A DNA stretch of 64,000 bases from Streptomyces mirabilis (GTDB lineage: Bacteria; Actinomycetota; Actinomycetes; Streptomycetales; Streptomycetaceae): the NCBI RefSeq assembly GCF_018310535.1, contig NZ_CP074102.1, forward strand, positions 5,580,001 to 5,644,000, written 5' to 3'. The first letter of the stretch is position 1; every line of letters begins with the position of its first letter. The position numbers and the translations under genes are program-made. The notes beneath the pieces are model-generated. The model was not told where the DNA came from. It made no database searches and worked only from the letters and a program-made list of their open reading frames with translations. Shown one piece after another: positions 1 through 64,000 of this stretch.

Positions 1-2039
1 TGGTCGGCTCGGGGCGCGCCACGGTCGACGCTCCCTCGGTCGCGGCCGAGGCGAAGCGGCTCGCGGCGCGGCTCGCCGCCGAGCGGGGCGTCACGGGGGT
101 CGGTTCGTACTGGGCGTCGGGCGCACCGGCGCTGAAGGCGAAGGACGGCCACGAGGCGCTGATCGCCGCGCGGATAACGGGCGACGAGAAGACGGCGAGC
201 GAGACCCTGGACCGCCTGGCGCCCTTCTATCGAGGGACGCACGGGCCGGTCGAGGTCAGGGTCGGCGGCCCGGTCGCGGTCCAGCACGAGATGCAGACGA
301 CCATCCGCGAGGACCTGACCCGGGCCGAGATGATCGCCCTGCCGGTGACCCTCGTGCTGCTGGTGATGGTCTTCGGAAGCGCGATCGCGGCCCTGCTGCC
401 GCTCGGCGTGGGCATCGTCGCGATCCTGGGCACGAACGCGGTACTGCGCGGCCTCACCGAGTTCACCGACGTCTCGGTCTTCGCGATGAACCTCACCACG
501 GCCCTGGGACTCGGCCTCGCCATCGACTACGCCCTGTTCATCGTTCGCAGATTCCGCGAGGAACTGGCCAAGGGCACCGCGCCCTCCCCGAGCTCTCCAC
601 CGGGTTCGAGCAGGGAAGACGCCATCACGGCCATCGCCACGACCCTGCGCACCGCGGGCCGCACGGTCCTCTTCTCCTCCCTCACGGTCGCCGTCTCCCT
701 GGCCGCGATGCTGCTCTTCCCGCAGTACTTCCTGCGCTCCTTCGCCTACGCGGGCATCGCCGTGGTGCTGTTGGCCGCAGCCGCCGCTCTGGTTCTGCTC
801 CCGGCGGCGCTGGTGCTGCTCGGCCACCGGGTGAACTCGCTGGATCTGCGCCGCCTGTTCCGGCGCGGCAGGCCGACGGCGAGCGCGGACGGGGCCGCCT
901 GGGGACGCATGGCCTCCCTCGTCATGCGCAGGGCGCCGGTCTTCGCCGTCGCCACCACCGTCGGGCTGATCGTGCTCGGACTGCCCTTCCTGGGCGTGAA
1001 GTTCGGCACCGCGGACGACCGCCAGCTGCCCTCGGGTGCCGAGTCCCACGTCGTCCAGCAGCACATACGGGACGGCTTCCCGGGCAGCCCCGGTGGTGCC
1101 CTGGAGGTGCTCGCGGAGGGGCGGGCGAGCGAGGCCCAGTACACGGCCTACAAGGACCGGATCGCCGCACTGCCCGAGGTGCTGCGGGTGGACGGGCCCC
1201 TGGCGCAGGGTGACTCGGCCTACTTCACGGTGCTGCCGAACGGCGAGGCCGTCGGCGACGGAGCCCAGCGGCTGGTGCGCGAACTGCGCGCGACACAGGC
1301 CCCGTTCGACACGGCGGTGACCGGCACGGCGGCGGTCCTGGTCGACTCCAAGCACGCGATAGCCGACCGGCTCCCCTGGGCCGCGGCCTTCATCGCGATC
1401 GTCACCCTGCTCCTGGTCTTCCTTCTCACCGGCAGCGTGCTGATCCCGATCCAGGCGGTGCTGCTCAACGCGCTCAGCCTGACGGCGATGTTCGGTGCGG
1501 TGGTCTGGGTCTTCCAGGACGGCCATCTGTCGGGCCTGCTCGGCTTCACCAGCCCGGGATCGATAGAGACGACGCTCCCCGTCCTCATGTTCTGCGTCGC
1601 CTTCGGCCTCTCCATGGACTACGGAGTCTTCCTGCTCTCCCGGATAAAGGAGGAGTACGACCACACGGGCGACCACCGGGAGGCGGTCCGCTTCGGTCTC
1701 CAGCGCACCGGCGGACTGATCACCGCGGCCGCGGTCATCCTCGCCGTGGTGATGGTCGCGATCGGCACCTCACGCGTGACCAACACCAAGATGCTCGGCC
1801 TGGGCATCGCGCTCGCCGTGCTGATGGACGCGATGGTCGTCCGCAGTCTGCTGGTCCCGGCGGTCATGCGCCTCACGGGCCGCGCGACCTGGTGGGCACC
1901 GGGGCCGCTGCGGCGCTTCCACGACCGGTTCGGACTGAGCGAGGGCGAGGCGGAGCCGGACAGCACCTGGCAGGCGGACGACCAGGCGGACGAGCGGGCG
2001 GACGACCGGGAGCGGGACAAGGTCGAGGCGCGCGGATAG
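1..2039 (+). CDS. MMPL/RND-family transporter, C-terminal part (5' end outside window)
   Basis: The reading frame is open from the first bases, so the N-terminal part lies outside the window. The visible chain is an RND/MMPL exporter. It shows membrane bundles with the SSD-like stretch LGLAIDYALFIVRRFREE, an extracytoplasmic loop (about nt 960-1350), and a second bundle with VAFGLSMDYGVFLLSRIKEE. The two repeated DYALF/DYGVF motifs are the hallmark of MMPL proteins, which use proton-motive force to export lipids or other hydrophobic compounds. The C-terminal tail (about the last 30 residues) is Asp/Arg-rich and probably cytosolic. The next gene starts 44 bases downstream. The substrate cannot be inferred. 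Confidence 0.9.
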   Translation, partial: VGSGRATVDAPSVAAEAKRLAARLAAERGVTGVGSYWASGAPALKAKDGHEALIAARITGDEKTASETLDRLAPFYRGTHGPVEVRVGGPVAVQHEMQTTIREDLTRAEMIALPVTLVLLVMVFGSAIAALLPLGVGIVAILGTNAVLRGLTEFTDVSVFAMNLTTALGLGLAIDYALFIVRRFREELAKGTAPSPSSPPGSSREDAITAIATTLRTAGRTVLFSSLTVAVSLAAMLLFPQYFLRSFAYAGIAVVLLAAAAALVLLPAALVLLGHRVNSLDLRRLFRRGRPTASADGAAWGRMASLVMRRAPVFAVATTVGLIVLGLPFLGVKFGTADDRQLPSGAESHVVQQHIRDGFPGSPGGALEVLAEGRASEAQYTAYKDRIAALPEVLRVDGPLAQGDSAYFTVLPNGEAVGDGAQRLVRELRATQAPFDTAVTGTAAVLVDSKHAIADRLPWAAAFIAIVTLLLVFLLTGSVLIPIQAVLLNALSLTAMFGAVVWVFQDGHLSGLLGFTSPGSIETTLPVLMFCVAFGLSMDYGVFLLSRIKEEYDHTGDHREAVRFGLQRTGGLITAAAVILAVVMVAIGTSRVTNTKMLGLGIALAVLMDAMVVRSLLVPAVMRLTGRATWWAPGPLRRFHDRFGLSEGEAEPDSTWQADDQADERADDRERDKVEARG

Positions 2040-2083
2040 CGTTCGCTCCGGAAGGGTGATCTTCGGGCGGAGGGGCGAGACGG

Positions 2084-3118
2084 ATGCGGGCAGTGGTGTT
2101 CGAGCGGTACGAGGAGCCGGCCGAGGTGCGCGAGGCGGCGGAGCCGGTGCCCGCGGAGCACGGGGTGGTGGTGCGGGTCGAGGCCACCGGACTGTGCCGC
2201 AGCGACTGGCACGGCTGGATGGGGCACGACCCGGACATCACGCTGCCGCATGTGCCGGGCCACGAACTCGCGGGGACCGTCGAGGCGGTCGGTGCGCGGG
2301 TGACCGGCTGGCGCCCCGGCGACCGGGTCACCGTCCCGTTCGTCTGCGCCTGCGGAACGTGTCCCTCCTGTGCGGCGGGTGACCAGCAGGTGTGCGAGCG
2401 GCAGACCCAGCCTGGGTTCACCCACTGGGGTTCCTTCGCCCAGTACGTGGCACTCGACCACGCCGAGGTGAACCTGGTGGCGGTGCCGGACGAGCTGTCC
2501 TTCGCGACGGCGGCGTCGCTGGGCTGCCGGTTCGCCACGGCGTTCCGCGCGGTGGTCGCGCAGGGCCGGGTGGCGGCCGGGGAGTGGGTCGCGGTGCACG
2601 GCTGCGGAGGCGTGGGACTGTCGGCGGTGATGATCGCGGCGGCGGCCGGGGCGCGGGTCGTGGCCGTGGACCTCTCACCCCAGGCCCTGGACCTGGCGCG
2701 GAAGTTCGGCGCGGTGGAGGCCGTGGACGCCTCGCGGGTCGGGGACACGGCGGCGGCGATCCGGGAGCTGACCGGCGGCGGCGCCCATCTCTCCCTCGAC
2801 GCGCTCGGCTCCCCGGTCACCTGCGCGGCCTCGGTGAACGGTCTGCGCCGCCGGGGGCGCCACGTCCAGGTCGGTCTGCTGCCCGAGGACCCCGCGGTTC
2901 CGATGGCCCGGGTGATCGGCCTCGAACTCGAACTCCTGGGCAGCCATGGCATGCAGGCACACGCCTACCCCCGCATGCTCGAACTGGTCCGCGCCGGGGT
3001 GCTCCGCCCCGACCTCCTGGTCACCTCCACCATCCCGCTGGACGCGGTCCCTGCGGCCCTGGCGGCGATGGGGGCGGCGCCGGGGGCGGGGGTGACGGTC
3101 ATCGAACCGTGGAGCTGA
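2084..3118 (+). CDS. Zinc-dependent alcohol dehydrogenase family protein
   Basis: Medium-chain dehydrogenase/reductase of 344 aa, a typical length. Catalytic-zinc ligands Cys38 and the His60-Glu61 pair (PGHE) are visible. The structural-zinc lobe has Cys90, Cys93, Cys96 and Cys104 (CGTCPSC...C). A Rossmann motif HGCGGVGLS near residue 172 binds NAD(P). It should oxidise a primary alcohol or reduce an aldehyde in the cytosol; the substrate is unknown. The ATG at 2084 follows a purine-rich GGCGGAGGGG. It may be co-transcribed with the MMPL gene 44 bases upstream. The Zn-binding set is complete, so it should be active. Confidence 0.9.
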
Positions 3119-3213
3119 GCCCGGCAGGGGCCGTGCCCCGCACCCGAGCGAGGGGCGGGGCGCAGCGAGGGGGTGCGGCGAGTAGGTGCGGCGAGCGGGG
3201 ACGGACCGCGTGG

Positions 3214-3411
3214 TCAGTCTCTTCGGCCGCGGTTTCCGGGGCGGGAGGCGACCCAGGCGCGGACGGTGTCCGCGTACCAGTAGGGCTTCCCGCTCTCCAC
3301 GTGGTCGGGCGGCGGCAGCAGTCCGTGCTTGCGGTACGACCGCACGGTGTCCGGCTGCACCTTGATGTGCGCCGCGATCTCCTTGTACGACCAGAGCCTA
3401 CGGTCGGTCAT
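3214..3411 (-). CDS. Small helix-turn-helix DNA-binding protein (MerR/AlpA-like)
   Basis: A 65-aa protein starting MTDRRLWSYKEIAAHIK, with a single winged-HTH of MerR/excisionase type (WSYKEIAAHI, then DTVRSYRKHGLLPPPD). The frame stays open upstream, but the ATG at 3411 has a clear GGGAGG seven bases before it and places the HTH at the N-terminus, as in this family. There is no sensor domain. Such small proteins usually act as local regulators or excisionase-like factors. The upstream DNA (3540-3620) carries several GTGACR-type repeats that could be its own operator; that is inference. Confidence 0.75.
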   Translation of the reverse strand: MTDRRLWSYKEIAAHIKVQPDTVRSYRKHGLLPPPDHVESGKPYWYADTVRAWVASRPGNRGRRD

Positions 3412-3795
3412 GAGTGGCACCTCCCTGCGCGCACCGCGGCGGCGGCCGGGGGGTGGCCGTCGGGGGAGCCGGGCGCTGCGCTGGCGATCACAAAGCCTGC
3501 GCTCGTTGAACGACGCAGAGTGACCGCAGGGCAGGGCCTGTTGGACGGGTGTGACGCAAGATTCGCGTACTCGCGACATGTGTGACCGGGCGGTGGTTTT
3601 TGTGACACGCGTGACGCATTCGAGGGGACCGTCGAGACGTATGCGCGTCGGGGGACCGGTGGCGGGCCGGGTGCGTCGTGCGTACGCGAGCGGTGGGCCG
3701 GACCCGCGCTGGATCCGGCCCACCAGCTCCCCGCACCCCCTCGGAAGCCGCCCGGGTCCCCCCGTCGGATCAGCCGCCGGAAGTTCAGCCTGCAA
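3412..3795. other. Intergenic region upstream of the small HTH gene
   Basis: No gene is supported here. The stretch 3548-3620 holds several copies of a GTGAC-type element (gtgacgca, gtgaccgg, gtgacacgcgtgacgc) and is less GC-rich than its surroundings, as expected of a promoter/operator region for the leftward HTH gene. Open frames across it on both strands are arginine/proline-rich shadows. Confidence 0.4.
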
Positions 3796-4794
3796 TCAAC
3801 GGAGCCCACCGGTCTTGGAGAAAATCGCACCCCGGTCACTTTGATCGCTCCGGTCGGGGGAGAGCACCAGACTGGTCGCCTCCCCGGCCATCCGATCGGC
3901 TCCCGGCGGACCGGGCCGTGGAACCGGCTGAGCTCCGCGGGCCGCCGTGAACTCCCGCGGTGTGCACCCCGTCATCGCCCGGAACTCGCCGCTGAGGTGG
4001 GCCTGGTCGTAGAACCCGCAGGCCGCCGCCGTCTCGGCCTGTGAGCGGCCCGCGGCGAGCAGCCGCCGGGCCCGTTCCAGGCGCAGCACCCGGGCCGCCG
4101 CCTTGGGGCCGAGCCCGATCTGCTCCCGGAAACGGTTCTCCAACTGCCGTACGCTCCAGCCGACGTCCTCGGCGAGCCGGGCCACCGGCATCGCACCCCA
4201 GGTCCGTTGCAACTGCGCCCACGCCCGCACCACCCGTGCCGAACCGGGCGTCCCCGCCGAGCGCCAGCGCACGAGGACGTCGTCCAGCAGTTCGAAGCGT
4301 TCCGGCCAACCCGGCAACGCGGCCAGCGCGGCGGAGAGTTCACCGACGCTCTGCAGACGCCGCCCGCCCGGGCCCGCGTCCCGCGAGCCCAGTGCATGCG
4401 GGAGCTCGTCGGGATCCAGGGTCCGGTCGGCGAGCTCGTACTGCGGTGTGCCGAAGAGTGTGAACGCGGCCCAGGGGGCGAGCAGCACTTCGACGCCCGC
4501 CAGCCGTCCGTCGTGTTCGCCGACGGCCGCGGTGGTGGTCGGTCCCGAGAACACCGACCTGAGGGTGACGGGGGGACGGCCCACGCGGGAGATGCGCAGG
4601 GGCTGTTCGAAGCCCAACAACAGGGTCGCCGCGCCGATCGGTGCCTCCAGCCTGCGCCGTGGCCGGTCGAGCGCGAGCCGGATCCCGCGGTAGCTGATCA
4701 CCCCGGGCCGCAGTCGTGGATGCGGCCGTGCGAGGGCCGTCTCCCAGGCACCGCCCGGCCCGTGCCCCGACCGCGAGACGATTCGCGTCACCAT
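3796..4794 (-). CDS. AraC-family transcriptional regulator
   Basis: A protein of about 332 aa. The last 110 residues form an AraC/XylS double helix-turn-helix: first HTH around MPVARLAEDVGWSVRQLENR, second around AETAAACGFYDQAHLSGEFR, then the family signature AMTGCTPREF. The N-terminal 200 residues are a poorly conserved ligand/cupin-like region. The frame is open up to 4896, but the ATG at 4794 (MVTRIVSRSG) has GGGAGGG just upstream, and the extra 34 residues look non-coding. It may control the neighbouring genes, but no operator was identified. Confidence 0.85.
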   Translation of the reverse strand: MVTRIVSRSGHGPGGAWETALARPHPRLRPGVISYRGIRLALDRPRRRLEAPIGAATLLLGFEQPLRISRVGRPPVTLRSVFSGPTTTAAVGEHDGRLAGVEVLLAPWAAFTLFGTPQYELADRTLDPDELPHALGSRDAGPGGRRLQSVGELSAALAALPGWPERFELLDDVLVRWRSAGTPGSARVVRAWAQLQRTWGAMPVARLAEDVGWSVRQLENRFREQIGLGPKAAARVLRLERARRLLAAGRSQAETAAACGFYDQAHLSGEFRAMTGCTPREFTAARGAQPVPRPGPPGADRMAGEATSLVLSPDRSDQSDRGAIFSKTGGLR

Positions 4795-4970
4795 CGGCCC
4801 TCCCGCCGCCGCCCGCACCTGGGGAACACCCATGGTGCAACGCGGCACGGTGACGCCGGAAGGCCCGCCGAGCCCCGAGCTCTCGACGGGCCCCACGGCC
4901 CCCCCCGCGGAGGGTCAGGCTCCGCGGGAGACTGGGAAGGGGTCACGGTGAAGCGGTCACGGTGAAGCCG

Positions 4971-5900
4971 TCACGCTCCGCAGGACCTCAGGAACGCCCG
5001 GGTGCGCTGGGCGATCGGCAGCGGCTTGTCCGGCGGACACGGGTACATGTCCTGTTCGACGATGGCGAAGAGCTCGACGTCCAGCTTCTGGGCGGCGGCG
5101 AGGACGGGCTCGAGCGCCGGTACGCCGGACGGCGGTTCGCACATCACGCCCTTGGCCACGGCGGGCCCGAACGGCACCTCGTTCGCCCGCACCTCGGCCA
5201 GGACCAGCGGATCCACCTGCTTGAGGTGGAGGTAGCCGATGCGCTCCCCGTAGGTCTCGATGAGCTTGACGTTGTCGCCGCCGCAGTACGCGTAGTGGCC
5301 GGTGTCCAGGCACAGTGACACCAGCGAGGAGTCGGTCGCGTCGAGGAAACGCGTGACGTTCTCCTCGCTGTCGATGTGCGTGTCCGCGTGCGGGTGGACG
5401 ACGATCTTCAGCCCGTAGCGCTCCCGCACCTCATGGGCGAGCCGCTCGGTCTGAGCGGTCAGATTGCGCCACTGCGTCGGCGTCAGCGTGCTGTCCTCCA
5501 GCACCTCGCCCGTCTTGTCGTCCCGCCAGAACGCCGGGATGACGACGAGGTGCTCGGCGCCCATCGCCTGGGTGAGTGCGGCGATGTCCGAGACGTGCGC
5601 CCAGGTGGCGTCCCACACCCCGGGACCCCGGTGCAGCCCGGTGAAGACGGTGCCGGCCGACACGGTGAGCCCGCGCCGCGCGGTCTCCTCCTTGAGCAGG
5701 GCCGGATCCGTGGGCAGATAACCGTAGGGGCCCAGCTCGATCCACTCGTACCCGGACTGGGAGACCTCGTCGAGGAAGCGCTGCCAGGGGACCTGCTGAG
5801 GGTCGTCGGGGAACCAGACGCCCCAGGAGTCCGGAGCCGAACCGATCCGGATGCGGGACAGTGAGGACTGAGGTGATGCCTGCGGTGACAACGACGTCAT
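4971..5900 (-). CDS. Sugar phosphate isomerase/epimerase-type TIM barrel protein (IolE/IolI-like)
   Basis: A protein of about 309 aa of the xylose-isomerase-like TIM barrel superfamily. It shows the N-terminal motif RIGSAPDSWGVWFPDDP, the strand IELGPYGYLPTDP, a metal-ligand region VVHPHADTHIDSEEN, then LCLDTGHYAYCGGDN and a C-terminal EQDMYP. The motif set resembles inosose dehydratase (IolE) and inosose isomerase (IolI). It diverges from iolC, 122 bases away. The inferred role is conversion of 2-keto-myo-inositol in inositol breakdown. IolE and IolI/IolH cannot be separated by eye. The ATG at 5900 was preferred over 5960 because the extra 20 residues look non-conserved. Confidence 0.75.
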   Translation of the reverse strand: MTSLSPQASPQSSLSRIRIGSAPDSWGVWFPDDPQQVPWQRFLDEVSQSGYEWIELGPYGYLPTDPALLKEETARRGLTVSAGTVFTGLHRGPGVWDATWAHVSDIAALTQAMGAEHLVVIPAFWRDDKTGEVLEDSTLTPTQWRNLTAQTERLAHEVRERYGLKIVVHPHADTHIDSEENVTRFLDATDSSLVSLCLDTGHYAYCGGDNVKLIETYGERIGYLHLKQVDPLVLAEVRANEVPFGPAVAKGVMCEPPSGVPALEPVLAAAQKLDVELFAIVEQDMYPCPPDKPLPIAQRTRAFLRSCGA

Positions 5901-5949
5901 GGGCGTCAGCTTCGGGCGGCACGAGGGAGGTGTCAAGGCCTGGTCCGAA

Positions 5950-5994
5950 TGTCCGGACAAACTGTTGACAGGGCTCCCCGCGCGGCGCTAGACC
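5950..5994 (+). promoter_or_regulatory. Putative iolC promoter with upstream palindrome
   Basis: In the iolE-like/iolC divergent spacer there is TTGACA at 5965-5970 followed, 18 bases on, by TAGACC at 5989-5994. This is a plausible vegetative-sigma promoter reading towards iolC at 6023. A perfect 10-bp palindrome TGTCCGGACA (5950-5959) sits just upstream of the -35 and is a candidate operator for a regulator of the inositol genes. All of this is sequence inference. Confidence 0.5.
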
Positions 5995-6022
5995 TTGGGG
6001 GAGCCGAAGCGAAGGGAACTCG

Positions 6023-6991
6023 ATGGCGTACGACCTGATCACCATGGGGCGGATCGGTGTGGACCTCTACCCGTTGCAGACGGGTGTCCCGCTGGCGCAG
6101 GTGACGTCCTTCGGGAAGTTCCTGGGCGGCTCGGCGACGAACGTCGCGGTGGCCGCGTCCCGGCTCGGACGGCGTACGGCGGTGATCACGCGCACCGGTG
6201 ACGACCCCTTCGGCGCGTACCTCCACGAGGCGCTGCGCGACTTCGGCGTGGACGACCGCTGGGTCACCCCGGTCGCCGGGCTGCCCACCCCGGTGACGTT
6301 CTGCGAGATCTTCCCGCCCGACGACTTCCCGCTGTACTTCTACCGGCAGCCCAAGGCCCCGGACCTGGAGATCGACGCGCACGACCTCGACCTGGACGCC
6401 GTCCGCGAGGCGCGCATCTTCTGGGTGACCGGGACCGGCCTGAGCGAGGAGCCCAGCCGGACGGCGACGCTCGCCGCGCTCGCCCACCGCGCCAAGTCCG
6501 CCACGACGGTCTTCGACCTCGACTGGCGGCCCATGTTCTGGAAGGACACAGCAGGGAAGAGCTCCGAGGACTCCGCCCGGGCCTTCTACGCCGAGGCCCT
6601 GCGCCACACCACCGTCGCCGTCGGCAACCTCGACGAGGTCGAGATCGCCACCGGCGTCCGCGAACCGCACGCGGCGGCCGAGGCACTCCTCAAGGCGGGC
6701 GTCGAACTCGCCGTCGTCAAACAGGGCCCCAAGGGCGTCCTCGCCGTCCACCGCGACGGCACGTCGGCCGAGGTCCCGCCCCTCCCGGTGACGGTCCTCA
6801 ACGGACTCGGCGCCGGTGACGCGTTCGGCGGCTCCCTCTGTCACGGCCTGCTCGCCGGCTGGGACCTGGAGCGGATCATGCGGCACGCCAACGCGGCCGG
6901 CGCCATCGTCGCCTCCCGGCTGGAGTGCTCCTCCGCGATGCCGACCCCCGAAGAGGTCGAGGACGCGCTCACGGCGGGAGCGGTCCGATGA
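6023..6991 (+). CDS. iolC: 5-dehydro-2-deoxygluconokinase IolC (PfkB family)
   Basis: A 322-aa ribokinase/PfkB-family sugar kinase. Seen: N-terminal substrate-binding GGSATNVAVAASRLG, and the C-terminal PfkB signature NGLGAGDAFGGSL carrying the catalytic Asp. Known role: phosphorylates 2-deoxy-5-keto-gluconate in myo-inositol catabolism. The pathway assignment rests on its neighbours iolB and iolD. The stop overlaps the next start (ATGA at 6988), so translation is probably coupled. A TTGACA/TAGACC promoter lies about 30 bases upstream of the ATG at 6023. Confidence 0.9.
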   Translation: MAYDLITMGRIGVDLYPLQTGVPLAQVTSFGKFLGGSATNVAVAASRLGRRTAVITRTGDDPFGAYLHEALRDFGVDDRWVTPVAGLPTPVTFCEIFPPDDFPLYFYRQPKAPDLEIDAHDLDLDAVREARIFWVTGTGLSEEPSRTATLAALAHRAKSATTVFDLDWRPMFWKDTAGKSSEDSARAFYAEALRHTTVAVGNLDEVEIATGVREPHAAAEALLKAGVELAVVKQGPKGVLAVHRDGTSAEVPPLPVTVLNGLGAGDAFGGSLCHGLLAGWDLERIMRHANAAGAIVASRLECSSAMPTPEEVEDALTAGAVR

Positions 6992-7935
6992 GGGCGGGAC
7001 GCGTGGGACACGAGGGCGGCGACGCCATCGTTCCCTCCACCCCGGCCCCGCCCCGGGCCGTCGACGCGGCGGAGCTCGTCCGGCTCCGCGCCCACCGCCC
7101 CGAAGCCATCGCCGAGGCCGCCGCGCGCCGCCCCCGCCGCCCCCTCGTGGGCGACAACGGGCGACTGATGATCATCGCCGCGGACCACCCGGCCCGCGGG
7201 GCGCTCGCCGTCGGCGACCGCAAGTTCGCCATGGCGAACCGCGCCGACCTGCTGGAACGGCTCTGCCTCGCGCTCTCCCGCCCCGGCGTCGACGGCGTCC
7301 TCGCGACCGCCGACATCCTCGACGACCTGCTGCTCCTGGGCGCCCTCGACCACAAGGTGGTCCTCGGCTCGATGAACCGCGGCGGCCTCCAGGGCGCCTC
7401 GTACGAGCTGGACGACCGTTTCACCGGCCACCGTCCGCAGGACATCGAACGGCTCGGCTTCGACGCGGGCAAGCTGCTGCTGCGCATCGACTACGACGAT
7501 CCGGGCTCGCTCAACACCCTGGAGTCCACCGCCCGCGCGATCGACGAGATGGCCGAGCGTCACCTCCCGGTCTTCGTCGAGCCGTTCCTCAGCCGCCGCA
7601 CGCCGGAGGGCAGGCTGGTCAACGACCTGAGCGCCGAGGCCGTCATCAAGTCCATCGCCATCGCCAGTGGCCTGGGCGGCAGTTCGGCGTACACCTGGCT
7701 GAAGGTCCCCGTCACCGACAACCCGGACGACATGGCCCGGGTCATGGAGACCTCCACCCTGCCCGCCGTACTGCTCGGCGGCGATGTCGGCGAGGACCAG
7801 GAGGGCGCGTACGAGAAGTGGCGCGGCGCGCTCCAACTGCCCACCGTGCAGGGCCTGGTCGTCGGCCGCTCGCTGCTCTATCCGGCCGGCGGGGACGTGG
7901 CCGCCGCGGTGGACACCGCCGTAGGACTGCTGTGA
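6988..7935 (+). CDS. Cgl0158-family (beta/alpha)8-barrel protein, aldolase-like
   Basis: A 315-aa cytosolic protein resembling the Cgl0158 family seen in actinobacterial inositol operons and often annotated as a deoxyribose-phosphate-aldolase-like barrel. Visible motifs include LMIIAADHPARGA, VLGSMNRGG, LLLRIDYDDPGS, VFVEPF and a lysine-bearing strand YTWLKVPV that could supply a Schiff-base lysine. Position between iolC and iolB suggests it takes the place of an IolJ-type aldolase that splits 2-deoxy-5-keto-gluconate-6-phosphate; this is inference. The ATG at 6988 overlaps the iolC stop and is preferred over the frame start at 6925. Confidence 0.75.
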   Translation: MRAGRVGHEGGDAIVPSTPAPPRAVDAAELVRLRAHRPEAIAEAAARRPRRPLVGDNGRLMIIAADHPARGALAVGDRKFAMANRADLLERLCLALSRPGVDGVLATADILDDLLLLGALDHKVVLGSMNRGGLQGASYELDDRFTGHRPQDIERLGFDAGKLLLRIDYDDPGSLNTLESTARAIDEMAERHLPVFVEPFLSRRTPEGRLVNDLSAEAVIKSIAIASGLGGSSAYTWLKVPVTDNPDDMARVMETSTLPAVLLGGDVGEDQEGAYEKWRGALQLPTVQGLVVGRSLLYPAGGDVAAAVDTAVGLL

Positions 7936-7942
7936 GGACCCG

Positions 7943-8812
7943 ATGACGGACCCCAGGACGCACTCGACGACGGACGTGACCCGGAGCAGCGGCCTGTACG
8001 TGCCCAAGGGGGCCACCGCCGGCGGGCTGTACGCCGTCGACATCGACCCCAAGTACGCCGGCTGGACCCATAGCAGCCTGCGCGTGGTCGAACTCGGACC
8101 CGGCGGCACACACACCTTCACCACCGGCGACAGCGAGTGGATCGTGCTTCCGCTGGGCGGCGCCTGTACGGTGCGCATAGAGGACGAAGAGTTCCAAATC
8201 CTGGGCAGGGAAAGCGTGTTCGCGGGGGTCTCCGACTTCGCGTACGTGCCCCGTGACGCCCGGGCCCAGATCGCCTCCGGTGCGGGAGGCCGCTTCGCCC
8301 TGGCAGGAGCGAAGTGCGAGCGCCGACTCCCCGCCCGCTACGGCCCCGCGCCGGAGGTCCCCGTCGAAGACCGAGGCAGTGGCAACTGCGCACGTCAGGT
8401 GCGCAATTTCGCCTCCGCCGACGCCTTCGAGTGCGACAAGCTCATCGCCGTCGAGGTCATCACCCCCGGCGGCAACTGGTCCTCGTATCCGCCGCACAAG
8501 CACGACGAGCACCGGCCCGGTGTCGAGTCGGAGCTGGAGGAGATCTACTACTTCGAGGTCGACGGCCCGGACGGATTCGGCTATCAGCGCGTATTCCCTT
8601 CGCGCGAGGGTGGATCCGACGTCCTCGCCGAGGTCCGCACCGGCGATGCCGTCCTCGTCCCCGACGGATGGCACGGCCCGTCCATCGCCCAGCCCGGCCA
8701 CACCATGTACTACCTGAACGTGATGGCCGGACCGGGCGAGGACAGGGAGTGGCGGATCTGCTTCCACCCGGAACACGTAGACAACACAGCAAGCACAGAG
8801 GGATACCGATGA
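7943..8812 (+). CDS. iolB: 5-deoxy-glucuronate isomerase IolB
   Basis: A 289-aa cupin-fold protein of the IolB family, typical length. The C-terminal half shows the metal-binding region YPPHKHDEHRPG and LEEIYYFEVDGPDGFGYQRV, then DAVLVPDGWHGP, in the usual order. Known reaction: isomerises 5-deoxy-D-glucuronate to 2-deoxy-5-keto-gluconate. It starts 7 bases after the barrel gene and its stop overlaps the iolD start (ATGA at 8809), so it sits in a translationally coupled operon. Confidence 0.93.
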   Translation: MTDPRTHSTTDVTRSSGLYVPKGATAGGLYAVDIDPKYAGWTHSSLRVVELGPGGTHTFTTGDSEWIVLPLGGACTVRIEDEEFQILGRESVFAGVSDFAYVPRDARAQIASGAGGRFALAGAKCERRLPARYGPAPEVPVEDRGSGNCARQVRNFASADAFECDKLIAVEVITPGGNWSSYPPHKHDEHRPGVESELEEIYYFEVDGPDGFGYQRVFPSREGGSDVLAEVRTGDAVLVPDGWHGPSIAQPGHTMYYLNVMAGPGEDREWRICFHPEHVDNTASTEGYR

Positions 8813-10692
8813 CCTCAACGACGAGGCTGACGGTCGCGCAGGCGCTGGTGCGCTTCCTGGCCGCCCAGTACACGGAGCGGGACGGCGAGCGGCGGCGGCT
8901 GATCGGCGCGACCTGGGGCATTTTCGGTCACGGCAACGTCGCCGGACTCGGCCAGGCGCTGATCGAGTACGCCGACGAGATGCCCTACCACCAGGGCCGT
9001 AACGAGCAGTCGATGGTGCACGCGGCGGTCGGCTTCGCCCGCCAGTCCAACCGGCTGTCGGCGCACGCCGTGACCACCTCCATCGGACCCGGCGCCACCA
9101 ACCTCGTCACCGGCGCCGCGCTCGCGACGATCAACCACCTCCCGGTGCTCCTGCTGCCCGGCGACATCTTCGCGACCCGCCCCGCCGACCCGGTCCTCCA
9201 GCAGCTCGAAGTCCCCTACGCGGGAGATGTGTCGGTCAACGACTGTCTGCGCCCGGTGTCGAAGTACTTCGACCGCGTCACCCGGCCCGAGGCGCTGATC
9301 CCGGCCGCCCTGCAGGCCATGCGCGTGCTCACCGACCCGGTCGAGACCGGTGCCGTCACGCTCGCGCTGCCGCAGGACGTGCAGGCGGAGGCGTACGACT
9401 GGCCGGAGGAGTTCTTCCAGGAGCGGACCTGGACCGTGCGCCGTCCGGCGGCCGACGCCTCCGAGCTGGCCGCCGCCGTCACGGCGATCCGTGAGGCCCG
9501 GCGCCCGCTGATCGTCGCGGGCGGCGGGGTCCACCACAGCCGTGCCGAGGACGTGCTCGCCGAACTCGCCGCCGCCACCCGCATCCCCGTCGCCTCCACT
9601 CAGGCGGGCAAGGGATCACTGAAGTGGGACCACCCGCAGGACGTCGGCGGCGTCGGCCACACCGGTACGGCGACCGCGGACGAGCTCGCCCGTACCGCCG
9701 ACCTGGTGATCGGCGTCGGCACCCGCTACACCGACTTCACCACCGCCTCCGGCACCCTCTTCACCGCCTCGAACGTCCGCTTCCTGAACCTCAACATCGC
9801 GCCGTACGACGGTCACAAGCTGTCGGGGATCCCGCTGATCGCGGACGCGCGGGCCGGCCTTGAAGCGCTCACCGAGGCGCTGCTGCTGCACGAGCACCGC
9901 GTCGAGCCCGCGTACGCCACCGAGTACACGGACGACAAGGAGCGCTGGGAGTACCGCGTCGACGCGGCGTACGAGGCCGAGGACATCGACATCCGGCCCA
10001 CCCAGCCGCAGGTCCTCGGCGTCCTCGACGAGGTCGTCACCGAGGACGACATCCTGATCAACGCGGCCGGATCGCTCCCCGGTGACCTGCACAAACTGTG
10101 GCGGGCCCGGTCGCGCGACCAGTACCACGTCGAGTACGGCTACTCGTGCATGGGCTACGAGATCCCGGCCGCGATCGGTGTCCGGATGGCGGCCCCCGAT
10201 CGGCCCGTGTGGGCGCTGGTCGGCGACGGCACCTACCTGATGATGCCGACCGAGATCGTCACCGCCGTGCAGGAGGGCGTCGCGATCAAGGTCCTCATAC
10301 TCCAGAACCACGGATACGCCTCCATCGGCGGCCTCTCCGAGTCCGTGGGCGGCGAGCGGTACGGCACCGCGTACCGCTACCGCTCCGAGGACGGCGCGTA
10401 CACGGGGGCGCCGCTGCCCGTCGACCTCGCCGCCAACGCGGCCAGCCTCGGCATGCGGGTGCTGCGTGCGAAGACCGTCCGTGACCTGCGGGCGGCCCTT
10501 GCCGAGGCGCGCGCCGCGGACACTCCCACATGTGTCTACGTGGAGACCGAAACGGCAGACACAGTGTCGGGCGCGCCCCCGGCCCAAGCCTGGTGGGATG
10601 TACCTGTGGCCGAGACCGCGACCCGATCGTCGGCGGTCAAGGCACGTGAGGAGTACGACCGGCACGTCGCCGCCCGACGCCGCCATCTGTGA
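8809..10692 (+). CDS. iolD: 3D-(3,5/4)-trihydroxycyclohexane-1,2-dione hydrolase IolD
   Basis: A 627-aa thiamine-diphosphate enzyme of the acetolactate-synthase superfamily. N-terminal pyrimidine-binding domain with GNVAGLGQALIEY and the catalytic-Glu region GRNEQSMVHAA, central FAD/NAD-like domain, and C-terminal ThDP/Mg motif GDGTYLMMPTEIVTAVQEG ending with NHGYAS. Known reaction: hydrolytic ring opening of the diketone made by IolE. The frame runs upstream to 8314 inside iolB; the ATG at 8809 (MTSTTRLTVAQAL) is chosen from family alignment and the ATGA overlap. Confidence 0.95.
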   Translation: MTSTTRLTVAQALVRFLAAQYTERDGERRRLIGATWGIFGHGNVAGLGQALIEYADEMPYHQGRNEQSMVHAAVGFARQSNRLSAHAVTTSIGPGATNLVTGAALATINHLPVLLLPGDIFATRPADPVLQQLEVPYAGDVSVNDCLRPVSKYFDRVTRPEALIPAALQAMRVLTDPVETGAVTLALPQDVQAEAYDWPEEFFQERTWTVRRPAADASELAAAVTAIREARRPLIVAGGGVHHSRAEDVLAELAAATRIPVASTQAGKGSLKWDHPQDVGGVGHTGTATADELARTADLVIGVGTRYTDFTTASGTLFTASNVRFLNLNIAPYDGHKLSGIPLIADARAGLEALTEALLLHEHRVEPAYATEYTDDKERWEYRVDAAYEAEDIDIRPTQPQVLGVLDEVVTEDDILINAAGSLPGDLHKLWRARSRDQYHVEYGYSCMGYEIPAAIGVRMAAPDRPVWALVGDGTYLMMPTEIVTAVQEGVAIKVLILQNHGYASIGGLSESVGGERYGTAYRYRSEDGAYTGAPLPVDLAANAASLGMRVLRAKTVRDLRAALAEARAADTPTCVYVETETADTVSGAPPAQAWWDVPVAETATRSSAVKAREEYDRHVAARRRHL

Positions 10693-10706
10693 AGGAGTTT
10701 TTGGCC

Positions 10707-12209
<1,503 letters not shown>

Positions 12210-12220
12210 GCGACCTGCTG

Positions 12221-12253
12221 GTGCCCCGCCCTCCGTCCCGGGGGGCGGGGCAC
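12221..12253 (+). terminator. Rho-independent-type hairpin after the inositol operon
   Basis: GTGCCCCGCC (12221-12230) pairs perfectly with GGCGGGGCAC (12244-12253) around a 13-base loop, 12 bases after the mmsA stop. It lacks a T-run, as is usual for Streptomyces terminators. Confidence 0.7.
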
Positions 12254-12654
12254 CGCCATGCTCGGCTCCACTGTTCGCCAGGCGTCCCGAAGGGCGGACC
12301 AATCCTGGCGAATTTCGAGGTCTCGACTGCGGTTCTCGTCATGAGGTGATGAAACGGATAGCAGAGGCAGTTTGGTGCTGTTGCCTTCGAAAGCAAGGTC
12401 ACACTCCGAAAGGTCTTGATGATTGCAACATGTAGGCGTCGTGGCCTGGGAAAGTGATGTGATCTGCGTCGCTTGACCGGTGCGGATTCCGTAGGTAAAC
12501 GGCCATTGACGCAACGGTTTCCGTCAAGGTTCCATCAACGTCGGGAGCGGACGACGAGATGAACGACGCGAGCCGCCGGAGGCGATAGCGCTCCCGCCCG
12601 AATCACCTGACGCAAGAGTCGTCTTCTGACGCACAAGTCGATCGGAACCGCTTC
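12254..12654. other. Upstream region of the amino-acid permease gene
   Basis: No gene is supported. The DNA is notably lower in GC than its surroundings, as in a regulatory leader. The motif TTGACG ... CGTCAA with a 10-base gap lies near 12506-12527 and could be an operator or -35 region. No riboswitch could be identified by eye. Confidence 0.35.
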
Positions 12655-14064
12655 ATGACCGACACGCTCCGCCCTGTCGAGCAGGCCCTGCCGGACGCCG
12701 CCCCCACGGCCTCCGGGAGCCCCCAAAAGCTCAAGCGTTCCATCGGTATCGTCGGCGGCACCCTGCTGACGCTCTCGTGCGTGACGCCCGCCTCCACGCT
12801 CTTCGTGGTCGTGCCCGACCTGTTCTCGTCCCTCGGCACGGCGACCGCGCTCACCATCGCGATCGGCTCGCTCCTCTGTATAGCCGTGGCGTTCTGCTAC
12901 TCGGAGCTGGGCACCCTCATCCCCAGCGCGGGCGGCGAGTACGCCATGGTGTCGACGATGGCCGGACGACTCGCGGGCTGGCTGGTCTTCGTGCTCTCCC
13001 TCCTCGTCGTCATGATCGTGCCGCCGGTGATCGCGATGGGCACCGCGGACTACCTGGCGCCGATCGTGCATCTCAACCCGTCGATGGCGGGCGCGGGCGT
13101 GATGCTCCTGGCCACCCTCGCGGGCCTGCTCGACCTGCGGGCCAACGCCTGGATCACCGGCGTCTTCCTCGTCCTGGAGGTCATCGCGGCGGCCGTCGTG
13201 GCGGTGCTGGGCTTCACGCACAGCCGGCGTGGCGTCGGCAGCCTCACCTCGATGCAGGTGGCGGGCTCCGGCGGCCACACGGACACCGTGACGGCCATGC
13301 TGGTGGTCTCGGGACTCGCGATCGCCCTCTTCATCACCCAGGGCTTCTCGACCGCGGTCTACCTCTCCGAGGAACTGGAGGACCCGCGCCGCAACGTCGC
13401 CCGTACGGTCCTGGCCACCCTCGCCATCTCGACCGTGATCATCCTCGTCCCGGTCGTCGCGATCACCATGGGCGCCTCGGACCTGTCCGCCCTCACCGGC
13501 GGCGACATCAGCAGCATGGTCACCGCCTGGTCCAACTCCGCCGTCGGCACCTTCGTCAGCCTCTGCGTCGCCCTCGCGATCATCAACGCGGGCATCGTGA
13601 TGGTCATCCAGAACTCCCGGGTGCTGTTCGCCTCCGCCCGTGACAAGGCCTGGCCCGAGCCGATCAACCAGGGCCTTTCCCGCCTCGGCCGCTTCGGCTC
13701 CCCCTGGGTCGCCACCCTCGTGGTGGGCGTCCCCGGCGCCCTCCTCTGCTTCGTCAACCTGGACACCCTGTACGGCGTCACGGGTGTCTCGGTGACGGCC
13801 ATGTACCTGCTCGTCGCGGTCGCCGCCCTGCTCGCCCGGCGCGGCCAGCACCGCCACACCCCGGCCTGGCGCATGCCGCTGTGGCCCGCGATGCCGGTGC
13901 TCCTGATCGCGGTCCTCGCCTACATCCTGAGCCAGCAGGAGATGACCTACCTGCTCTGGACCGGCGGCATCACCGCCGTCGCCACCCTCTACTGGGCCTT
14001 CTACCTCCGCCCGCGCCGCGAGACCCGCTGGCTGGTGTCGATCCCGGAGGACGCCCAGGTCTGA
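12655..14064 (+). CDS. APC-family amino acid permease
   Basis: A 469-aa integral membrane protein with about 12 hydrophobic segments. The first, GGTLLTLSCVTPASTLFVV, carries the family's broken helix. AFCYSELGTLIPSAGGEYA matches the conserved TM2-TM3 loop of amino acid-polyamine-organocation transporters. AVYLSEELEDPRRNVART matches the TM6 region. It should import an amino acid or amine by cation symport; the substrate is not predictable. The 450-base gap and the terminator make it transcriptionally separate from mmsA. The ATG at 12655 gives the normal short cytosolic N-terminus. Confidence 0.9.
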   Translation: MTDTLRPVEQALPDAAPTASGSPQKLKRSIGIVGGTLLTLSCVTPASTLFVVVPDLFSSLGTATALTIAIGSLLCIAVAFCYSELGTLIPSAGGEYAMVSTMAGRLAGWLVFVLSLLVVMIVPPVIAMGTADYLAPIVHLNPSMAGAGVMLLATLAGLLDLRANAWITGVFLVLEVIAAAVVAVLGFTHSRRGVGSLTSMQVAGSGGHTDTVTAMLVVSGLAIALFITQGFSTAVYLSEELEDPRRNVARTVLATLAISTVIILVPVVAITMGASDLSALTGGDISSMVTAWSNSAVGTFVSLCVALAIINAGIVMVIQNSRVLFASARDKAWPEPINQGLSRLGRFGSPWVATLVVGVPGALLCFVNLDTLYGVTGVSVTAMYLLVAVAALLARRGQHRHTPAWRMPLWPAMPVLLIAVLAYILSQQEMTYLLWTGGITAVATLYWAFYLRPRRETRWLVSIPEDAQV

Positions 14065-14236
14065 GCCCTCCGGGGTTCACACGCAGTCCCACGTCACCAC
14101 CGCGCTCGTGAAGATGCCCGAAAGGGCACGTACCACGGGCGCGGTATGCGGGGAGGGCCTCGTACGCCCGGAGGAGGGGCGCGGGTTCAGACCGACGGCT
14201 GCCTTCGTTGTCGGTGGCGGCCCGTACCGTTGACAC

Positions 14237-16894
14237 ATGGATCTTCGACTGCCCCGACTGCGCGGGCCCGCACAGCGAGGACGCCGACGGTGGTTCGCCG
14301 CCGCGGCCGCCGTCGTCGTGCTCGCCGGCGCCGGTACGTGGACCGCTGTCGCCTCGGACGACGGGCCGGCCGTCCACCGCACCGACCGTGTGATGACCAC
14401 GGGCGCCGGGGTGAACATCGACACGTCGTTCTTCACCGCGGGCTCCGGCCGCCGCCCCGCCGTGCTCCTCGGGCACGGCTTCGGCGGCAGCAAGGACGAC
14501 ATGCGGCGGGAGGCGGAGCAACTCGCCCGCGACGGGTACGCGGTGCTGACCTGGTCGGCGCGCGGCTTCGGCCGTTCCACCGGCAAGATCGGGCTGAACG
14601 ATCCCAAGGGCGAGGTCGCCGACGTCTCCAAGCTCATCGACTGGCTGGCCAAGCGGCCCGAGGTCCGGCTCGACAAGAGCGGCGACCCGCGCGTGGGAGT
14701 GGCCGGAGGCTCGTACGGGGGCGCGATCTCCCTGCTGGCCGCCGGGTACGACAAGAGGGTCGACGCGATCGCCCCCTCGATCACGTACTGGAACTTGGCG
14801 GATGCGCTCTTCCCGAACGACGTGTTCAAGAAGCTCTGGGCCGGCATATTCATCAACTCCGGTGGCGGCTGCGGCCATTTCGGGGCGCAGCTGTGCGCGA
14901 TGTACAACCGGGTGGCGGAGTCGGGGAAGCCGGACGCCCAGGCGCGCGCTCTGCTGGAGCAACGCTCGCCGTCCGCCGTCGGCGACCGCATCAAGGTGCC
15001 CACCCTCATCCTGCAGGGCCAGACCGACTCCCTCTTCCCGCTGGGCCAGGCTGACGCGATGGCCAAGGCGATCAGGGCCAACGGCGCGCCCGTGGACGTC
15101 GACTGGATCGCCGGCGGGCACGACGGCGGCAACCCGGAGTCGAGCCGCGTCGAGGCCCGTGTCGGCTCCTGGTTCGACCGCTATCTGAAGGACGACAAGA
15201 ACGCCGACACCGGTCCCGCCTTCCGCGTCACCCGCACCGGCGGCATCGACTCCACCGACGGCGCCGCGCAGTTGCGGGGCGCGAGCGGAGACGTCTACCC
15301 CGGCCTGGAGAGCGGCGAGCACACCATCGCGCTGAGCGACGGCCGACGCGAGCAGACCTTCCAGAATCCCGCGGGCGCGAGTCCGCCCGCGATCTCCGCC
15401 CTCCCTGGGATCGGCGGCACCGGCGGCCTGTCCCAGCTGTCCGCGCTCGGGCTCGGGGTGTCCCTCGACTTCCCGGGCCAGTACGCGCAGTTCGACTCCT
15501 CGGCACTCCGCGGCGACCTGCGGATCACCGGGTCGCCGACCGTGACCGTTCACGTCCGGTCGAGCACCGACGACGCGGTCCTCTTCGGGAAGGTGTACGA
15601 CGTCGGGCCGGGCGGCACCCAGCAGGTACTGCCCTCGCAGCTGGTGGCGCCCGTGCGGGTGACCGGCGCCAAGGCGGGCAAGGACGTCAAGATCGTGCTG
15701 CCCGCGATCGACCACGACGTCCAGAAGGGCCATCGGCTGCGCCTGGTCCTCGCCTCGACGGACCTCGGCTACGCCTCACCGGCGGCCCCGGCGACGTACA
15801 CGGTCTCCCTGAAGAGCGACCTGCACGTGCCCACCGCACCCGGCGTGAAGACCGCCGCCGCCGTGCTGCCCTCATGGGTGTGGTGGCTGCCCCTGGCCGG
15901 CGCGCTGGCCGCCGCCGCACTCCTGCTGACCGGCCGTCGTCGTACGGCTCCGGTCGCGCCCGACCCCGAGCTCGCCGAAGTCCCGCTCCAGATCACCGAC
16001 CTGAGCAAGCGGTACGCGAAGTCGGCGGACCGGTACGCGGTACGGGACCTGTCGTTCCGTGTGGAGAAGGGCCAGGTCCTGGGCCTGCTGGGGCCGAACG
16101 GCGCGGGCAAGACGACCACGCTGCGCATGCTGATGGGCCTCATCAAGCCCGACGGCGGCGAGATCCGCGTCTTCGGGCACGCGATCCGGCCGGGCGCCCC
16201 GGTGCTCTCCCGGGTCGGGGCGTTCGTCGAGGGCGCGGGCTTCCTGCCGCACCTCTCGGGCCGCGAGAACCTGGAGCTGTACTGGCAGGCGACGGGCCGT
16301 CCGGCCGAGGACGCCCACATGGAGGAGGCGCTGGAGATCGCGGGCCTGGGCGACGCGCTGGCCCGCGCGGTCCGCACCTACTCCCAGGGCATGCGCCAGC
16401 GCCTGGCCATCGCCCAGGCGATGCTGGGCCTCCCGGACCTCCTCATCCTCGACGAACCGACCAACGGTCTCGACCCGCCCCAGATCCGCGAGATGCGCGA
16501 GGTCATGATCCGCTACGCCGCCGCGGGCCGCACGGTCATCGTCTCCAGCCACCTGCTGGCCGAGGTCGAGCAGTCCTGCACCCACCTGGTGGTCATGGAC
16601 CGCGGCCGGCTCATCCAGGCCGGCCCGGTGAGCGAGATCGTCGGCTCCGGCGACACCCTCCTCGTCGGTACGGGCGCGCCCGTGGAGGGGCCGGTCGTCG
16701 AGAAGGTCGGCGCGCTGCCCGGCGTTGCCTCGGCCGTCGCCGCCGAGGGCGGGCTGCTGGTCCGCCTCGACGAGGGCGGCAGCGCCGAGCGCCTGCTCGT
16801 GGAGCTCGTACGACTGGAAGTCCCCGTGCGGTCGGTGGGCCCCCACCGACGGCTGGAGGACGCGTTCCTCACCCTGATCGGAGGTGCCGCATGA
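14237..16894 (+). CDS. Fusion protein: membrane-anchored S15/CocE-like alpha/beta hydrolase joined to an ABC ATPase
   Basis: An 885-aa two-part protein. Residues about 19-41 form an N-terminal membrane anchor. Residues 55-540 form an alpha/beta hydrolase of X-Pro dipeptidyl-peptidase/CocE type with nucleophile Ser159 (GGSYGG), Asp264 (QGQTDS), His295 (GGHDGG) and a C-terminal jelly-roll. A second membrane helix lies at about 544-566 (SWVWWLPLAGALAAAALLL). Residues 585-885 form an ABC-2-type ATPase with Walker A GPNGAGKTT (from residue 619), YSQGMRQRLAIAQA signature and LLILDEPTNGLDPP. Implied topology: hydrolase outside, ATPase inside. The next gene, overlapping by ATGA, is its permease. No break separates the two domains. 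Confidence 0.88.
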   Translation: MDLRLPRLRGPAQRGRRRWFAAAAAVVVLAGAGTWTAVASDDGPAVHRTDRVMTTGAGVNIDTSFFTAGSGRRPAVLLGHGFGGSKDDMRREAEQLARDGYAVLTWSARGFGRSTGKIGLNDPKGEVADVSKLIDWLAKRPEVRLDKSGDPRVGVAGGSYGGAISLLAAGYDKRVDAIAPSITYWNLADALFPNDVFKKLWAGIFINSGGGCGHFGAQLCAMYNRVAESGKPDAQARALLEQRSPSAVGDRIKVPTLILQGQTDSLFPLGQADAMAKAIRANGAPVDVDWIAGGHDGGNPESSRVEARVGSWFDRYLKDDKNADTGPAFRVTRTGGIDSTDGAAQLRGASGDVYPGLESGEHTIALSDGRREQTFQNPAGASPPAISALPGIGGTGGLSQLSALGLGVSLDFPGQYAQFDSSALRGDLRITGSPTVTVHVRSSTDDAVLFGKVYDVGPGGTQQVLPSQLVAPVRVTGAKAGKDVKIVLPAIDHDVQKGHRLRLVLASTDLGYASPAAPATYTVSLKSDLHVPTAPGVKTAAAVLPSWVWWLPLAGALAAAALLLTGRRRTAPVAPDPELAEVPLQITDLSKRYAKSADRYAVRDLSFRVEKGQVLGLLGPNGAGKTTTLRMLMGLIKPDGGEIRVFGHAIRPGAPVLSRVGAFVEGAGFLPHLSGRENLELYWQATGRPAEDAHMEEALEIAGLGDALARAVRTYSQGMRQRLAIAQAMLGLPDLLILDEPTNGLDPPQIREMREVMIRYAAAGRTVIVSSHLLAEVEQSCTHLVVMDRGRLIQAGPVSEIVGSGDTLLVGTGAPVEGPVVEKVGALPGVASAVAAEGGLLVRLDEGGSAERLLVELVRLEVPVRSVGPHRRLEDAFLTLIGGAA

Positions 16895-17754
16895 GCACGC
16901 TCGTCGAACGGGCCGAGACGGCGGACGGGTACCGGGCACGGCACACGCTGCCGCTCCGCGTCGAGCTGCTGCGGCAGTTGAAGCGGCGCCGCACGCTCGT
17001 CATGGGCGCGATCCTCGCGGTGCTGCCCTTCGTGCTCGTCGTCGCCTTCGCGATCGGCGGTGACCCGGGCTCGCGCAACGGGCAGGTCACCCTGATGGAC
17101 ACGGCGACCGCGTCGGGCGCCAACTTCGCCGCGGTGAACCTCTTCGTCTCCGCGGGCTTCCTCCTGGTCATCCCCGTCGCGCTGTTCTGCGGGGACACGA
17201 TCGCCTCCGAGGCGAGCTGGTCCTCGCTGCGCTATCTGCTCGCGGCCCCCGTGCCGCGGGCCCGGCTGCTGTGGTCCAAGCTCACCGTCGCGCTGGGCCT
17301 CAGCCTCGCCGCGATGGTGCTGCTGCCGATCGTCGCGATCGCGGTGGGCACGGCGGCATACGGCTGGGGGCCGCTGGAGATCCCCACCGGTGGCGCGCTC
17401 TCGGCGGGCACCGCGGCCCAGCGGCTCCTCGCGGTCATCGCGTACGTCTTCGTGTCCCAACTGGTGACGGCGGGGCTCGCGTTCTGGCTGTCCACCAAGA
17501 CGGACGCACCCCTGGGCGCGGTCGGCGGCGCGGTCGGCCTGACGATCGTGGGGAACGTCCTGGACGCGGTCACCGCCCTCGGCCACTGGCGCGACTTCCT
17601 GCCCGCGCACTGGCAGTTCGCCTGGGCCGATGCCATCCAGCCCAACCCGGAGTGGGGCGGCATGATCCAGGGCACCGCGATTTCGATAACGTACGCCCTC
17701 GTCCTGTTCGCCCTGGCCTTCCGGGGTTTCCGGCGCAAGGACATCGTGTCGTAG
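16891..17754 (+). CDS. ABC-2 type transporter permease
   Basis: A 287-aa integral membrane protein with six predicted helices, for example MGAILAVLPFVLVVAFAIGG, FVSAGFLLVIPVALFCGD and the C-terminal ISITYALVLFALAFRGF. The cytosolic motif IASEASWSSLRYLLAAPVPR is typical of ABC-2 permeases, preceding a large helical domain. Its ATG overlaps the stop of the hydrolase-ATPase fusion (ATGA), which almost certainly supplies its ATPase. The exported substrate is unknown. The start at 16891 was chosen from the overlap and the GGAGGTG ribosome-binding site; the frame is spuriously open further upstream. Confidence 0.88.
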   Translation: MSTLVERAETADGYRARHTLPLRVELLRQLKRRRTLVMGAILAVLPFVLVVAFAIGGDPGSRNGQVTLMDTATASGANFAAVNLFVSAGFLLVIPVALFCGDTIASEASWSSLRYLLAAPVPRARLLWSKLTVALGLSLAAMVLLPIVAIAVGTAAYGWGPLEIPTGGALSAGTAAQRLLAVIAYVFVSQLVTAGLAFWLSTKTDAPLGAVGGAVGLTIVGNVLDAVTALGHWRDFLPAHWQFAWADAIQPNPEWGGMIQGTAISITYALVLFALAFRGFRRKDIVS

Positions 17755-17928
17755 ATCTCCGGAGCGTCACCTACCGGTCTCGACGACCGCCCTTCGTGGC
17801 CGCTTCGAGATCCATCCGCAACGCTCCGTAGCGCACATCCGGGCCCCCTCGGGCGTCACAGTCACAGACGTCGGCCCAAGGACGTCGGCAGACAGCCGGC
17901 GGACAGGCGACTCACCGAGGGGGCACGG

Positions 17929-19533
17929 ATGACACGGACGGGGAACGACGAGCACACAGGGCGACCGTGGCGGCGGCCGAGCACCGGGCGACGGCGGCGA
18001 CCGGTCGCCATCCTGATCGGCCTGACGCTCGCGAGCGGCCTGCTCCTCACCGGCTGCGGTGCGGGCGAGAGCAACGGCTCCTCGACGGACGGTTCGAACA
18101 AGTCCGGCGGACGCGGGTTCCCGCAGCCCGCCCCGAACCGGACCTCCGGGACCTCCCAGGGCGAACAGAAGGACACGCCGACGGGCGACGCGAGCCGCGA
18201 GTTCGCGCCGTCCCCCGACTACCTCTCCACCTTCGCCCTCGACGTGGACACTGCCTCGTATGGCTACGCCCGCCGCGCCCTCGCCGACGGCCGGCTGCCC
18301 GACGCGTCGACCGTCCGCCCCGAGGAGTTCGTCAACAGCTTCCGGCAGGACTACCGGCGCCCCGACGGCAACGGCTTCTCGGTCACCGTCGACGGCGCCC
18401 GCACCCGGGAGAAGGGCTGGTCGCTGGTCCGCGTCGGCCTCGCCACCCGCGACGCCGCCCAGAGCGGCGAACGCCCGCCCGCCGCCCTCACCTTCGTCAT
18501 CGACATCTCCGGCTCCATGGGCGAGCCCGGCCGACTCGACCTCGCCAAGGACGCCCTCGGCGTGATGACGGACCGGCTGCGCGACGACGACTCGATAGCC
18601 GTGGTCACCTTCAGCGACGAGGCCCGGACCGTGCTCCCGATGACCCGCCTCGGCCACCACCGCGGCCGCATCTACTCCGTGATCAGGGGACTGGAACCGA
18701 CGGAGTCGACCAACCTCGGCGCGGGCGTGCGCACCGGGTACGCCACGGCCGTCGAGGGTCTGCGCGAGGGCGCCACCAACCGCGTCGTGCTGATCTCCGA
18801 CGCCCTCGCCAACACCGGCGAGACCGACGCGGACGCCATCCTCGAGAACATCTCCACCGCCCGTCGCGAACACGGCATCACCCTCTTCGGTGTCGGTGTG
18901 GGCAGCGAGTACGGCGACGCCCTCATGGAGCGCCTCGCCGACAAGGGCGACGGCCACACGACGTACGTCTCGACCCTCGAGGACGCCCGCAAGGTCTTCT
19001 GCGAGCAACTCCCGCAGAACATCGACCTCACGGCCCGCGACGCCAAGGCACAGGTCGCCTTCGACCCGGAGACCGTCGAGCAGTTCCGGCTGATCGGATA
19101 CGACGACCGTCAGGTCGCCGACGAGGACTTCCGCAACGACCGGGTGGACGGCGGCGAGATCGGCCCCGGCCACACGGTCACCGCCCTCTACGCGGTCCGC
19201 ACCAGGCCCGGCGCCTCCGGCCACCTCGCCACCGCGAGCGTCCGCTGGCTCGACCCCGACACCCGCGCCCCGCACGAGGAGTCCGGCCAACTGGAGACCG
19301 GCTCCCTCGACAAGGACCTGTGGACCTCCTCCACCCGCCTCCAGGTCGACGCCGTGGCCGCGTACTTCGCCGACGACCTGCGCACGGGCGACGACAACAG
19401 GAGCCCGCTCCCCGGCGCCCTCCCGCTGGGCGAACTCGCCGACCGCGCACACCGGGTGGCGACCGCCGCGGAGGACAAGGCGGTGGACGACCTGGCGGAC
19501 TCGGTGGAGCGGGCGAGTGGACTCATGGGATAG
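17929..19533 (+). CDS. Lipoprotein with von Willebrand factor A domain (YfbK-like)
   Basis: A 534-aa protein with a long basic N-terminus, a hydrophobic segment and lipobox LLTGC (Cys43), so exported and lipid-anchored. Residues about 90-185 match the VWA-associated N-terminal region (FALDVDTASYGYARR). The VWA domain follows, with MIDAS DISGSMG near residue 190, TNLGAGVRTGY and LISDALANTGETD. The C-terminal third has the YfbK-type extension ending in the conserved RAHRVATAAEDKAVDDL. VWA domains bind protein partners through Mg2+. Function is unknown. It starts 174 bases after the ABC permease and may be independent. Confidence 0.88.
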   Translation: MTRTGNDEHTGRPWRRPSTGRRRRPVAILIGLTLASGLLLTGCGAGESNGSSTDGSNKSGGRGFPQPAPNRTSGTSQGEQKDTPTGDASREFAPSPDYLSTFALDVDTASYGYARRALADGRLPDASTVRPEEFVNSFRQDYRRPDGNGFSVTVDGARTREKGWSLVRVGLATRDAAQSGERPPAALTFVIDISGSMGEPGRLDLAKDALGVMTDRLRDDDSIAVVTFSDEARTVLPMTRLGHHRGRIYSVIRGLEPTESTNLGAGVRTGYATAVEGLREGATNRVVLISDALANTGETDADAILENISTARREHGITLFGVGVGSEYGDALMERLADKGDGHTTYVSTLEDARKVFCEQLPQNIDLTARDAKAQVAFDPETVEQFRLIGYDDRQVADEDFRNDRVDGGEIGPGHTVTALYAVRTRPGASGHLATASVRWLDPDTRAPHEESGQLETGSLDKDLWTSSTRLQVDAVAAYFADDLRTGDDNRSPLPGALPLGELADRAHRVATAAEDKAVDDLADSVERASGLMG

Positions 19534-19724
19534 CGGTGGCGGTAAGGACTTGGCGACCGTATGCGGCGTACTGGCCGGGCCCGGAGTCCCTGCGCGTCCC
19601 GAGAACGCCACCAGCGCCGGCTCCCCGTCGACCGCAAGCTCAACCCGCTACACCAAGAGGACCAGCGAGTACGCGAAGAGCGGGCCGCCGAGGTGCTCGG
19701 CGGCCCGCTCTCGCGGTGCTGGGA

Positions 19725-20132
19725 TCAGCTGTTGTTCGTGCCGTTGCCCGACAGGACCGGGATGTCGTCCAGGATGTGCGAGAGCGGTTCGTCGCCCTTG
19801 GCCTGGGTGGAGTTCTCGACGCACTGCTGGTTCTGCGGGGCCGACAGGACCGGGATGTCCTGGACGGCGATCGGGACGACGCCGACGAGCGAGCCCACGT
19901 TGGCCTTCGCGGGCAGGCCGACGCAGGGCTTGTTCAGCGAGCCCTGGATGAGCGCCATCTGCGGGCTCATGCTGCCGTAGGTCGCCGAGTTGCCGAACGA
20001 CTGCGAGGCGCCGTATCCGCTGACGGACGTCGTGCCACCGTCGTCGCCGATCGCCAGGGCCTGGGGGGCGGCCGCGGCCGAGATACCGGCGACAGAAGCG
20101 GCGATAGCCGCGGTTGCCCACAGCTTCTTCAT
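19725..20132 (-). CDS. Rodlin (RdlA/RdlB-type spore-sheath protein)
   Basis: A 135-aa secreted protein. Signal peptide [19 protein letters not shown], cleaved near APQALA. The mature part has the rodlin pattern: [40 protein letters not shown], and a repeated [20 protein letters not shown] / IPVLSGNG. Two cysteines are present. Known role of rodlins: organising chaplin fibrils into rodlets on aerial hyphae and spores. GAAGGGA sits a correct distance from the second ATG (20132), which is preferred over the one at 20138. The gene is tandem with another intact rodlin, same strand. Confidence 0.93.
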
Positions 20133-20670
20133 GTTCATTCCCTTCGGAAAGCGGACTCCTGTTGGGGAGCTGCATGATCATCAACTGGGCAGACCGCCCA
20201 AGGGTTGCGGGTAGTGCCCCATTTGGCCCAGCATGCGGGGCGTTCGCCCCGTCAGCCGACACGCCAGTGAGCTCCTCTGAACCGACACGCAGTGTCGATC
20301 TGGCCGGCGCGTGGCGGATCGCTCGGCCGGGGCCGCTCCTTGGGCGGGATCGGCTGACTCTCCTCGTGCGGCTTGCCCAGACAGGCGCCAGGTCCATCAG
20401 CGTCTCGATGTGGAAACCCAGGCCGGTCCGGGCGGCGCCGAGCAGTGTGCGGCCGATCAGCGCCATCGCCACCGCATCGGTCAGGACGTGCCTGCCCCGT
20501 GGCCTGTGCAGCGCCGCGACCAGGAACCCCGTGGTTGAGTTTCGCCGGACACGGCGGGGGTCTTTTCTTCGACACGTGACTCGTGACGTGACTCGGCAAG
20601 TGAATGGTCACGTAAAGAAGATGGGCCGACGAGCCGCCGAGAGTTCTGCGGCCCGCCGGCGGAAAGAGTG
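20133..20670. other. Spacer between the two rodlin genes, with an unidentified coding-like remnant
   Basis: About 540 bases without an intact gene. On the minus strand, 20330-20560 can be read as a protein-like stretch (VAMALIGRTLLGAARTGLGF, then HIETLMDLAPVW) without a convincing start or continuation. This suggests the remains of a gene. I do not recognise the family. The part next to 20133 is the promoter region of the downstream rodlin. Confidence 0.35.
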
Positions 20671-21081
20671 CTACTTGTTGCCTACACCGTTGCCGGACAG
20701 GACCGGGATCCGGTCCAGGATGTGCGACAGCGGTTCGTCGCCCTTGGCCTGGGTGGAGTTCTCGACGCACTGCTGGTTCTGCGGGGCCGACAGGACCGGG
20801 ACGTCCTGGACGGCGATCGGGACGACGCCGACGAGCGAGCCCAGGTTGGCCTTCGCGGGCAGGCCGACGCAGGGCTTGTTCAGCGAGCCCTGGATGAGCC
20901 CCATCTGCGGGCTCATGTTCCCCGTGGTCGCCGAGTTGCCGAACGACTGGGTGGCGCCGTAGCCGCTGACGGACGTCGTGCCACCGTCATTCCCGATCGC
21001 CAGCGCCTGCGGCGCGGCAGCAGCGGAAGCGCCGACGGCGCAAACGGTGACCGCGGCGGCGGTCATAACCTTCTTGATCAC
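20671..21081 (-). CDS. Rodlin (second intact copy)
   Basis: A 136-aa secreted rodlin, about 85% identical by eye to the other intact copy over the mature part: [56 protein letters not shown]. The signal peptide is IKKVMTAAAVTVCAVGASA. The frame is open to 21165, but GTG at 21081 (VIKKVMTAAAV) lines up with the start of other rodlins and is preferred. The proposed ribosome-binding site (GGA) is weak. Promoter DNA should lie in 21082-21270, shared with the divergent rodlin remnant. Confidence 0.9.
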   Translation of the reverse strand: MIKKVMTAAAVTVCAVGASAAAAPQALAIGNDGGTTSVSGYGATQSFGNSATTGNMSPQMGLIQGSLNKPCVGLPAKANLGSLVGVVPIAVQDVPVLSAPQNQQCVENSTQAKGDEPLSHILDRIPVLSGNGVGNK

Positions 21082-21272
21082 TGGCTGGATCCATTCTGAA
21101 GAAACCCCGTCTATCGGAGCGCCTTGGTTCAACCGCCGCGGACGCCCTTGGTTGCTCCCATTCACCCTGATGGCCCAATAGGGCCGATCGGGTGAATCAC
21201 CGAAACCAGTCCAGGACCGCCGGGTTGATGCGAGAGCAGGAACATATGTCTCCGCGAGGAAAGGAACGGCAC

Positions 21273-21433
21273 ATGTTCAAGAAGGCGGTGGCCGCGGCGG
21301 TCGCAGCTTTCGTCGCCTGTGTGCCGGCGGCAGACGTACCCCCAGGCACCTGCGATCGGTGACGACCGCGGCACCACGTCCGTCGGTGGGCGCGACGTCA
21401 AGCAGTCGTTCGGTCCTGTCGGCCCCGCAGAAC
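21273..21433 (+). pseudogene. Rodlin remnant (frameshifted, internally deleted)
   Basis: ATG at 21273 follows a good ribosome-binding site (AGGAAAGGAAC) and opens a rodlin-like signal peptide MFKKAVAAAVAAFVACVPAA, but this frame stops at 21362. In the next frame the rodlin sequence PQAPAIGDDRGTTSV ... KQSFG continues (21330-21412). It then jumps in a third frame to VLSAPQN (21413-21433), identical at DNA level over about 23 bases to both intact rodlins. The centre of the gene (NSAT to IPVLS) and the 3' end are missing. It diverges from the neighbouring intact rodlin. Confidence 0.8.
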
Positions 21434-21656
21434 GTATTCAAGGGAACCGTTCCTTCCCGTATGGGTGTTCGTGTGCACCTCGGTGCCGATTCGAGTACAG
21501 GGCGATTCGAGTGAATTCCCAAGCGCCGCACGTTCTTTAGTTTCTTCGGACGGTCCTCCATCGTTTACAGACTGCAGGTCGTGGTGCGAGCCGCTCAAGG
21601 TGTGCTCGCTCGGTTTCGGCCGTCATAGGGCCATGGCCGCAGAGAAGGGAAATTAC

Positions 21657-21890
21657 GTGAAGCACAAGAAGAGCGCTGTTGTTGTCGCCGGCGCGATCAT
21701 GGCCTTGGGGATGGGCGCCCCGGCCTTCGCGGACGCCGGTGCCCAAGGTTCCGCCGTCGGCTCGCCGGGTGTCCTCTCGGGCAATGTGATTCAGGTCCCC
21801 ATTCACGTCCCCGTCAACGTGTGCGGCAACACGGTCGACGTCATCGCCCTGCTGAACCCGGCGTTCGGCAACAGCTGCGCCAACGGCTGA
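21657..21890 (+). CDS. Short chaplin
   Basis: A 77-aa secreted chaplin. Signal peptide KHKKSAVVVAGAIMALGMG, cut after APAFA. The mature chaplin domain has GSPGVLSGNVIQVPIHVPVN, then CGNTVDVIALLNPAFGNSC. The two cysteines form the conserved intramolecular disulphide of this class (ChpF/G/H-like). Chaplins self-assemble into amyloid at the air-water interface and let aerial hyphae escape the surface. The GTG at 21657 follows GAAGGGA by six bases; the frame is open upstream without meaning. Confidence 0.93.
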   Translation: MKHKKSAVVVAGAIMALGMGAPAFADAGAQGSAVGSPGVLSGNVIQVPIHVPVNVCGNTVDVIALLNPAFGNSCANG

Positions 21891-21995
21891 CGCGACAGCA
21901 TCAGCCTTCCCGGCTGTATCACGGTCGGCCTTGGATCGCTCTTTCGGCTCCAAGGCCGGCTTTCCTCACTTCTTTCAAGCAGGAAGACAACGAGA

Positions 21996-22700
21996 TTGCG
22001 ACAGAACCTGAGTAGGGGAATGGTCGTGGCCGCGGCCACGACGAGCATCCTGTCCCTGTACGGCACCCCCGTGTTCGCGGACTCGAACGCGGACGCCAGC
22101 GCTATGGACTCACCCGGCGTCGTGTCGGGCAACAGCGTTCAGGTTCCGGTGCACGTGCCGGTGAACGCCTGCGGCAACACCGTCAACGTGATCGGCGCGC
22201 TCAACCCGACCTTCGGGAACTCCTGCACCAACGGCTCGGGTTCGCAGGGCGGCTCCTCCGGCTCCTCCGGCTCCTTGGCGTCCGGCAGGACGCAGGGCTC
22301 GCCCGGCGTCTTGTCGGGCAACCAGGCCCAGGCTCCGGTGGACGTTCCGGTGAACGCGTGCGGCAACACGGTCGACGTCGTCGCCCTGTTGAACCCGGCG
22401 TTCGGCAACAGGTGCGGGAACGAACCTGGGGGCAACGTCAACACCCCGCCGGCGACGCCTCCGACCGTCCCGCCGGTGACGCCTCCCAGCACCACGCCTC
22501 CGACCGTCCCGCCGGTGACGCCGGTCACCCCCTCGCGGACCCTCCGGCAGCCGATCCTGCCCGTTTCTCCCTCCGGGAATCCGCCCACCCTGGCGCACAC
22601 CGGCAGTGAGAACGTGCTCGGGGCCTCGGCCGCCGGCGCCGCGCTACTGATCGGCGGAGCCGTCCTGTACCGACGAGGTCGAGTCGCCTCCCGCCGGTAG
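21996..22700 (+). CDS. Long chaplin with two chaplin domains and an LAXTG sorting signal
   Basis: A 234-aa protein starting at TTG 21996 (MRQNLSRGMVVAAATTS, matching other long-chaplin N-termini), with GGAAG upstream. After the signal peptide (cut near PVFA), chaplin domain 1 ends ACGNTVNVIGALNPTFGNSC. A Ser/Gly linker joins domain 2, ending ACGNTVDVVALLNPAFGNRC. A Pro/Thr-rich spacer follows (TPPTVPPVTP repeats), then LAHTG, a hydrophobic helix and tail YRRGRVASRR. LAXTG is the class E sortase motif, so it should be covalently anchored in the wall and nucleate short chaplins (ChpA-C type). Confidence 0.94.
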   Translation: MRQNLSRGMVVAAATTSILSLYGTPVFADSNADASAMDSPGVVSGNSVQVPVHVPVNACGNTVNVIGALNPTFGNSCTNGSGSQGGSSGSSGSLASGRTQGSPGVLSGNQAQAPVDVPVNACGNTVDVVALLNPAFGNRCGNEPGGNVNTPPATPPTVPPVTPPSTTPPTVPPVTPVTPSRTLRQPILPVSPSGNPPTLAHTGSENVLGASAAGAALLIGGAVLYRRGRVASRR

Positions 22701-23357
22701 TACGACGCTCTGGGTGCCGGACGCTTCGCCGCGTTCGGCACCCAATTGTGCTGTTCTCTTTGTCCTTCCGCTCCTTGGTGCCGGCCTGGATGCGCATGGC
22801 CGCGTCCCGCCCGTGCCGGTCCGAGGGTGCTGGGACCCGCTCGCCGCCCGGCCCCGCGCGCAGCCGCCGCCGTAACCCTCGTACGAGCGTGGCCGACATG
22901 AAGCGGCCCGGCACCGAGGATGAAGTCTCGGTCGGTCTCCCGAGAACCGCCGGCCACCGCCGCCGGGCTCCTGTGTAGTTCGTCGGCCGACAGTCCGAGC
23001 TGCTCGCAGCCCACCCCGAACCCCGAGGCTGCGATGAGGCGTTCGGTCTCCAGGTGGCCCGGTACACCGTGCCAGTTCCTACGCGGGGTCCAACTCCCGC
23101 TGGATGGCCGAGGTCTGATTCCAGGTCGGTATTCCGAGCCTGATTCCGGCATCCCCGTGGCAAGGCGCTGTGGGAGGTTTTCGGCTTCAGCCACTCACTG
23201 CGTTTGTCGGTTAAGTCTCATGAATGTATCGGAATGGTGGAGTTCGGTGATGGTGAGATCACTCCTTTGGAGGCGCAACTCGTGCGTGTCCTGCGCGTTG
23301 ATTCCAGCACCGGGCATCTCGCCCGGACGTTGTGACGATTCCAAGGAGCACTTCTCC
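22701..23357. other. Long spacer between chaplin genes
   Basis: No intact gene. Open frames on both strands lack codon structure and a plausible start; the minus frame at 22525-23194 runs antisense into the long chaplin. A palindromic GTGCCG...CGGCAC-type sequence near 22712-22742 may terminate the long chaplin transcript. The last 150 bases are lower in GC and should hold the promoter of the next chaplin. Confidence 0.4.
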
Positions 23358-23597
23358 ATGTCGCGTATCGCGAAGGGCCTGGCCCTGACCTCCGTTGCCG
23401 CCGCTGCCGTGGCGGGCACCGCCGGCATCGCTGCCGCCGACAGCGGCGCCACCGGCTCGGCGGCCCAATCCCCTGGCGTCCTGTCGGGCAACGTCCTGCA
23501 GGTGCCCATCCACGTTCCGGTCAACGTCTGCGGGAACACTGTGAACGTCATCGGTCTGCTGAACCCCGCGTTCGGCAATACCTGCGCCAACGGCTGA
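23358..23597 (+). CDS. Short chaplin
   Basis: A 79-aa secreted chaplin. Signal peptide MSRIAKGLALTSVAAAAVAG, cut near IAAA. Chaplin domain: QSPGVLSGNVLQVPIHVPVN, then CGNTVNVIGLLNPAFGNTC with the two disulphide cysteines. The ATG at 23358 has AAGGAG nine bases upstream; the frame is open to 22920 but that part is not chaplin-like. It is the closest in this window to the ChpH-type short chaplins. It stands alone, with about 470 bases to the preceding chaplin stop after the remnant-rich spacer. Confidence 0.93.
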   Translation: MSRIAKGLALTSVAAAAVAGTAGIAAADSGATGSAAQSPGVLSGNVLQVPIHVPVNVCGNTVNVIGLLNPAFGNTCANG

Positions 23598-23811
23598 CAT
23601 CAGCGCCAACCCTTCCGCCGGCCGCCTTCCCCAACGGGAGGGCGGCCGGTCCGCGTTGTCCCGATTGGGGGAAGCGGGTACAAGGCCCTTGCATGGCTCC
23701 TCGTCAGTGACGACCGCCGTGGCAGTAACACCCGGCCGTTACATGGAGCGTGTTACGGGTTGCAGGTGGTGACATCCGCTTCACGGTGGGCACACGATCC
23801 GACGCACCATC

Positions 23812-24130
23812 GAGGGGAACATCCATGCGTACTCTGCCCCACGGCGCATCCTCGCCCCGGTCATCGACCTGCTCAACGCCGCGCTCAAGGCGGACAACGG
23901 CCAGCTCTTCGCCGCCGAAGTGGCGAAGCTCAGCCAGGCCGTGAACGACGCGATCGCCAAGGTCACCGTGGCGCTGCCGGTGACACCGCCGACTGCTGCG
24001 ACGCCCGGCACGCCTGCGACGCCGAGCTGGCCGCCACGCCGACGGCCAACGCTGTGGTGACGGCCCTTGTCCACGTCGTCGTCGGGGTCCTGGGCGGTAA
24101 CCCTGTCCTCCTGGGCGCGGGGGAGCGGTG
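23812..24130 (+). pseudogene. Broken gene for a small helical, probably secreted protein
   Basis: From 23812 one frame reads as well-formed protein: RRILAPVIDLLNAALKADNG, FAAEVAKLSQAVNDAIAKVT, then a Pro/Thr-rich tail, with no start codon and a TGA upstream at 23770. Near 24020-24030 the protein-like reading shifts frame to DAELAATPTANAVVTALVHV and VVGVLGG. Together this looks like one gene that lost its 5' end and gained a frameshift. I do not recognise the family. It lies inside the chaplin island, where several other remnants occur. Confidence 0.5.
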
Positions 24131-24204
24131 CCTGAGGCGAAGCAGTTGTCAGCCCAGGGTCTTTGAGAAGTCTCGAAGTGAGCAGCCCGCCTGCTGAGCC
24201 CGCC

Positions 24205-24275
24205 ACCTCGATGGCCGCGATCGGTGAGTGGGTAGCCGACACACCGGAACGCGCCCTGGGCCGTCGTCAAGAAGA
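24205..24275 (+). mobile_element. Possible fragment of an ISAs1-type transposase gene
   Basis: The + frame at 24205-24275 reads TSMAAIGEWVADTPERALGR. This resembles the N-terminal region of ISAs1/IS4-like transposases, where an 'AIGEWVADAP' type motif precedes the DDE domain. Only about 25 residues are recognisable. There is no upstream start and the rest of 24276-24510 shows nothing further. Low confidence. Confidence 0.3.
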
Positions 24276-24518
24276 ACCACCCTGCTCTCCGCGAGCGGGT
24301 GGCCGGCTGCCCTGGCGTGGGGAGCCCGAGCCGGGCGGCGCGCCGGGCCGCGGCCCTGGACGAGCCGCCGACCACAGGCTGTTCATTGCGGGTTGGACGT
24401 TCGGGTGGGGTGCGGGAATCGTCTGCACAGGGTTTCCTTCGTGTCCGGGTCTCGTTAGTCAGTCCGGAAAAAGCGGAAATTCCCTCCGGTGGCACCTGTC
24501 ACCGAAGAAAGGAGCACG

Positions 24519-24821
24519 ATGAAGTCCCTGAATGCTGCCGCTGTCGTTGCCGGGTCCGTGATCATCGCTGGTGCCGCCGCGCCCGCCTTTGCCGTCGAGG
24601 CCTCCGACCTCACGCCCACCAGTCTCAACAGCGCACTGGAGACCATCGCCAGCCAGCGCTCGCTCAGCCTGAAGGACGTGCAGCCCCTGCAGCATCAGTC
24701 GAACGCGCTCGACACCGAGAACAAGAGTTCGGTGCTCAACGCCGTGAGCGGCACGACGAAGGCGCTCAACGCGGCCGGCGGCCCCGCGCGGCTCCTCGGC
24801 GGACTTCCCCTCCGGAACTGA
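24519..24821 (+). CDS. Small secreted protein of unknown function in the chaplin island
   Basis: A 100-aa protein with a signal peptide MKSLNAAAVVAGSVIIAGAA, cut after PAFA. The 78-residue mature part has no cysteine and no chaplin or rodlin motif. It is polar and mostly helical by eye (LTPTSLNSALETIASQRS, SVLNAVSGTTKALNAAGG). AAAGGAG lies five bases before the ATG at 24519, so expression is likely. Placement between two short chaplins suggests a spore-surface or aerial-hypha role, which is inference only. Confidence 0.75.
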   Translation: MKSLNAAAVVAGSVIIAGAAAPAFAVEASDLTPTSLNSALETIASQRSLSLKDVQPLQHQSNALDTENKSSVLNAVSGTTKALNAAGGPARLLGGLPLRN

Positions 24822-24939
24822 TCGGTTCCCTCCGGAGCCAGTCGGTTCAGGGAAATGGATTCACTTCATCGCGTGTCTTACCGAAAGGCCTGCGGACTCA
24901 TCCCTAGGCTGAAGCAAGTCACCAAGGAAAGGACGGACG

Positions 24940-25179
24940 ATGAACCTTGCCAAGAAGGCCGCTCTCATTTTCGCCACCGCCGGAATGGCCGCGGGTGCCG
25001 CCGCAGGCAGCGCCGTCGCCGATGCCGGCGCACAGGGCTCGGCGGCCAATTCCCCCGGTGTCGCCTCCGGCAACGTCATTCAGGTCCCCGTGGACGTTCC
25101 GGTGAACGCCTGTGGCCTCAGCGTCAACGTCATCGGCGCGTTGAACCCGGCGTTTGGGAACGTGTGCGACAACAAGTGA
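24940..25179 (+). CDS. Short chaplin
   Basis: A 79-aa secreted chaplin. Signal peptide MNLAKKAALIFATAGMAAGA, cut near AVA. Domain: NSPGVASGNVIQVPVDVPVN, then ACGLSVNVIGALNPAFGNVC. Both disulphide cysteines are kept. The Leu-Ser in place of Asn-Thr after the first Cys-Gly, and the Asp in VPVDVPVN, make it the most divergent short chaplin in the window. AAGGAAAGGACGG precedes the ATG at 24940. Confidence 0.93.
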   Translation: MNLAKKAALIFATAGMAAGAAAGSAVADAGAQGSAANSPGVASGNVIQVPVDVPVNACGLSVNVIGALNPAFGNVCDNK

Positions 25180-25357
25180 CGTCGTGCCTCCTCGGTTGAG
25201 GTCGCACGCGGACTGAAAGGGCTGATTCCGTACCCGCGGAGTCGGCCCTTCGCGTTGTTCGAGGAGCATCCCCCATTCGTGTGGTCGCCCGTCGGTCGTC
25301 GGCCATTCGGGTGAGAAATCGGCCAGGCCCGTTCGGGTGCGTCGATAAGGTTCCGCG

Positions 25358-25855
25358 GTGACCTCAACCTCAAGCCAAACGCGCCCTTTCCGGGCCGCCG
25401 ATCTCGGCACGCTCGCCGTCATTGCCTTCAGCGGTGAAGTGCCCGACGGCGACATGCCCTATCTCCTCGCCTACTCCCTGGGCGACGGTGAAGGCGGCCC
25501 GGAGGCCGCCACGGCCGCCATCGAGCAGTTGCTGCGGAACAACGGTCTGCCAGTCGGCGACTCGCTACTCGACGGGACCCGGCAGCCGAGCCTGCCGCTC
25601 ACCCTCCTTGTCGAGGCGGGCCAAGCCGTCGTCACGATGCCGTACCTCAACGCTCAGTGCGTCGTGCCGCCCGAGTGGCTCGCGGCGGTCGGTGAACGGG
25701 GCTACGCCTACTTTCTGTTCGCCACCCGCGCCTGGCCCGAGGCCGAGCCCGGCAAGCCCGTCGAGCCGGAGAGCCTGGCGGCCTTCGCGGGTAACGAGGA
25801 GATCCTGCTCAGCGCGGCCCATGTACTCCTGCCCGCGCACAGTTTGCGCGGCTGA
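25358..25855 (+). CDS. Conserved Streptomyces protein, DUF5949-like
   Basis: A 165-aa cytosolic protein (GTG start at 25358) that I match from memory, without a search, to the Streptomyces DUF5949 family. Seen: FRAADLGTLAVIAFSGEVPD, YLLAYSLGDGEGGPEAATAA, PLTLLVEAGQAVVTMPYLNA, and the C-terminal EEILLSAAHVLLPAHSLRG. No catalytic motif, membrane helix or signal peptide is seen. Its stop overlaps the start of the VKOR gene by one base (TGATG), so the two are translated together. Function unknown. Confidence 0.7.
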   Translation: MTSTSSQTRPFRAADLGTLAVIAFSGEVPDGDMPYLLAYSLGDGEGGPEAATAAIEQLLRNNGLPVGDSLLDGTRQPSLPLTLLVEAGQAVVTMPYLNAQCVVPPEWLAAVGERGYAYFLFATRAWPEAEPGKPVEPESLAAFAGNEEILLSAAHVLLPAHSLRG

Positions 25856-26466
25856 TGACACGGACCGCCGGCGGCGCCGCGAGGGTGCGGACCGCGGGGG
25901 GCAGCCGCGCGTTCGCCCTACTACTGGTGATCACCGGCGCGGCCGGTCTGCTCGCCGCGTGGGTCATCACGATCGACAAGTTCAAGTTGCTGGAGAACCC
26001 GAACTTCGTGCCGGGGTGCAGCCTGAACCCGGTCGTCTCCTGCGGCAACATCATGAAGAGCAAGCAGGCCGCGGCCTTCGGGTTCCCCAACCCGATGCTC
26101 GGCCTGGTGGCGTACGGCATCGTGATCTGCGTCGGGATGAGCCTGCTCGCGCGGGCCACCTACCCGCGCTGGTACTGGCTGACCTTCAACGCCGGCACCC
26201 TCTTCGGCGTCGGATTCTGCACCTGGCTCCAGTTCCAGTCGCTGTACCGCATCAACGCGCTGTGTCTTTGGTGCTGTCTGGCATGGGTCGCCACGATCAT
26301 CATGTTCTGGTACGTGACGTCGTTCAACGTACGGCATGCATTTCTGCCCGCGCCCGGCTGGTTGCGGGGATTCCTCGGAGAATTCACCTGGGTCCTGCCG
26401 GTCGTGCACATCGGGATCATCGGGATGCTGATCCTGACCCGCTGGTGGAATTTCTGGACGAGCTGA
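25855..26466 (+). CDS. Vitamin K epoxide reductase (VKOR) family membrane protein
   Basis: A 203-aa protein with four to five transmembrane helices. It has the VKOR pattern: first helix FALLLVITGAAGLLAAWVIT, a loop with the cysteine pair region CSLNPVVSCGNIM, a serine-bearing KSKQAAAFGFPNPM, and the active-site CxxC in INALCLWCCLAW. Bacterial VKORs reoxidise DsbA-like thiol oxidases using quinone. Chaplins contain an essential disulphide, so a gene three positions after a chaplin is suggestive; the functional link is inference. One-base overlap with the preceding gene. Confidence 0.92.
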   Translation: MTRTAGGAARVRTAGGSRAFALLLVITGAAGLLAAWVITIDKFKLLENPNFVPGCSLNPVVSCGNIMKSKQAAAFGFPNPMLGLVAYGIVICVGMSLLARATYPRWYWLTFNAGTLFGVGFCTWLQFQSLYRINALCLWCCLAWVATIIMFWYVTSFNVRHAFLPAPGWLRGFLGEFTWVLPVVHIGIIGMLILTRWWNFWTS

Positions 26467-26567
26467 CTATTGGGTCCGTCAGGGGAATCTTGAACTGAAG
26501 GCGTTCTACGGATCGTTACCCGGTATGGACGCAGATCCACCGAATCCTGAAAGGGACCGTACCTGAG

Positions 26568-27086
26568 ATGAAGTCGATCACTCGAGGAACTTTTGCCGCC
26601 GTCGTCACCGGCGTCGCGGCAGCGATGGGTGCCGCCGCCGTGACCCCGGCCGTCGCGGCCGAAAAGGTTCCCGTCCCCGTACCTCTGGACGGCGTGGGGC
26701 GCGCCCTCAACCTGCAGACGCCCAAGATCGCCGGGGAGCTTCCGGTGCCGATGCCGGGCGGGCCCGAGGGGCCGCGGTACGTCGAGGGCCGACTGCTCCC
26801 CGACCGGGCGGTGCCGCGACTGCCGGTCGGCGCCGGACTGCCCGGGGCGGGTTTGCGCACGCCCCTTCCGAACCTCCTCGGGCACGGCTTCGACCACCTC
26901 GGGGCGGACGCGCCTGCCGCCGATCTGACCACGCTGACGCCGGGGCTGGCCGTGGACACCCCGCTCAGCGCACCCAACCCCGACCACTACGGTCTGCCGG
27001 ACCTGAAGCTCCCTCAGGCCGCCGTCCTCGGACCACTGCTGAAGACGGTGCCCGGGGCGAACGTCGGCATGGGAGAGGGGGATTAG
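26568..27086 (+). CDS. Secreted proline-rich protein of unknown function
   Basis: A 172-aa protein with signal peptide MKSITRGTFAAVVTGVAAAM, cut near AVAA. The mature chain is rich in Pro, Gly and Leu with repeated 'VPxP' and 'LP' turns (VPVPVPLDGVGRALNL, ELPVPMPGGPEGP, GLPGAGLRTPLPNLLG) and has no cysteine. GAAAGGGACC lies about 12 bases before the ATG at 26568. The start MKSxxxxxxAAVV resembles that of the other unknown secreted protein at 24519, though the mature parts differ. Probably a cell-surface protein of this island; no family recognised. Confidence 0.7.
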   Translation: MKSITRGTFAAVVTGVAAAMGAAAVTPAVAAEKVPVPVPLDGVGRALNLQTPKIAGELPVPMPGGPEGPRYVEGRLLPDRAVPRLPVGAGLPGAGLRTPLPNLLGHGFDHLGADAPAADLTTLTPGLAVDTPLSAPNPDHYGLPDLKLPQAAVLGPLLKTVPGANVGMGEGD

Positions 27087-27836
27087 TACTTCGGTTGTGC
27101 TTCTCCATTTGTCCTGGTCAGCGCGCCCGTTTCGCATCCAGTGGGCTGATGCTGCATCAGGGCAGTGGTGGTCCGTGAGCCGCTCGATCGGGGTGCGTTG
27201 AGACTGCCATGGAGTCGGATATCGAAGCAGGGCTGTGGGCCACCCAGTCGGAGTCATGCCGCTGTGGGTGGGCCGGCGGTTCGGGCGCAACGAGCCGGCT
27301 GGCGACGGGCGGGCGCGATCCCCGCTGATGGCATCGGATCGTGGCGGAGTCGCCGTAGTGCTCAGAGGCCGGGAAAGCCGGTCACACGGCAAAGCGGCGA
27401 CAGCGTGATAGCAGCGAGGCTGCTGTGGGGGAGGAGCGATGTTGAAAATAGTGGCGCGCCGTTGAGGGTGCTCGCTTCCGCGCTGCCGATCGCCTGGGTG
27501 ATCGCTGATGCGGCCTAGGAGCAGGTGAGTCCCGGCGCGGTGGTCGGGTTCTCCAGGTCGGCCGGGTTGCGGGCGGTCAGGGGTTTGCCGGGCAGCCGAC
27601 GGGTTCGCGACCTCCACGTCGTCCGCCACTGGCGACCAGTCGGCAGACCTCGGTCGCTACGCCCTGACAGCCGTCGAGCACGACACAGCGAAGCGGTATG
27701 TCAGGTTCCCACCTCCCTCCCGGCTCGACCGGACCCTGCCAGAGCGGCGTTTCGAGGCCCCCGGACGGCCTCGGAGGAAGCAGCTGCTCAGGAAGCCGCG
27801 ACGGCCGTTCGCCCGCCATGGCAGTATCTGGGCTCC
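27087..27836. other. Gene-free stretch between the chaplin island and the copper group
   Basis: About 750 bases with no intact gene. The first half contains what looks like a decayed group II intron piece (listed separately). The second half (27420-27836) shows short protein-like stretches only, and holds the promoter of the next gene. Confidence 0.4.
27150..27410 (+). mobile_element. Probable remnant of a group II intron (RT gene lost)
   Basis: ATG 27328 to TGA 27408 encodes MASDRGGVAVVLRGRESRSH plus GKAATA. This resembles the short 'SDRGGVAVV-RGRESR-HGE' leader that precedes or begins the reverse-transcriptase ORF of many bacterial group II introns. The preceding 180 bases have the intron-like text 'gtggtccgtgagccgctcga' and repeated purine/GC loops. 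No reverse-transcriptase motif follows. The match is from memory, not from a search. Confidence 0.4.
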
Positions 27837-28424
27837 ATGAGTGCGTCCCCAGAGGTACGGAGCCTGCGCGCGGCGGTGTTCGCCGTGCTGTGCGTGCTGC
27901 TGGCCGCCGGGGGGCACGGGCTCGCCACCGGTCAGGCGCCGCCGCTGTGGGCGGACGGCGCCGGGCTCCTCGCCGTCTTCTCGGCCGGCTGGCTGCTGGG
28001 CGGACGCGAACGCTCGCTCGTCGGGATCGGCGGCGGGATGCTGGCTGCCCAGGCCGGACTGCATCTCGCCTTCGAGGCGGCCGGTCCGCGGATGGCGATG
28101 GACATGCACGGCGCGCACATGGCGAACCCAGCAGGGCACGCCATGACACCGCACGCCACCGCCGCCCACGTGGTGGCCGCCCTCCTCGCGACCTGGTGGC
28201 TGCGGCGCGGTGAAGCCGCGTTCTGGTTCCTGCTGCGACGGGCCGCAGCTCTCGTACCGGGGCTCGCCGCCTGGTGGCGGGTGCGCGCGGGGTGGTCCGC
28301 CGTACCGACCCGGCCGGCCGTCGTATGCCGGACCGCGCGGGAACCTCGGCCGCTTCGGCAACTGCTGCTGCGCCACGCGGTCTCCCGTCGGGGACCGCCG
28401 GCAGGGCTCGCGTACACGCCCTGA
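27837..28424 (+). CDS. Met/His-rich polytopic membrane protein (first of a related pair)
   Basis: A 195-aa membrane protein. Hydrophobic segments: AAVFAVLCVLLAAGGHGLA, GLLAVFSAGWLLGG, VGIGGGMLAAQAGLHLAFEA, AAHVVAALLATWWL. Between helices 3 and 4 lies a metal-ligand-like loop, MAMDMHGAHMANPAGHAM, then TPHATAAH. The C-terminal tail is Arg-rich and ends HAVSRRGPPAG. The protein at 29452 has the same order of helices, a longer Met-rich loop and the same HAxxSRGPPAG end. With a YcnI gene between them, a role in copper handling is likely but inferred. The ATG at 27837 is chosen because the frame upstream is not coding-like. Confidence 0.8.
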   Translation: MSASPEVRSLRAAVFAVLCVLLAAGGHGLATGQAPPLWADGAGLLAVFSAGWLLGGRERSLVGIGGGMLAAQAGLHLAFEAAGPRMAMDMHGAHMANPAGHAMTPHATAAHVVAALLATWWLRRGEAAFWFLLRRAAALVPGLAAWWRVRAGWSAVPTRPAVVCRTAREPRPLRQLLLRHAVSRRGPPAGLAYTP

Positions 28425-28454
28425 CCGCATCCCCACCAGTACGGAGTTCCCCTG

Positions 28455-29213
28455 ATGTCCCCGATTCGCACCACCCTGCGCCGCGCCGGCCTTGTCGCCG
28501 CCCTCACCACGGCCGGTGTCCTGGCCGCCGCGGGCGCCGCCTTCGCGCATGTGACGGTCCACCCCGAGACCTATGCCAAGGGAGCCACGGACGGTGTTCT
28601 CACCTTCCGCGTCCCCAACGAGGAGGACACCGCAAGCACCACGAAGGTGCAGGTCTTCCTGCCGACGGACCACCCGGTCCTCGGCGTGCTCGTCACCCCT
28701 CAGGAGGGCTGGACGGCGCAGGTGACGACCACGAAGCTCAAGACCCCCGTCAAGACCGACGACGGCACCATCACCGAGGCCGTCTCGGAGATCACCTGGA
28801 CCGGCGGCCGGATCCGTCACGGCCAGTACCAGGACTTCAACGTCGCCTTCGGCCAGCTGCCCGACGACACAGACCAGTTGAGCTTCAAGACCCTGCAGAC
28901 CTACTCGGACGGCAATGTCGTCCGCTGGATCGAGGAGGAGCAGAAGGGCGCGGAGGAGCCGGAGAACCCGGCGCCGGTGCTCACCCTGACCGCCAAGGAC
29001 GCGGAGAAGGGTTCCGACGGGACCTCGGACTCGGCGTCGGGCTCCGCCTCGTCCTCGTCGTCGAGCTCGGCGCCGGCCGTCGCGGCCGACTCGACGTCGA
29101 GCAGTGACTCCACGGCCCGTGGCCTGGGTATCGCCGGACTGGTCGTGGGCGTCCTGGGCCTGGCCGGGGCCGGCTACGCCCTCGCGCGCGGCCGGCGTGC
29201 CCGCTCCGAGTAG
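28455..29213 (+). CDS. YcnI-family (DUF1775) copper-associated membrane-anchored protein
   Basis: A 252-aa protein. Signal peptide cut after GAAFA, so the mature protein begins with His (HVTVHPETYAKGATD). YcnI-type domains bind copper using this N-terminal His plus downstream residues. The DUF1775 body (FRVPNEEDTASTTKVQVFLP, PGW-like QEGWTAQV, and FNVAFGQLPDD) is complete. A Ser-rich spacer (SASGSASSSSSSSAPAVAAD), one transmembrane helix and a basic tail follow, so it faces outside. It starts 30 bases after the preceding membrane gene and probably shares its transcript. Confidence 0.9.
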   Translation: MSPIRTTLRRAGLVAALTTAGVLAAAGAAFAHVTVHPETYAKGATDGVLTFRVPNEEDTASTTKVQVFLPTDHPVLGVLVTPQEGWTAQVTTTKLKTPVKTDDGTITEAVSEITWTGGRIRHGQYQDFNVAFGQLPDDTDQLSFKTLQTYSDGNVVRWIEEEQKGAEEPENPAPVLTLTAKDAEKGSDGTSDSASGSASSSSSSSAPAVAADSTSSSDSTARGLGIAGLVVGVLGLAGAGYALARGRRARSE

Positions 29214-29451
29214 GCGAGCGGCCTCTCACCGGTTCTCACCGGCTCCCATCGGCTCTCACCGGCCGATGACCACGCGCTGAACGGTTGCCGTCCCGTCGAC
29301 CTCGCCCTCCGTCGGCGGGACGGATTCCCCCACCAGCTCGCTCGTGAACACCGTGCGTCCGAAGCGAGTTGAGCCCGCGCATGAGTGGGGGGTGAGAAAC
29401 TTCCGTACCCTCCCGTGAAGCCTGTTGCCCAGATGCGAGGATGAGCCCGCC

Positions 29452-30162
29452 ATGACTGCTGGGTGGTGTTCTCGCACGGTACGGGCCGCGGTGTTCGCGG
29501 TCGTCTGTGTGCTGCTCGCCGCCCTGGGGCACGTGATGATGTCCGGCGGCACCGTGCCCTGGTGGGCGTTGGGCGCCTCGGGCGCGGTGATCGGCGGCGC
29601 GGGCTGGTGTCTGGCCGGCCGGGAACGCGGACTGCCCCTGATCGTGTCCGCCGTGGTCGCGGCGCAGGCAGCACTCCACTCGGTGTTCTCGCTCGCGCAG
29701 TCTTCGGGATCCCTGGGAGTGTGGGGTGCGGCGGCCTCGGTCTTCACCGGCCACGACATGAACTCCATGCCCACGGGTCCCATGTCCATGAGTTCTATGC
29801 CCCCGAACTACGTGTCCATGGACTCGACACGCATGGACGCCATGGACATGGGCGCCATGGACCACCTGGGGCACGCGGCGGACGGCACGTCGTCCTCGCT
29901 CGGCATGCTCGCCGCCCACCTGCTGGCCGCCCTGCTCTGTGGCGTCTGGCTCGCGCACGGAGAGCTAGCCGTCTTCCGTGTCCTGCGGGCCCTCGCCGGC
30001 CTGTTGGCAGCCCCGCTGAGGCTGCCGCTCGCGCTGCCCGCGCCGGTGAGCCGCCCGCGTCCGCGCGTCCGCCGCGTCCGCTCCGCCCGCGCGCCGCGCC
30101 GGCTCCTTCTCGTCCACGCGATCACTTCTCGGGGTCCGCCCGCCGGGACCGCTGTCGTCTGA
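29452..30162 (+). CDS. Met-rich polytopic membrane protein (second of the pair)
   Basis: A 236-aa membrane protein built like the one at 27837: AAVFAVVCVLLAALGHVMM, WALGASGAVIGGAGWCLAG, LIVSAVVAAQAALHSVFSLA, then MLAAHLLAALLCGVWLAHGE. The loop between helices 3 and 4 is exceptionally methionine-rich (MNSMPTGPMSMSSMPP; MDSTRMDAMDMGAMDHLGHA), like copper-binding loops of CopA/PcoA-type proteins. The C-terminus ends HAITSRGPPAG as in its partner. GAGGA lies nine bases before the ATG at 29452, preferred to an upstream in-frame start at 29425. Copper binding is inferred. Confidence 0.8.
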   Translation: MTAGWCSRTVRAAVFAVVCVLLAALGHVMMSGGTVPWWALGASGAVIGGAGWCLAGRERGLPLIVSAVVAAQAALHSVFSLAQSSGSLGVWGAAASVFTGHDMNSMPTGPMSMSSMPPNYVSMDSTRMDAMDMGAMDHLGHAADGTSSSLGMLAAHLLAALLCGVWLAHGELAVFRVLRALAGLLAAPLRLPLALPAPVSRPRPRVRRVRSARAPRRLLLVHAITSRGPPAGTAVV

Positions 30163-30302
30163 AGACAGCCGGTACCCCGAGGCCGCCCCTGTGCGCCCCG
30201 GGCTCGGCCGTACGCCCTCGTGCGGCCGGTTTCGCTCACCGGACCCTTGGGCCGCCCTCGCGCGCCGGGTCCGGATCCCGGATGACCCGAGAAGGACACC
30301 AG

Positions 30303-30914
30303 GTGAACACTCCTGCCCTGCCCACCTCACGTGACGCGTCGCTGACGGCCTGGGCGCTGGCCGCCCGCGCCGGCGACCTCGACGCCGTCGACCAGTTCGT
30401 GCGCGCCCTGCACCGCGACGTACGCCGTTACGTCAGCTATCTGGGCGCGGATCCGCAGACCGCCGAAGACCTGGCCCAGGACACCTTCCTGCGCGCCCTC
30501 GGCAGCCTGCACCGTTTCGAGGGCCGCTCCTCGGCCCGTACCTGGCTGCTGGCCATCGCGCGCCGGGCCGTGATCGACAGTTTCCGCACCGCGGCGGCCC
30601 GGCCCCGGCTGGCCGACTCCGACGACTGGCAGCTCGCCGCCGAACGCGCCCAGCCGCGCGGGCTGCCGGGCTTCGACGACGGCATCGCGCTCGACGAACT
30701 CCTGGCCGAACTGCCCGAGGAGCGTCGCGAGGCCTTCGTGCTGACCCAGCTCCTCGGACTGCCGTACGCGGAGGCGGCCCTGGTGAGCGACTGCCCCATA
30801 GGTACGGTCCGCTCACGCGTGGCCCGTGCCCGCAGCGCCCTGATCGCCTCGCTGTCCGACGCCGAACGCTGTGGACTGCCCGAGCGGCGCGAGCTGGTCG
30901 GCGCGATGGCCTGA
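30303..30914 (+). CDS. ECF RNA polymerase sigma factor
   Basis: A 203-aa sigma-70 group 4 factor. Region 2: FVRALHRDVRRYVSYLGADP, TAEDLAQDTFLRALGSLHRF and SSARTWLLAIARRAVIDSFR (regions 2.2-2.4). Region 4: LPEERREAFVLTQLLGLPYA, then IGTVRSRVARARSALIASL. GTG at 30303 with GAAGGA six bases upstream is preferred to ATG 30282. No anti-sigma gene follows, since a terminator and an opposite-strand gene come next. It is the last gene of the run that includes YcnI, so it may respond to copper or envelope stress. That is inference. Confidence 0.9.
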   Translation: MNTPALPTSRDASLTAWALAARAGDLDAVDQFVRALHRDVRRYVSYLGADPQTAEDLAQDTFLRALGSLHRFEGRSSARTWLLAIARRAVIDSFRTAAARPRLADSDDWQLAAERAQPRGLPGFDDGIALDELLAELPEERREAFVLTQLLGLPYAEAALVSDCPIGTVRSRVARARSALIASLSDAERCGLPERRELVGAMA

Positions 30915-30935
30915 CGGGCGCGGCCGGAAAGGGGC

Positions 30936-30970
30936 GCGGCCCCGGTCGCCTGAGGGCGGGCCGGGGCCGC
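30936..30970 (+). terminator. Hairpin terminator between convergent genes
   Basis: GCGGCCCCGG (30936-30945) pairs perfectly with CCGGGGCCGC (30961-30970) around a 15-base loop, 21 bases after the sigma-factor stop. It can serve both the sigma factor and the convergent surface-protein gene. Confidence 0.7.
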
Positions 30971-31035
30971 GGCTCACGGAGTCACCGTGCTGCGGTCACT
31001 CACTGTTGAGTTGCCAAGGTGCGGTGCCGCTGTGC

Positions 31036-32445
31036 TCAGTTCTGCGCCGGTGCCTTCTTCTTGCGGAGGAGGAACACCGCCGCGCCGCCGATCACGACCA
31101 GGGCGACGGCGATGCCCGCGATGATCGGGGTCGCGCCGGAGCCGCCGGTCTCGGCGAGGTTGGTGCCCCCGGTGGAGTCGGCGCTCGCCAGAGCCGGGCT
31201 CGGCTCACCGACGGTCTGGGTCGTGATGTCGCTCGCGCTGCCCTGTGTCTTGCAGTCGAGCATGCCGGTGAAGTGCTTCTCGAAACCGTTCGGACCCGTC
31301 AGAGTGAAGTCGTACGCCTGGTCCTCCTGCAGCGGGACCGTCACCGTCAGGGACTTGCCCGCGGCGACGGTGCGCTCGGCCCCCATCAGCTCGAAGGTGA
31401 ACGGCGCGTCGCCCGTGACGGTCGCCGTGACGTCCACGCCGCCCTTGGCGCAGTTCGTCGTGGCGGACAGCGCCGGTATCGCGCCTTCCTTGGCCCAGTT
31501 CGCGGTCGCCGTCGCCGAGACCGTCGACTCGCTGGAGCCCGCGAGGATCTGTGTCTGGCTGCGGGTCCCCGAGGCGAAGGCCCGGCCGACCGGCACGGTC
31601 GTCGACGCCTGCACGGTCAGCGCCGCCGAGCCGTCCGTGGCGTCCTTCGGCACGTCGAAGTAGAGCCGGCCGCCGTCCGTCGCCGAGGTGATCGCCTTGC
31701 CGTCCTTGCCGACGACCTTCACCCCACTGGCGGCGGCGTCCGCGGGCGGCGTCACCGTCACGCTGTCCGCGTCGGTGTGCACCGTGATCGGGCCGAGCCT
31801 CTCGCCGGCGTGACCGGAGACCGCGGGCGGGTCGAGTGTCAGCGAGGCCTTGGGCTCCGCCACGTTCCGCGCGTTCTTCTGCAGGTAGTCGGCGAGCTTC
31901 TCCGCCTGCGGGTTCAGCGCGTCCACGTCGGCGCCGTCCGAGTACCGCCAGATGGCCACCTGGGTGCCGGCCGCCGCGTCCTGCTCGGTGAGGCCGTGTG
32001 CACCGGCCATGTCGGCCAGCGCCGCGAGGTCGTTCACCTGTGGGTAGGAGTGCTGCAGGATCCAGCGAATCTTGCCGGCGTCCTTGTTGCCGTTCAGCGA
32101 GGTGCCGCTCCAGGAGGTCTCCTGGTACTGGGCGTCCCGCTGGGTCGGGTTGTGGAGGTCGATGCAGTACGTCTGCAGCATGCCGCCGCCGTCGACGGAC
32201 ATCTCGAACAGACCGGCGGACACCTGCTGGTCCACGCCGTTGTCGTGGACCACCGCGGCCCCGTACGTCTTCAGACCACCGATGGTCGCGGTCGCGCCGC
32301 CCTGACTCTGCGGGGCATCGTCGGCGGTGGCCGCACCGGCGGTGGCCAACGCCCCCGCGGCGACGAGCCCCGACACCAACGTCGCGGCGGCGAGGCGAGC
32401 GGCCCCTCGCCTGCGCGCGGACCACGCAGAGAACGAAGAAAACAC
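31036..32445 (-). CDS. Thioester-domain surface protein with LAXTG sorting signal
   Basis: A 469-aa exported protein. Signal peptide cut near GAATA. The thioester (TQXA) domain follows: TYCIDLHNPTQ supplies the cysteine and AAGTQVAIWRYSDG the glutamine that together form an internal Cys-Gln thioester able to bond covalently to amines. Two Ig-like beta domains follow (residues about 200-400). The C-terminus has LAETG, a hydrophobic helix (IIAGIAVALVVIGGAAVFLL) and RKKKAPAQN, typical of a class E sortase substrate. Known use of such domains: covalent adhesion. In a soil streptomycete the target is unknown. Confidence 0.92.
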   Translation of the reverse strand: MFSSFSAWSARRRGAARLAAATLVSGLVAAGALATAGAATADDAPQSQGGATATIGGLKTYGAAVVHDNGVDQQVSAGLFEMSVDGGGMLQTYCIDLHNPTQRDAQYQETSWSGTSLNGNKDAGKIRWILQHSYPQVNDLAALADMAGAHGLTEQDAAAGTQVAIWRYSDGADVDALNPQAEKLADYLQKNARNVAEPKASLTLDPPAVSGHAGERLGPITVHTDADSVTVTPPADAAASGVKVVGKDGKAITSATDGGRLYFDVPKDATDGSAALTVQASTTVPVGRAFASGTRSQTQILAGSSESTVSATATANWAKEGAIPALSATTNCAKGGVDVTATVTGDAPFTFELMGAERTVAAGKSLTVTVPLQEDQAYDFTLTGPNGFEKHFTGMLDCKTQGSASDITTQTVGEPSPALASADSTGGTNLAETGGSGATPIIAGIAVALVVIGGAAVFLLRKKKAPAQN

Positions 32446-32623
32446 AGAATTCCCCTTCGAGCAGGACCCGTTGACATGGGGGGACGGTCCCGCCAGCAGA
32501 ATCAGAAGCCCCGTGAGCTATGCCCGGCATCCTAAGGACGTGGGCGCACCGCGCTTCCCGGTCCTGCCGTCGGATAACCGATCCGAATCGGAATCGTTAT
32601 CGGTCGGCGAGCCTGTGAGCTGC

Positions 32624-32673
32624 GCTTATCGACAAATCAATGAGGACTGTCCGGAACGGATTTGTCGATAAGC
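32624..32673. repeat. Long perfect inverted repeat, AT-rich arms
   Basis: GCTTATCGACAAATC (32624-32638) is repeated inverted at 32659-32673, a 15-bp perfect match separated by 20 bases, in the spacer downstream of ssbB. The arms are much lower in GC than the surrounding DNA. It may be the ssbB terminator (47 bases after its stop), but the AT-rich arms and absence of a T-run also fit a protein-binding or recombination site. Confidence 0.6.
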
Positions 32674-32719
32674 CGCAGTTCGGTCAGGTCGCCCGGCCAG
32701 TGCGATTCCGTACCTGACG

Positions 32720-33187
32720 TCAGGTCACTCCGGCGGGTTCCGGCTGCTGTTGGGAGTCTTCCAGGGAACGACTCTCCGGCTCCGTCTCCCAGTTGGGCTC
32801 GGGACGGGGGGACGCAGTTGTGTCGCCTTCCTTGTTCGGGCGCCGGAAAGCCGAGGTGCCGCGCGAGAGGTCGTGGCCGATGGCCACCGCGTCGATGTCC
32901 GCCGACGTCCAGCTCTGTCCTTCGCGTACCTCGGTACGCACCTTCAACCTGCCCTGCACGATGACGGGATCGCCCACCGACAGCGATGCCCCCACGTTGG
33001 TGGCGAGCGCGCGGTTCGCCCACACGGTGAAGAAATTGGTGTGCCCGTCCGTCCAGGCGCTCTTCTCGCGGTCCCAGTACCGCGCCGTCACCGCCAGGCG
33101 GAACCTCGCCGACGTGCCGTTCGCCAACTCTCGGTAGACCGGCTGCGTCGCCACGTTCCCCACCGCACACACCAGCGTCTCGTTCAT
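32720..33187 (-). CDS. ssbB: Single-stranded DNA-binding protein, SsbB-type
   Basis: A 155-aa protein with an OB-fold covering residues 1-115 (MNETLVCAVGNVATQPVYRE, FFTVWANRALATNVGASLSV, VIVQGRLKVR). The short tail ends EPAGVT and lacks the acidic DDDIPF-type tip of the main replicative SSB. Streptomyces have two SSBs; the tail-less SsbB paralogue is linked to chromosome segregation during sporulation. Lying beside the dynamin genes supports this. A 14-bp perfect palindrome ACCTGACGTCAGGT overlaps the stop codon (32712-32725). A hairpin separates it from the dynamin genes upstream. Confidence 0.88.
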   Translation of the reverse strand: MNETLVCAVGNVATQPVYRELANGTSARFRLAVTARYWDREKSAWTDGHTNFFTVWANRALATNVGASLSVGDPVIVQGRLKVRTEVREGQSWTSADIDAVAIGHDLSRGTSAFRRPNKEGDTTASPRPEPNWETEPESRSLEDSQQQPEPAGVT

Positions 33188-33363
33188 GCCCGACCCCTCT
33201 CCCGTACGAATGCGTCTGTCGCGGCGTTCGCGTGCTCTGCGTTCACACGCTCCGCGTTCGCATGCGCTGCGATCGCCGCGAGTTCAGACTGCCTTCGTCG
33301 GGCCGGGCCCGCTGAGCCCTGTGTGCTACCGGCCGGTTGTGGACAACCGCGTCACCCGAAGGG

Positions 33364-33396
33364 GTGGAGGCACTTCAGGCCGTGGAGTGCCTCCAC
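33364..33396. terminator. Hairpin immediately after the dynB-like gene
   Basis: GTGGAGGCACT (33364-33374) pairs perfectly with AGTGCCTCCAC (33386-33396) around an 11-base loop, one base beyond the stop of the leftward dynamin-like gene. This should end the dynA-dynB transcript before ssbB. Confidence 0.7.
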
Positions 33397-33397
33397 G

Positions 33398-35581
33398 TCA
33401 TCCGACCGGCGCCGACGCCCCCGTGACCCGCCCGTACTGCTCCCGTACCTCCCGATACCGCAGCAACTCCGCCGCCACCGGATCGAGTACTCGCGCCCTC
33501 CCGCACCCGGCGGCGGCCTCGCGCAATCGCCGTTCCGCTTCGAGCCCGTACCGCTTGGCCGGTCCGCGCGCCGCCATCCTGCTGCCCCACTCGACGGCCG
33601 GGCCGCCGATGATGCCCGCCAACATCAGCAGCACCGGCACCCCGAGGTTCGGCGCCATGAACCCGATGATCTGCCCCAGCAGCCACAGCCCGCCGATGAT
33701 CTGAAGAATCGTCATCGAGGCCTGCGCGAGCACGGCGGCCGGCCACCAGCCGGGCCGCGGCGGCCGCCCCACCGGTGCCGTGGCGCGCGTCGCCATCTCG
33801 TCCAGCGCCTCCGGCAGCCCCTGCGCACCGCGCACGGCCGCCTCGCGCACCGCCTGCGCCCAGGGCGCGGGCAGCCCGCGGGCCGCCCGGTCCGCCACCG
33901 TACGCACCGCCTGTTCGACGCGCTGCCGGGCCGTGGCCTCCTCGTCCGCGGGTGCCCGTACCGACAGCCGGCCCGTCGTCGAGTCCCCCCGGTCCTGGAC
34001 CCAGCGCCACAGCCGCAGCCAGGGGGTGCCGCACGCGCGGTTGGCGTTGCGGCGCCACGCGCGCTCGGCCGCCTGGCCGGCCGCCGTGGCGCCCACCGAG
34101 TCCGCGAGCCGGTCCGCGAACTCGTCGCGCGCCTCCTCGCTGAGCCCCGTACGCCGCCCGGTCGAGTAGACGGGACGCAGTCGCGCGGCGGCCGCGTCGA
34201 GATCGGCCGAAATTCGACGGGCGGCGGCGCCCCGCTCGGCCAGGAACTGGCCGAGCGACTCGCGCAGTTCGCCGATGCCGTCCCCGGTGAGCGCGGACAG
34301 CGCCATCACGGTCGCGCCCGGTTCGCCGTACTCGCCCAGCGCGATCCCGTCCTCGTCGAGCAGTCGTCGCAGATCGTCGAGAACCTGGTCGGCGGCCTCG
34401 CCGGGCAGCCGGTCCACCTGGTTGAGGACCACGAAGGTGACCTCCCCGTGGCCCGCCATGGGCCGCAGATACCGCTCGTGGAGCATGGCGTCCGCGTACT
34501 TCTCGGGGTCGACGACCCAGATGACCGCGTCGACGAGCGCCAGGATGCGGTCCACCTGCTCGCGGTGCTGGACTGCCGCGGAGTCGTGGTCGGGCAGGTC
34601 GACCAGGACGAGGCCGCGCAGTTGTGCCTCCGCCTCCGGGCTCTGCAGGGGACGTCTGCGCAGTCGTCCCGGGATGCCGAGCCGGTCGATGAGGGTCGCC
34701 GCGCCGTCGCTCCAGCTGCACGCGATGGGCGCCGCGGTGGTGGGCCTGCGCACGCCCGTCTCCGAAATGGCCACCCCGGCGAGCGCGTTGAAGAGCTGCG
34801 ATTTGCCACTGCCGGTGGCCCCGGCGATGGCGACGACGGTGTGCTCACCGGACAGCTTGCGGCGCGCCGCCGCCTCGTCGAGGACCCGGCTCGCCTCGGC
34901 GAGCGTCCTGCTGTCCAGCCGGGTGCGCGACAACCCCACCAGCTCGCGGAGCGCGTCAAGGCGCGACCTCAGGGGTCCGTCGTACGCGAGCGGGGGCGGC
35001 GGGGCCTGTACGGCGGTCTTGGTCTCCAGGACCAGGGACGGGGCGTGTGCCTCCTGGCCGGGAGCCGTCTCGGACACGCGGCGGGCGATCAGCCCGTCGT
35101 CCCAGGCGGTCTCCGACTCGGCACGGGTACCGACGTCGTCGGTCTTCACCCGTGAGTGCCCGGGGTCGTCCTTCACACGTGTCTGCGCGCCGCCACGCGG
35201 GGCATCGAAGGCGACCTCCTGGGCCCGCTCGGCGTCCTCCGTCTCTGTCTCCGTCTCCGCCTTCGCTTCTGTCTCCGTCTCCGCCTCGGCTTCCCCCTCC
35301 GGCTGCGCCTTCGTCACGGACTCCGGGGGAGCCTCCATCGCGGCCTCCCCGGCGGCGGGCTCGCCGTCCGCGGCTTCCGTGGCGAAGGACTTCGGGGAGT
35401 CGGCCTCGGAACGAGAGGCTTCAGGGCGGCCGTTTTCGGAACTTCCCTGGTCGGACGCGCCCCCGTGGTCGGAGGCGTCGTGACCGGACATTCCGTGATC
35501 GGACGTGCCGTCTTCGGGGGAATCGTCTCCGGTGTGGTCGGCGTGATCCGTGTGGTCTGTGACGGCAGTCACCGCGGTCAC
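33398..35581 (-). CDS. dynB: Dynamin-like GTPase with two membrane helices (DynB-type)
   Basis: A 727-aa protein. Residues 1-190 are a low-complexity acidic/His-rich extension ([17 protein letters not shown]; Glu/Ala repeats). The GTPase domain has P-loop [16 protein letters not shown] near residue 250, switch [10 protein letters not shown] and G4 motif [12 protein letters not shown]-terminal helical region contains two membrane segments near 610-660 ([33 protein letters not shown]). In Streptomyces, paired dynamins DynA and DynB stabilise FtsZ rings at sporulation septa; the copy with membrane helices is DynB. GTG at 35581 overlaps the preceding stop (GTGA) after AAGGAG. Confidence 0.8.
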
Positions 35582-37185
35582 CTCTCCTTCTGCAGTACGG
35601 ACAGCGCGGCGATGAGTTCGGCCTGGGGCTCTGGGTGCACGTCGAGGGCGTCGAGCGGGGCGAGACGGCGCTCGCGCTCGGTGTGCAGGGCCCTGTCGAG
35701 GTACTCGGCAAGGAGGCGCCCGCCCCTCTCGCGCAGCCGCAGGGCGCCGTGCGCGCCGAGCCGCTCGGCGAGCCCCTCGCCCGCGTTGCGTGCCCTGTGG
35801 CCGCCCAGGAGCGCGGTGGCCACCAGCGCGGCGACGACCTCGGCGTCCGGGGCCACGCTCTTGTCGAGGCGGCCGACCTCGTCCTCGGCGTACTCCTCCA
35901 GGACTCGCCGCCAACGTCGTACGGACATCCCGATCCGGTGCTCGGCGCTCTCCGGTGTCGGATCACGGTCCGTCAGCCCCGGAGCACCCGAGGCCGGTTC
36001 GCGCCGCCAGGCGTCGTCCACGCGCTCGTCGGCGGCCGTGACGGCGCACAGCAGGAGTGCGGCCAGGCTCTCGACGAGCGAGTCGAGCAGTTCACCCGCG
36101 GTGCAGTCGAGCGGGTAGGCGCGCCACCGCTTGAGCGCGTCCCCGGAGAGCACGGCACCGGTTTGCAGACGCCCCTTCACACGCGCGTGCTCGCTGTCGT
36201 ACGCCCCGTCGACGGCGGCGGTGAGCCGCAGCGCGGCCGCGTACTGCGCGGCGGCCGCACCGGCGAGCTCAGGCATCCGGGCCTTGAGCGAGTCGAGGAG
36301 TCCTTGGGCCGTACGGGCCATCGCCGCGTGCCGGGCTCCGGGATCCTGTGTCTGGTGGACGAGCCACGTGCGCAGCGGCGCGACGGCCGTGGCGGGCAGC
36401 AGGCCCCCGCCCCACGCGGACTCGGGCAGTTCCGGCACGGTGAAGCGGGGCACCTCGCCGAGCCCCGCCTTGGTGAGCAGGGCGCCGTACTGCCGCGAGA
36501 CCTCGGACACCACCTGGTGGGGCACCCGGTCGAGAACGGTCACCAGGGTCGCCTTGTGCTCCTTGGCGGTACGCAGCAGATGCCACGGCACGGCGTCGGC
36601 GTACCGCGCGGCCGTGGTCACCATGACCCAGATGTCGGCAGCACAGATCAGTTCGGCGGCGAGTACGCGGTTGTCGGCGACCAGGGAGTCGATGTCGGGC
36701 GCGTCGAGCAGGGCGAGGCCCCGGGGGAGGGTGTCGGCGGTTTCGATACGCAGCACCCGTTCCCCGCGCTCCATGAGGGCCTGAAGGTCGTCGCCGGGTT
36801 CCTGGTGGGGCACCCACGCGCGCGTGAGGTCGGGCAGCACCCGCATTCCACTGAACCAGTGATGGTCCTCCGGATGGCACACCAGTACCGGCGTCCGGGT
36901 CGTCGGCCGCAAGACGCCGGCCTCGCTGACCCGGCGTCCGACGAGGGAGTTGACGAGAGTGGACTTCCCCGCTCCCGTCGACCCGCCGATCACGGCGAGA
37001 AGTGGTGCTTCGGGTTCCCTCAACCGGGGCACCAAATAGTCGTCTAGTTGTGCGAGCAGTTCGTCGCGGTTGGCACGCGCGCGTGGAGCCCCCGCCAGGG
37101 GCAGCGGGAAGCGTGCGGCGGCGACACGGTCGCGCAGGGCGGAGAGTGCGTCGAGCAGCTGAGGCCGTACGTCCAAGGTCACCAC
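35578..37185 (-). CDS. dynA: Dynamin-like GTPase (DynA-type)
   Basis: A protein of about 535 aa without membrane helices. P-loop [20 protein letters not shown] ([10 protein letters not shown] at residues 67-76), a threonine-rich switch [12 protein letters not shown]3 region [13 protein letters not shown] and G4 TVLDRVPH. The rest is helical. It is the upstream partner of the membrane-bound dynamin, overlapping it by four bases, as in the sporulation dynamin operon. The frame is open to 37332 but GTG 37185 ([20 protein letters not shown]) fits remembered homologues; its ribosome-binding site is poor, so the start is uncertain. Confidence 0.8.
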
Positions 37186-37495
37186 ATGCGAAGAATGCCC
37201 AATTTTGGAGGCTTTCTGAAGCATATGGCTATGTCTGCGCGCCGACAGGACACACGGGGCGGAAGGGACGACTGGGGCGCAGGCATAACGAGTGCACAAC
37301 ACCCGATGCGCGAGACGCCAAAAGCGGTGCACGATTCGTACCTGCCTGCGATTATCAGGACCGCTTCACTGAACCTCCACATTGAGCCACGGAGGCGAAG
37401 CACCAGGGACAAGGACCCGGGAGCCCTATCCTTGTCCCCGGCAAGGTCACGGATCGGCCCACACCCGGGCACCACGAAACCGGCCACCACACCTG
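37186..37495. other. Spacer between the dynamin operon and tRNA-Arg
   Basis: No gene. The first 60 bases next to the dynamin start are AT-richer and probably hold its promoter (leftward). The rest should hold the tRNA promoter (rightward). No clear consensus was identified. Confidence 0.4.
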
Positions 37496-37568
37496 GCCCC
37501 CGTAGCTCAGTGGATAGAGCAGGCGCCTTCTAAGCGCTTGGCCGCAGGTTCGAGTCCTGCCGGGGGCG
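37496..37568 (+). tRNA. tRNA-Arg (anticodon TCT)
   Basis: Full cloverleaf. Acceptor GCCCCCG/CGGGGGC, D-arm GCTC...GAGC, anticodon stem GGCGC/GCGCT with loop CTTCTAA (anticodon TCT, reading AGA), T-arm GCAGG TTCGAGT CCTGC, discriminator G. CCA is not encoded. AGA is a rare codon in GC-rich Streptomyces. tRNA 3' ends are common integration sites, but no integrase or repeated 3' end is seen nearby. Confidence 0.95.
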
Positions 37569-37588
37569 CTCTGTCCGTGCACTGTTTC

Positions 37589-37614
37589 CGCCCTCCCTCT
37601 GGGAGGGCGTTTTT
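37589..37614 (+). terminator. Rho-independent terminator after tRNA-Arg
   Basis: CGCCCTCCC (37589-37597) pairs perfectly with GGGAGGGCG (37601-37609) over a 3-base loop and is followed by five T (37610-37614). A textbook terminator, 21 bases after the tRNA. Confidence 0.9.
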
Positions 37615-38190
37615 GCTGGTCTTGGGTGTGGTCTCTCTGCCCATCCGCAGACCTGCCCGGCCGAGGTGAAGCCGTCGGCGGCCACCGGCGGCCGCCCGTT
37701 CCTGGGGCATGAAGTACTTCTCACCGCGCACCGCGCCGGTGCCGGGCGGAGGTGGCCTGTGATCCGAACGGCGGTCGGGCAGGACGTTGCCGCCAGGCGC
37801 ATCCTCCGCGCATCGGCCTAGGAACGCACGCCGCGACACCGAGGTGCCGGGCCGCGATCCGCGGCCCGGCACCTCACTTCATCCTTCTCGAACTTTTCGA
37901 ACTTTTCGAACCGGGGACCGGTCCAGGCGGGAGGGGGATCCGTCCCCGGCGCGCCGATCCGGCAGGCGCGGACCGGGCCTTCGGGAAGCCGCGGCAAAGG
38001 ACTCCCGCCGAAAGGTGAGCAGGGTGAAGTGCGGGCCCCGGAAGACGTCGAAGAGACGTAACGGGGAGCCCGTACGGTCCGCGCAGGGGGCGTCGGGTGC
38101 TCTGTCGCCCGCGCGCAGGGCACCGTGGGCCGGGGGGAAGTCGGTTCGTTCGGGGTAGTCCGTTCGGCCGGGTCATTCGGTTCGGCCGGG
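37615..38190. other. Gene-free region after the tRNA, with a perfect 15-bp hairpin
   Basis: No intact gene is supported. AGGTGCCGGGCCGCG (37842-37856) pairs perfectly with 37860-37874 over a 3-base loop, an isolated strong hairpin without an obvious gene to terminate. Just after it the 9-mer CTTTTCGAA-type unit is repeated about three times (37882-37910). From 38125 on, short GGTCATTCGGTTCGGCCG-type repeats lead up to the end of the FAD oxidase gene. Confidence 0.45.
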
Positions 38191-39624
38191 TCATTCGGCG
38201 GTTGCGGGCGTGATGTTCTTGTTGAAGCGGAGCAGGTTGTCCGGGTCCCAGGCGGCCTTGACCGCGCGCAGCCGCCGGTGCTTGGCCTCGCTGCCGTGCA
38301 CGCCGTGCCGCCACGCCTCGCCCAAGTCGTCGGTGAGGTTGGTGTAGCCGTTGGTCAGCGAGTGGGGCCGTACTGCCGCGTCGATGGCCGTGGCCCACTG
38401 CTCGTACTGGGTGTCGCGCTCCGGCGTGTCCCACATGCCGACGGCCTCCCACAGCCAGGCGGCGCCCTCGCGGGAGAAGGCCGTGGCGTCCTCGGTGACG
38501 TCCTCGGAGATCGCGCCGCCCATGCACCAGAGGTTGATCGTGGCAGCGGCCCCGGGGTGTGAGGGTGCGGCGGCGGCGTTCCGCAGCAGGGCGTCGACGA
38601 CGTCGGCGGACAGCGCCGGCAGGTACCCGCCGCGCAGGTTCATGCGCTTTCCGTACGGGGCTACGGCGTCCAGCATGCTGTTGGCCCGCGGCCAGGGCAT
38701 CTTCGTGACCAGGTTGGCCAGCGGCCGGCCGAGCGCGGCGAGCGCCTCGACGACCTGGTCGGCCTCGGCGGGATTCCCGCTGTGAACGGGGACGAGGACG
38801 AGCACCGGCTTGCCGTGCGCCTGCGGCGGCAGCATCGGCAGCGCGGGGGCCGGGGCGATCGCGGCCAGCAGGCCCAGTTCGCGCGGGGCCGTGGCCATGT
38901 GCGCCGGGAGTTTGCCGAGGATGTCGGCGGCCTGGTCGAAGGGGAAGATCAGCTGTCCGGCGACGACGTCGGGGCCGACCGGGTGCGCGCGGTACTCGAA
39001 GGCGGTGACGACGCCGAAGTTGCCGCCCCCGCCGCGCAACGCCCAGAACAGCTCCGGGTTCTCGGCCTCGTCCGCGCGGACCTTGCGGCCGTCCACGGTG
39101 ACCATCTCGCAGGCCAGCAGGTTGTCGACGGTGGCGCCGTGACGGCGCATCAGGTGGCCGATGCCGCCGCCGAGGGTCAGTCCGGCCACGCCGGTGGTGC
39201 TGACCGTGCCGGCGGGTACGGCGAGGCCGTGCCGGTGGGTGGCGGCATCCAACTCGCCGAGCAGGACACCCGGCTGGGCCCGCACCACCCGCGTCTTTGG
39301 GTCGACGGTGACCGCCTTCATCGCCGAGAGGTCGACGACCAGCGCGCCGCCGGGCATCGCGTACCCGTCCGAACCGTGCCCGCCGCCGCGTACGGCCACC
39401 GGGATGCCGTGTGCGGAGGCGTGGCGCAGGACTGCCGCGACGTCGTCCTCGTCGGCGCACCGCGCGATCAGCGCGGGGCCTTCGTCGGCGGCACGGCCCT
39501 GGTAGACGGCTCGGGCCGCGTCGTACCGGTCGTCGCCGGGTCGCAGCACCGCGCCGTGGAGGTCGGGGAAGGCGGGGAAGTCGGGGGAGCCGGCGGGGGT
39601 GTGGGGGTCTGTCGACGTGGTCAT
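38191..39624 (-). CDS. FAD-binding oxidoreductase (BBE/PCMH family)
   Basis: A 477-aa flavoprotein of the berberine-bridge/6-hydroxynicotine-oxidase type. The PCMH FAD-binding domain shows VAVRGGGHGSDGYAM, whose His is the usual covalent-FAD residue, then GVAGLTLGGGIGHLMRRHG and LFWALRGGGGNFGVVT. The BBE C-terminal segment has YTNLTDD and WDPDNLLRFNKNI. The second covalent-link cysteine of bicovalent members is not obvious, so linkage is probably by His alone. The ATG at 39624 (MTTSTDPHTPAG) has GAGGAGG upstream. Divergent from a TetR gene, with a palindrome between them. Confidence 0.9.
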   Translation of the reverse strand: MTTSTDPHTPAGSPDFPAFPDLHGAVLRPGDDRYDAARAVYQGRAADEGPALIARCADEDDVAAVLRHASAHGIPVAVRGGGHGSDGYAMPGGALVVDLSAMKAVTVDPKTRVVRAQPGVLLGELDAATHRHGLAVPAGTVSTTGVAGLTLGGGIGHLMRRHGATVDNLLACEMVTVDGRKVRADEAENPELFWALRGGGGNFGVVTAFEYRAHPVGPDVVAGQLIFPFDQAADILGKLPAHMATAPRELGLLAAIAPAPALPMLPPQAHGKPVLVLVPVHSGNPAEADQVVEALAALGRPLANLVTKMPWPRANSMLDAVAPYGKRMNLRGGYLPALSADVVDALLRNAAAAPSHPGAAATINLWCMGGAISEDVTEDATAFSREGAAWLWEAVGMWDTPERDTQYEQWATAIDAAVRPHSLTNGYTNLTDDLGEAWRHGVHGSEAKHRRLRAVKAAWDPDNLLRFNKNITPATAE

Positions 39625-39650
39625 GGGGGCCTCCTCGTGCGGGACAAGAG

Positions 39651-39677
39651 ATAACCGGAAAATCAATTTCCGGTTAT
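39651..39677. promoter_or_regulatory. Operator palindrome between the oxidase and TetR genes
   Basis: ATAACCGGAAA (39651-39661) and TTTCCGGTTAT (39667-39677) form a perfect 11-bp inverted repeat with a 5-base centre, midway between two divergent starts (39624 and 39702). Size and symmetry fit a TetR dimer site repressing both genes. The arms are unusually AT-rich for this genome. Confidence 0.75.
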
Positions 39678-39701
39678 GTCGGAGGCTAACATCGGAGGCA
39701 A

Positions 39702-40364
39702 ATGAGCCCGTCCACACCCCCTGGCGACCGTCCACTTCGCGCCGACGCCCGCGAGAACATCCGGCTGATCCTGCGGACCGCCCGCGAGGTCTTCGCCGAC
39801 CGCGGGTACGAGGTGTCGATCGAGGAGGTCGCTCGCCGCTCAGGGCTGGGCATGGGCACCATCTACCGGCACTTCCCGAACAAGAGCGCCCTGGTCGAAC
39901 GCGTCGCGATCGACGTCATGACGGAGACGTCCGCCGAGATCGAACGCGCCCTGGCGGAGGAGCCGGATCCCTGGGCGGCCTTCACGCGGGTGATGCGGCA
40001 GATGGCGCAGGTCCGCAGCAGCCAGATGTTCCCCGTCTCCCGCAGGCGTACGACGGAGCCGGGGCCCGAACTCATGGCGGCCCGAGCCGCTCTGCTGGTC
40101 GACCTCGACGGCCTGGTGACGCGGGCTCAGGACGCCGGAGGCCTGCGCAAGGACGTGAACGTGTTCGATCTCGTCCTGATGCTGAACTCGATCCCGGCCC
40201 GCATCCCCGACGACGAGACCGCCGGCCCGTCGGCGGATCTCGCGGGCCGCCACCTCGGCGTACTCCTCGACGGTCTGCGCTCCCCAGGCGAGGAAACGCT
40301 GCCGGCACCGGCCGCCGACCGCCGCGATCTCGATCAGTTCTTCCGGACGCGATTCGGCTTCTGA
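39702..40364 (+). CDS. TetR-family transcriptional regulator
   Basis: A 220-aa TetR regulator. The N-terminal HTH is complete: ILRTAREVFADRGYEVSIEE, VARRSGLGMGTIYRHFPNKS. The C-terminal ligand domain resembles the SbtR/TetR_C type (LLVDLDGLVTRAQDAGGLRK). It probably represses itself and the divergent FAD oxidase through the palindrome at 39651-39677, with the oxidase substrate or a related compound as inducer; this is inference. The ATG at 39702 gives a normal short N-terminal arm. Confidence 0.9.
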   Translation: MSPSTPPGDRPLRADARENIRLILRTAREVFADRGYEVSIEEVARRSGLGMGTIYRHFPNKSALVERVAIDVMTETSAEIERALAEEPDPWAAFTRVMRQMAQVRSSQMFPVSRRRTTEPGPELMAARAALLVDLDGLVTRAQDAGGLRKDVNVFDLVLMLNSIPARIPDDETAGPSADLAGRHLGVLLDGLRSPGEETLPAPAADRRDLDQFFRTRFGF

Positions 40365-40385
40365 GTCGGCTGGCCGACAGCGTGG

Positions 40386-40709
40386 GGGCCCGGCTTCTTC
40401 CGCACCGAGCTACTGGTGGACGCCTCCACCACCTGGCCGGAGCGGACCGTGGAGGACTACGCCGAGAGCACCGCGGGGCAGATCGAGGGCTGGAAGTCCA
40501 TGAACGGCCGGCAGAGCGGTGACCCGGCCAAGCTCGCCGCCGCCCTGCTGAAGGTCGCCGAACAGGACGAGCCGCCGGCGCGGTTCGGCGTCGGCGCCGA
40601 CGCCATCAACTCCGTAGAGGAGAAGGCCGATGTGCTGCTGGCGGTAAGACATCGGCCTCCATCGGCCTCCAGGAGAAGGACGACTTGTCACGCACGTCTT
40701 CTGTCCTGA
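40386..40709 (+). pseudogene. 3' fragment of a short-chain dehydrogenase/reductase gene
   Basis: The frame from 40386 reads GPGFFRTELLVDASTTWPER, TVEDYAESTAGQIEGWKSMN, GDPAKLAAALLKVAEQDEPP, ARFGVGADAINSVEEKADVL. This is the C-terminal third of a classical SDR. The Rossmann fold and YxxxK catalytic part are missing, since the TetR gene stops immediately upstream. Only an isolated in-frame GTG (40416) could start it, so it is a remnant. Confidence 0.75.
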
Positions 40710-40740
40710 CGAAGCGTCTTTCGAGGCGCTTCGTCAGGAC
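40703..40740. repeat. Perfect 14-bp inverted repeat upstream of an SDR start
   Basis: GTCCTGACGAAGCG (40703-40716) and CGCTTCGTCAGGAC (40727-40740) are perfect inverted copies with a 10-base centre, 28 bases before the ATG of the truncated SDR leader at 40768. It may be an operator once controlling that SDR, or the terminator of the upstream fragment. Confidence 0.6.
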
Positions 40741-40767
40741 AGTCCTGCCCATCAGGAGAGGCTCGCC

Positions 40768-40830
40768 ATGGAAACGCAAGCACTCAACGGGCGTATCGCC
40801 CTGGTCACCGGCGGCACGACCTCGCAATGA
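40768..40830 (+). pseudogene. 5' fragment of a second short-chain dehydrogenase gene
   Basis: ATG 40768 with AGGAGAG eight bases upstream opens METQALNGRIALVTGGTTSQ and stops at 40828-40830. This is the first 20 residues of an SDR up to the cofactor-binding TGG motif, after which the gene is cut. The start signals are intact, so a useless 20-residue peptide may be made. A 29-aa frame overlapping its stop (40827-40916) is not recognisable. Confidence 0.7.
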
Positions 40831-40920
40831 TCACGAAAGACATATCCGTGAAGAAGCGGTTCAGGATCGCGGCGATCGGCGGGAAGATCGACCTCGGCGC
40901 GCTGCTCTCACACTGAGCCG

Positions 40921-41580
40921 TCACGCACGCAGATAGGCCAGGACCGCCAGCACCCTGCGATGGGTCGCGTCGGCCGGAGGCAGGTCCAACTTGGCGAGGA
41001 TGCTGCCGATGTGCTTGCCCACGGCCGCCTCGGAAACCACCAGTTCGCGGGCGATCGCGCCGTTCGACCTGCCCTCCGCGATCAGCGCCAGGACCTCACG
41101 CTCACGCGGGGTGAGCCGCTCCAGCGGATCGCGGCGCCGGCGCAGCAGTTGACGTACGACTTCGGGGTCGACGACCGTCCCGCCGTCCGCGACCTCGCAC
41201 AGGGCGTCCACGAACTCCTCGACCTGCCCCACCCGGTCCTTCAGCAGATAGCCGATCCCCGATCCGTCGCCGGTGTCCAGCAGTTCCGAGGCGTACGTCC
41301 GCTGCACGTACTGGCTGAGCACCAGGACCGGCAGCGTGGGCCGCTTCTCGCGCAGCCGCACGGCCGCGTGCAGCCCCTCGTCCTCGAACGCGGGGGGCAT
41401 GCGTACATCCGTCACGACGATGTCGGGTGCGTGCTCCTCGACCGCGGCGACCAGAGCCGTGGCGTCCCCGACGGCCGCGACCACCTCGTGGCCGCAGCGG
41501 GTGAGCAGGCCGACGAGCCCCTCCCGCAGCAACACGCTGTCCTCGGCCAGAACTACGCGGAGCGATCGGTCCGTTCGCAA
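40921..41580 (-). CDS. LuxR-type (NarL family) response regulator
   Basis: A protein of about 219 aa. Receiver domain with VVLAEDSVLLREGLVGLLTR, phospho-acceptor Asp in DIVVTDVRMPP, and the conserved Lys in YLLKDRVGQ. C-terminal LuxR HTH: LTPREREVLALIAEGRSNGA, IARELVVSEAAVGKHIGSIL. TTG at 41580 (RTDRSLRVVLAEDS) with GGAG six bases upstream is the best start, overlapping the kinase gene by 28 bases. The frame is spuriously open to 43344. It is paired with the histidine kinase just upstream. Confidence 0.9.
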   Translation of the reverse strand: MRTDRSLRVVLAEDSVLLREGLVGLLTRCGHEVVAAVGDATALVAAVEEHAPDIVVTDVRMPPAFEDEGLHAAVRLREKRPTLPVLVLSQYVQRTYASELLDTGDGSGIGYLLKDRVGQVEEFVDALCEVADGGTVVDPEVVRQLLRRRRDPLERLTPREREVLALIAEGRSNGAIARELVVSEAAVGKHIGSILAKLDLPPADATHRRVLAVLAYLRA

Positions 41581-42929
41581 GGAAACTCCACACGCAACAG
41601 GGTCGGTCCGCCCCGCGGACTGGACAGGGAGAGTCTGCCATCCAGCACCGACACCCGGTCCGCAAGCCCGGTCAGCCCGCTGCCGGCCCCGGCGTCCGCG
41701 CCCCCACGGCCGTCGTCGCGCACCTGAAGGAACAGGCGCCCGTCGCGGTGCTCCCCGCTCACCGCCGCGCGGCTCGCCCCGCTGTGCCTGGCGACGTTGG
41801 CGAGGGCTTCGCAGACCACGAAGTACGCGGCGGCCTCGACCGCCTGGGGCAGCCGTCCTGGCAGTTCCAGGCCGTCGATGTCGACCGGGACCGTGGAGCG
41901 GTCCGCGGCGTCCGCGACCGCTGCCTGGAGGCCGTAGTCCGTGAGGACCTTGGGGTGGATGCCGTGGATGAGTTCGCGCAGCTCCGCGAGTGCCCTGCCC
42001 GCCTCCTCGTGGGCCGTGGCGAGCTGGTCGGCGAGTGGTCCGGGCGGCGCGTCCAGACGGGCCAGGCCGAGCGTCATCGTCAGGGCCACCAGGCGCTGTT
42101 GAGCCCCGTCGTGCAGATCGCGCTCGATGCGCCGCCGCTCCGCCTCGAAGGCGTCCACCAACCGGACGCGTGAACGCGCCAGTTCCGCTACCTTCGCACC
42201 CAAGTCGCCTTCCCGCGGCGCGATCAGCACACGCGTCAGTTCCGCTCGGGCGCCGGCCGTGACCCCCAGGACATAGGCACCCAGCGCGAGGAGGACAAGC
42301 CCCAGCACGGCTGTGCCGAAGGCCGTCGGCCAGGTGGTGACCGTCCACTGTTTGAGCACCTTGGCCTCCCGGCCGTCGCCGGCCGTGGCCATCAGCAGCG
42401 GGGTCGCTGCCATGGACAGCGGGGCGAGCAGGGCGACCGTGATCGCGAGGGCGTCGACCGGCCACAGCAGCCCCGCGAAGAGCAGCGCGTACCCCAACTC
42501 CCGCCATGTCACCCGCTCCCTCAGCCGCGTCGTCAGCCAGGACCACAGACCCCCCGCCTCGGGCACCCGGTGCCGGTCGGGGGCCGGGTCCCGGTCGATC
42601 AGGCGCAGCCTGTGCCGCTCCACCCAGGTCACCGCGATACCGGAGAGGGCCGCGAGGAGCAGCAGCGGAAGCCCCACCAGCACGAGGGCGAGGACGCCGC
42701 CGGCGACCACCGTGATCACGATTCCCACGAGGGCGGCGGCGCCGGTCAGGACGCCGGTGAGCAGGTATCCGGTCGAACGCCACGGCCACGACGACAGGAG
42801 GTAGTCCGACCGGGGCATGGCCTGCCAGACATTCCGGGGGTACGGGGGCGGAGGGTGCGCCGGGTGGGGGCGCGTGGGCTGACGGTTCATGGACTGACGG
42901 TTCATGGGCCGGGGATGCATGGGCGTCAC
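41553..42929 (-). CDS. Sensor histidine kinase (HisKA_3 family)
   Basis: A 458-aa membrane kinase. After a Pro/Met-rich N-terminus come four hydrophobic helices in two pairs, as in the 'putative sensor' membrane domain. HisKA_3: DAFEAERRRIERDLHDGAQQ with the phospho-His. HATPase: ALANVARHSGASRAA (N box) and RDDGRGGADAGAGSGLTGLA (G boxes). It is the partner of the overlapping LuxR regulator. The pair is divergent from a MacB/FtsX-type ABC transporter 125 bases away, which it probably controls, as is common for cell-envelope stress modules. ATG 42929 is uncertain among several early Mets. Confidence 0.9.
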   Translation of the reverse strand: MTPMHPRPMNRQSMNRQPTRPHPAHPPPPYPRNVWQAMPRSDYLLSSWPWRSTGYLLTGVLTGAAALVGIVITVVAGGVLALVLVGLPLLLLAALSGIAVTWVERHRLRLIDRDPAPDRHRVPEAGGLWSWLTTRLRERVTWRELGYALLFAGLLWPVDALAITVALLAPLSMAATPLLMATAGDGREAKVLKQWTVTTWPTAFGTAVLGLVLLALGAYVLGVTAGARAELTRVLIAPREGDLGAKVAELARSRVRLVDAFEAERRRIERDLHDGAQQRLVALTMTLGLARLDAPPGPLADQLATAHEEAGRALAELRELIHGIHPKVLTDYGLQAAVADAADRSTVPVDIDGLELPGRLPQAVEAAAYFVVCEALANVARHSGASRAAVSGEHRDGRLFLQVRDDGRGGADAGAGSGLTGLADRVSVLDGRLSLSSPRGGPTLLRVEFPCERTDRSA

Positions 42930-43054
42930 CGTAGAAGGGCCGCCCCGGGCGGTGCCATCGGGGCAGGGGGCGGACCGGGGGTATGCCTGGCCCTACCCCA
43001 AGTCTCGTTTCTGCCGCACTGCGCCGCGGTGCCTCCACACGGTTTCGTGAAGCC

Positions 43055-43792
43055 ATGAACATCGACGCGATCCAGTTGCACTCCGTCAGCAGGCAGTACG
43101 GGTCGGGCGACGGAGTGGTGACGGCACTCGACGAGGTCTCACTCGCCTTCCCGGGGGGAACCTTCACCGCCGTCATGGGCCCCTCCGGCTCGGGCAAGTC
43201 GACCCTGCTGCAGTGCGCGGCGGGGCTGGACCGCCCCACATCGGGGTCGGTCACCGTGGGCGGGACCGATCTGACGAAGCTGAGCGAGACCAAGCTGACC
43301 CTCTTGCGACGAGAACGCATCGGGTTCGTCTTCCAGGCGTTCAACCTGCTGCCGTCCCTGACCGCCGAGCAGAACGTGGCGCTGCCCCTGCGCCTCGCGG
43401 GCCGCCGCCCCGCCAGGGCCCGGGTGCGCGAGGTGCTCGGACAGGTCGGCCTGGGCGACCGGGCGCGGCACCGGCCGACGGAGCTGTCCGGCGGTCAGCA
43501 GCAACGCGTCGCCCTGGCCCGCGCCTTGATCACCCGCCCCGAGGTGCTCTTCGGCGACGAGCCGACCGGCGCCCTCGACTCGCGGACCAGCCGTGAGGTA
43601 CTGAGCCTGCTGCGCGCCATGGCCGACGAGGAACGCCAGACGATCATCATGGTCACCCACGACCCGGTGGCCGCCGCGTACGCCGACCGCGTGGTCTTCC
43701 TCGTCGACGGACGGGTCGACGACGAGGTGGCCGGCGCCGGCGCCGACGACATCGCCGCGCGCATGACCGAGCTGGAGGCCGCGCCGTGCTGA
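43055..43792 (+). CDS. ABC transporter ATP-binding protein (MacB/LolD type)
   Basis: A 245-aa ATPase. Walker [22 protein letters not shown]-loop [20 protein letters not shown], signature [16 protein letters not shown], Walker [17 protein letters not shown]-loop [15 protein letters not shown]. The order and the 'DEPTGALD' text are those of MacB/LolD/BceA-type ATPases. ATG 43055 ([20 protein letters not shown]) is the family start. Its stop overlaps the start of the FtsX-type permease. Divergent from the two-component pair. Confidence 0.93.
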
Positions 43793-46350
43793 GCGTCACC
43801 CTGCGCACCCTGCACGCCCGTTGGATCACCTTCGTCGGCAGTTTCGTCGCGCTCGCGCTGGGCGTCGCGCTCATCGCGGTGATGGGCCTGTCCCTCGCCT
43901 CGTCACTGAACGCGCCCGACGGGAGACCCGAGCGGTTCGCCGCCGCGCCGGTCGTGGTCAAAGGGGCCGACACCCTGCGCGTGCCCACCTCGACCGGTGT
44001 CCGGGTGCACAAGCTCGCTCAGCCGCGTGCCGTGCCCGCCGGGACCGTCGCGAAGCTGAAGAAGCTCGGCACCGTCGTCGAGGACCGGTCGTTCGCCGTA
44101 CGGGCCCGGGGCGGCCCCGGCGACCTGGTGGGCCACCCCTGGTCCACCGCCGCCTTCGCCCCGTACGAGATCGACGCGGGACGCGCGCCCCGGGCGGCCG
44201 ACGAGGTCGTCGTCAGCGGCGACTGGGCGAAGCCGGGGGAGCGCGTACGGACGGATCGCGGCACGGTACGGGTGGCCGGCACGGTACGAGTGGCCGGCAC
44301 GATACGAGTGGCCGGCACCGGACGGGGCGGAGCCACCGGACGGACCGGCGCCACTGGACGAGTCGGCGTCACCGGACAAGTCAGCGGCGCAGTCGCCCGA
44401 CGCGGCTTCGAGAACGCCGTCTTCTACGCCGACGAGCGCGCCGCCGCCCTGTCGCCCCGCAGCGTCCAGCTCGTCGTGGACGCCGACACCGCGGCCGTGC
44501 GTGAGGCGGTGCGCGGCAGCACGGGTGTCCAGGTCCTCACCGGTGACGCGCGCCGTTACGCCGACGCAGACCCGGACCGGGACAGCGAGGCGCTCACCGC
44601 GATGGACGCCATGTTCGGCACGGCCGGCGGTGTCACCGGCTTCGTCTCGGTCTTCGTGGTGGCGTCGACCTTCGCCTTCGCGGTCGCTCAGCGGCGCCGG
44701 GAGTTCGGGCTGCTGCGCACGGCCGGGGCGACCCCGGGACAGATCCGCCGGATGGTCTTCGCCGAGGCCCTGGTGGTGGGTGTGCTCGCCTCGGCCACGG
44801 GATGCGTGCTGGGCGCGTACGGTGCGCCATGGCTGGCCGCACGGATGGTCGACGGCGGGCTCGCGCCGGGCTGGTTCACCATCGGCGACGCCACCTGGCC
44901 GTACCACCTGGCCTTCTGGACGGGCCTGTTCGTCGCGCTGTGCGGTGTGGTGGCCGCCTCCTGGCGGGCGGGCCGCACGGCCCCAGTCCAGGCGCTGGGC
45001 GAGGCCTTCGTGGACGCCCGGGCGATGACCCGGGGCCGCCGGCTGTCCGGCCTGGCACTGCTGGCGACCGCCGCCGTGACCCTGGTCCTGGCCCTGGTCG
45101 GCGACCCGGGCGAACTGCTGCACCGGAAGACCTATGTGAGCCGGCCGATGCTGCTGATCACCGCCGTCGCCCTGCTCGCGCCGGTCGTGGTGCGCCCGCT
45201 GACCCGGCTGATCGCCTGGCTCCCGGCCCGACTCCCCGGAGCCGGCGGCATGCTGGTCCGGGAGAACGCCGCCGCCGGTGTGCGCCGCACCGCCGCGATC
45301 GCGGCGCCGGTCCTGGTCACCGTCGCGCTGGCCGGCTCGCTGCTGGGCGCCACCGCGACCCTGAACAAGGCGAAGGCCGACGAGACGCGCCGGCATTCGG
45401 CCGCCGACTTCGTCGTCACCCCGGCGAGCGGCGCGGGCTTCGACGCGGCCACACTGCGCGGGCTGCGAAAGGTGTCCGGCGCGGAGGTGTCCGCGACCTC
45501 GTCGAGCGCCGTCTATGTTCTGGAGGACGGCGTGTCACTGGCCAAGTCCGAGGCGCGCGCGGCGGATCCCGGACCGCTCGCCGCCACCACCCGGCTGCCG
45601 GTCGAGGCCGGGAGGACGAGCGACCTCGACGACGACTCCCTCATCGTCAACCGGGAGTGGCAGCGTCATACCGTGGGGCAGCGGGTGCGGGTGTGGCTCG
45701 GCGACGGCACGAGGAAGTCGCTGCGGATCGCCGCGGTGATGACCACCGGCACCGGCGACAACGGCGTGTACGTCACTCCGCGCAACGCCCCGGGCGCGAC
45801 CGTCGACCGGGTCGACGTCGCCCTCGCCGCCGGTGCGGACGCGCACGCCGTGGCCGCCGCACTGCGTGCGGCGGTGCACAGCTCGGGCGGGCAGGTCCTC
45901 ACCAAGGACCAGTGGGTACGCGCGAGTCACCCCGAGACGAACCGGACGACCCGGCTCGGCCTCCTGCTGGTCCTGGGCATCGCCCTCCTCTACACCGGCA
46001 TCTCCCTGGCCAACACCATGGTCATGGGGACCTCCGACCGGGTGCGCGACCTGGCCGTGCTGCGCCTGGCGGGAGCCACCCGGTGGCAGGTGCTCCGGCT
46101 GGTGGGCGCCGAGGCGCTGACGGTCGTCGCGGTCGGCGGAGTGCTGGGGCTCCTCGTCGCGGGGCTCAACCTGCTGGGCACGTGGAGCGCCCTGGGTCTG
46201 CTGTCGGCCCCGACCACGATCGAGATCCCCTGGACGGCCGTCGGTGCGGTCCTCGGCGCCTGCGGGGTGACGGCCGTCGTCTCGTCCGTCATCCCCGCCG
46301 CACTCGCCCTGCGGCGCCGGGCGGTGGAACTGGCGGGTGTCCGGGAGTGA
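43786..46350 (+). CDS. FtsX/MacB-type ABC transporter permease
   Basis: An 854-aa integral membrane protein in two halves. Each half has an FtsX domain: [20 protein letters not shown] with [20 protein letters not shown], and [20 protein letters not shown] with [21 protein letters not shown] large extracytoplasmic loop lies in each half. The first loop carries seven in-frame copies of an 18-bp repeat (listed separately). It starts with GTG 43786, overlapping the ATPase gene. Such transporters export peptides or confer antibiotic-peptide resistance; the substrate is unknown. Confidence 0.92.
44263..44388 (+). repeat. Seven in-frame 18-bp tandem repeats in the permease gene
   Basis: Seven consecutive 18-base units encode [19 protein letters not shown], then [19 protein letters not shown] and GQVSGA. 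The first three are nearly identical; the last four are degenerate. They expand an extracytoplasmic loop of the FtsX-type permease without breaking the frame, consistent with slippage-driven growth. Confidence 0.85.
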
Positions 46351-46372
46351 CGCCCAGTGCCCTCCCGTACCG

Positions 46373-47323
46373 CTACGCGGAGGTCCGCGCGGTGGTCGCC
46401 GCGATGGTTTCCAGCGAGCTGATGAGCAGGTCCCACAGGCGCTCGGTGTGCAGCTTCGTCGCCACGGAGGTGTTCGCCGGGCCGGAGCGGCCGCGGAAGT
46501 CGGTGACCGTCATGCCGTAGGTCGCCGTACCCCGCAGCTCGACCTCGACATGGGCCGGCGTGACCTCCATCAGGCTCGGGTCGATGGCCCGGCCGACCGC
46601 GCACGCGTCGTGGATCGTGGCCATCGCGCCGTGCACCTTGCCGACGTTGGCGTTGTAGTGGTCGAGGAGATCGACGACGAACCGGGACACGGGTGTGCCC
46701 AACGCCCCGATACGGGACAGCAGTTCAGGTGTGGCGGCGGCCTGTGCCGTCAGATCGAGACCGACCATGGTCAGGGGCCAGCCCGCCGAGAAGACGACCG
46801 CGGCCGCCTCGGGGTCGGCGTGGATGTTGAACTCGGCCGCCGGTGTGATGTTGCCGCGGGTGTACGACCCGCCCATCAGGACGACCTCCTTGACCAGTTC
46901 GGCGATACGGGGCTCCCGGCGCAGCGCCAGCGCGATGTTGGTCAGGGGCGCGGTGGGGACGAGGGTGATCTCACCGGGGTGGGCGAGGACCGTCTCGATG
47001 ATCAGATCGACGGCGTGCCGGGGGTCGGTCTCCATGGCCGGAGGGATGAAGGCGGGGCCGTCCATTCCGGTGTCCCCGTGGATCTCGGCGGCGAGGGTCT
47101 GGTCCCGGACGAGGGGACCGCCGGCACCGGCCGCGACCGGTACGCCGCGCAGGCCCGCCAGGGTGCAGACCTGCCGGGCGTTCAGGGTGACCTTCTCGAT
47201 GGTCTGGTTGCCCGCGACGGTCGTGACGGCGACGATCTCGACGTCGGGGTTCCCGGCGGCGAGCAGGATGGCGATGGCGTCGTCGAGCCCGGGGTCGCAG
47301 TCGATGATGATCTTCTTGGGCAT
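46373..47323 (-). CDS. Nucleoside hydrolase (inosine-uridine preferring type)
   Basis: A 316-aa enzyme of typical length. The Ca2+-binding N-terminal signature is IIIDCDPGLDDAIAILLAAG (the D-x-D-x-G-x-D-D motif). Downstream are VPVAAGAGGPL, EITLVPTAPLTNIALAL, and the active-site His region TIHDACAVGRAIDPSLM. It hydrolyses the N-glycosidic bond of nucleosides to base plus ribose, for salvage. ATG at 47323 fits the family N-terminus. Convergent with the ABC permease, separated by 22 bases, with no obvious hairpin. Confidence 0.93.
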   Translation of the reverse strand: MPKKIIIDCDPGLDDAIAILLAAGNPDVEIVAVTTVAGNQTIEKVTLNARQVCTLAGLRGVPVAAGAGGPLVRDQTLAAEIHGDTGMDGPAFIPPAMETDPRHAVDLIIETVLAHPGEITLVPTAPLTNIALALRREPRIAELVKEVVLMGGSYTRGNITPAAEFNIHADPEAAAVVFSAGWPLTMVGLDLTAQAAATPELLSRIGALGTPVSRFVVDLLDHYNANVGKVHGAMATIHDACAVGRAIDPSLMEVTPAHVEVELRGTATYGMTVTDFRGRSGPANTSVATKLHTERLWDLLISSLETIAATTARTSA

Positions 47324-47445
47324 GGGCGTCCTTCGGGGTGGGACGGGATGCGGACCGGATCACTGAGAACAGCATGCGCCAGGCCCACCCTGCCCTGGTC
47401 GGCCACACACCACTCCTGTCGGCCCCACCCCGCCCCTGTCGCGAA

Positions 47446-47493
47446 GGCTCACCTCAGCCGATGCGAGGTGGCTCACCTCAGCGGATGCGAGGT
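47446..47493. repeat. 24-bp tandem duplication across the end of the DUF1876 gene
   Basis: The unit ggctcacctcagcsgatgcg plus aggt occurs twice in direct repeat (47446-47469 and 47470-47493) with one mismatch. The second copy contains the last codons and stop of the leftward DUF1876 gene; the first lies just beyond the stop. A recent local duplication, without effect on the protein. Confidence 0.75.
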
Positions 47494-47781
47494 CCTCCCC
47501 GACGCCTCGTCGATCTCGTCGTGCGCCTTGGTCAACAGCTTCATCGCCAGTTCGTTGAGCGCCCGCGCGCCCGCGACCTCCTCGCCGACTCTCGGCTGGT
47601 TGGAGTCGGAGGGGTGGCGGCTGGCGTACCCGTGAGCGCGTACCTCGTTCCCGTCGGGGAGCCGGAGGAGAGCGGCGGCGCGGGTGCGGTGGTCGTCCTC
47701 CTCGAACTCGATCTCGACGTGCCAGCCGACGGCGGTCCGTGTCTGCGCGGCGGCCGGTTGCGACTGTGTCGTCTGTGTCAT
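47473..47781 (-). CDS. DUF1876 domain protein
   Basis: A 102-aa cytosolic protein. Residues about 18-102 match the DUF1876 family (WHVEIEFEEDDHRTRAAALL, VRAHGYASRHPSDSNQPRVG, ALNELAMKLLTKAHDEIDEA), a small dsRBD-like alpha/beta fold common in actinobacteria with no assigned function. GGAGGTGATCGC just before the ATG at 47781 decides the start; the frame is open upstream to 48000 but does not look coding. Confidence 0.85.
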   Translation of the reverse strand: MTQTTQSQPAAAQTRTAVGWHVEIEFEEDDHRTRAAALLRLPDGNEVRAHGYASRHPSDSNQPRVGEEVAGARALNELAMKLLTKAHDEIDEASGRTSHPLR

Positions 47782-48430
47782 TGCGATCACCTCCGAGGCG
47801 GGCCCCGGCCCCTGATACGGGCCTCGGCACCTACTACCAGAGTGTGCTTCTTCCCCCGACTCCGCACGGGATGACGCCCGATGGCGACAAAGGGTGACCG
47901 GACGACTACGAACCGCCCGCGCCAAGCCCGTTGAACCAGTGAGGGGCCGGCTATCGGCGCGGTCGGTGGCCGTGACACCTGTGCAACTGACGATCGCCAA
48001 GGGCGCGGTAGAACTTTCCCTGCTTCATCAAGGCCCCGCGCACGGCGCGGGCGCGCGCCGCCTCTGCGGCGCGGCCTGCCTCCTGTCTTCGCCCCGGCCG
48101 GCCGCGCCCGGCGGCGCGCTAGGTGGAGCGGGCAAGCGCCGGCAGGTCAGCACAGTCCGGCAGCGAGTGCACCGGCATCGCCAAGCGGTTTACGTGACAC
48201 GAGCGCGGCCGTCTGCGGCCATGGTCGTAGTGCTGTCGAGACAGGCCGGCTGCGGCGGGGGTGGCGTCCGGGCCGAGCGACGAGGCCGCGCGGAAAGGCC
48301 GTGGGGCCGAGCGCCGTACCGCCGCCGTCACGGATGCGGCAGCGTGAGCGGATCATTGCTGAGACCTTGGCTGAGGGGGAGCTGCTGCTGCCGCGCAGTG
48401 GCTGAGCCTGGCGTGGGCGCTCCGCGAGGT
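47782..48430. other. Gene-free region
   Basis: About 650 bases without a supported gene. There is a cluster of GC-rich inverted sequences around 48030-48120 (for example GCGCGGGCGCGCGC and GGCCGGCCGCGCC) that may terminate converging transcripts. The part next to 47782 holds the DUF1876 promoter. Confidence 0.4.
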
Positions 48431-49462
48431 TCAGGAATCATCGCCTCCGGCGTTTCGCCGATAAGTACGGATGATCACGAGCGTCGAGAAGATCACGAGG
48501 ATCAGAGCCGTCGATGCCGAGATGAGTCTCCAGTTCAGCGAGCTTGGCTGATCATCGCTTGAAAGGACTGCCGCGGCCATGCCTGGCCCCTTCGGGAAGG
48601 TGATTCGAGCTCCATGCGTCACCTCCAACAACCCGCTTTTCAACGTAAGGGAGACGTCCCACGGGCCGTCCGTGACCTGATCGGTCACGATGACGTTCAC
48701 CGACGCGGACTGGCCGGGCGCCAGGCTCTTTCCGGAGTCAACCGGGTAGGGCCCGGCGCTGATGTTTCCGGATACCTGGGACATCTTCAGGGCGCCGGTG
48801 AGGTCCAGAGCACGGCCACCGGTGTTGTGGACCTTGGCGTGTACGACGGCGCGCCCACTGACATCACGCTCAGCCGTCATGTTGTCCACCGTGAATCGGG
48901 CACGCGGCGGGTTGTTGCCACCCACCGAGAGGTAGAGCCGGATTCCGGTGCGGCTGACCAAGGTGATGCCGCTGCCCAGGTCGCGACCGCTGACCTGCGC
49001 CCATACGACGCCGTATCGCTCGCCGGGGGCAGCGTCCTTCGGAATGGCGATGGTCACGGTGTCTCGGGCTCTGGAGTGAGCGGGGATGTCCAGGCTCAGC
49101 CGACCGGGCTTGATCCAGGTGGTGAGCTCGTTACCGGTGTTTCCGGCAGCGCCGACGAAGGAACCCCGGCGGATATCAGCGGCGCCAGGGTAGACCGCGA
49201 CATGCAAGACGTCGGCCGATTTGTTCGACACTTCGATGCGCCGCTTCACGGTGACACCGGGTTTTAGGCTGTCGACGATGTACTGCCTTGCCCGTGGGTC
49301 TTTGACGAGGTCGGCAGGGACATCGACGAGCCGAATTCCCACGGCGTCCGGGGGGTTCGGTCGCTGTACCGGATCCGATACGAGGGATGTGGCCGAAGCG
49401 GTGCTGGTGACCAGGGCAAGCGCCATGGCCACCAACACCGCGAGGGAAGAGAACCTGGGCAC
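48431..49462 (-). CDS. Secreted, C-terminally anchored beta-sandwich protein (DUF916-like)
   Basis: A 343-aa protein. Signal peptide cut near TASA. The mature part has two Ig-like beta domains: KPGVTVKRRIEVSNKSADVL, VTIAIPKDAAPGERYGVVWA (domain 1), and ARFTVDNMTAERDVSGRAVV, GRALDLTGALKMSQVSGNIS (domain 2). One transmembrane helix (ISASTALILVIFSTLVII) and a short basic tail follow. The layout resembles the DUF916-containing cell-surface proteins that pair with WxL proteins in Gram-positives. It lies 44 bases downstream of a WxL-like gene. The relation is structural inference. Confidence 0.7.
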   Translation of the reverse strand: MPRFSSLAVLVAMALALVTSTASATSLVSDPVQRPNPPDAVGIRLVDVPADLVKDPRARQYIVDSLKPGVTVKRRIEVSNKSADVLHVAVYPGAADIRRGSFVGAAGNTGNELTTWIKPGRLSLDIPAHSRARDTVTIAIPKDAAPGERYGVVWAQVSGRDLGSGITLVSRTGIRLYLSVGGNNPPRARFTVDNMTAERDVSGRAVVHAKVHNTGGRALDLTGALKMSQVSGNISAGPYPVDSGKSLAPGQSASVNVIVTDQVTDGPWDVSLTLKSGLLEVTHGARITFPKGPGMAAAVLSSDDQPSSLNWRLISASTALILVIFSTLVIIRTYRRNAGGDDS

Positions 49463-49506
49463 AGGGCTTTACGGTTTCCTTTTTTGCGGTAAGGACGTAC
49501 GAGGTC

Positions 49507-50034
49507 TCAGGCGACGGAGTGGGTGATCGTCGAGCTGTACGTTCCCGCCAGCGCGTTCGCGGGGATGGTGAGATGGATCGTCGGGTTCCAGGTGGCCGAG
49601 TTGATGCCACTCACGCCGGTGGCCACCTGGACGGGGCCAGGGGGATAGAGCGGGTTCAAGTCGCTCGCGGTGACAGTGGCGGTGCCGCTGACCGAGGCCG
49701 ACGGTGTGGTGTAACTGCTGGAACCGGCAGCGGATACGGAGATGCTCTGGGGGCCGGTGAAGTCGACTGCGCTTGCCGTGGCGGTCCAGCCCGCGGTGCC
49801 GCCTCGACCGTCTGTCACCGTGACGTTGCCCAACTGGCTGGAAACCGATTGCGGACTGCCGCTGACGCCGACGGTGCCGAGATTTACGGGCCCCGTCGGG
49901 ACACTGATGTCGAGCGTCCCTGACGAGACCTGGACGGTGACCGGCGTGTCCGCCGCCGAAGCCGGCATCGGGGACGCCAGTACTGCCACCGCCGCTCCGG
50001 CAATCAAGGGGCTGATGACGCTACGAATTCTCAT
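49507..50034 (-). CDS. Secreted WxL-like surface protein
   Basis: A 175-aa protein. Signal peptide MRIRSVISPLIAGAAVAVLA, cut near ASA. The mature part is all beta: VTVQVSSGTLDISVPTGPVN, LGNVTVTDGRGGTAGWTATA, and C-terminal ATWNPTIHLTIPANALAGTY with STITHSVA. The C-terminal signature and the 'GGTAGWTATAS' motif are like WxL-domain proteins, which bind peptidoglycan non-covalently. It is the upstream gene of a two-gene operon with the DUF916-like protein. Family membership was judged by eye. Confidence 0.7.
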   Translation of the reverse strand: MRIRSVISPLIAGAAVAVLASPMPASAADTPVTVQVSSGTLDISVPTGPVNLGTVGVSGSPQSVSSQLGNVTVTDGRGGTAGWTATASAVDFTGPQSISVSAAGSSSYTTPSASVSGTATVTASDLNPLYPPGPVQVATGVSGINSATWNPTIHLTIPANALAGTYSSTITHSVA

Positions 50035-50265
50035 GGGTGCGACCTCGCTTGGCGACCGGGGGAGGTTGGGGCGGCACGGCAGGGGCCGATGCGCAATTGC
50101 ACGTTAGGGGGAGCATGATCAAGAAGCGCACGGACTCCATTGCGTGGAGGCTCGATCCACTCGCACGGCGGAGTTTGGGGGCGGCTGACGCGGCCATGAC
50201 CGCGAGCACCACCAAGGACAGTCCCGACACCGACTCTCCGCTCGTGGTCTGCGGTGCAGTGATGA

Positions 50266-50496
50266 ACTCTCTACGACGAGTACGCGTTGCCCACGGGCGC
50301 CAGAGTGCCGGCAGATGTCTTCATCCATCTCGACGAAGTCCCGGACGCCGTGGTGCTGGCCGAGGTCATTGCGATGCCGCAGGGAATGGAGCTGCCCGCC
50401 CTCGGGGCCCGCGTCGAGGGTCAGGTCCTCTGGCGCGCCGAGCACAACCGCCAGGTGAAGGTCGGGCTCGACGAGTGGACGACGATCAACGAGTGA
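50266..50496 (+). pseudogene. 3' remnant of a conserved gene (S1-like/OB protein)
   Basis: From 50266 the frame reads LYDEYALPTGARVPADVFIH, LDEVPDAVVLAEVIAMPQGM, ARVEGQVLWRAEHNRQVKVG, LDEWTTINE and stops at 50494-50496. This is clearly protein-like with an OB-type beta pattern, but two TGA codons lie right before it and no good start is available (only TTG 50287). It looks like the C-terminal part of a gene whose front was lost. Divergent from the WxL-like operon. Confidence 0.5.
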
Positions 50497-50699
50497 TCAT
50501 CTCCGGGCCGTTCCTGGGCCGTGCGAGGTCGCTCGGCGGTGACCGGCGACCACGACCAGTGACAGGTCGGCCACCGGCACGGTCGGTGAACGGCCAGGTC
50601 ACGGCCCCCCGGCCGAACGGGTTTCCTTCGAGGGGTAGCCGTCAGGCAAGATGGGGTGTATCTGCCCACTGCCGATTTCAAGCGTCCGGACGGTTTCTC
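50497..50699. other. Spacer before ettA
   Basis: About 200 bases with no gene. The sequence 50641-50699 should contain the ettA ribosome-binding region; no strong Shine-Dalgarno sequence is seen before the TTG start. Confidence 0.35.
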
Positions 50700-52364
50700 T
50701 TGGCTGAGTTCATTTACACCATGCGCAAGACGCGCAAGGCGCACGGCGACAAGGTGATTCTCGACGACGTCACCTTGAGCTTCCTGCCGGGTGCGAAGAT
50801 CGGTGTGGTCGGTCCGAACGGTGCTGGTAAGTCCACCGTTCTCAAGATCATGGCGGGGCTCGAGCAGCCCTCCAACGGCGACGCGTTCCTGTCGCCCGGG
50901 TACAGCGTCGGGATGCTGCTGCAGGAGCCGCCGCTCGACGAGTCCAAGACCGTTCTGGAGAACGTCCAGGACGGCGCCGCCGAGATCATGGGCAAGCTCA
51001 AGCGCTTCAACGAGGTCGCCGAGCTGATGGCGACCGACTACTCGGACGCGCTGCTGGACGAGATGGGCAAGCTCCAGGAGGACCTGGACCACGCCAACGC
51101 GTGGGACCTGGACGCTCAGCTGGAGCAGGCCATGGACGCCCTGGGCTGCCCGCCCGGCGACTGGCCGGTCACCAACCTCTCCGGTGGTGAGAAGCGCCGC
51201 GTCGCGCTGTGCAAGCTGCTGATCGAGGCGCCCGACCTGCTGCTCCTCGACGAGCCCACCAACCACCTGGACGCCGAGTCCGTGCAGTGGCTGGAGCAGC
51301 ACCTCGCGAAGTACCCCGGCACCGTCGTCGCCGTCACCCACGACCGGTACTTCCTCGACAACGTCGCCGGCTGGATCCTTGAGCTCGACCGCGGCCGCGC
51401 CATCGGCTACGAGGGCAACTACTCGACGTACCTGGAGAGCAAGGCCTCCCGCCTCAAGGTCGAGGGCCAGAAGGACGCCAAGCGCGCCAAGCGGCTCAAG
51501 GAAGAGCTCGAGTGGGTGCGGTCCAACGCCAAGGGTCGGCAGGCCAAGTCCAAGGCGCGTCTGGCGCGCTACGAGGAGATGGCGGCCGAGGCCGACAAGA
51601 TGCGGAAGCTGGACTTCGAGGAGATCCAGATCCCGCCGGGCCCGCGTCTGGGTTCCATCGTCGTCGAGGTCAACAACCTCTCCAAGGCCTTCGGGGAGAA
51701 GGTCCTCATCGACGACCTCTCCTTCACGCTGCCGCGTAACGGGATCGTCGGCGTCATCGGCCCGAACGGCGCCGGCAAGACCACGCTCTTCAAGATGATC
51801 CAGGGACTCGAGACGCCGGACTCCGGCACGATCAAGGTCGGCGAGACCGTCAAGATCAGTTACGTCGACCAGAGCCGCGAGAACATCGACCCGAAGAAGT
51901 CGCTGTGGGCCGTCGTCTCGGACGAGCTGGACTACATCAATGTGGGCCAGGTCGAGATGCCGTCGCGCGCGTACGTCTCCGCCTTCGGGTTCAAGGGCCC
52001 CGACCAGCAGAAGCCGGCCGGTGTCCTCTCCGGCGGTGAGCGCAACCGGCTCAACCTCGCCCTCACCCTCAAGCAGGGCGGCAACCTGCTGCTCCTCGAC
52101 GAGCCGACCAACGACCTCGACGTCGAGACGCTGTCCTCGCTCGAGAACGCGCTGCTGGAGTTCCCGGGTGCGGCCGTGGTCGTCTCCCACGACCGCTGGT
52201 TCCTGGACCGGGTCGCGACGCACATCCTCGCCTACGAGGGTGACTCGAAGTGGTTCTGGTTCGAGGGCAACTTCGAGTCGTACGAGAAGAACAAGATCGA
52301 GCGCCTCGGTGCGGACGCCGCGCGCCCGCACCGTGCCACCTACAAGAAGCTGACCCGGGGCTGA
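50700..52364 (+). CDS. ettA: Energy-dependent translational throttle protein EttA (ABC-F)
   Basis: A 554-aa ABC-F protein with two ATPase domains and no membrane helix. Domain 1: GPNGAGKSTVLKIMAGLEQP, LSGGEKRRVALCKLL, LLLLDEPTNHLDAES. Domain 2: IGPNGAGKTTLFKMIQGLET, LSGGERNRLNLALTL, LLLLDEPTNDLDVET. The linker (EGQKDAKRAKRLKEELEWVR, RYEEMAAEADKMRKLDFEEI) has the arm and P-site-tRNA-interaction region of EttA. It binds the ribosomal E site and gates the first elongation step by ADP/ATP ratio. TTG at 50700 gives the known AEFIYTMRKTRKAHGDKVIL start. Confidence 0.95.
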   Translation: MAEFIYTMRKTRKAHGDKVILDDVTLSFLPGAKIGVVGPNGAGKSTVLKIMAGLEQPSNGDAFLSPGYSVGMLLQEPPLDESKTVLENVQDGAAEIMGKLKRFNEVAELMATDYSDALLDEMGKLQEDLDHANAWDLDAQLEQAMDALGCPPGDWPVTNLSGGEKRRVALCKLLIEAPDLLLLDEPTNHLDAESVQWLEQHLAKYPGTVVAVTHDRYFLDNVAGWILELDRGRAIGYEGNYSTYLESKASRLKVEGQKDAKRAKRLKEELEWVRSNAKGRQAKSKARLARYEEMAAEADKMRKLDFEEIQIPPGPRLGSIVVEVNNLSKAFGEKVLIDDLSFTLPRNGIVGVIGPNGAGKTTLFKMIQGLETPDSGTIKVGETVKISYVDQSRENIDPKKSLWAVVSDELDYINVGQVEMPSRAYVSAFGFKGPDQQKPAGVLSGGERNRLNLALTLKQGGNLLLLDEPTNDLDVETLSSLENALLEFPGAAVVVSHDRWFLDRVATHILAYEGDSKWFWFEGNFESYEKNKIERLGADAARPHRATYKKLTRG

Positions 52365-52370
52365 TCGATC

Positions 52371-52781
52371 TTGCGGCACATCTACCGCTGCCCGCTGCGC
52401 TGGGCGGACATGGACGCGTACGGCCACGTCAACAACGCGGTCTTCCTCCGCTACCTGGAGGAAGCACGTATCGACTTCCTGACCCGCCCGGACAAGCAGT
52501 TCAAGCAGGGGTCCGTGGTGGCGCGCCACGAGATCGACTACAAGCGGCAGCTCGTCCACCGGCGCGAGCCGGTGGACATCGAGCTGTGGATCACCCAGAT
52601 AAGGGCCGCGGCCTTCACGATCACGTACGAGGTCAAGGACACGGACCAGCTCTACGTCCGGGCCGCGACCGTGGTCGTGCCGTTCGACTTCGAGGCCCAG
52701 CGCCCGCGCCGCCTCACCGCCGAGGAGCGCGAGTTTCTGGAGGAGTACCGGGACGACCAGGACGAGGCCGTCGCGGCATGA
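52371..52781 (+). CDS. Acyl-CoA thioesterase (4HBT hot-dog fold)
   Basis: A 136-aa hot-dog protein. The N-terminal active-site region is RWADMDAYGHVNNAVFLRYL, with the catalytic Asp preceding the HVNN helix, as in 4-hydroxybenzoyl-CoA/YbgC-type thioesterases. It is six bases after ettA and starts at TTG 52371. Its stop overlaps the next start (ATGA). Probably hydrolyses short or medium acyl-CoA in the cytosol; the substrate is unknown. Confidence 0.88.
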   Translation: MRHIYRCPLRWADMDAYGHVNNAVFLRYLEEARIDFLTRPDKQFKQGSVVARHEIDYKRQLVHRREPVDIELWITQIRAAAFTITYEVKDTDQLYVRAATVVVPFDFEAQRPRRLTAEEREFLEEYRDDQDEAVAA

Positions 52782-53473
52782 CCGTGACCGCGTTGCACCT
52801 CACCGACGAGGGGGAGGCGGCGGACCTCGCCGCCTTCCTCGCCCGGCTGATCCACTACGACCGTGCCGCCGCCGTACGCCTCCAGGCGTCCGGCACCGCG
52901 CTCGCGGTCTTCGGCCGGCCGCCGTCGTTCGAGGTCCTCGCGATCCGTACGGCGCGGCTCGCCAAGCCGTACGAGAACGGTCTCGACGTCACACTCGACG
53001 TGACCGTCTCCGCCGGTGAACTCCTGGAGTCCATCGACGAGTCGGCGGCCACCGTCAGCGTTCCCGGGGCGGTCACCGGGCCGCCGTGGGCCGGGGTCCT
53101 CCCGCCCCGCGGAGGCTGGCAGCCGGAGCCGGGACTGCCCGGACCGGACGCCGTACGCGCGATGGTCGCCACCGCGGTCGCCGAATTCCGGTCCCGTACA
53201 CAGGAGTTGGCGCCCGAGGCCCGTACCCGCGCCGAACTCGACCGCATAGGACGGGAGATCTGGTCCCGGCCGATCGGTGACACCGGCCTTCAGGTACGAG
53301 CCGTGCACGCGGCGCAGTCGCTCGGGTTCCTGCTGCCGGTGCGTCAGGCCGACCCGGGTGAGAGCCCGTTGGGGCTGTACTCGTCCGGGGCGTGGCTGCG
53401 GCTGCGTACGCCCTACGGATCGATCGCCGTCCGCCGGGCGGGACTCGGGGCACTGGACGTCAGCGTCCGCTGA
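52778..53473 (+). CDS. Conserved hypothetical protein
   Basis: A 231-aa cytosolic protein, translationally coupled to the thioesterase (ATGA at 52778). No catalytic motif is recognised. Segments such as LTDEGEAADLAAFLARLIHY, DRAAAVRLQASGTALAVFGR, PSFEVLAIRTARLAK and AVHAAQSLGFLLPVRQ suggest an alpha/beta fold. No signal peptide or membrane helix. A conserved Streptomyces protein beside ettA and the thioesterase; function unknown. The upstream extension of the frame (to 52250) is antisense-like noise. Confidence 0.75.
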   Translation: MTVTALHLTDEGEAADLAAFLARLIHYDRAAAVRLQASGTALAVFGRPPSFEVLAIRTARLAKPYENGLDVTLDVTVSAGELLESIDESAATVSVPGAVTGPPWAGVLPPRGGWQPEPGLPGPDAVRAMVATAVAEFRSRTQELAPEARTRAELDRIGREIWSRPIGDTGLQVRAVHAAQSLGFLLPVRQADPGESPLGLYSSGAWLRLRTPYGSIAVRRAGLGALDVSVR

Positions 53474-53561
53474 TTCCCCGTCCTCGCGCGATGGATCCCC
53501 CGTCCTCGAGCGATGAATTCCCCAGCCCCGATCGGCTCGATCCCCCGGCCCCCGACCGCTC

Positions 53562-53966
53562 TCAGCCGGCCGTGTTGATCATCGACGCCGCCGCGTACGT
53601 CAGGTAGTTCCACAGCGTGTGCTCGTGCTCCTCGGAGAGGCCGAGCTCGTCGACGGCCACGCGCATGTGCGCCAGCCAGGCGTCGTGCGCCGCCTGGTCG
53701 ACGGCGAACGGGGCGTGCCGCATCCGCAGCCGGGGGTGACCGCGGTTGTCGCTGTACGTCGTCGGGCCGCCCCAGTACTGGATCAGGAACAGCGTGAAGC
53801 GCTCCTCGGCCGGGCCCAGGTCCTCTTCGGGGTACATGGCCCGCAGCAGCGGGTCCTCGGCCACTCCCTCGTAGAAACGGTGCACGAGGCGCCGGAAGGT
53901 CTCCTCGCCGCCGACCTGCTCGTAGAAGGTCTGCTCCTGAAGCGTGCCGCGCCGAATTTCTTTCAC
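53562..53966 (-). CDS. glbO: Truncated hemoglobin (group II, trHbO)
   Basis: A 134-aa 2-on-2 globin. It shows TFYEQVGGEETFRRLVHRFY, the CD/E region MYPEEDLGPAEERFTLFLIQ, YWGGPTTYSDNRGHPRLRMR with the proximal HAPF His, and the W of trHbO (DAWLAHMRVAVDEL). Group II trHbs bind O2/NO and protect actinobacterial respiration. The GTG at 53966 (MKEIRRGTLQEQ) was chosen to keep the pre-A region; no clear Shine-Dalgarno was assessed. Confidence 0.92.
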   Translation of the reverse strand: MKEIRRGTLQEQTFYEQVGGEETFRRLVHRFYEGVAEDPLLRAMYPEEDLGPAEERFTLFLIQYWGGPTTYSDNRGHPRLRMRHAPFAVDQAAHDAWLAHMRVAVDELGLSEEHEHTLWNYLTYAAASMINTAG

Positions 53967-54079
53967 CTCACCATCGTCTCAGACCGGGTGACCGAGGACG
54001 CAAGGCTTAGGACCAGCGGCCCAGCGCCCCAGCGGGTGCGGCACTCGCCTCGCGGCCCGTCCCGCCGCACAGTGGAGGT

Positions 54080-55102
<1,023 letters not shown>

Positions 55103-55147
55103 CTCCTGTCGTGAATCCCGCTGTGGCCCCTGCCGCGACCTCCGCCG

Positions 55148-56548
55148 TCAGCCTCGCCTGATGGTGATCGTCGTCCAGGCGCCGACATGCACCCGGTCGC
55201 CGTCCTGGAGCGGGACCGGCACGAAGGGCTGGATGGGCTCCTCGCCGCCGTTGACCGTGGTGCCGTTGGTCGAGTTCTGGTCGACGACCGCCCAGCTGCC
55301 GTCCGGCTGCTGGACCAGGACCGCGTGCTGGTGCGAGACGCCCGGGTCCTCCGGGGGCACCGAGAGGTCGATGTCGGGGGTGTCGCCGGTGGAGTGCCGA
55401 CGGCGGCCGATCGTCATCTGGTTGCCGGTGAGCGGGCGCTGCTGCTCCGGTGAGTACGCGGGCAGGTTCAGGCCCGCGGCCTCGGGGCCGGAGCGCTGCA
55501 TCATCGCCATGAAGTACTCGCGGTCGGGACCGATCGTCGCGCTCCAGGACAGCGGCTGCCGCTGCTGCTGGTAGTCGGGACCGGGGCCGGGCGGGGCCTG
55601 GGTGGCGCCGGGCTGCGGATAGCCGTAGCCGCCGCCCTGACCCATGCCGGGACCACCGGGACCACCGGGGCGGCCGCCGGGGCCACCCGGCCCTCCGGGC
55701 GAATTGCCCGACGGCGGGGAGATCACCCAGTCGTCGTCACCGCCGCCGAAGGACGGGCCCCCGGACTGCGGACCGCCGGGCCCGGGCGGACCCTGCTGCG
55801 GGAACGCGGGCGCGGCCGGCTGCTGGGTGAAGGCCTGCGGGGCGCCGGGGCCACCGGGTCCGCCGGGCGTGGGCCCGGGCGGCGGCGGAACCGGACGGGA
55901 CGGGTCCGCACCGAAGCCGCCGGGACCAGGACCACCGAAGCCACCGGGCCCACCGGGACCGGCACCTGGACCGCCGGGACCACCAGGGCCACCGGGACCG
56001 CCCTGACGGGACGGGTCGCCGCGGAAGCCCGACGGATCCTGCCCGTAGGGCGGAATCGGTTCCGCGGGGCGGTTCATCTGCGAGGGCCGCGAGCTCTGGT
56101 AGTCGAACGGGTCGTGACCGGGACCGGTCGCGGGGCCGGGGCCGCCCGGCTGCCCCTGCGGCGGCTGCTGGAAGCGCAGCGCCGGATTGGGCATTCCGGG
56201 CGCGGGCGACTGCGGACGCGGCGCCGCCGGGGTGTACGAGGTCGCCGTGTTCGTCAGGAAGTTCCACCGGCACTCCTCGCAGAACGGCGCACCGCCCTCA
56301 CGGGGCGTACGGCACTGCGGGCAGAGCTCCGGCTCGGGATTGGGCACGGCGGACAGGTGCGGGCGCCCACCGGGGGCGCCGGGGCCGCCGGGACCGGAGG
56401 GCGGGGGCGAGCCGGGCGGCGGATAGCCGTAACCGGAGGCGGGCGGCGGCGGTGGAGGGGGCGGAGGCACGGCACCGGCCATGCGGTGACCGCAGACCTC
56501 GCACCAGTCGTCGGAACCCGACTGGTGTCCGTTCGGGCAGGTCGGCAT
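55148..56548 (-). CDS. FHA-domain protein with two N-terminal zinc ribbons
   Basis: A 466-aa protein. Zinc ribbon 1 uses Cys4, His8, Cys16 and Cys19. Zinc ribbon 2 uses Cys76, Cys79, Cys90 and Cys93 (CPQCRTPREGGAPFCEEC). A long Gly/Pro-rich linker (residues about 110-340) follows. The C-terminal FHA domain (about 375-466) has MTIGRRRHS, GVSHQHAVL and DQNSTNGTTVNG, the phosphothreonine-reading motifs. It is the last gene of the PknG-like/PP2C/VWA cluster. FHA proteins bind kinase substrates, so it is probably a client or adaptor of the kinase at 59490. Flexible-linker length is unusual. Confidence 0.88.
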   Translation of the reverse strand: MPTCPNGHQSGSDDWCEVCGHRMAGAVPPPPPPPPPASGYGYPPPGSPPPSGPGGPGAPGGRPHLSAVPNPEPELCPQCRTPREGGAPFCEECRWNFLTNTATSYTPAAPRPQSPAPGMPNPALRFQQPPQGQPGGPGPATGPGHDPFDYQSSRPSQMNRPAEPIPPYGQDPSGFRGDPSRQGGPGGPGGPGGPGAGPGGPGGFGGPGPGGFGADPSRPVPPPPGPTPGGPGGPGAPQAFTQQPAAPAFPQQGPPGPGGPQSGGPSFGGGDDDWVISPPSGNSPGGPGGPGGRPGGPGGPGMGQGGGYGYPQPGATQAPPGPGPDYQQQRQPLSWSATIGPDREYFMAMMQRSGPEAAGLNLPAYSPEQQRPLTGNQMTIGRRRHSTGDTPDIDLSVPPEDPGVSHQHAVLVQQPDGSWAVVDQNSTNGTTVNGGEEPIQPFVPVPLQDGDRVHVGAWTTITIRRG

Positions 56549-56621
56549 GTCGGCGCTTCCCCCTCTCCTTTTCCGGCCGTTGTGACCGGGTTTCTCCAGT
56601 TCCCCACGGGAACCGGGCTCG

Positions 56622-57968
56622 CTACTTCTTTACACGAACAGTCTTTGTGGACCGTGTCTCAAGGGTCATTTCGTCAGCCTCTTCGACCCTTGCCTTCAAT
56701 CGCACAGTACCTGCCGCGGCGTCGACCACGTCCACCACCTTCGCAAGCAGTTTCGCAGTATCCGCGTTGCCCGACGCGCTCGCGAGCTGAACGGCGCGGC
56801 CCAGCTTGGCCGTTGCCCCGTCGACATCTCCCGATTTGCGCAGGTCCAGGCCTTGTTGGATGACTTGTGCCAGTTCCGCCTGGCCTGTGTAGTGCGCGAC
56901 CTGGGCGTTGATCCTCGTCGAGGCCACCATGTCGTCGGTCCACACGGCCTTGACGAGCCCCTGGGCGCCGAGGTTGTGCACGCCCCCGTCGCCCTGCGGC
57001 ACGACGAGCGAGACCCGGGCGGCCAGCATCTCCTGGCCCACTCCGGCCAAGGGGACCTCGACGCACACGTGGTAGTCGCGGGACTCGTCGCCCCAGGACC
57101 CGGTGGGGTAGTCGCCGGCGCGCGGGCCCGCCTCGGAGCGACGGTCGGTCAGCTCCTCGACCGTGGGGGCCACTTGCTTGACGAACTTGATCTCGGTGCC
57201 GACCGGCGTCCACAGGCGCAGCGCGACGTCCGCGACCTCCTTGCCCATGGCCGTCTCCATCATCTGTGTGAAGTCGGCGGACAGGGCGGCCGGGTCCGCG
57301 ACGATGTCGGCGGTGCCGAGCAGCGCCGAGGCGATCCCGGTGACCTCCTTGACCTCCCAGTCCGTGCCCACTCCACGCGCGTCACAGGTGAAACGTCCGG
57401 CACAGGAGTCGAGGGCGGCCTTGAGGTCCTCCGGCGACTCGTGTTCGTTGCGGCCGTCGGTCAGCAGGATGCCGTGCCGGATCGGCACCTCGGCCGAGGA
57501 CAGCAGCCGGTCGGCGAGGCGCAGCCAGGTGCCGATCGCCGTACCGCCGCCCGCGCTCAGCCTGCGCAGTGCCTCCTTGGCCTGGCCGCGGGTCGCCGCG
57601 TCGGCCACCGCGAGGCGCCCATTGCCGGGGTAGACCTCCTTGGCGACGTGCGTGCCGCCGATCACCGCGAAGTGCACGCCGTCGCGCAGGGTGTCGATCG
57701 CGGCGGCCGTGGCCTCGCGGGCGTTGCGCATCTTGGTCGGCGGGTAGTCCATCGAGCCGGAACAGTCGACCATGATCGCCACGGCGGCGTCCGGGCCCCG
57801 GCCCGCCGCGTACAGGTGGGGCGCGCCGACCGCGCTCCCGACGGTGCCGCCTCCGGTGGCGCTCACCGTGACGATCGCGTTGACCTCGCGGCCGCCCTCG
57901 GGCAGGTACTCGTTCTGGTACACGTCGACCGAGAACTGCGGCACGTTCGACTTCGAGAAATTGGCCAT
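56622..57968 (-). CDS. VWA-domain protein of a kinase/phosphatase/FHA cluster
   Basis: A 448-aa protein, with ATG at 57968 (MANFSKSNVPQFSVDVYQNE). VWA domain with MIDAS AIMVDCSGSMDYPPTKMRN, TAIGTWLRLADRLL and HGILLTDGRNEHE. The C-terminal half contains a beta-rich region (DYHVCVEVPLAGVGQEMLAA) and a helical tail (ATAKLGRAVQLASASGNADT). No signal peptide, so cytosolic, unlike the VWA lipoprotein at 17929. It lies 73 bases upstream of the FHA gene and 117 after the phosphatase. Such VWA proteins often accompany Ser/Thr kinase, PP2C and FHA genes. Function unknown. Confidence 0.85.
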   Translation of the reverse strand: MANFSKSNVPQFSVDVYQNEYLPEGGREVNAIVTVSATGGGTVGSAVGAPHLYAAGRGPDAAVAIMVDCSGSMDYPPTKMRNAREATAAAIDTLRDGVHFAVIGGTHVAKEVYPGNGRLAVADAATRGQAKEALRRLSAGGGTAIGTWLRLADRLLSSAEVPIRHGILLTDGRNEHESPEDLKAALDSCAGRFTCDARGVGTDWEVKEVTGIASALLGTADIVADPAALSADFTQMMETAMGKEVADVALRLWTPVGTEIKFVKQVAPTVEELTDRRSEAGPRAGDYPTGSWGDESRDYHVCVEVPLAGVGQEMLAARVSLVVPQGDGGVHNLGAQGLVKAVWTDDMVASTRINAQVAHYTGQAELAQVIQQGLDLRKSGDVDGATAKLGRAVQLASASGNADTAKLLAKVVDVVDAAAGTVRLKARVEEADEMTLETRSTKTVRVKK

Positions 57969-58085
57969 GCCTTCTTCGTCCCCCTCAAGACCTCCGGTAG
58001 TTGGCGGAGGCGATGACTGTATGCGGACCGGTCCCCTCCGGTCCGAGGCCGTCCCCGTGGGCACGGATTGCGCCTTTTCGCGGCC

Positions 58086-59486
58086 TCAGGCCGATCCTGC
58101 CCCCTGTGGCGGGGCCGGGAACGGGACGACGGCCACTGTTACGTTGTCGTGGCCCCCACCGTCCAGGGCGTGACCCACCAGGACCTGGGCGCTGTGGAGG
58201 GGCCTTTCGGCGGCGTCCAGCGGCACGACCTCGGCCATCTCCTCGGCCGCCTCCGCGTAGTTCCACAGTCCGTCGGTGCACACGACCACCACACCCGGCC
58301 GGTCCGGCTTGAAAGAGGCGGTGTGCGGCTCCAGTTCGTACGCGTCCGCGCCGAGCCAGCCCGTGATGGCATGGGCGCGCTCGTCGGCGTACGCCTGCGC
58401 CTCGCTCATCAGGCCCGCGGCGACCATCTGCGCGGCCCAGGAGTCGTCCTCGGTGAGCCGGGCGGGGGGCGAAGTCCGGTCGACGGGGACCCAGTAGGCG
58501 CGGCTGTCGCCGACCCAGCCGACGATCAGCAGGGCGGGGGTGACGACGGCGCCGACGAGGGTGCAGGCGGGCGCGTTCTGGTGCGGGGCGTGCTCCTCGT
58601 GCGCGGGGGGCGCCTCGGCCAGCGAGTTGACGGCCTCGGAGGCCGCGAGGATCGCCTCGTGCATGGCCTGCTGAGGGTGGGTGCCGAGCGGCAGCGCCGC
58701 CAGCAGCGCCTCGCCCGCCGCCCGCGACGCGGCGAGCGAGGCCTCGTCGGGGCGGGTCGCCGAGGAGACCCCGTCGCAGACGATCGCGACGACCGCGGGC
58801 GAGCCGTCCGGCAGCGCGGTCGAGGAGATCGCGAACGCGTCCTCGTTGCGGTGGTGGCGCAGACCCCGGTCGCTGACCGCGGCCACCGCACCCAACTCCT
58901 GCTCCATGTGATCCCGTTCGCGCGGCTGGGCGTGCCCGCAGTTCTCGCAGTAGCCGTCGCTGTCCACATGGCCGGAGCGGCAGGCGACGCACAGTTTGGT
59001 GCCCGCTGGGGGCGTGACGGGTGTGGCGAGCTCGGCGGTCCGCGGATCGACGACGGGCCCGGCGGGGGCTTCGGCCGGCGGGGCGAGCGGGTACTCGTCG
59101 GGCTCCGGGGGCCGGTCGAACCGTACGCCCGAAGGCTGCCCGCCCGAGGGGTGGTCGCCCGGCTGCTGGGCCCCTGCGGACTCCGTGTCCGGGTGCGGGA
59201 GTTCGGAGCCGCCCGAGTCCATGCCCCGGATGTCGGTCGCCCGGTGCACCGGCGCGGGCGTGTCGGAGCTCGCCGGCTCCGGCGCGAGGGGCCAGTCCAG
59301 GGACGCGGCGGCCTCGGAGGGGCGTGTCGACGAGCCGTTCATGGCGATCGTGGGGTGGTCCTGGGGCGGTGTGGGCACCGCCGACAGGTCGTACCCGCAC
59401 GCACCGCAGAAACGGTCACCCGTCTCCAGGGGCTCCTCGCAACTGGGGCACCGCGAAAGGGCCGTCGGCTGGGGCATCTGGGACAT
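58086..59486 (-). CDS. PP2C-family Ser/Thr phosphatase with two zinc ribbons
   Basis: A 466-aa protein. Zinc ribbon 1: Cys13, Cys16, Cys27, Cys30. A Pro/Ser/Asp-rich linker separates zinc ribbon 2: Cys166, Cys169, Cys180, Cys183 (CVACRSGHVDSDGYCENC). The PP2C domain follows from about 200: RGLRHHRNEDAFAI, VAIVCDGVSSATRPDEASLA, IVGWVGDSRAYWVP, and GGHDNVTVAVVPF, including the metal-binding Asp residues. ATG 59486 follows directly on the kinase stop and is preferred over an adjacent TTG. It is likely to reverse phosphorylation by the kinase encoded just upstream. Confidence 0.88.
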   Translation of the reverse strand: MSQMPQPTALSRCPSCEEPLETGDRFCGACGYDLSAVPTPPQDHPTIAMNGSSTRPSEAAASLDWPLAPEPASSDTPAPVHRATDIRGMDSGGSELPHPDTESAGAQQPGDHPSGGQPSGVRFDRPPEPDEYPLAPPAEAPAGPVVDPRTAELATPVTPPAGTKLCVACRSGHVDSDGYCENCGHAQPRERDHMEQELGAVAAVSDRGLRHHRNEDAFAISSTALPDGSPAVVAIVCDGVSSATRPDEASLAASRAAGEALLAALPLGTHPQQAMHEAILAASEAVNSLAEAPPAHEEHAPHQNAPACTLVGAVVTPALLIVGWVGDSRAYWVPVDRTSPPARLTEDDSWAAQMVAAGLMSEAQAYADERAHAITGWLGADAYELEPHTASFKPDRPGVVVVCTDGLWNYAEAAEEMAEVVPLDAAERPLHSAQVLVGHALDGGGHDNVTVAVVPFPAPPQGAGSA

Positions 59487-59489
59487 CAA

Positions 59490-62054
59490 TCACACCCACG
59501 TCCGGGGGCGGTAACGGTTGGCACGTTCCACCAGGTCGATCCTCTCCTCGCCGCCCTGCGCGAGGCGGGCCAGCGTGCGGTACGAACGCTCCAGTGCGAA
59601 ACGCAGACCGCGCTCGTCCACCTCGCTTCCGAGCAGCACCCGTCCGCCGCCGGAGTGCGGGGCGGAACTCCGGCTACCGGAGAGTACCCAGTCCAGGGCG
59701 CAGCCAAGGACTTCCGTCGACAACTGCTCGCGTCGCACCGCGTCCAGACCGTATCCGTCCAGAGCCTCGACCTGGCCCGCGGCGGCGGTCAGATCGTCCA
59801 GGAACGCCGCTGCCGCCGCCTCCTCGGCCAGCCGCTGCCGCAGCCGCGCCCGCACGGCCGCGACCCGCGCCGCCGTGTAGTGGATCGACGACTCCGGTAC
59901 GGACTCCAGTGTGCGTACGGAGCCGCGGCGGTCGCCCGCCGCGAGCTGTACGCGGGCCAGGCCGAACGCCGAGCTGACATAGCTGGGGTCGGTCGTCCAC
60001 ACCAGGCGGTAGTACTCGCCCGCGTTGTCCAGCTGCCCGAGCACCTCCGCGCACAGGCCGAGGGCCAGCTTCGGCGCGGGCTCGCCCGGGAAGGCGTCGT
60101 AGATCGCGTCGAAGGACAGTGCCGCGGTCTCGTGCTCCCCGGTCGCCAGGGCCGCGACGCCCCGGTACCAGACCACCCGCCAGTCGTCGGGATGGTCCGC
60201 CTCCAGCGCCTCAAGGGCCCTGCTCGCACTGGCCAGTTCGCCCATCTCCAGCCGGGCCCGCAGCTCGCGCAGGCGCAGCTCCAGAGAGCCGGTGGGCGCC
60301 GCGTGCAGGGCGGTGATCAGCTCCGCGGGCGCCGAGGCCATCAGGCCCGCGAGGAAACCGGCGTTGGGGTCGCCCGGGTCGACGCGGGGGACCGGCAGCG
60401 CGAGCGCGGTGGCCGCGGCGTTCAACGGCTTGACCAGAGCGGCCGGGGCCGGGGCCGGAGCGGGCGCGAGGGGGAGCGGCGGGGTCCCGTTCACCCCCGC
60501 CCCGTTGGCGCCGGGGGGCGGCGCGGGCGCGCGCTTTCTCCCCCGTAGGGGCACCACCCGCGCCCCCAGTCGCGACACGTCTCCGTCCAGCATCCCGAAC
60601 AACTCCGTGTCCGTGACCTTCAGTTCCGGCCCGAACAGGGTGGACAGGGCCGGGCGCGCCCGGCCCGTCTGGAGGGACACGACCTCCCTGAGCACACCCG
60701 TCAGCTGCTCCGCCATCTCCTGCGCGGACGCGAACCGGCGCGCCGGATCGGGGTCGGTGGCGCGCACCAGGAGCCGGTAGAAGGACTCGTACGTCCGGAA
60801 GACCTCGATGTTGTCCGGGTCCGGCAGGGAGTCCACGAAGACGTTCGTGTACCCCTGGAAGTCGAAGGTCAGCACGGCCAGGGTGCGGGCGACCGTGTAG
60901 AGGTCACTCGCCACCGACGGACCGACCTCGGCCACCTCCGGCGCCTGGTAGCCCACCGTGCCGTAGATGGCCGACTCGTCGTCGTCCATTCTGCGCACCG
61001 CGCCCATGTCGATCAGCTTGAGCTGGTCCTCGGTCTGGATCGCGTTGTCGACCTTGAAGTCGCAGTAGAGCAGATTGCGGCTGTGCAGATGGCCGAGTGC
61101 CTCCAGGGCCTCGATGCCGTACGCGCAGGCCTGCTCCACCGGCAGTGGATCGCGCTTCCCGTCCCCCGTCCGGCGCCCGTTGGCGATCTCCTTCAGCGAC
61201 TTGCCGCCGACGTACTCCATGACGATGTACCCGTCCAGCGAACCCGTCCGCTGGTCCAAGTGCTCCACGAAGTTGTAGATCCGCACGATGTTGGCGTGCT
61301 CGATCTCCGCCAGGAAGCGCCGCTCGGAGATCGCCGCCGCCATCGCGTCCTGGTCGCCGGTGTCGAGCAGACCCTTGAGGACCACCCAGCGGTCGGAGAC
61401 CGCGCGGTCGACGGCGAGGTAGACCCAGCCGAGCCCGCCGTGCGCGAGACAGCCCACCACCTCGTACTGGCCGTGCACGATGTCGCCCGTGTGCAGCTTC
61501 GGCACGAACGAGTACGGGTGACCGCACTTGGTGCAGAACCCCTCGGTGCGCCCCACCCGCTCACCGCGCGAACGGCCCACCGGCGCCCCGCAGTCGGAGC
61601 GCGAGCAGAACCGCTTCCGCTCGGGCACCTCCGGGTTCTCCAGCACCATCGCGCGCGGGTCGGGCCGCGGCACGTCCGGCACCTGCACCAGCCCGACGCC
61701 GAGCCGGCCGCGGCCACTGGAGGCGGCGGTCGAGCCCGAGCTGCGCACCGACACCGAGCGGCCGGTCGCGTTGCCGGACAGCGAGCGCGACAGGCGTCCG
61801 GAGACCGAGCGCCGCGACTGGGCGGAGCGCGAGGACGTACGGGAACTGGAGCTGCGGGAACTCGCCCGCGAACTGCTGCCGGAGCCGCGCGAGCCTTTGC
61901 CGCCCGCGGTGAGTCCGGTCGGGGGCGAGCCCACCATGCCGTTCGACGCGACGACGGGCGCCAGACCGCACGTGTCGCAGTACAGCTCGCCGCCGCCCAC
62001 GTCCTCGTACGACCCCGGGCAACCGGGCCGCTGACACTTCTGCTGCTCACTCAC
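59490..62054 (-). CDS. PknG-like Ser/Thr protein kinase with zinc ribbons and TPR region
   Basis: An 854-aa protein. Zinc ribbon 1 at Cys7, Cys12, Cys26, Cys29. A Ser/Arg-rich linker (residues 53-113). A rubredoxin-like second site Cys150, Cys155, Cys174, Cys177. The kinase domain (about 190-460) has CLAHGGLGWVYLAVDRAVSD, VVLKGLLDTGDQDAM (ATP Lys), catalytic LYCDFKVDNAIQ and LKLIDMGAVRRMDD in place of DFG. A TPR-like helical C-terminus fills the rest. This order is that of mycobacterial PknG. Start GTG 62054. PknG links amino-acid sensing to metabolism; the target here is unknown. Confidence 0.9.
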   Translation of the reverse strand: MSEQQKCQRPGCPGSYEDVGGGELYCDTCGLAPVVASNGMVGSPPTGLTAGGKGSRGSGSSSRASSRSSSSRTSSRSAQSRRSVSGRLSRSLSGNATGRSVSVRSSGSTAASSGRGRLGVGLVQVPDVPRPDPRAMVLENPEVPERKRFCSRSDCGAPVGRSRGERVGRTEGFCTKCGHPYSFVPKLHTGDIVHGQYEVVGCLAHGGLGWVYLAVDRAVSDRWVVLKGLLDTGDQDAMAAAISERRFLAEIEHANIVRIYNFVEHLDQRTGSLDGYIVMEYVGGKSLKEIANGRRTGDGKRDPLPVEQACAYGIEALEALGHLHSRNLLYCDFKVDNAIQTEDQLKLIDMGAVRRMDDDESAIYGTVGYQAPEVAEVGPSVASDLYTVARTLAVLTFDFQGYTNVFVDSLPDPDNIEVFRTYESFYRLLVRATDPDPARRFASAQEMAEQLTGVLREVVSLQTGRARPALSTLFGPELKVTDTELFGMLDGDVSRLGARVVPLRGRKRAPAPPPGANGAGVNGTPPLPLAPAPAPAPAALVKPLNAAATALALPVPRVDPGDPNAGFLAGLMASAPAELITALHAAPTGSLELRLRELRARLEMGELASASRALEALEADHPDDWRVVWYRGVAALATGEHETAALSFDAIYDAFPGEPAPKLALGLCAEVLGQLDNAGEYYRLVWTTDPSYVSSAFGLARVQLAAGDRRGSVRTLESVPESSIHYTAARVAAVRARLRQRLAEEAAAAAFLDDLTAAAGQVEALDGYGLDAVRREQLSTEVLGCALDWVLSGSRSSAPHSGGGRVLLGSEVDERGLRFALERSYRTLARLAQGGEERIDLVERANRYRPRTWV

Positions 62055-62073
62055 ACTGCATCACCTTCAACGC

Positions 62074-63399
62074 TCACGCGTGGGGCCCCCTACGGTCGGT
62101 GGGGCCGCCCTGTTCGGGCACCCGCGGGCTGAGCAGATCGACGGCGGCCCGCTGATAGCGCAGCACCGCCTCCTCCGCCACCCGCAGATCGCAGGGCGCG
62201 CTCCACAGCATGCGTCGGGCCGCGTCGTAGCGCTCGATGAGGAACGGGTCCTCCGCGAGGCCGTGCCGGGCCACCTTCGCCTTGTACGCGTCGAGGCGGC
62301 CGCGCAGCTCCGCGCGGACCGCCAGCGGCGCGGTGACCGCGGTCAACGACTCGCGGGCGCGCAGCAGCTCGTCCTCGGCCTTCTCCTCCAGCGCTTCCAG
62401 GAGCGGCGAGAGACGGTGCCACTGGGCGTGTCTGCGGAACTCCGCAGCCGTCGCCAACTGCTCCTGCAGCAGCGTCGGCGGCCCGCTGACGGCCGGCACC
62501 TCGGACGCGGCGATCTTCGCCAGCACCTCACCGCGGGCGCTCCTCGCCTCCGCGAGCGTGCGGTCGGCGCGGCTGAGCACGTCCCGCAGCCGCACGAGTC
62601 GGGCCTCCGCGTCCTGGCGGACGGTGAGCACCGCGTCGATCTCACGGCGCACGTCCTCCAGGGCGCGCGCCTCGCGGTCGTACGTCGTCGTGTCGGGACG
62701 TCCGCCGCCGGGCGCCGAACTGCCCTTCGTGGGCACCCAGAAGGCCAGCGGGTCGGAGACGACCTGCTGACGCAGGGTGCTCAGCGTCCGGGTGATCCGC
62801 TCCAGGTCGTCGCCCGCCGGGTGTTCACCGGGGCGTACGCCCACGGAGTGCGCGAGCTGGCGGGTGCGCTGGAGCTCCGCGGCCAGTAAATCGATCCGGG
62901 CGGGCAGCGCGGACCAGACGGCGTCCGCGGCGACGACCATGTCGAGCGAGGACGCGTACAGCTCGTTCATCCGCTCCACCAGCGCGACCAGCGAGAACTG
63001 CTCGCTGAGCTTGCCGGTGCCGGAGAGCGTCGGCGCGTTCGCCGCGGCCGTGGTCGAGCCGGCGACCGTGATGCTCACGCCGCGCAGCAGCTCGGTCAGC
63101 TCGACCAGGTCCTCACGGCTCGACCAGCGCCGCCGGGAACGGATGTCGCGGGCGGAGCGCAGCGCGTCCGTGTACGCGTCGAAGTACGCCCACAGCAGCG
63201 TGATCGACGCCTCCGCGGTCGACCAGCGCTCGTTGGTCGTACCCGTGAGCTCGGCGCCTTCGAGGAGTCTGCGGCCCGCGTGGTCCTGCAGGGCGAGGAG
63301 CGAGGTCTCGATGGCCTCGTGCTCCGCGCCGAGCCGCGCCAGCGCACGGTCCACCTCGTCCCGGTCCATCACCGGCCCGGGGGGTCCCGTGACGCCCAT
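62074..63399 (-). CDS. Soluble helical protein between kinase and solute-binding protein
   Basis: A 441-aa, mostly alpha-helical protein with heptad-like stretches (VDRALARLGAEHEAIETSLL, VLSRADRTLAEARSARGEVL, ALEEKAEDELLRARESLTAV, DAYKAKVARHGLAEDPFLIE). No transmembrane helix, signal peptide or known catalytic motif. ATG 63399 with GAGAGGTGATCG upstream. Nineteen bases separate its stop from the kinase start, so it is the upstream gene of the kinase. It is not a GlnX-type membrane sensor, though it occupies that place in the order. It may bridge the binding protein's receptor and the kinase, but this is inference. Confidence 0.75.
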   Translation of the reverse strand: MGVTGPPGPVMDRDEVDRALARLGAEHEAIETSLLALQDHAGRRLLEGAELTGTTNERWSTAEASITLLWAYFDAYTDALRSARDIRSRRRWSSREDLVELTELLRGVSITVAGSTTAAANAPTLSGTGKLSEQFSLVALVERMNELYASSLDMVVAADAVWSALPARIDLLAAELQRTRQLAHSVGVRPGEHPAGDDLERITRTLSTLRQQVVSDPLAFWVPTKGSSAPGGGRPDTTTYDREARALEDVRREIDAVLTVRQDAEARLVRLRDVLSRADRTLAEARSARGEVLAKIAASEVPAVSGPPTLLQEQLATAAEFRRHAQWHRLSPLLEALEEKAEDELLRARESLTAVTAPLAVRAELRGRLDAYKAKVARHGLAEDPFLIERYDAARRMLWSAPCDLRVAEEAVLRYQRAAVDLLSPRVPEQGGPTDRRGPHA

Positions 63400-63482
63400 C
63401 GATCACCTCTCGCTCTCGGTCGTGCCCGTCGCTTGCGTTCCCGCCGGCCGCGTCGTCCGCGCTGCCGTTGCCCGGATTTCCG

Positions 63483-64000
63483 TTACTTGTAGTGCGCCGT
63501 CGGCGGAGTCGCCGACGGGGAGTCCGCCTTCAGGGTCGCGGACAGCCACTTGGTGTACGAGGCCTGCCAGCCGCCGCTCTTGCGGTAGTCCACGAGCACC
63601 TGGTTGACCCGGCGTACCAGATCGCCGGCGCCCAACTTCATCGCCACGCCGTAGTAGTCGTCGGTGAAGGTCTTGCCCTTCAGCTCGACCGTCGGGTCCT
63701 GCGCCGCCTGGCTGGCGGCGAGCGCGCCGTCGGTCACCACGGCGTCGACCTGACCGAGCTGCAGCCGCACCAGGCAGTCGAGTTGGTTGGGCACGGTGGT
63801 GGTGATGTCCGCGGAGGAGGCGAGCGTGCCCGCCTTCTTGTCGGCCGACAGCCTGTCGTACGCCGTCGAGCCCGCCGCCGAGCAGATCCGCTGGCCCGCC
63901 AGCGTCTTGTCGTACCCCTTGATGCCGGAGGTCTTGGGGGCCAGTACCTGCTGTCCGGTCAGGAAGTAGGGGGCGGAGAAGGCCACGTCCTTGAGGCGGG
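63483..64000 (-). CDS. Glutamate/glutamine-type solute-binding protein, C-terminal part (cut by window edge)
   Basis: The reading frame is open to the right edge, so the N-terminus (and any signal peptide or lipobox) is missing. The visible 170 residues are the second lobe of an SBP_bac_3 amino-acid-binding protein: FSAPYFLTGQQVLAPKTSGI, GQRICSAAGSTAYDRLS, LDCLVRLQLGQVDAVVTDGA, YYGVAMKLGAGDLVRRVNQV. This family binds polar amino acids. Next to a PknG-like kinase it is the natural homologue of mycobacterial GlnH, the glutamate/aspartate sensor acting upstream of PknG. Confidence 0.85.
   Translation of the reverse strand, partial: RLKDVAFSAPYFLTGQQVLAPKTSGIKGYDKTLAGQRICSAAGSTAYDRLSADKKAGTLASSADITTTVPNQLDCLVRLQLGQVDAVVTDGALAASQAAQDPTVELKGKTFTDDYYGVAMKLGAGDLVRRVNQVLVDYRKSGGWQASYTKWLSATLKADSPSATPPTAHYK

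What the first reader, a model, noticed from the sequence alone, without database searches (positions are those of the whole stretch)
55148..64000. PknG-like kinase, PP2C, FHA and VWA proteins with paired zinc ribbons, tied to an amino-acid-binding protein
Six consecutive minus-strand genes encode a GlnH-like binding protein, a soluble helical protein, a PknG-like kinase, a PP2C phosphatase, a VWA protein and an FHA protein. The kinase, phosphatase and FHA protein each carry two four-ligand zinc ribbons at their N-termini, although their catalytic or reader domains are unrelated. This points to a shared docking or redox-sensing layer that assembles writer, eraser and reader into one complex. 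In mycobacteria GlnH and the membrane protein GlnX relay Glu/Asp to PknG and the small FHA protein GarA. Here GlnX is missing from the window, the FHA partner is a long Gly/Pro-linked protein, and VWA and PP2C partners are added. The partnership is inference; the domains are visible.
Basis: partly seen in the sequence, partly recalled or inferred. Interest (0 to 1): 0.75.

Follow-up and report, generated by a model that had tools for sequence, protein, structure and literature searches.

The report
Extended amino-acid-sensing PknG kinase operon
A Streptomyces gene cluster joins the amino-acid sensor that controls the kinase PknG to a phosphatase, a scaffold-like protein and a phosphate-reading protein, and the short cluster known from mycobacteria looks like a stripped-down form of it.

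Summary
The genes are real. GlnX is not missing: it lies 532 bases past the window end and overlaps glnH. The operon reads glnX-glnH-helical protein-pknG-PP2C-VWA-FHA. All seven genes occur together in 39 of 80 fetched loci, in nine families; 8 of 11 loci of f3 (inferred: mycobacteria and relatives) have only glnX-glnH-pknG.

Zinc ribbons recur in kinase, PP2C and FHA protein. In four genomes the only ribbon-bearing FHA proteins found are this one and the separate GarA. GarA's ribbon is absent in all four f3 genomes examined.

The parts
63483..64000 (-). glnH, amino-acid-binding protein, 350 aa; the gene continues past the window end to 64535 and overlaps glnX (501 aa, outside the window: L002:14532-16037) by 4 bases
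   Evidence: glnH PF00497 6e-27, solved GlnH 6H1U 3.4e-45; glnX NF058618 3.5e-153, 510.6 bits, cut-off 250
62074..63399 (-). helical protein, 441 aa, no known family or clear fold
59490..62054 (-). pknG, 854 aa: extra N-terminal ribbon, rubredoxin, kinase and TPR domains
61968..62036 (-). extra zinc ribbon of the kinase (residues 7-29)
   Evidence: sequence
61524..61607 (-). PknG rubredoxin cysteines (residues 150-177)
58086..59489 (-). PP2C phosphatase, 467-aa frame; start codon unsettled (TTG 59489 or a nearby ATG)
   Evidence: PF13672 4.6e-13
59397..59450 (-). PP2C zinc ribbon 1
58938..58991 (-). PP2C zinc ribbon 2
56622..57968 (-). VWA protein of ArnB-like architecture, 448 aa, MIDAS residues present
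56640..56675 (-). conserved C-terminal tail DEMTLETRSTKT of the VWA protein, candidate phosphothreonine site
55148..56548 (-). FHA protein, 466 aa, Gly/Pro-rich linker, ArnA-like layout (ribbon, linker, FHA)
   Evidence: PF00498 1.6e-16
56492..56539 (-). FHA-protein ribbon 1 (C-x3-H...C-x2-C)
56270..56323 (-). FHA-protein ribbon 2 (C-x2-C-x10-C-x2-C)

Best explanation
This is the long form of the PknG nutrient-sensing operon, with an ArnAB-like phospho-switch built in. Shown by sequence: GlnH and GlnX (sensor), PknG (writer), PP2C (eraser), a VWA protein with ArnB-like architecture (hub), a zinc-ribbon FHA protein (reader), and a helical protein of unknown role. Inferred: an amino acid bound by GlnH is relayed by GlnX to PknG; PknG phosphorylates threonines of the VWA C-terminal domain and tail (LETRSTKT) as well as GarA's ETTS; PP2C removes them. 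The zinc ribbons of FHA protein, PP2C, PknG and GarA act as weak address tags that hold them on the VWA beta-sandwich/helical part, and the FHA domain then locks onto the phosphothreonines. Mycobacteria-type bacteria lost the helical, PP2C, VWA and FHA genes, and with them the extra kinase ribbon and the GarA ribbon, keeping glnX-glnH-pknG.
For: Operon identity and GlnX. All seven genes in 39 of 80 loci: 27 in this order, 11 rotated with the sensors last, 1 with the sensors divergent; 67 of 80 named Streptomyces loci. 72 of 75 VWA_3_C genomes also match PknG_TPR (E <= 0.001), against 3 VWA_3_C genomes among the 182 without PknG_TPR. Kinase tree: a seven-gene f3 copy (L169) is sister to the reduced f3 kinases, SH-aLRT 99, as expected of loss. 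Ribbon specificity within four genomes. GarA ribbon in 23 of 23 genomes with a canonical VWA gene and in 2 of 8 without one. The VWA of a Catenulispora PknG operon is 4FX5 itself, 440 of 440 residues. ArnA-ArnB: the zinc ribbon docks on the ArnB beta-sandwich and C-terminal domain, the kinase phosphorylates ArnB's SIETT region, FHA then binds. Tail motif in 116 of 125 VWA proteins. In L199 the vWA domain is gone but the second beta-sandwich part and a VETQVTK tail remain.
Confidence: 0.5

Rival explanations
1. Second-output model: VWA, FHA protein and PP2C share PknG's sensor but drive a separate response (for example differentiation or envelope state), unconnected with GarA. The ribbons serve only VWA-FHA-PP2C pairing, and the GarA ribbon is older history.
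For: Divergent paralogues with helical-protein relative, kinase and VWA but no PP2C or FHA show that the modules can part; reduced f3 operons keep GarA in the genome without VWA.
Against: GarA shares the ribbon, and is the only FHA protein besides the operon's that does in four genomes; its ribbon is missing in the f3 genomes examined.
Confidence: 0.25
2. Plain co-transcription: the genes share an operon and a pathway, but there is no common hub. The ribbons are small stabilising or redox-sensitive folds that spread by domain shuffling and do no docking.
For: Ribbons persist where VWA is lost (L173, L175, L177, G442); the PknG rubredoxin is described as redox-sensitive (passage).
Against: Ribbon specificity within genomes; the ArnA ribbon docks on ArnB.
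Confidence: 0.2
3. A TerY-P-like metal-sensing or defence triad captured by the PknG operon.
For: VWA, PP2C and a kinase with a zinc ribbon, the TerY-P parts list.
Against: In TerY-P the ribbon is at the kinase C-terminus; here the C-terminus is PknG_TPR. The operon is conserved beside nutrient-sensor genes across families. No defence library was searched.
Confidence: 0.04

Closest known systems
glnX-glnH-pknG operon of mycobacteria and Corynebacterium glutamicum
   Same: GlnX, GlnH, and PknG with rubredoxin, kinase and TPR domains; a separate GarA with an ETTS motif
   Different: Four more genes; extra ribbons on kinase and GarA; the GlnH pocket Trp232, a contact to the Asp/Glu side chain, is Gln in 9 of 9 Streptomyces rows and Tyr in 20 of 20 f77 rows, Trp in 10 of 10 f3/f97 rows
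Archaeal ArnA-ArnB switch with kinase ArnC and phosphatase PP2A (Sulfolobus acidocaldarius)
   Same: Zinc-ribbon plus FHA reader; VWA partner with split beta-sandwich and C-terminal helical domain; kinase and phosphatase; nutrient input
   Different: The kinase is PknG with a membrane sensor; the phosphatase is PP2C, not PP2A; kinase and phosphatase also carry ribbons; sequence similarity of the VWA protein to ArnB is weak
PDB 4FX5, VWA protein Caci_2163 of Catenulispora acidiphila
   Same: Orthologue: 440 of 440 residues identical to the VWA of the G557 PknG operon
   Different: The passages citing it give it no function and no operon context
'FHA-VWA' conserved clusters beside isoaspartate methyltransferases (PMC10787088)
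   Same: Very probably this Streptomyces locus: a methyltransferase gene beside an FHA protein with a Pro/Gly-rich N-terminus
   Different: Its main text has no occurrence of PknG or kinase; here that neighbour is found only in Streptomyces loci
TerY-P triad
   Same: VWA, PP2C, kinase and a ribbon (passage)
   Different: Ribbon position, TPR domain, nutrient-sensor genes

Membership tests
PknG signalling operon | Kinase with PknG rubredoxin and TPR domains | tested here: met
   PF16919 5.6e-30, PF16918 1.5e-86; best PDB match 2PZI
PknG signalling operon | Linked glnX and glnH | tested here: met
   NF058618 over cut-off; 4-base overlap of glnX and glnH. The stricter equivalog NF041460 is below its cut-off (184 of 780 bits)
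PknG signalling operon | GarA/OdhI substrate with an ETTS motif in the genome | tested here: met
   L073, 7.2e-56, SETTS; 190 bits, below the OdhI curated cut-off of 200
PknG signalling operon | PknG phosphorylates GarA in this organism | not testable with these tools
   needs biochemistry
GlnH of Asp/Glu specificity | Side-chain contacts Arg147, Thr162 and Trp232 (PMC6069109, section read) | tested here: not met
   Arg and Thr kept, Trp232 is Gln in 9 of 9 Streptomyces rows
ArnA-ArnB module | vWA domain inside a split beta-sandwich, plus C-terminal helical domain | tested here: met
ArnA-ArnB module | Partner with a zinc ribbon and an FHA domain | tested here: met
   ribbon 2 has the Cys spacing given for ArnA
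ArnA-ArnB module | Sequence relationship specific to ArnB | tested here: inconclusive
   8S05 at 1.5e-8 in the vWA part only, not above other VWA proteins
ArnA-ArnB module | Phosphorylated Thr in the VWA C-terminal domain bound by FHA | not testable with these tools
   candidate tail only
TerY-P triad | Kinase fused at its C-terminus to a zinc ribbon | tested here: not met
   the C-terminus is PknG_TPR
GarA/OdhI | Operon FHA protein has the ETTS motif and an OdhI match over the cut-off | tested here: not met
   22.1 bits against a cut-off of 200; no ETTS in its translation

The most novel reading that the evidence does not exclude
Zinc ribbons are a shared address code: PknG, its phosphatase, its FHA reader and GarA all dock through ribbons on one ArnB-like VWA hub, so the nutrient switches of Streptomyces and Sulfolobus are one ancient machine, and the mycobacterial PknG-GarA pathway is what remained after hub and code were lost and phospho-FHA docking on PknG's own N-terminus took over.
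Probability: 0.3. Interest if true: 0.85.

Novelty: new variant of a known kind. Interest (0 to 1): 0.68.

Why it matters
PknG is a much-studied bacterial kinase known through the three-gene operon. If the seven-gene form is the older one, the standard model lacks its phosphatase, scaffold and reader. The operon offers a bacterial counterpart of ArnA-ArnB with a solved hub structure (4FX5) already in hand, which makes it directly testable in Streptomyces how PknG substrates are recruited. The GlnH pocket change means that the sensed amino acid in antibiotic producers should be measured, not assumed to be Asp or Glu.

Tried and rejected
GlnX missing, or replaced by the helical protein: rejected; GlnX is there, and reduced operons carry glnX, glnH and pknG with no helical-protein gene detected.

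The FHA protein as a GarA substitute: rejected; GarA is separate.

The first iterated profiles were contaminated by shadow frames and replaced. The first patterns for GarA N-termini failed in part and were replaced; three ribbons that one search's cut-out misses are seen. In one search the four-Cys pattern of the FHA protein spans two ribbons in five rows (L057, L065, L169, L196, L198). The greedy overlap filter dropped some FHA and VWA hits that one search shows. Promoter and terminator scan: nothing above chance. Phosphoproteome literature for the VWA tail: the search gave two papers, neither of use.

Prior print: the open-access library has one paper with PknG, von Willebrand and FHA together, a 2005 domain survey whose passages do not describe this operon. 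Figures and supplements were not seen; PMC6069109 Fig. 2B (a STRING operon view) and PMC10787088 Fig. S13a may already draw these genes.
Full report
What is there. The window lies at 5,580,001-5,644,000 of the large contig of a 9.62-Mb genome. Beyond the window end the glnH gene is completed and glnX follows, overlapping by 4 bases. GlnX matches NF058618 at 3.5e-153. Upstream of glnX, after a gap of 365 bases, a BadF-type gene lies on the same strand. Downstream, a protein-isoaspartate methyltransferase gene (54080-55102, +) converges on the FHA gene.

Proteins. The kinase is a PknG with rubredoxin, kinase and TPR domains. Its best PDB match is 2PZI at 3.4e-170, starting at residue 116, so residues 1-115 with the extra ribbon and a Ser/Arg-rich linker have no counterpart in that construct. 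Expected catalytic or binding motifs of kinase, PP2C and FHA (motifs recalled) and the MIDAS residues of VWA are present. GlnH matches the crystallised GlnH. The helical protein has no family and no convincing fold; 2890 relatives passed among the 8000 candidates scored, and the 120 listed are unnamed, hypothetical or coiled-coil, apart from one named ketosteroid-isomerase-like.

Conservation of order. PknG_TPR was searched in phylum, class and order samples. I fetched 80 stretches of up to 20 kb around hits, chosen by me to span families and to include second copies, so they are not a random sample. All seven genes are found in 39 of 80: 27 in the window's order (f1 8, f78 7, f7 6, f99 3, f93 1, f73 1, f3 1), 11 in f77 with glnX-glnH moved behind fha, and 1 in f41, a family outside the class, with the sensors divergent. 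One of the 39 (L058) has only a VWA remnant. The other 41 include contig-truncated loci, divergent paralogues, partial losses and reduced operons. Of 11 f3 loci, 8 have only glnX-glnH-pknG, 2 show the kinase alone (each from a genome with two PknG hits), and 1 (L169) has all seven; the f97 locus has the three. Of 80 named Streptomyces loci, 67 have all seven in order; the other 13 lack genes at one or both ends, and I did not check one by one whether contig ends explain this. G557 is Catenulispora acidiphila or all but identical to it.

Direction of change. In a tree of 80 kinases (quick method, root drawn at the midpoint) the seven-gene f3 copy L169 is sister to the other ten f3 kinases (SH-aLRT 99), and the reduced group needs 4 changes. 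In the class sample of 295 genomes, 72 of 113 with PknG_TPR also have VWA_3_C, against 3 of 182 without it; of 30 f3 genomes with PknG_TPR, 1 has VWA_3_C. This fits loss of the added genes, though relatedness is not corrected for.

Zinc ribbons. In the 39 all-seven loci (pattern counts): extra kinase ribbon 33, with five more degenerate three-Cys forms and none found in L056; rubredoxin cysteines 33; PP2C at least one ribbon 39, at least two 34; FHA four-Cys pattern 38, FHA CxxGH ribbon 30. Control within genomes: own genome, 2 of 9 FHA proteins (GarA and operon FHA; a twelfth, weak domain hit was not examined) and 1 of 6 PP2C_2 proteins (a second match there is in a shadow frame; other PP2C families were not searched); of 30 of 31 kinase hits, PknG and one unassessed pattern match; in G333 2 of 6, in G451 2 of 5 and in G557 2 of 10 FHA proteins, each time GarA and the operon FHA. 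Flanks of 1.5 kb may hide ribbons far from a domain. GarA carries the ribbon shortly ahead of its kinase-target motif in 25 of 31 genomes; it is not seen in the four f3 genomes, the f97 and the f83 genome. A canonical VWA gene (E below 1e-180) is present in 23 of 31, all 23 with a GarA ribbon; of the 8 without it, 2 have the ribbon (G330, G442) and 6 do not (Fisher 3.8e-5, not corrected for relatedness).

How it probably works. Known from C. glutamicum and mycobacteria (PMC9769921 passages; PMC6069109 passages and one section; PMC8546545 abstract, one passage and one section): GlnH senses, GlnX relays, PknG phosphorylates GarA/OdhI, and the FHA substrate is recruited through phosphothreonines on PknG's N-terminus. 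I propose that in the long form recruitment runs through ribbons on the VWA hub and through FHA binding to VWA phosphothreonines. Shown: gene content, conservation, ribbon specificity in the genomes checked, VWA architecture, co-variation. Inferred: every binding and phosphorylation step, and the relay in Streptomyces.

Against it. VWA is lost without ribbon loss in L173, L175, L177 and G442; ArnB likeness is architectural rather than sequence-specific; the first tail Thr varies; the co-loss rests mostly on one clade.

Sensor specificity. The Trp that contacts the Asp/Glu side chain in the solved GlnH is Trp in 10 of 10 f3/f97 rows and in none of the other 63 rows of the alignment (two are gapped there): Gln in 9 of 9 Streptomyces, Tyr in 20 of 20 f77, mixed elsewhere, where the loop alignment is uncertain. 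The Arg contact is kept in 69 of 73 rows; the Thr contact varies more. Ligand preference outside the f3/f97 type is therefore open, although PMC6069109 predicts Asp/Glu within Actinomycetales.

Prior notice. PMC10787088 (passages) reports 1410 methyltransferases in conserved 'FHA-VWA' clusters beside an FHA protein with a Pro/Gly-rich region and suggests that the enzyme may modify it; this is very probably the Streptomyces form of this locus. The neighbour is present in 8 of 9 same-genus loci (the own one included) and 55 of 59 named Streptomyces loci with enough flank, and in 0 of 43 loci of other families. PMC6069109 states that the PknG operon is conserved in Actinobacteria; its text names GlnX and GlnH, with no occurrence of phosphatase or von Willebrand.

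Noticed in passing
window 54080-55102 (+): Protein-isoaspartate methyltransferase gene convergent with the FHA gene, found beside it only in Streptomyces loci; a paper suggests it may modify the Gly/Pro-rich FHA protein.
   Followed up: partly
L073 (G000:C1:7498308, +): Streptomyces GarA carries its own N-terminal zinc ribbon shortly before the ETTS motif.
   Followed up: yes
L041, L042, L046: Divergent second PknG loci with a helical-protein relative, kinase and VWA but no FHA and no clear PP2C; their VWA frames end in a zinc-ribbon-like stretch (Pfam for L042).
   Followed up: partly
L048, L051, L053, L054, L191, L192, L193: f78 paralogue loci in which the kinase faces a divergent glnH (and mostly glnX); L053 and L192 hold two GlnH-GlnX pairs.
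   Followed up: no
L199:7800-8507 (-), L178: VWA-family proteins without the vWA domain itself; later beta-sandwich part kept.
   Followed up: partly
L169 (G505): An f3 genome with a complete seven-gene operon besides its best PknG copy; its kinase is sister to the other f3 kinases.
   Followed up: partly
glnH, L002:13483-14535: Pocket Trp232 is Gln in Streptomyces and Tyr in f77, so the sensed amino acid may differ.
   Followed up: partly
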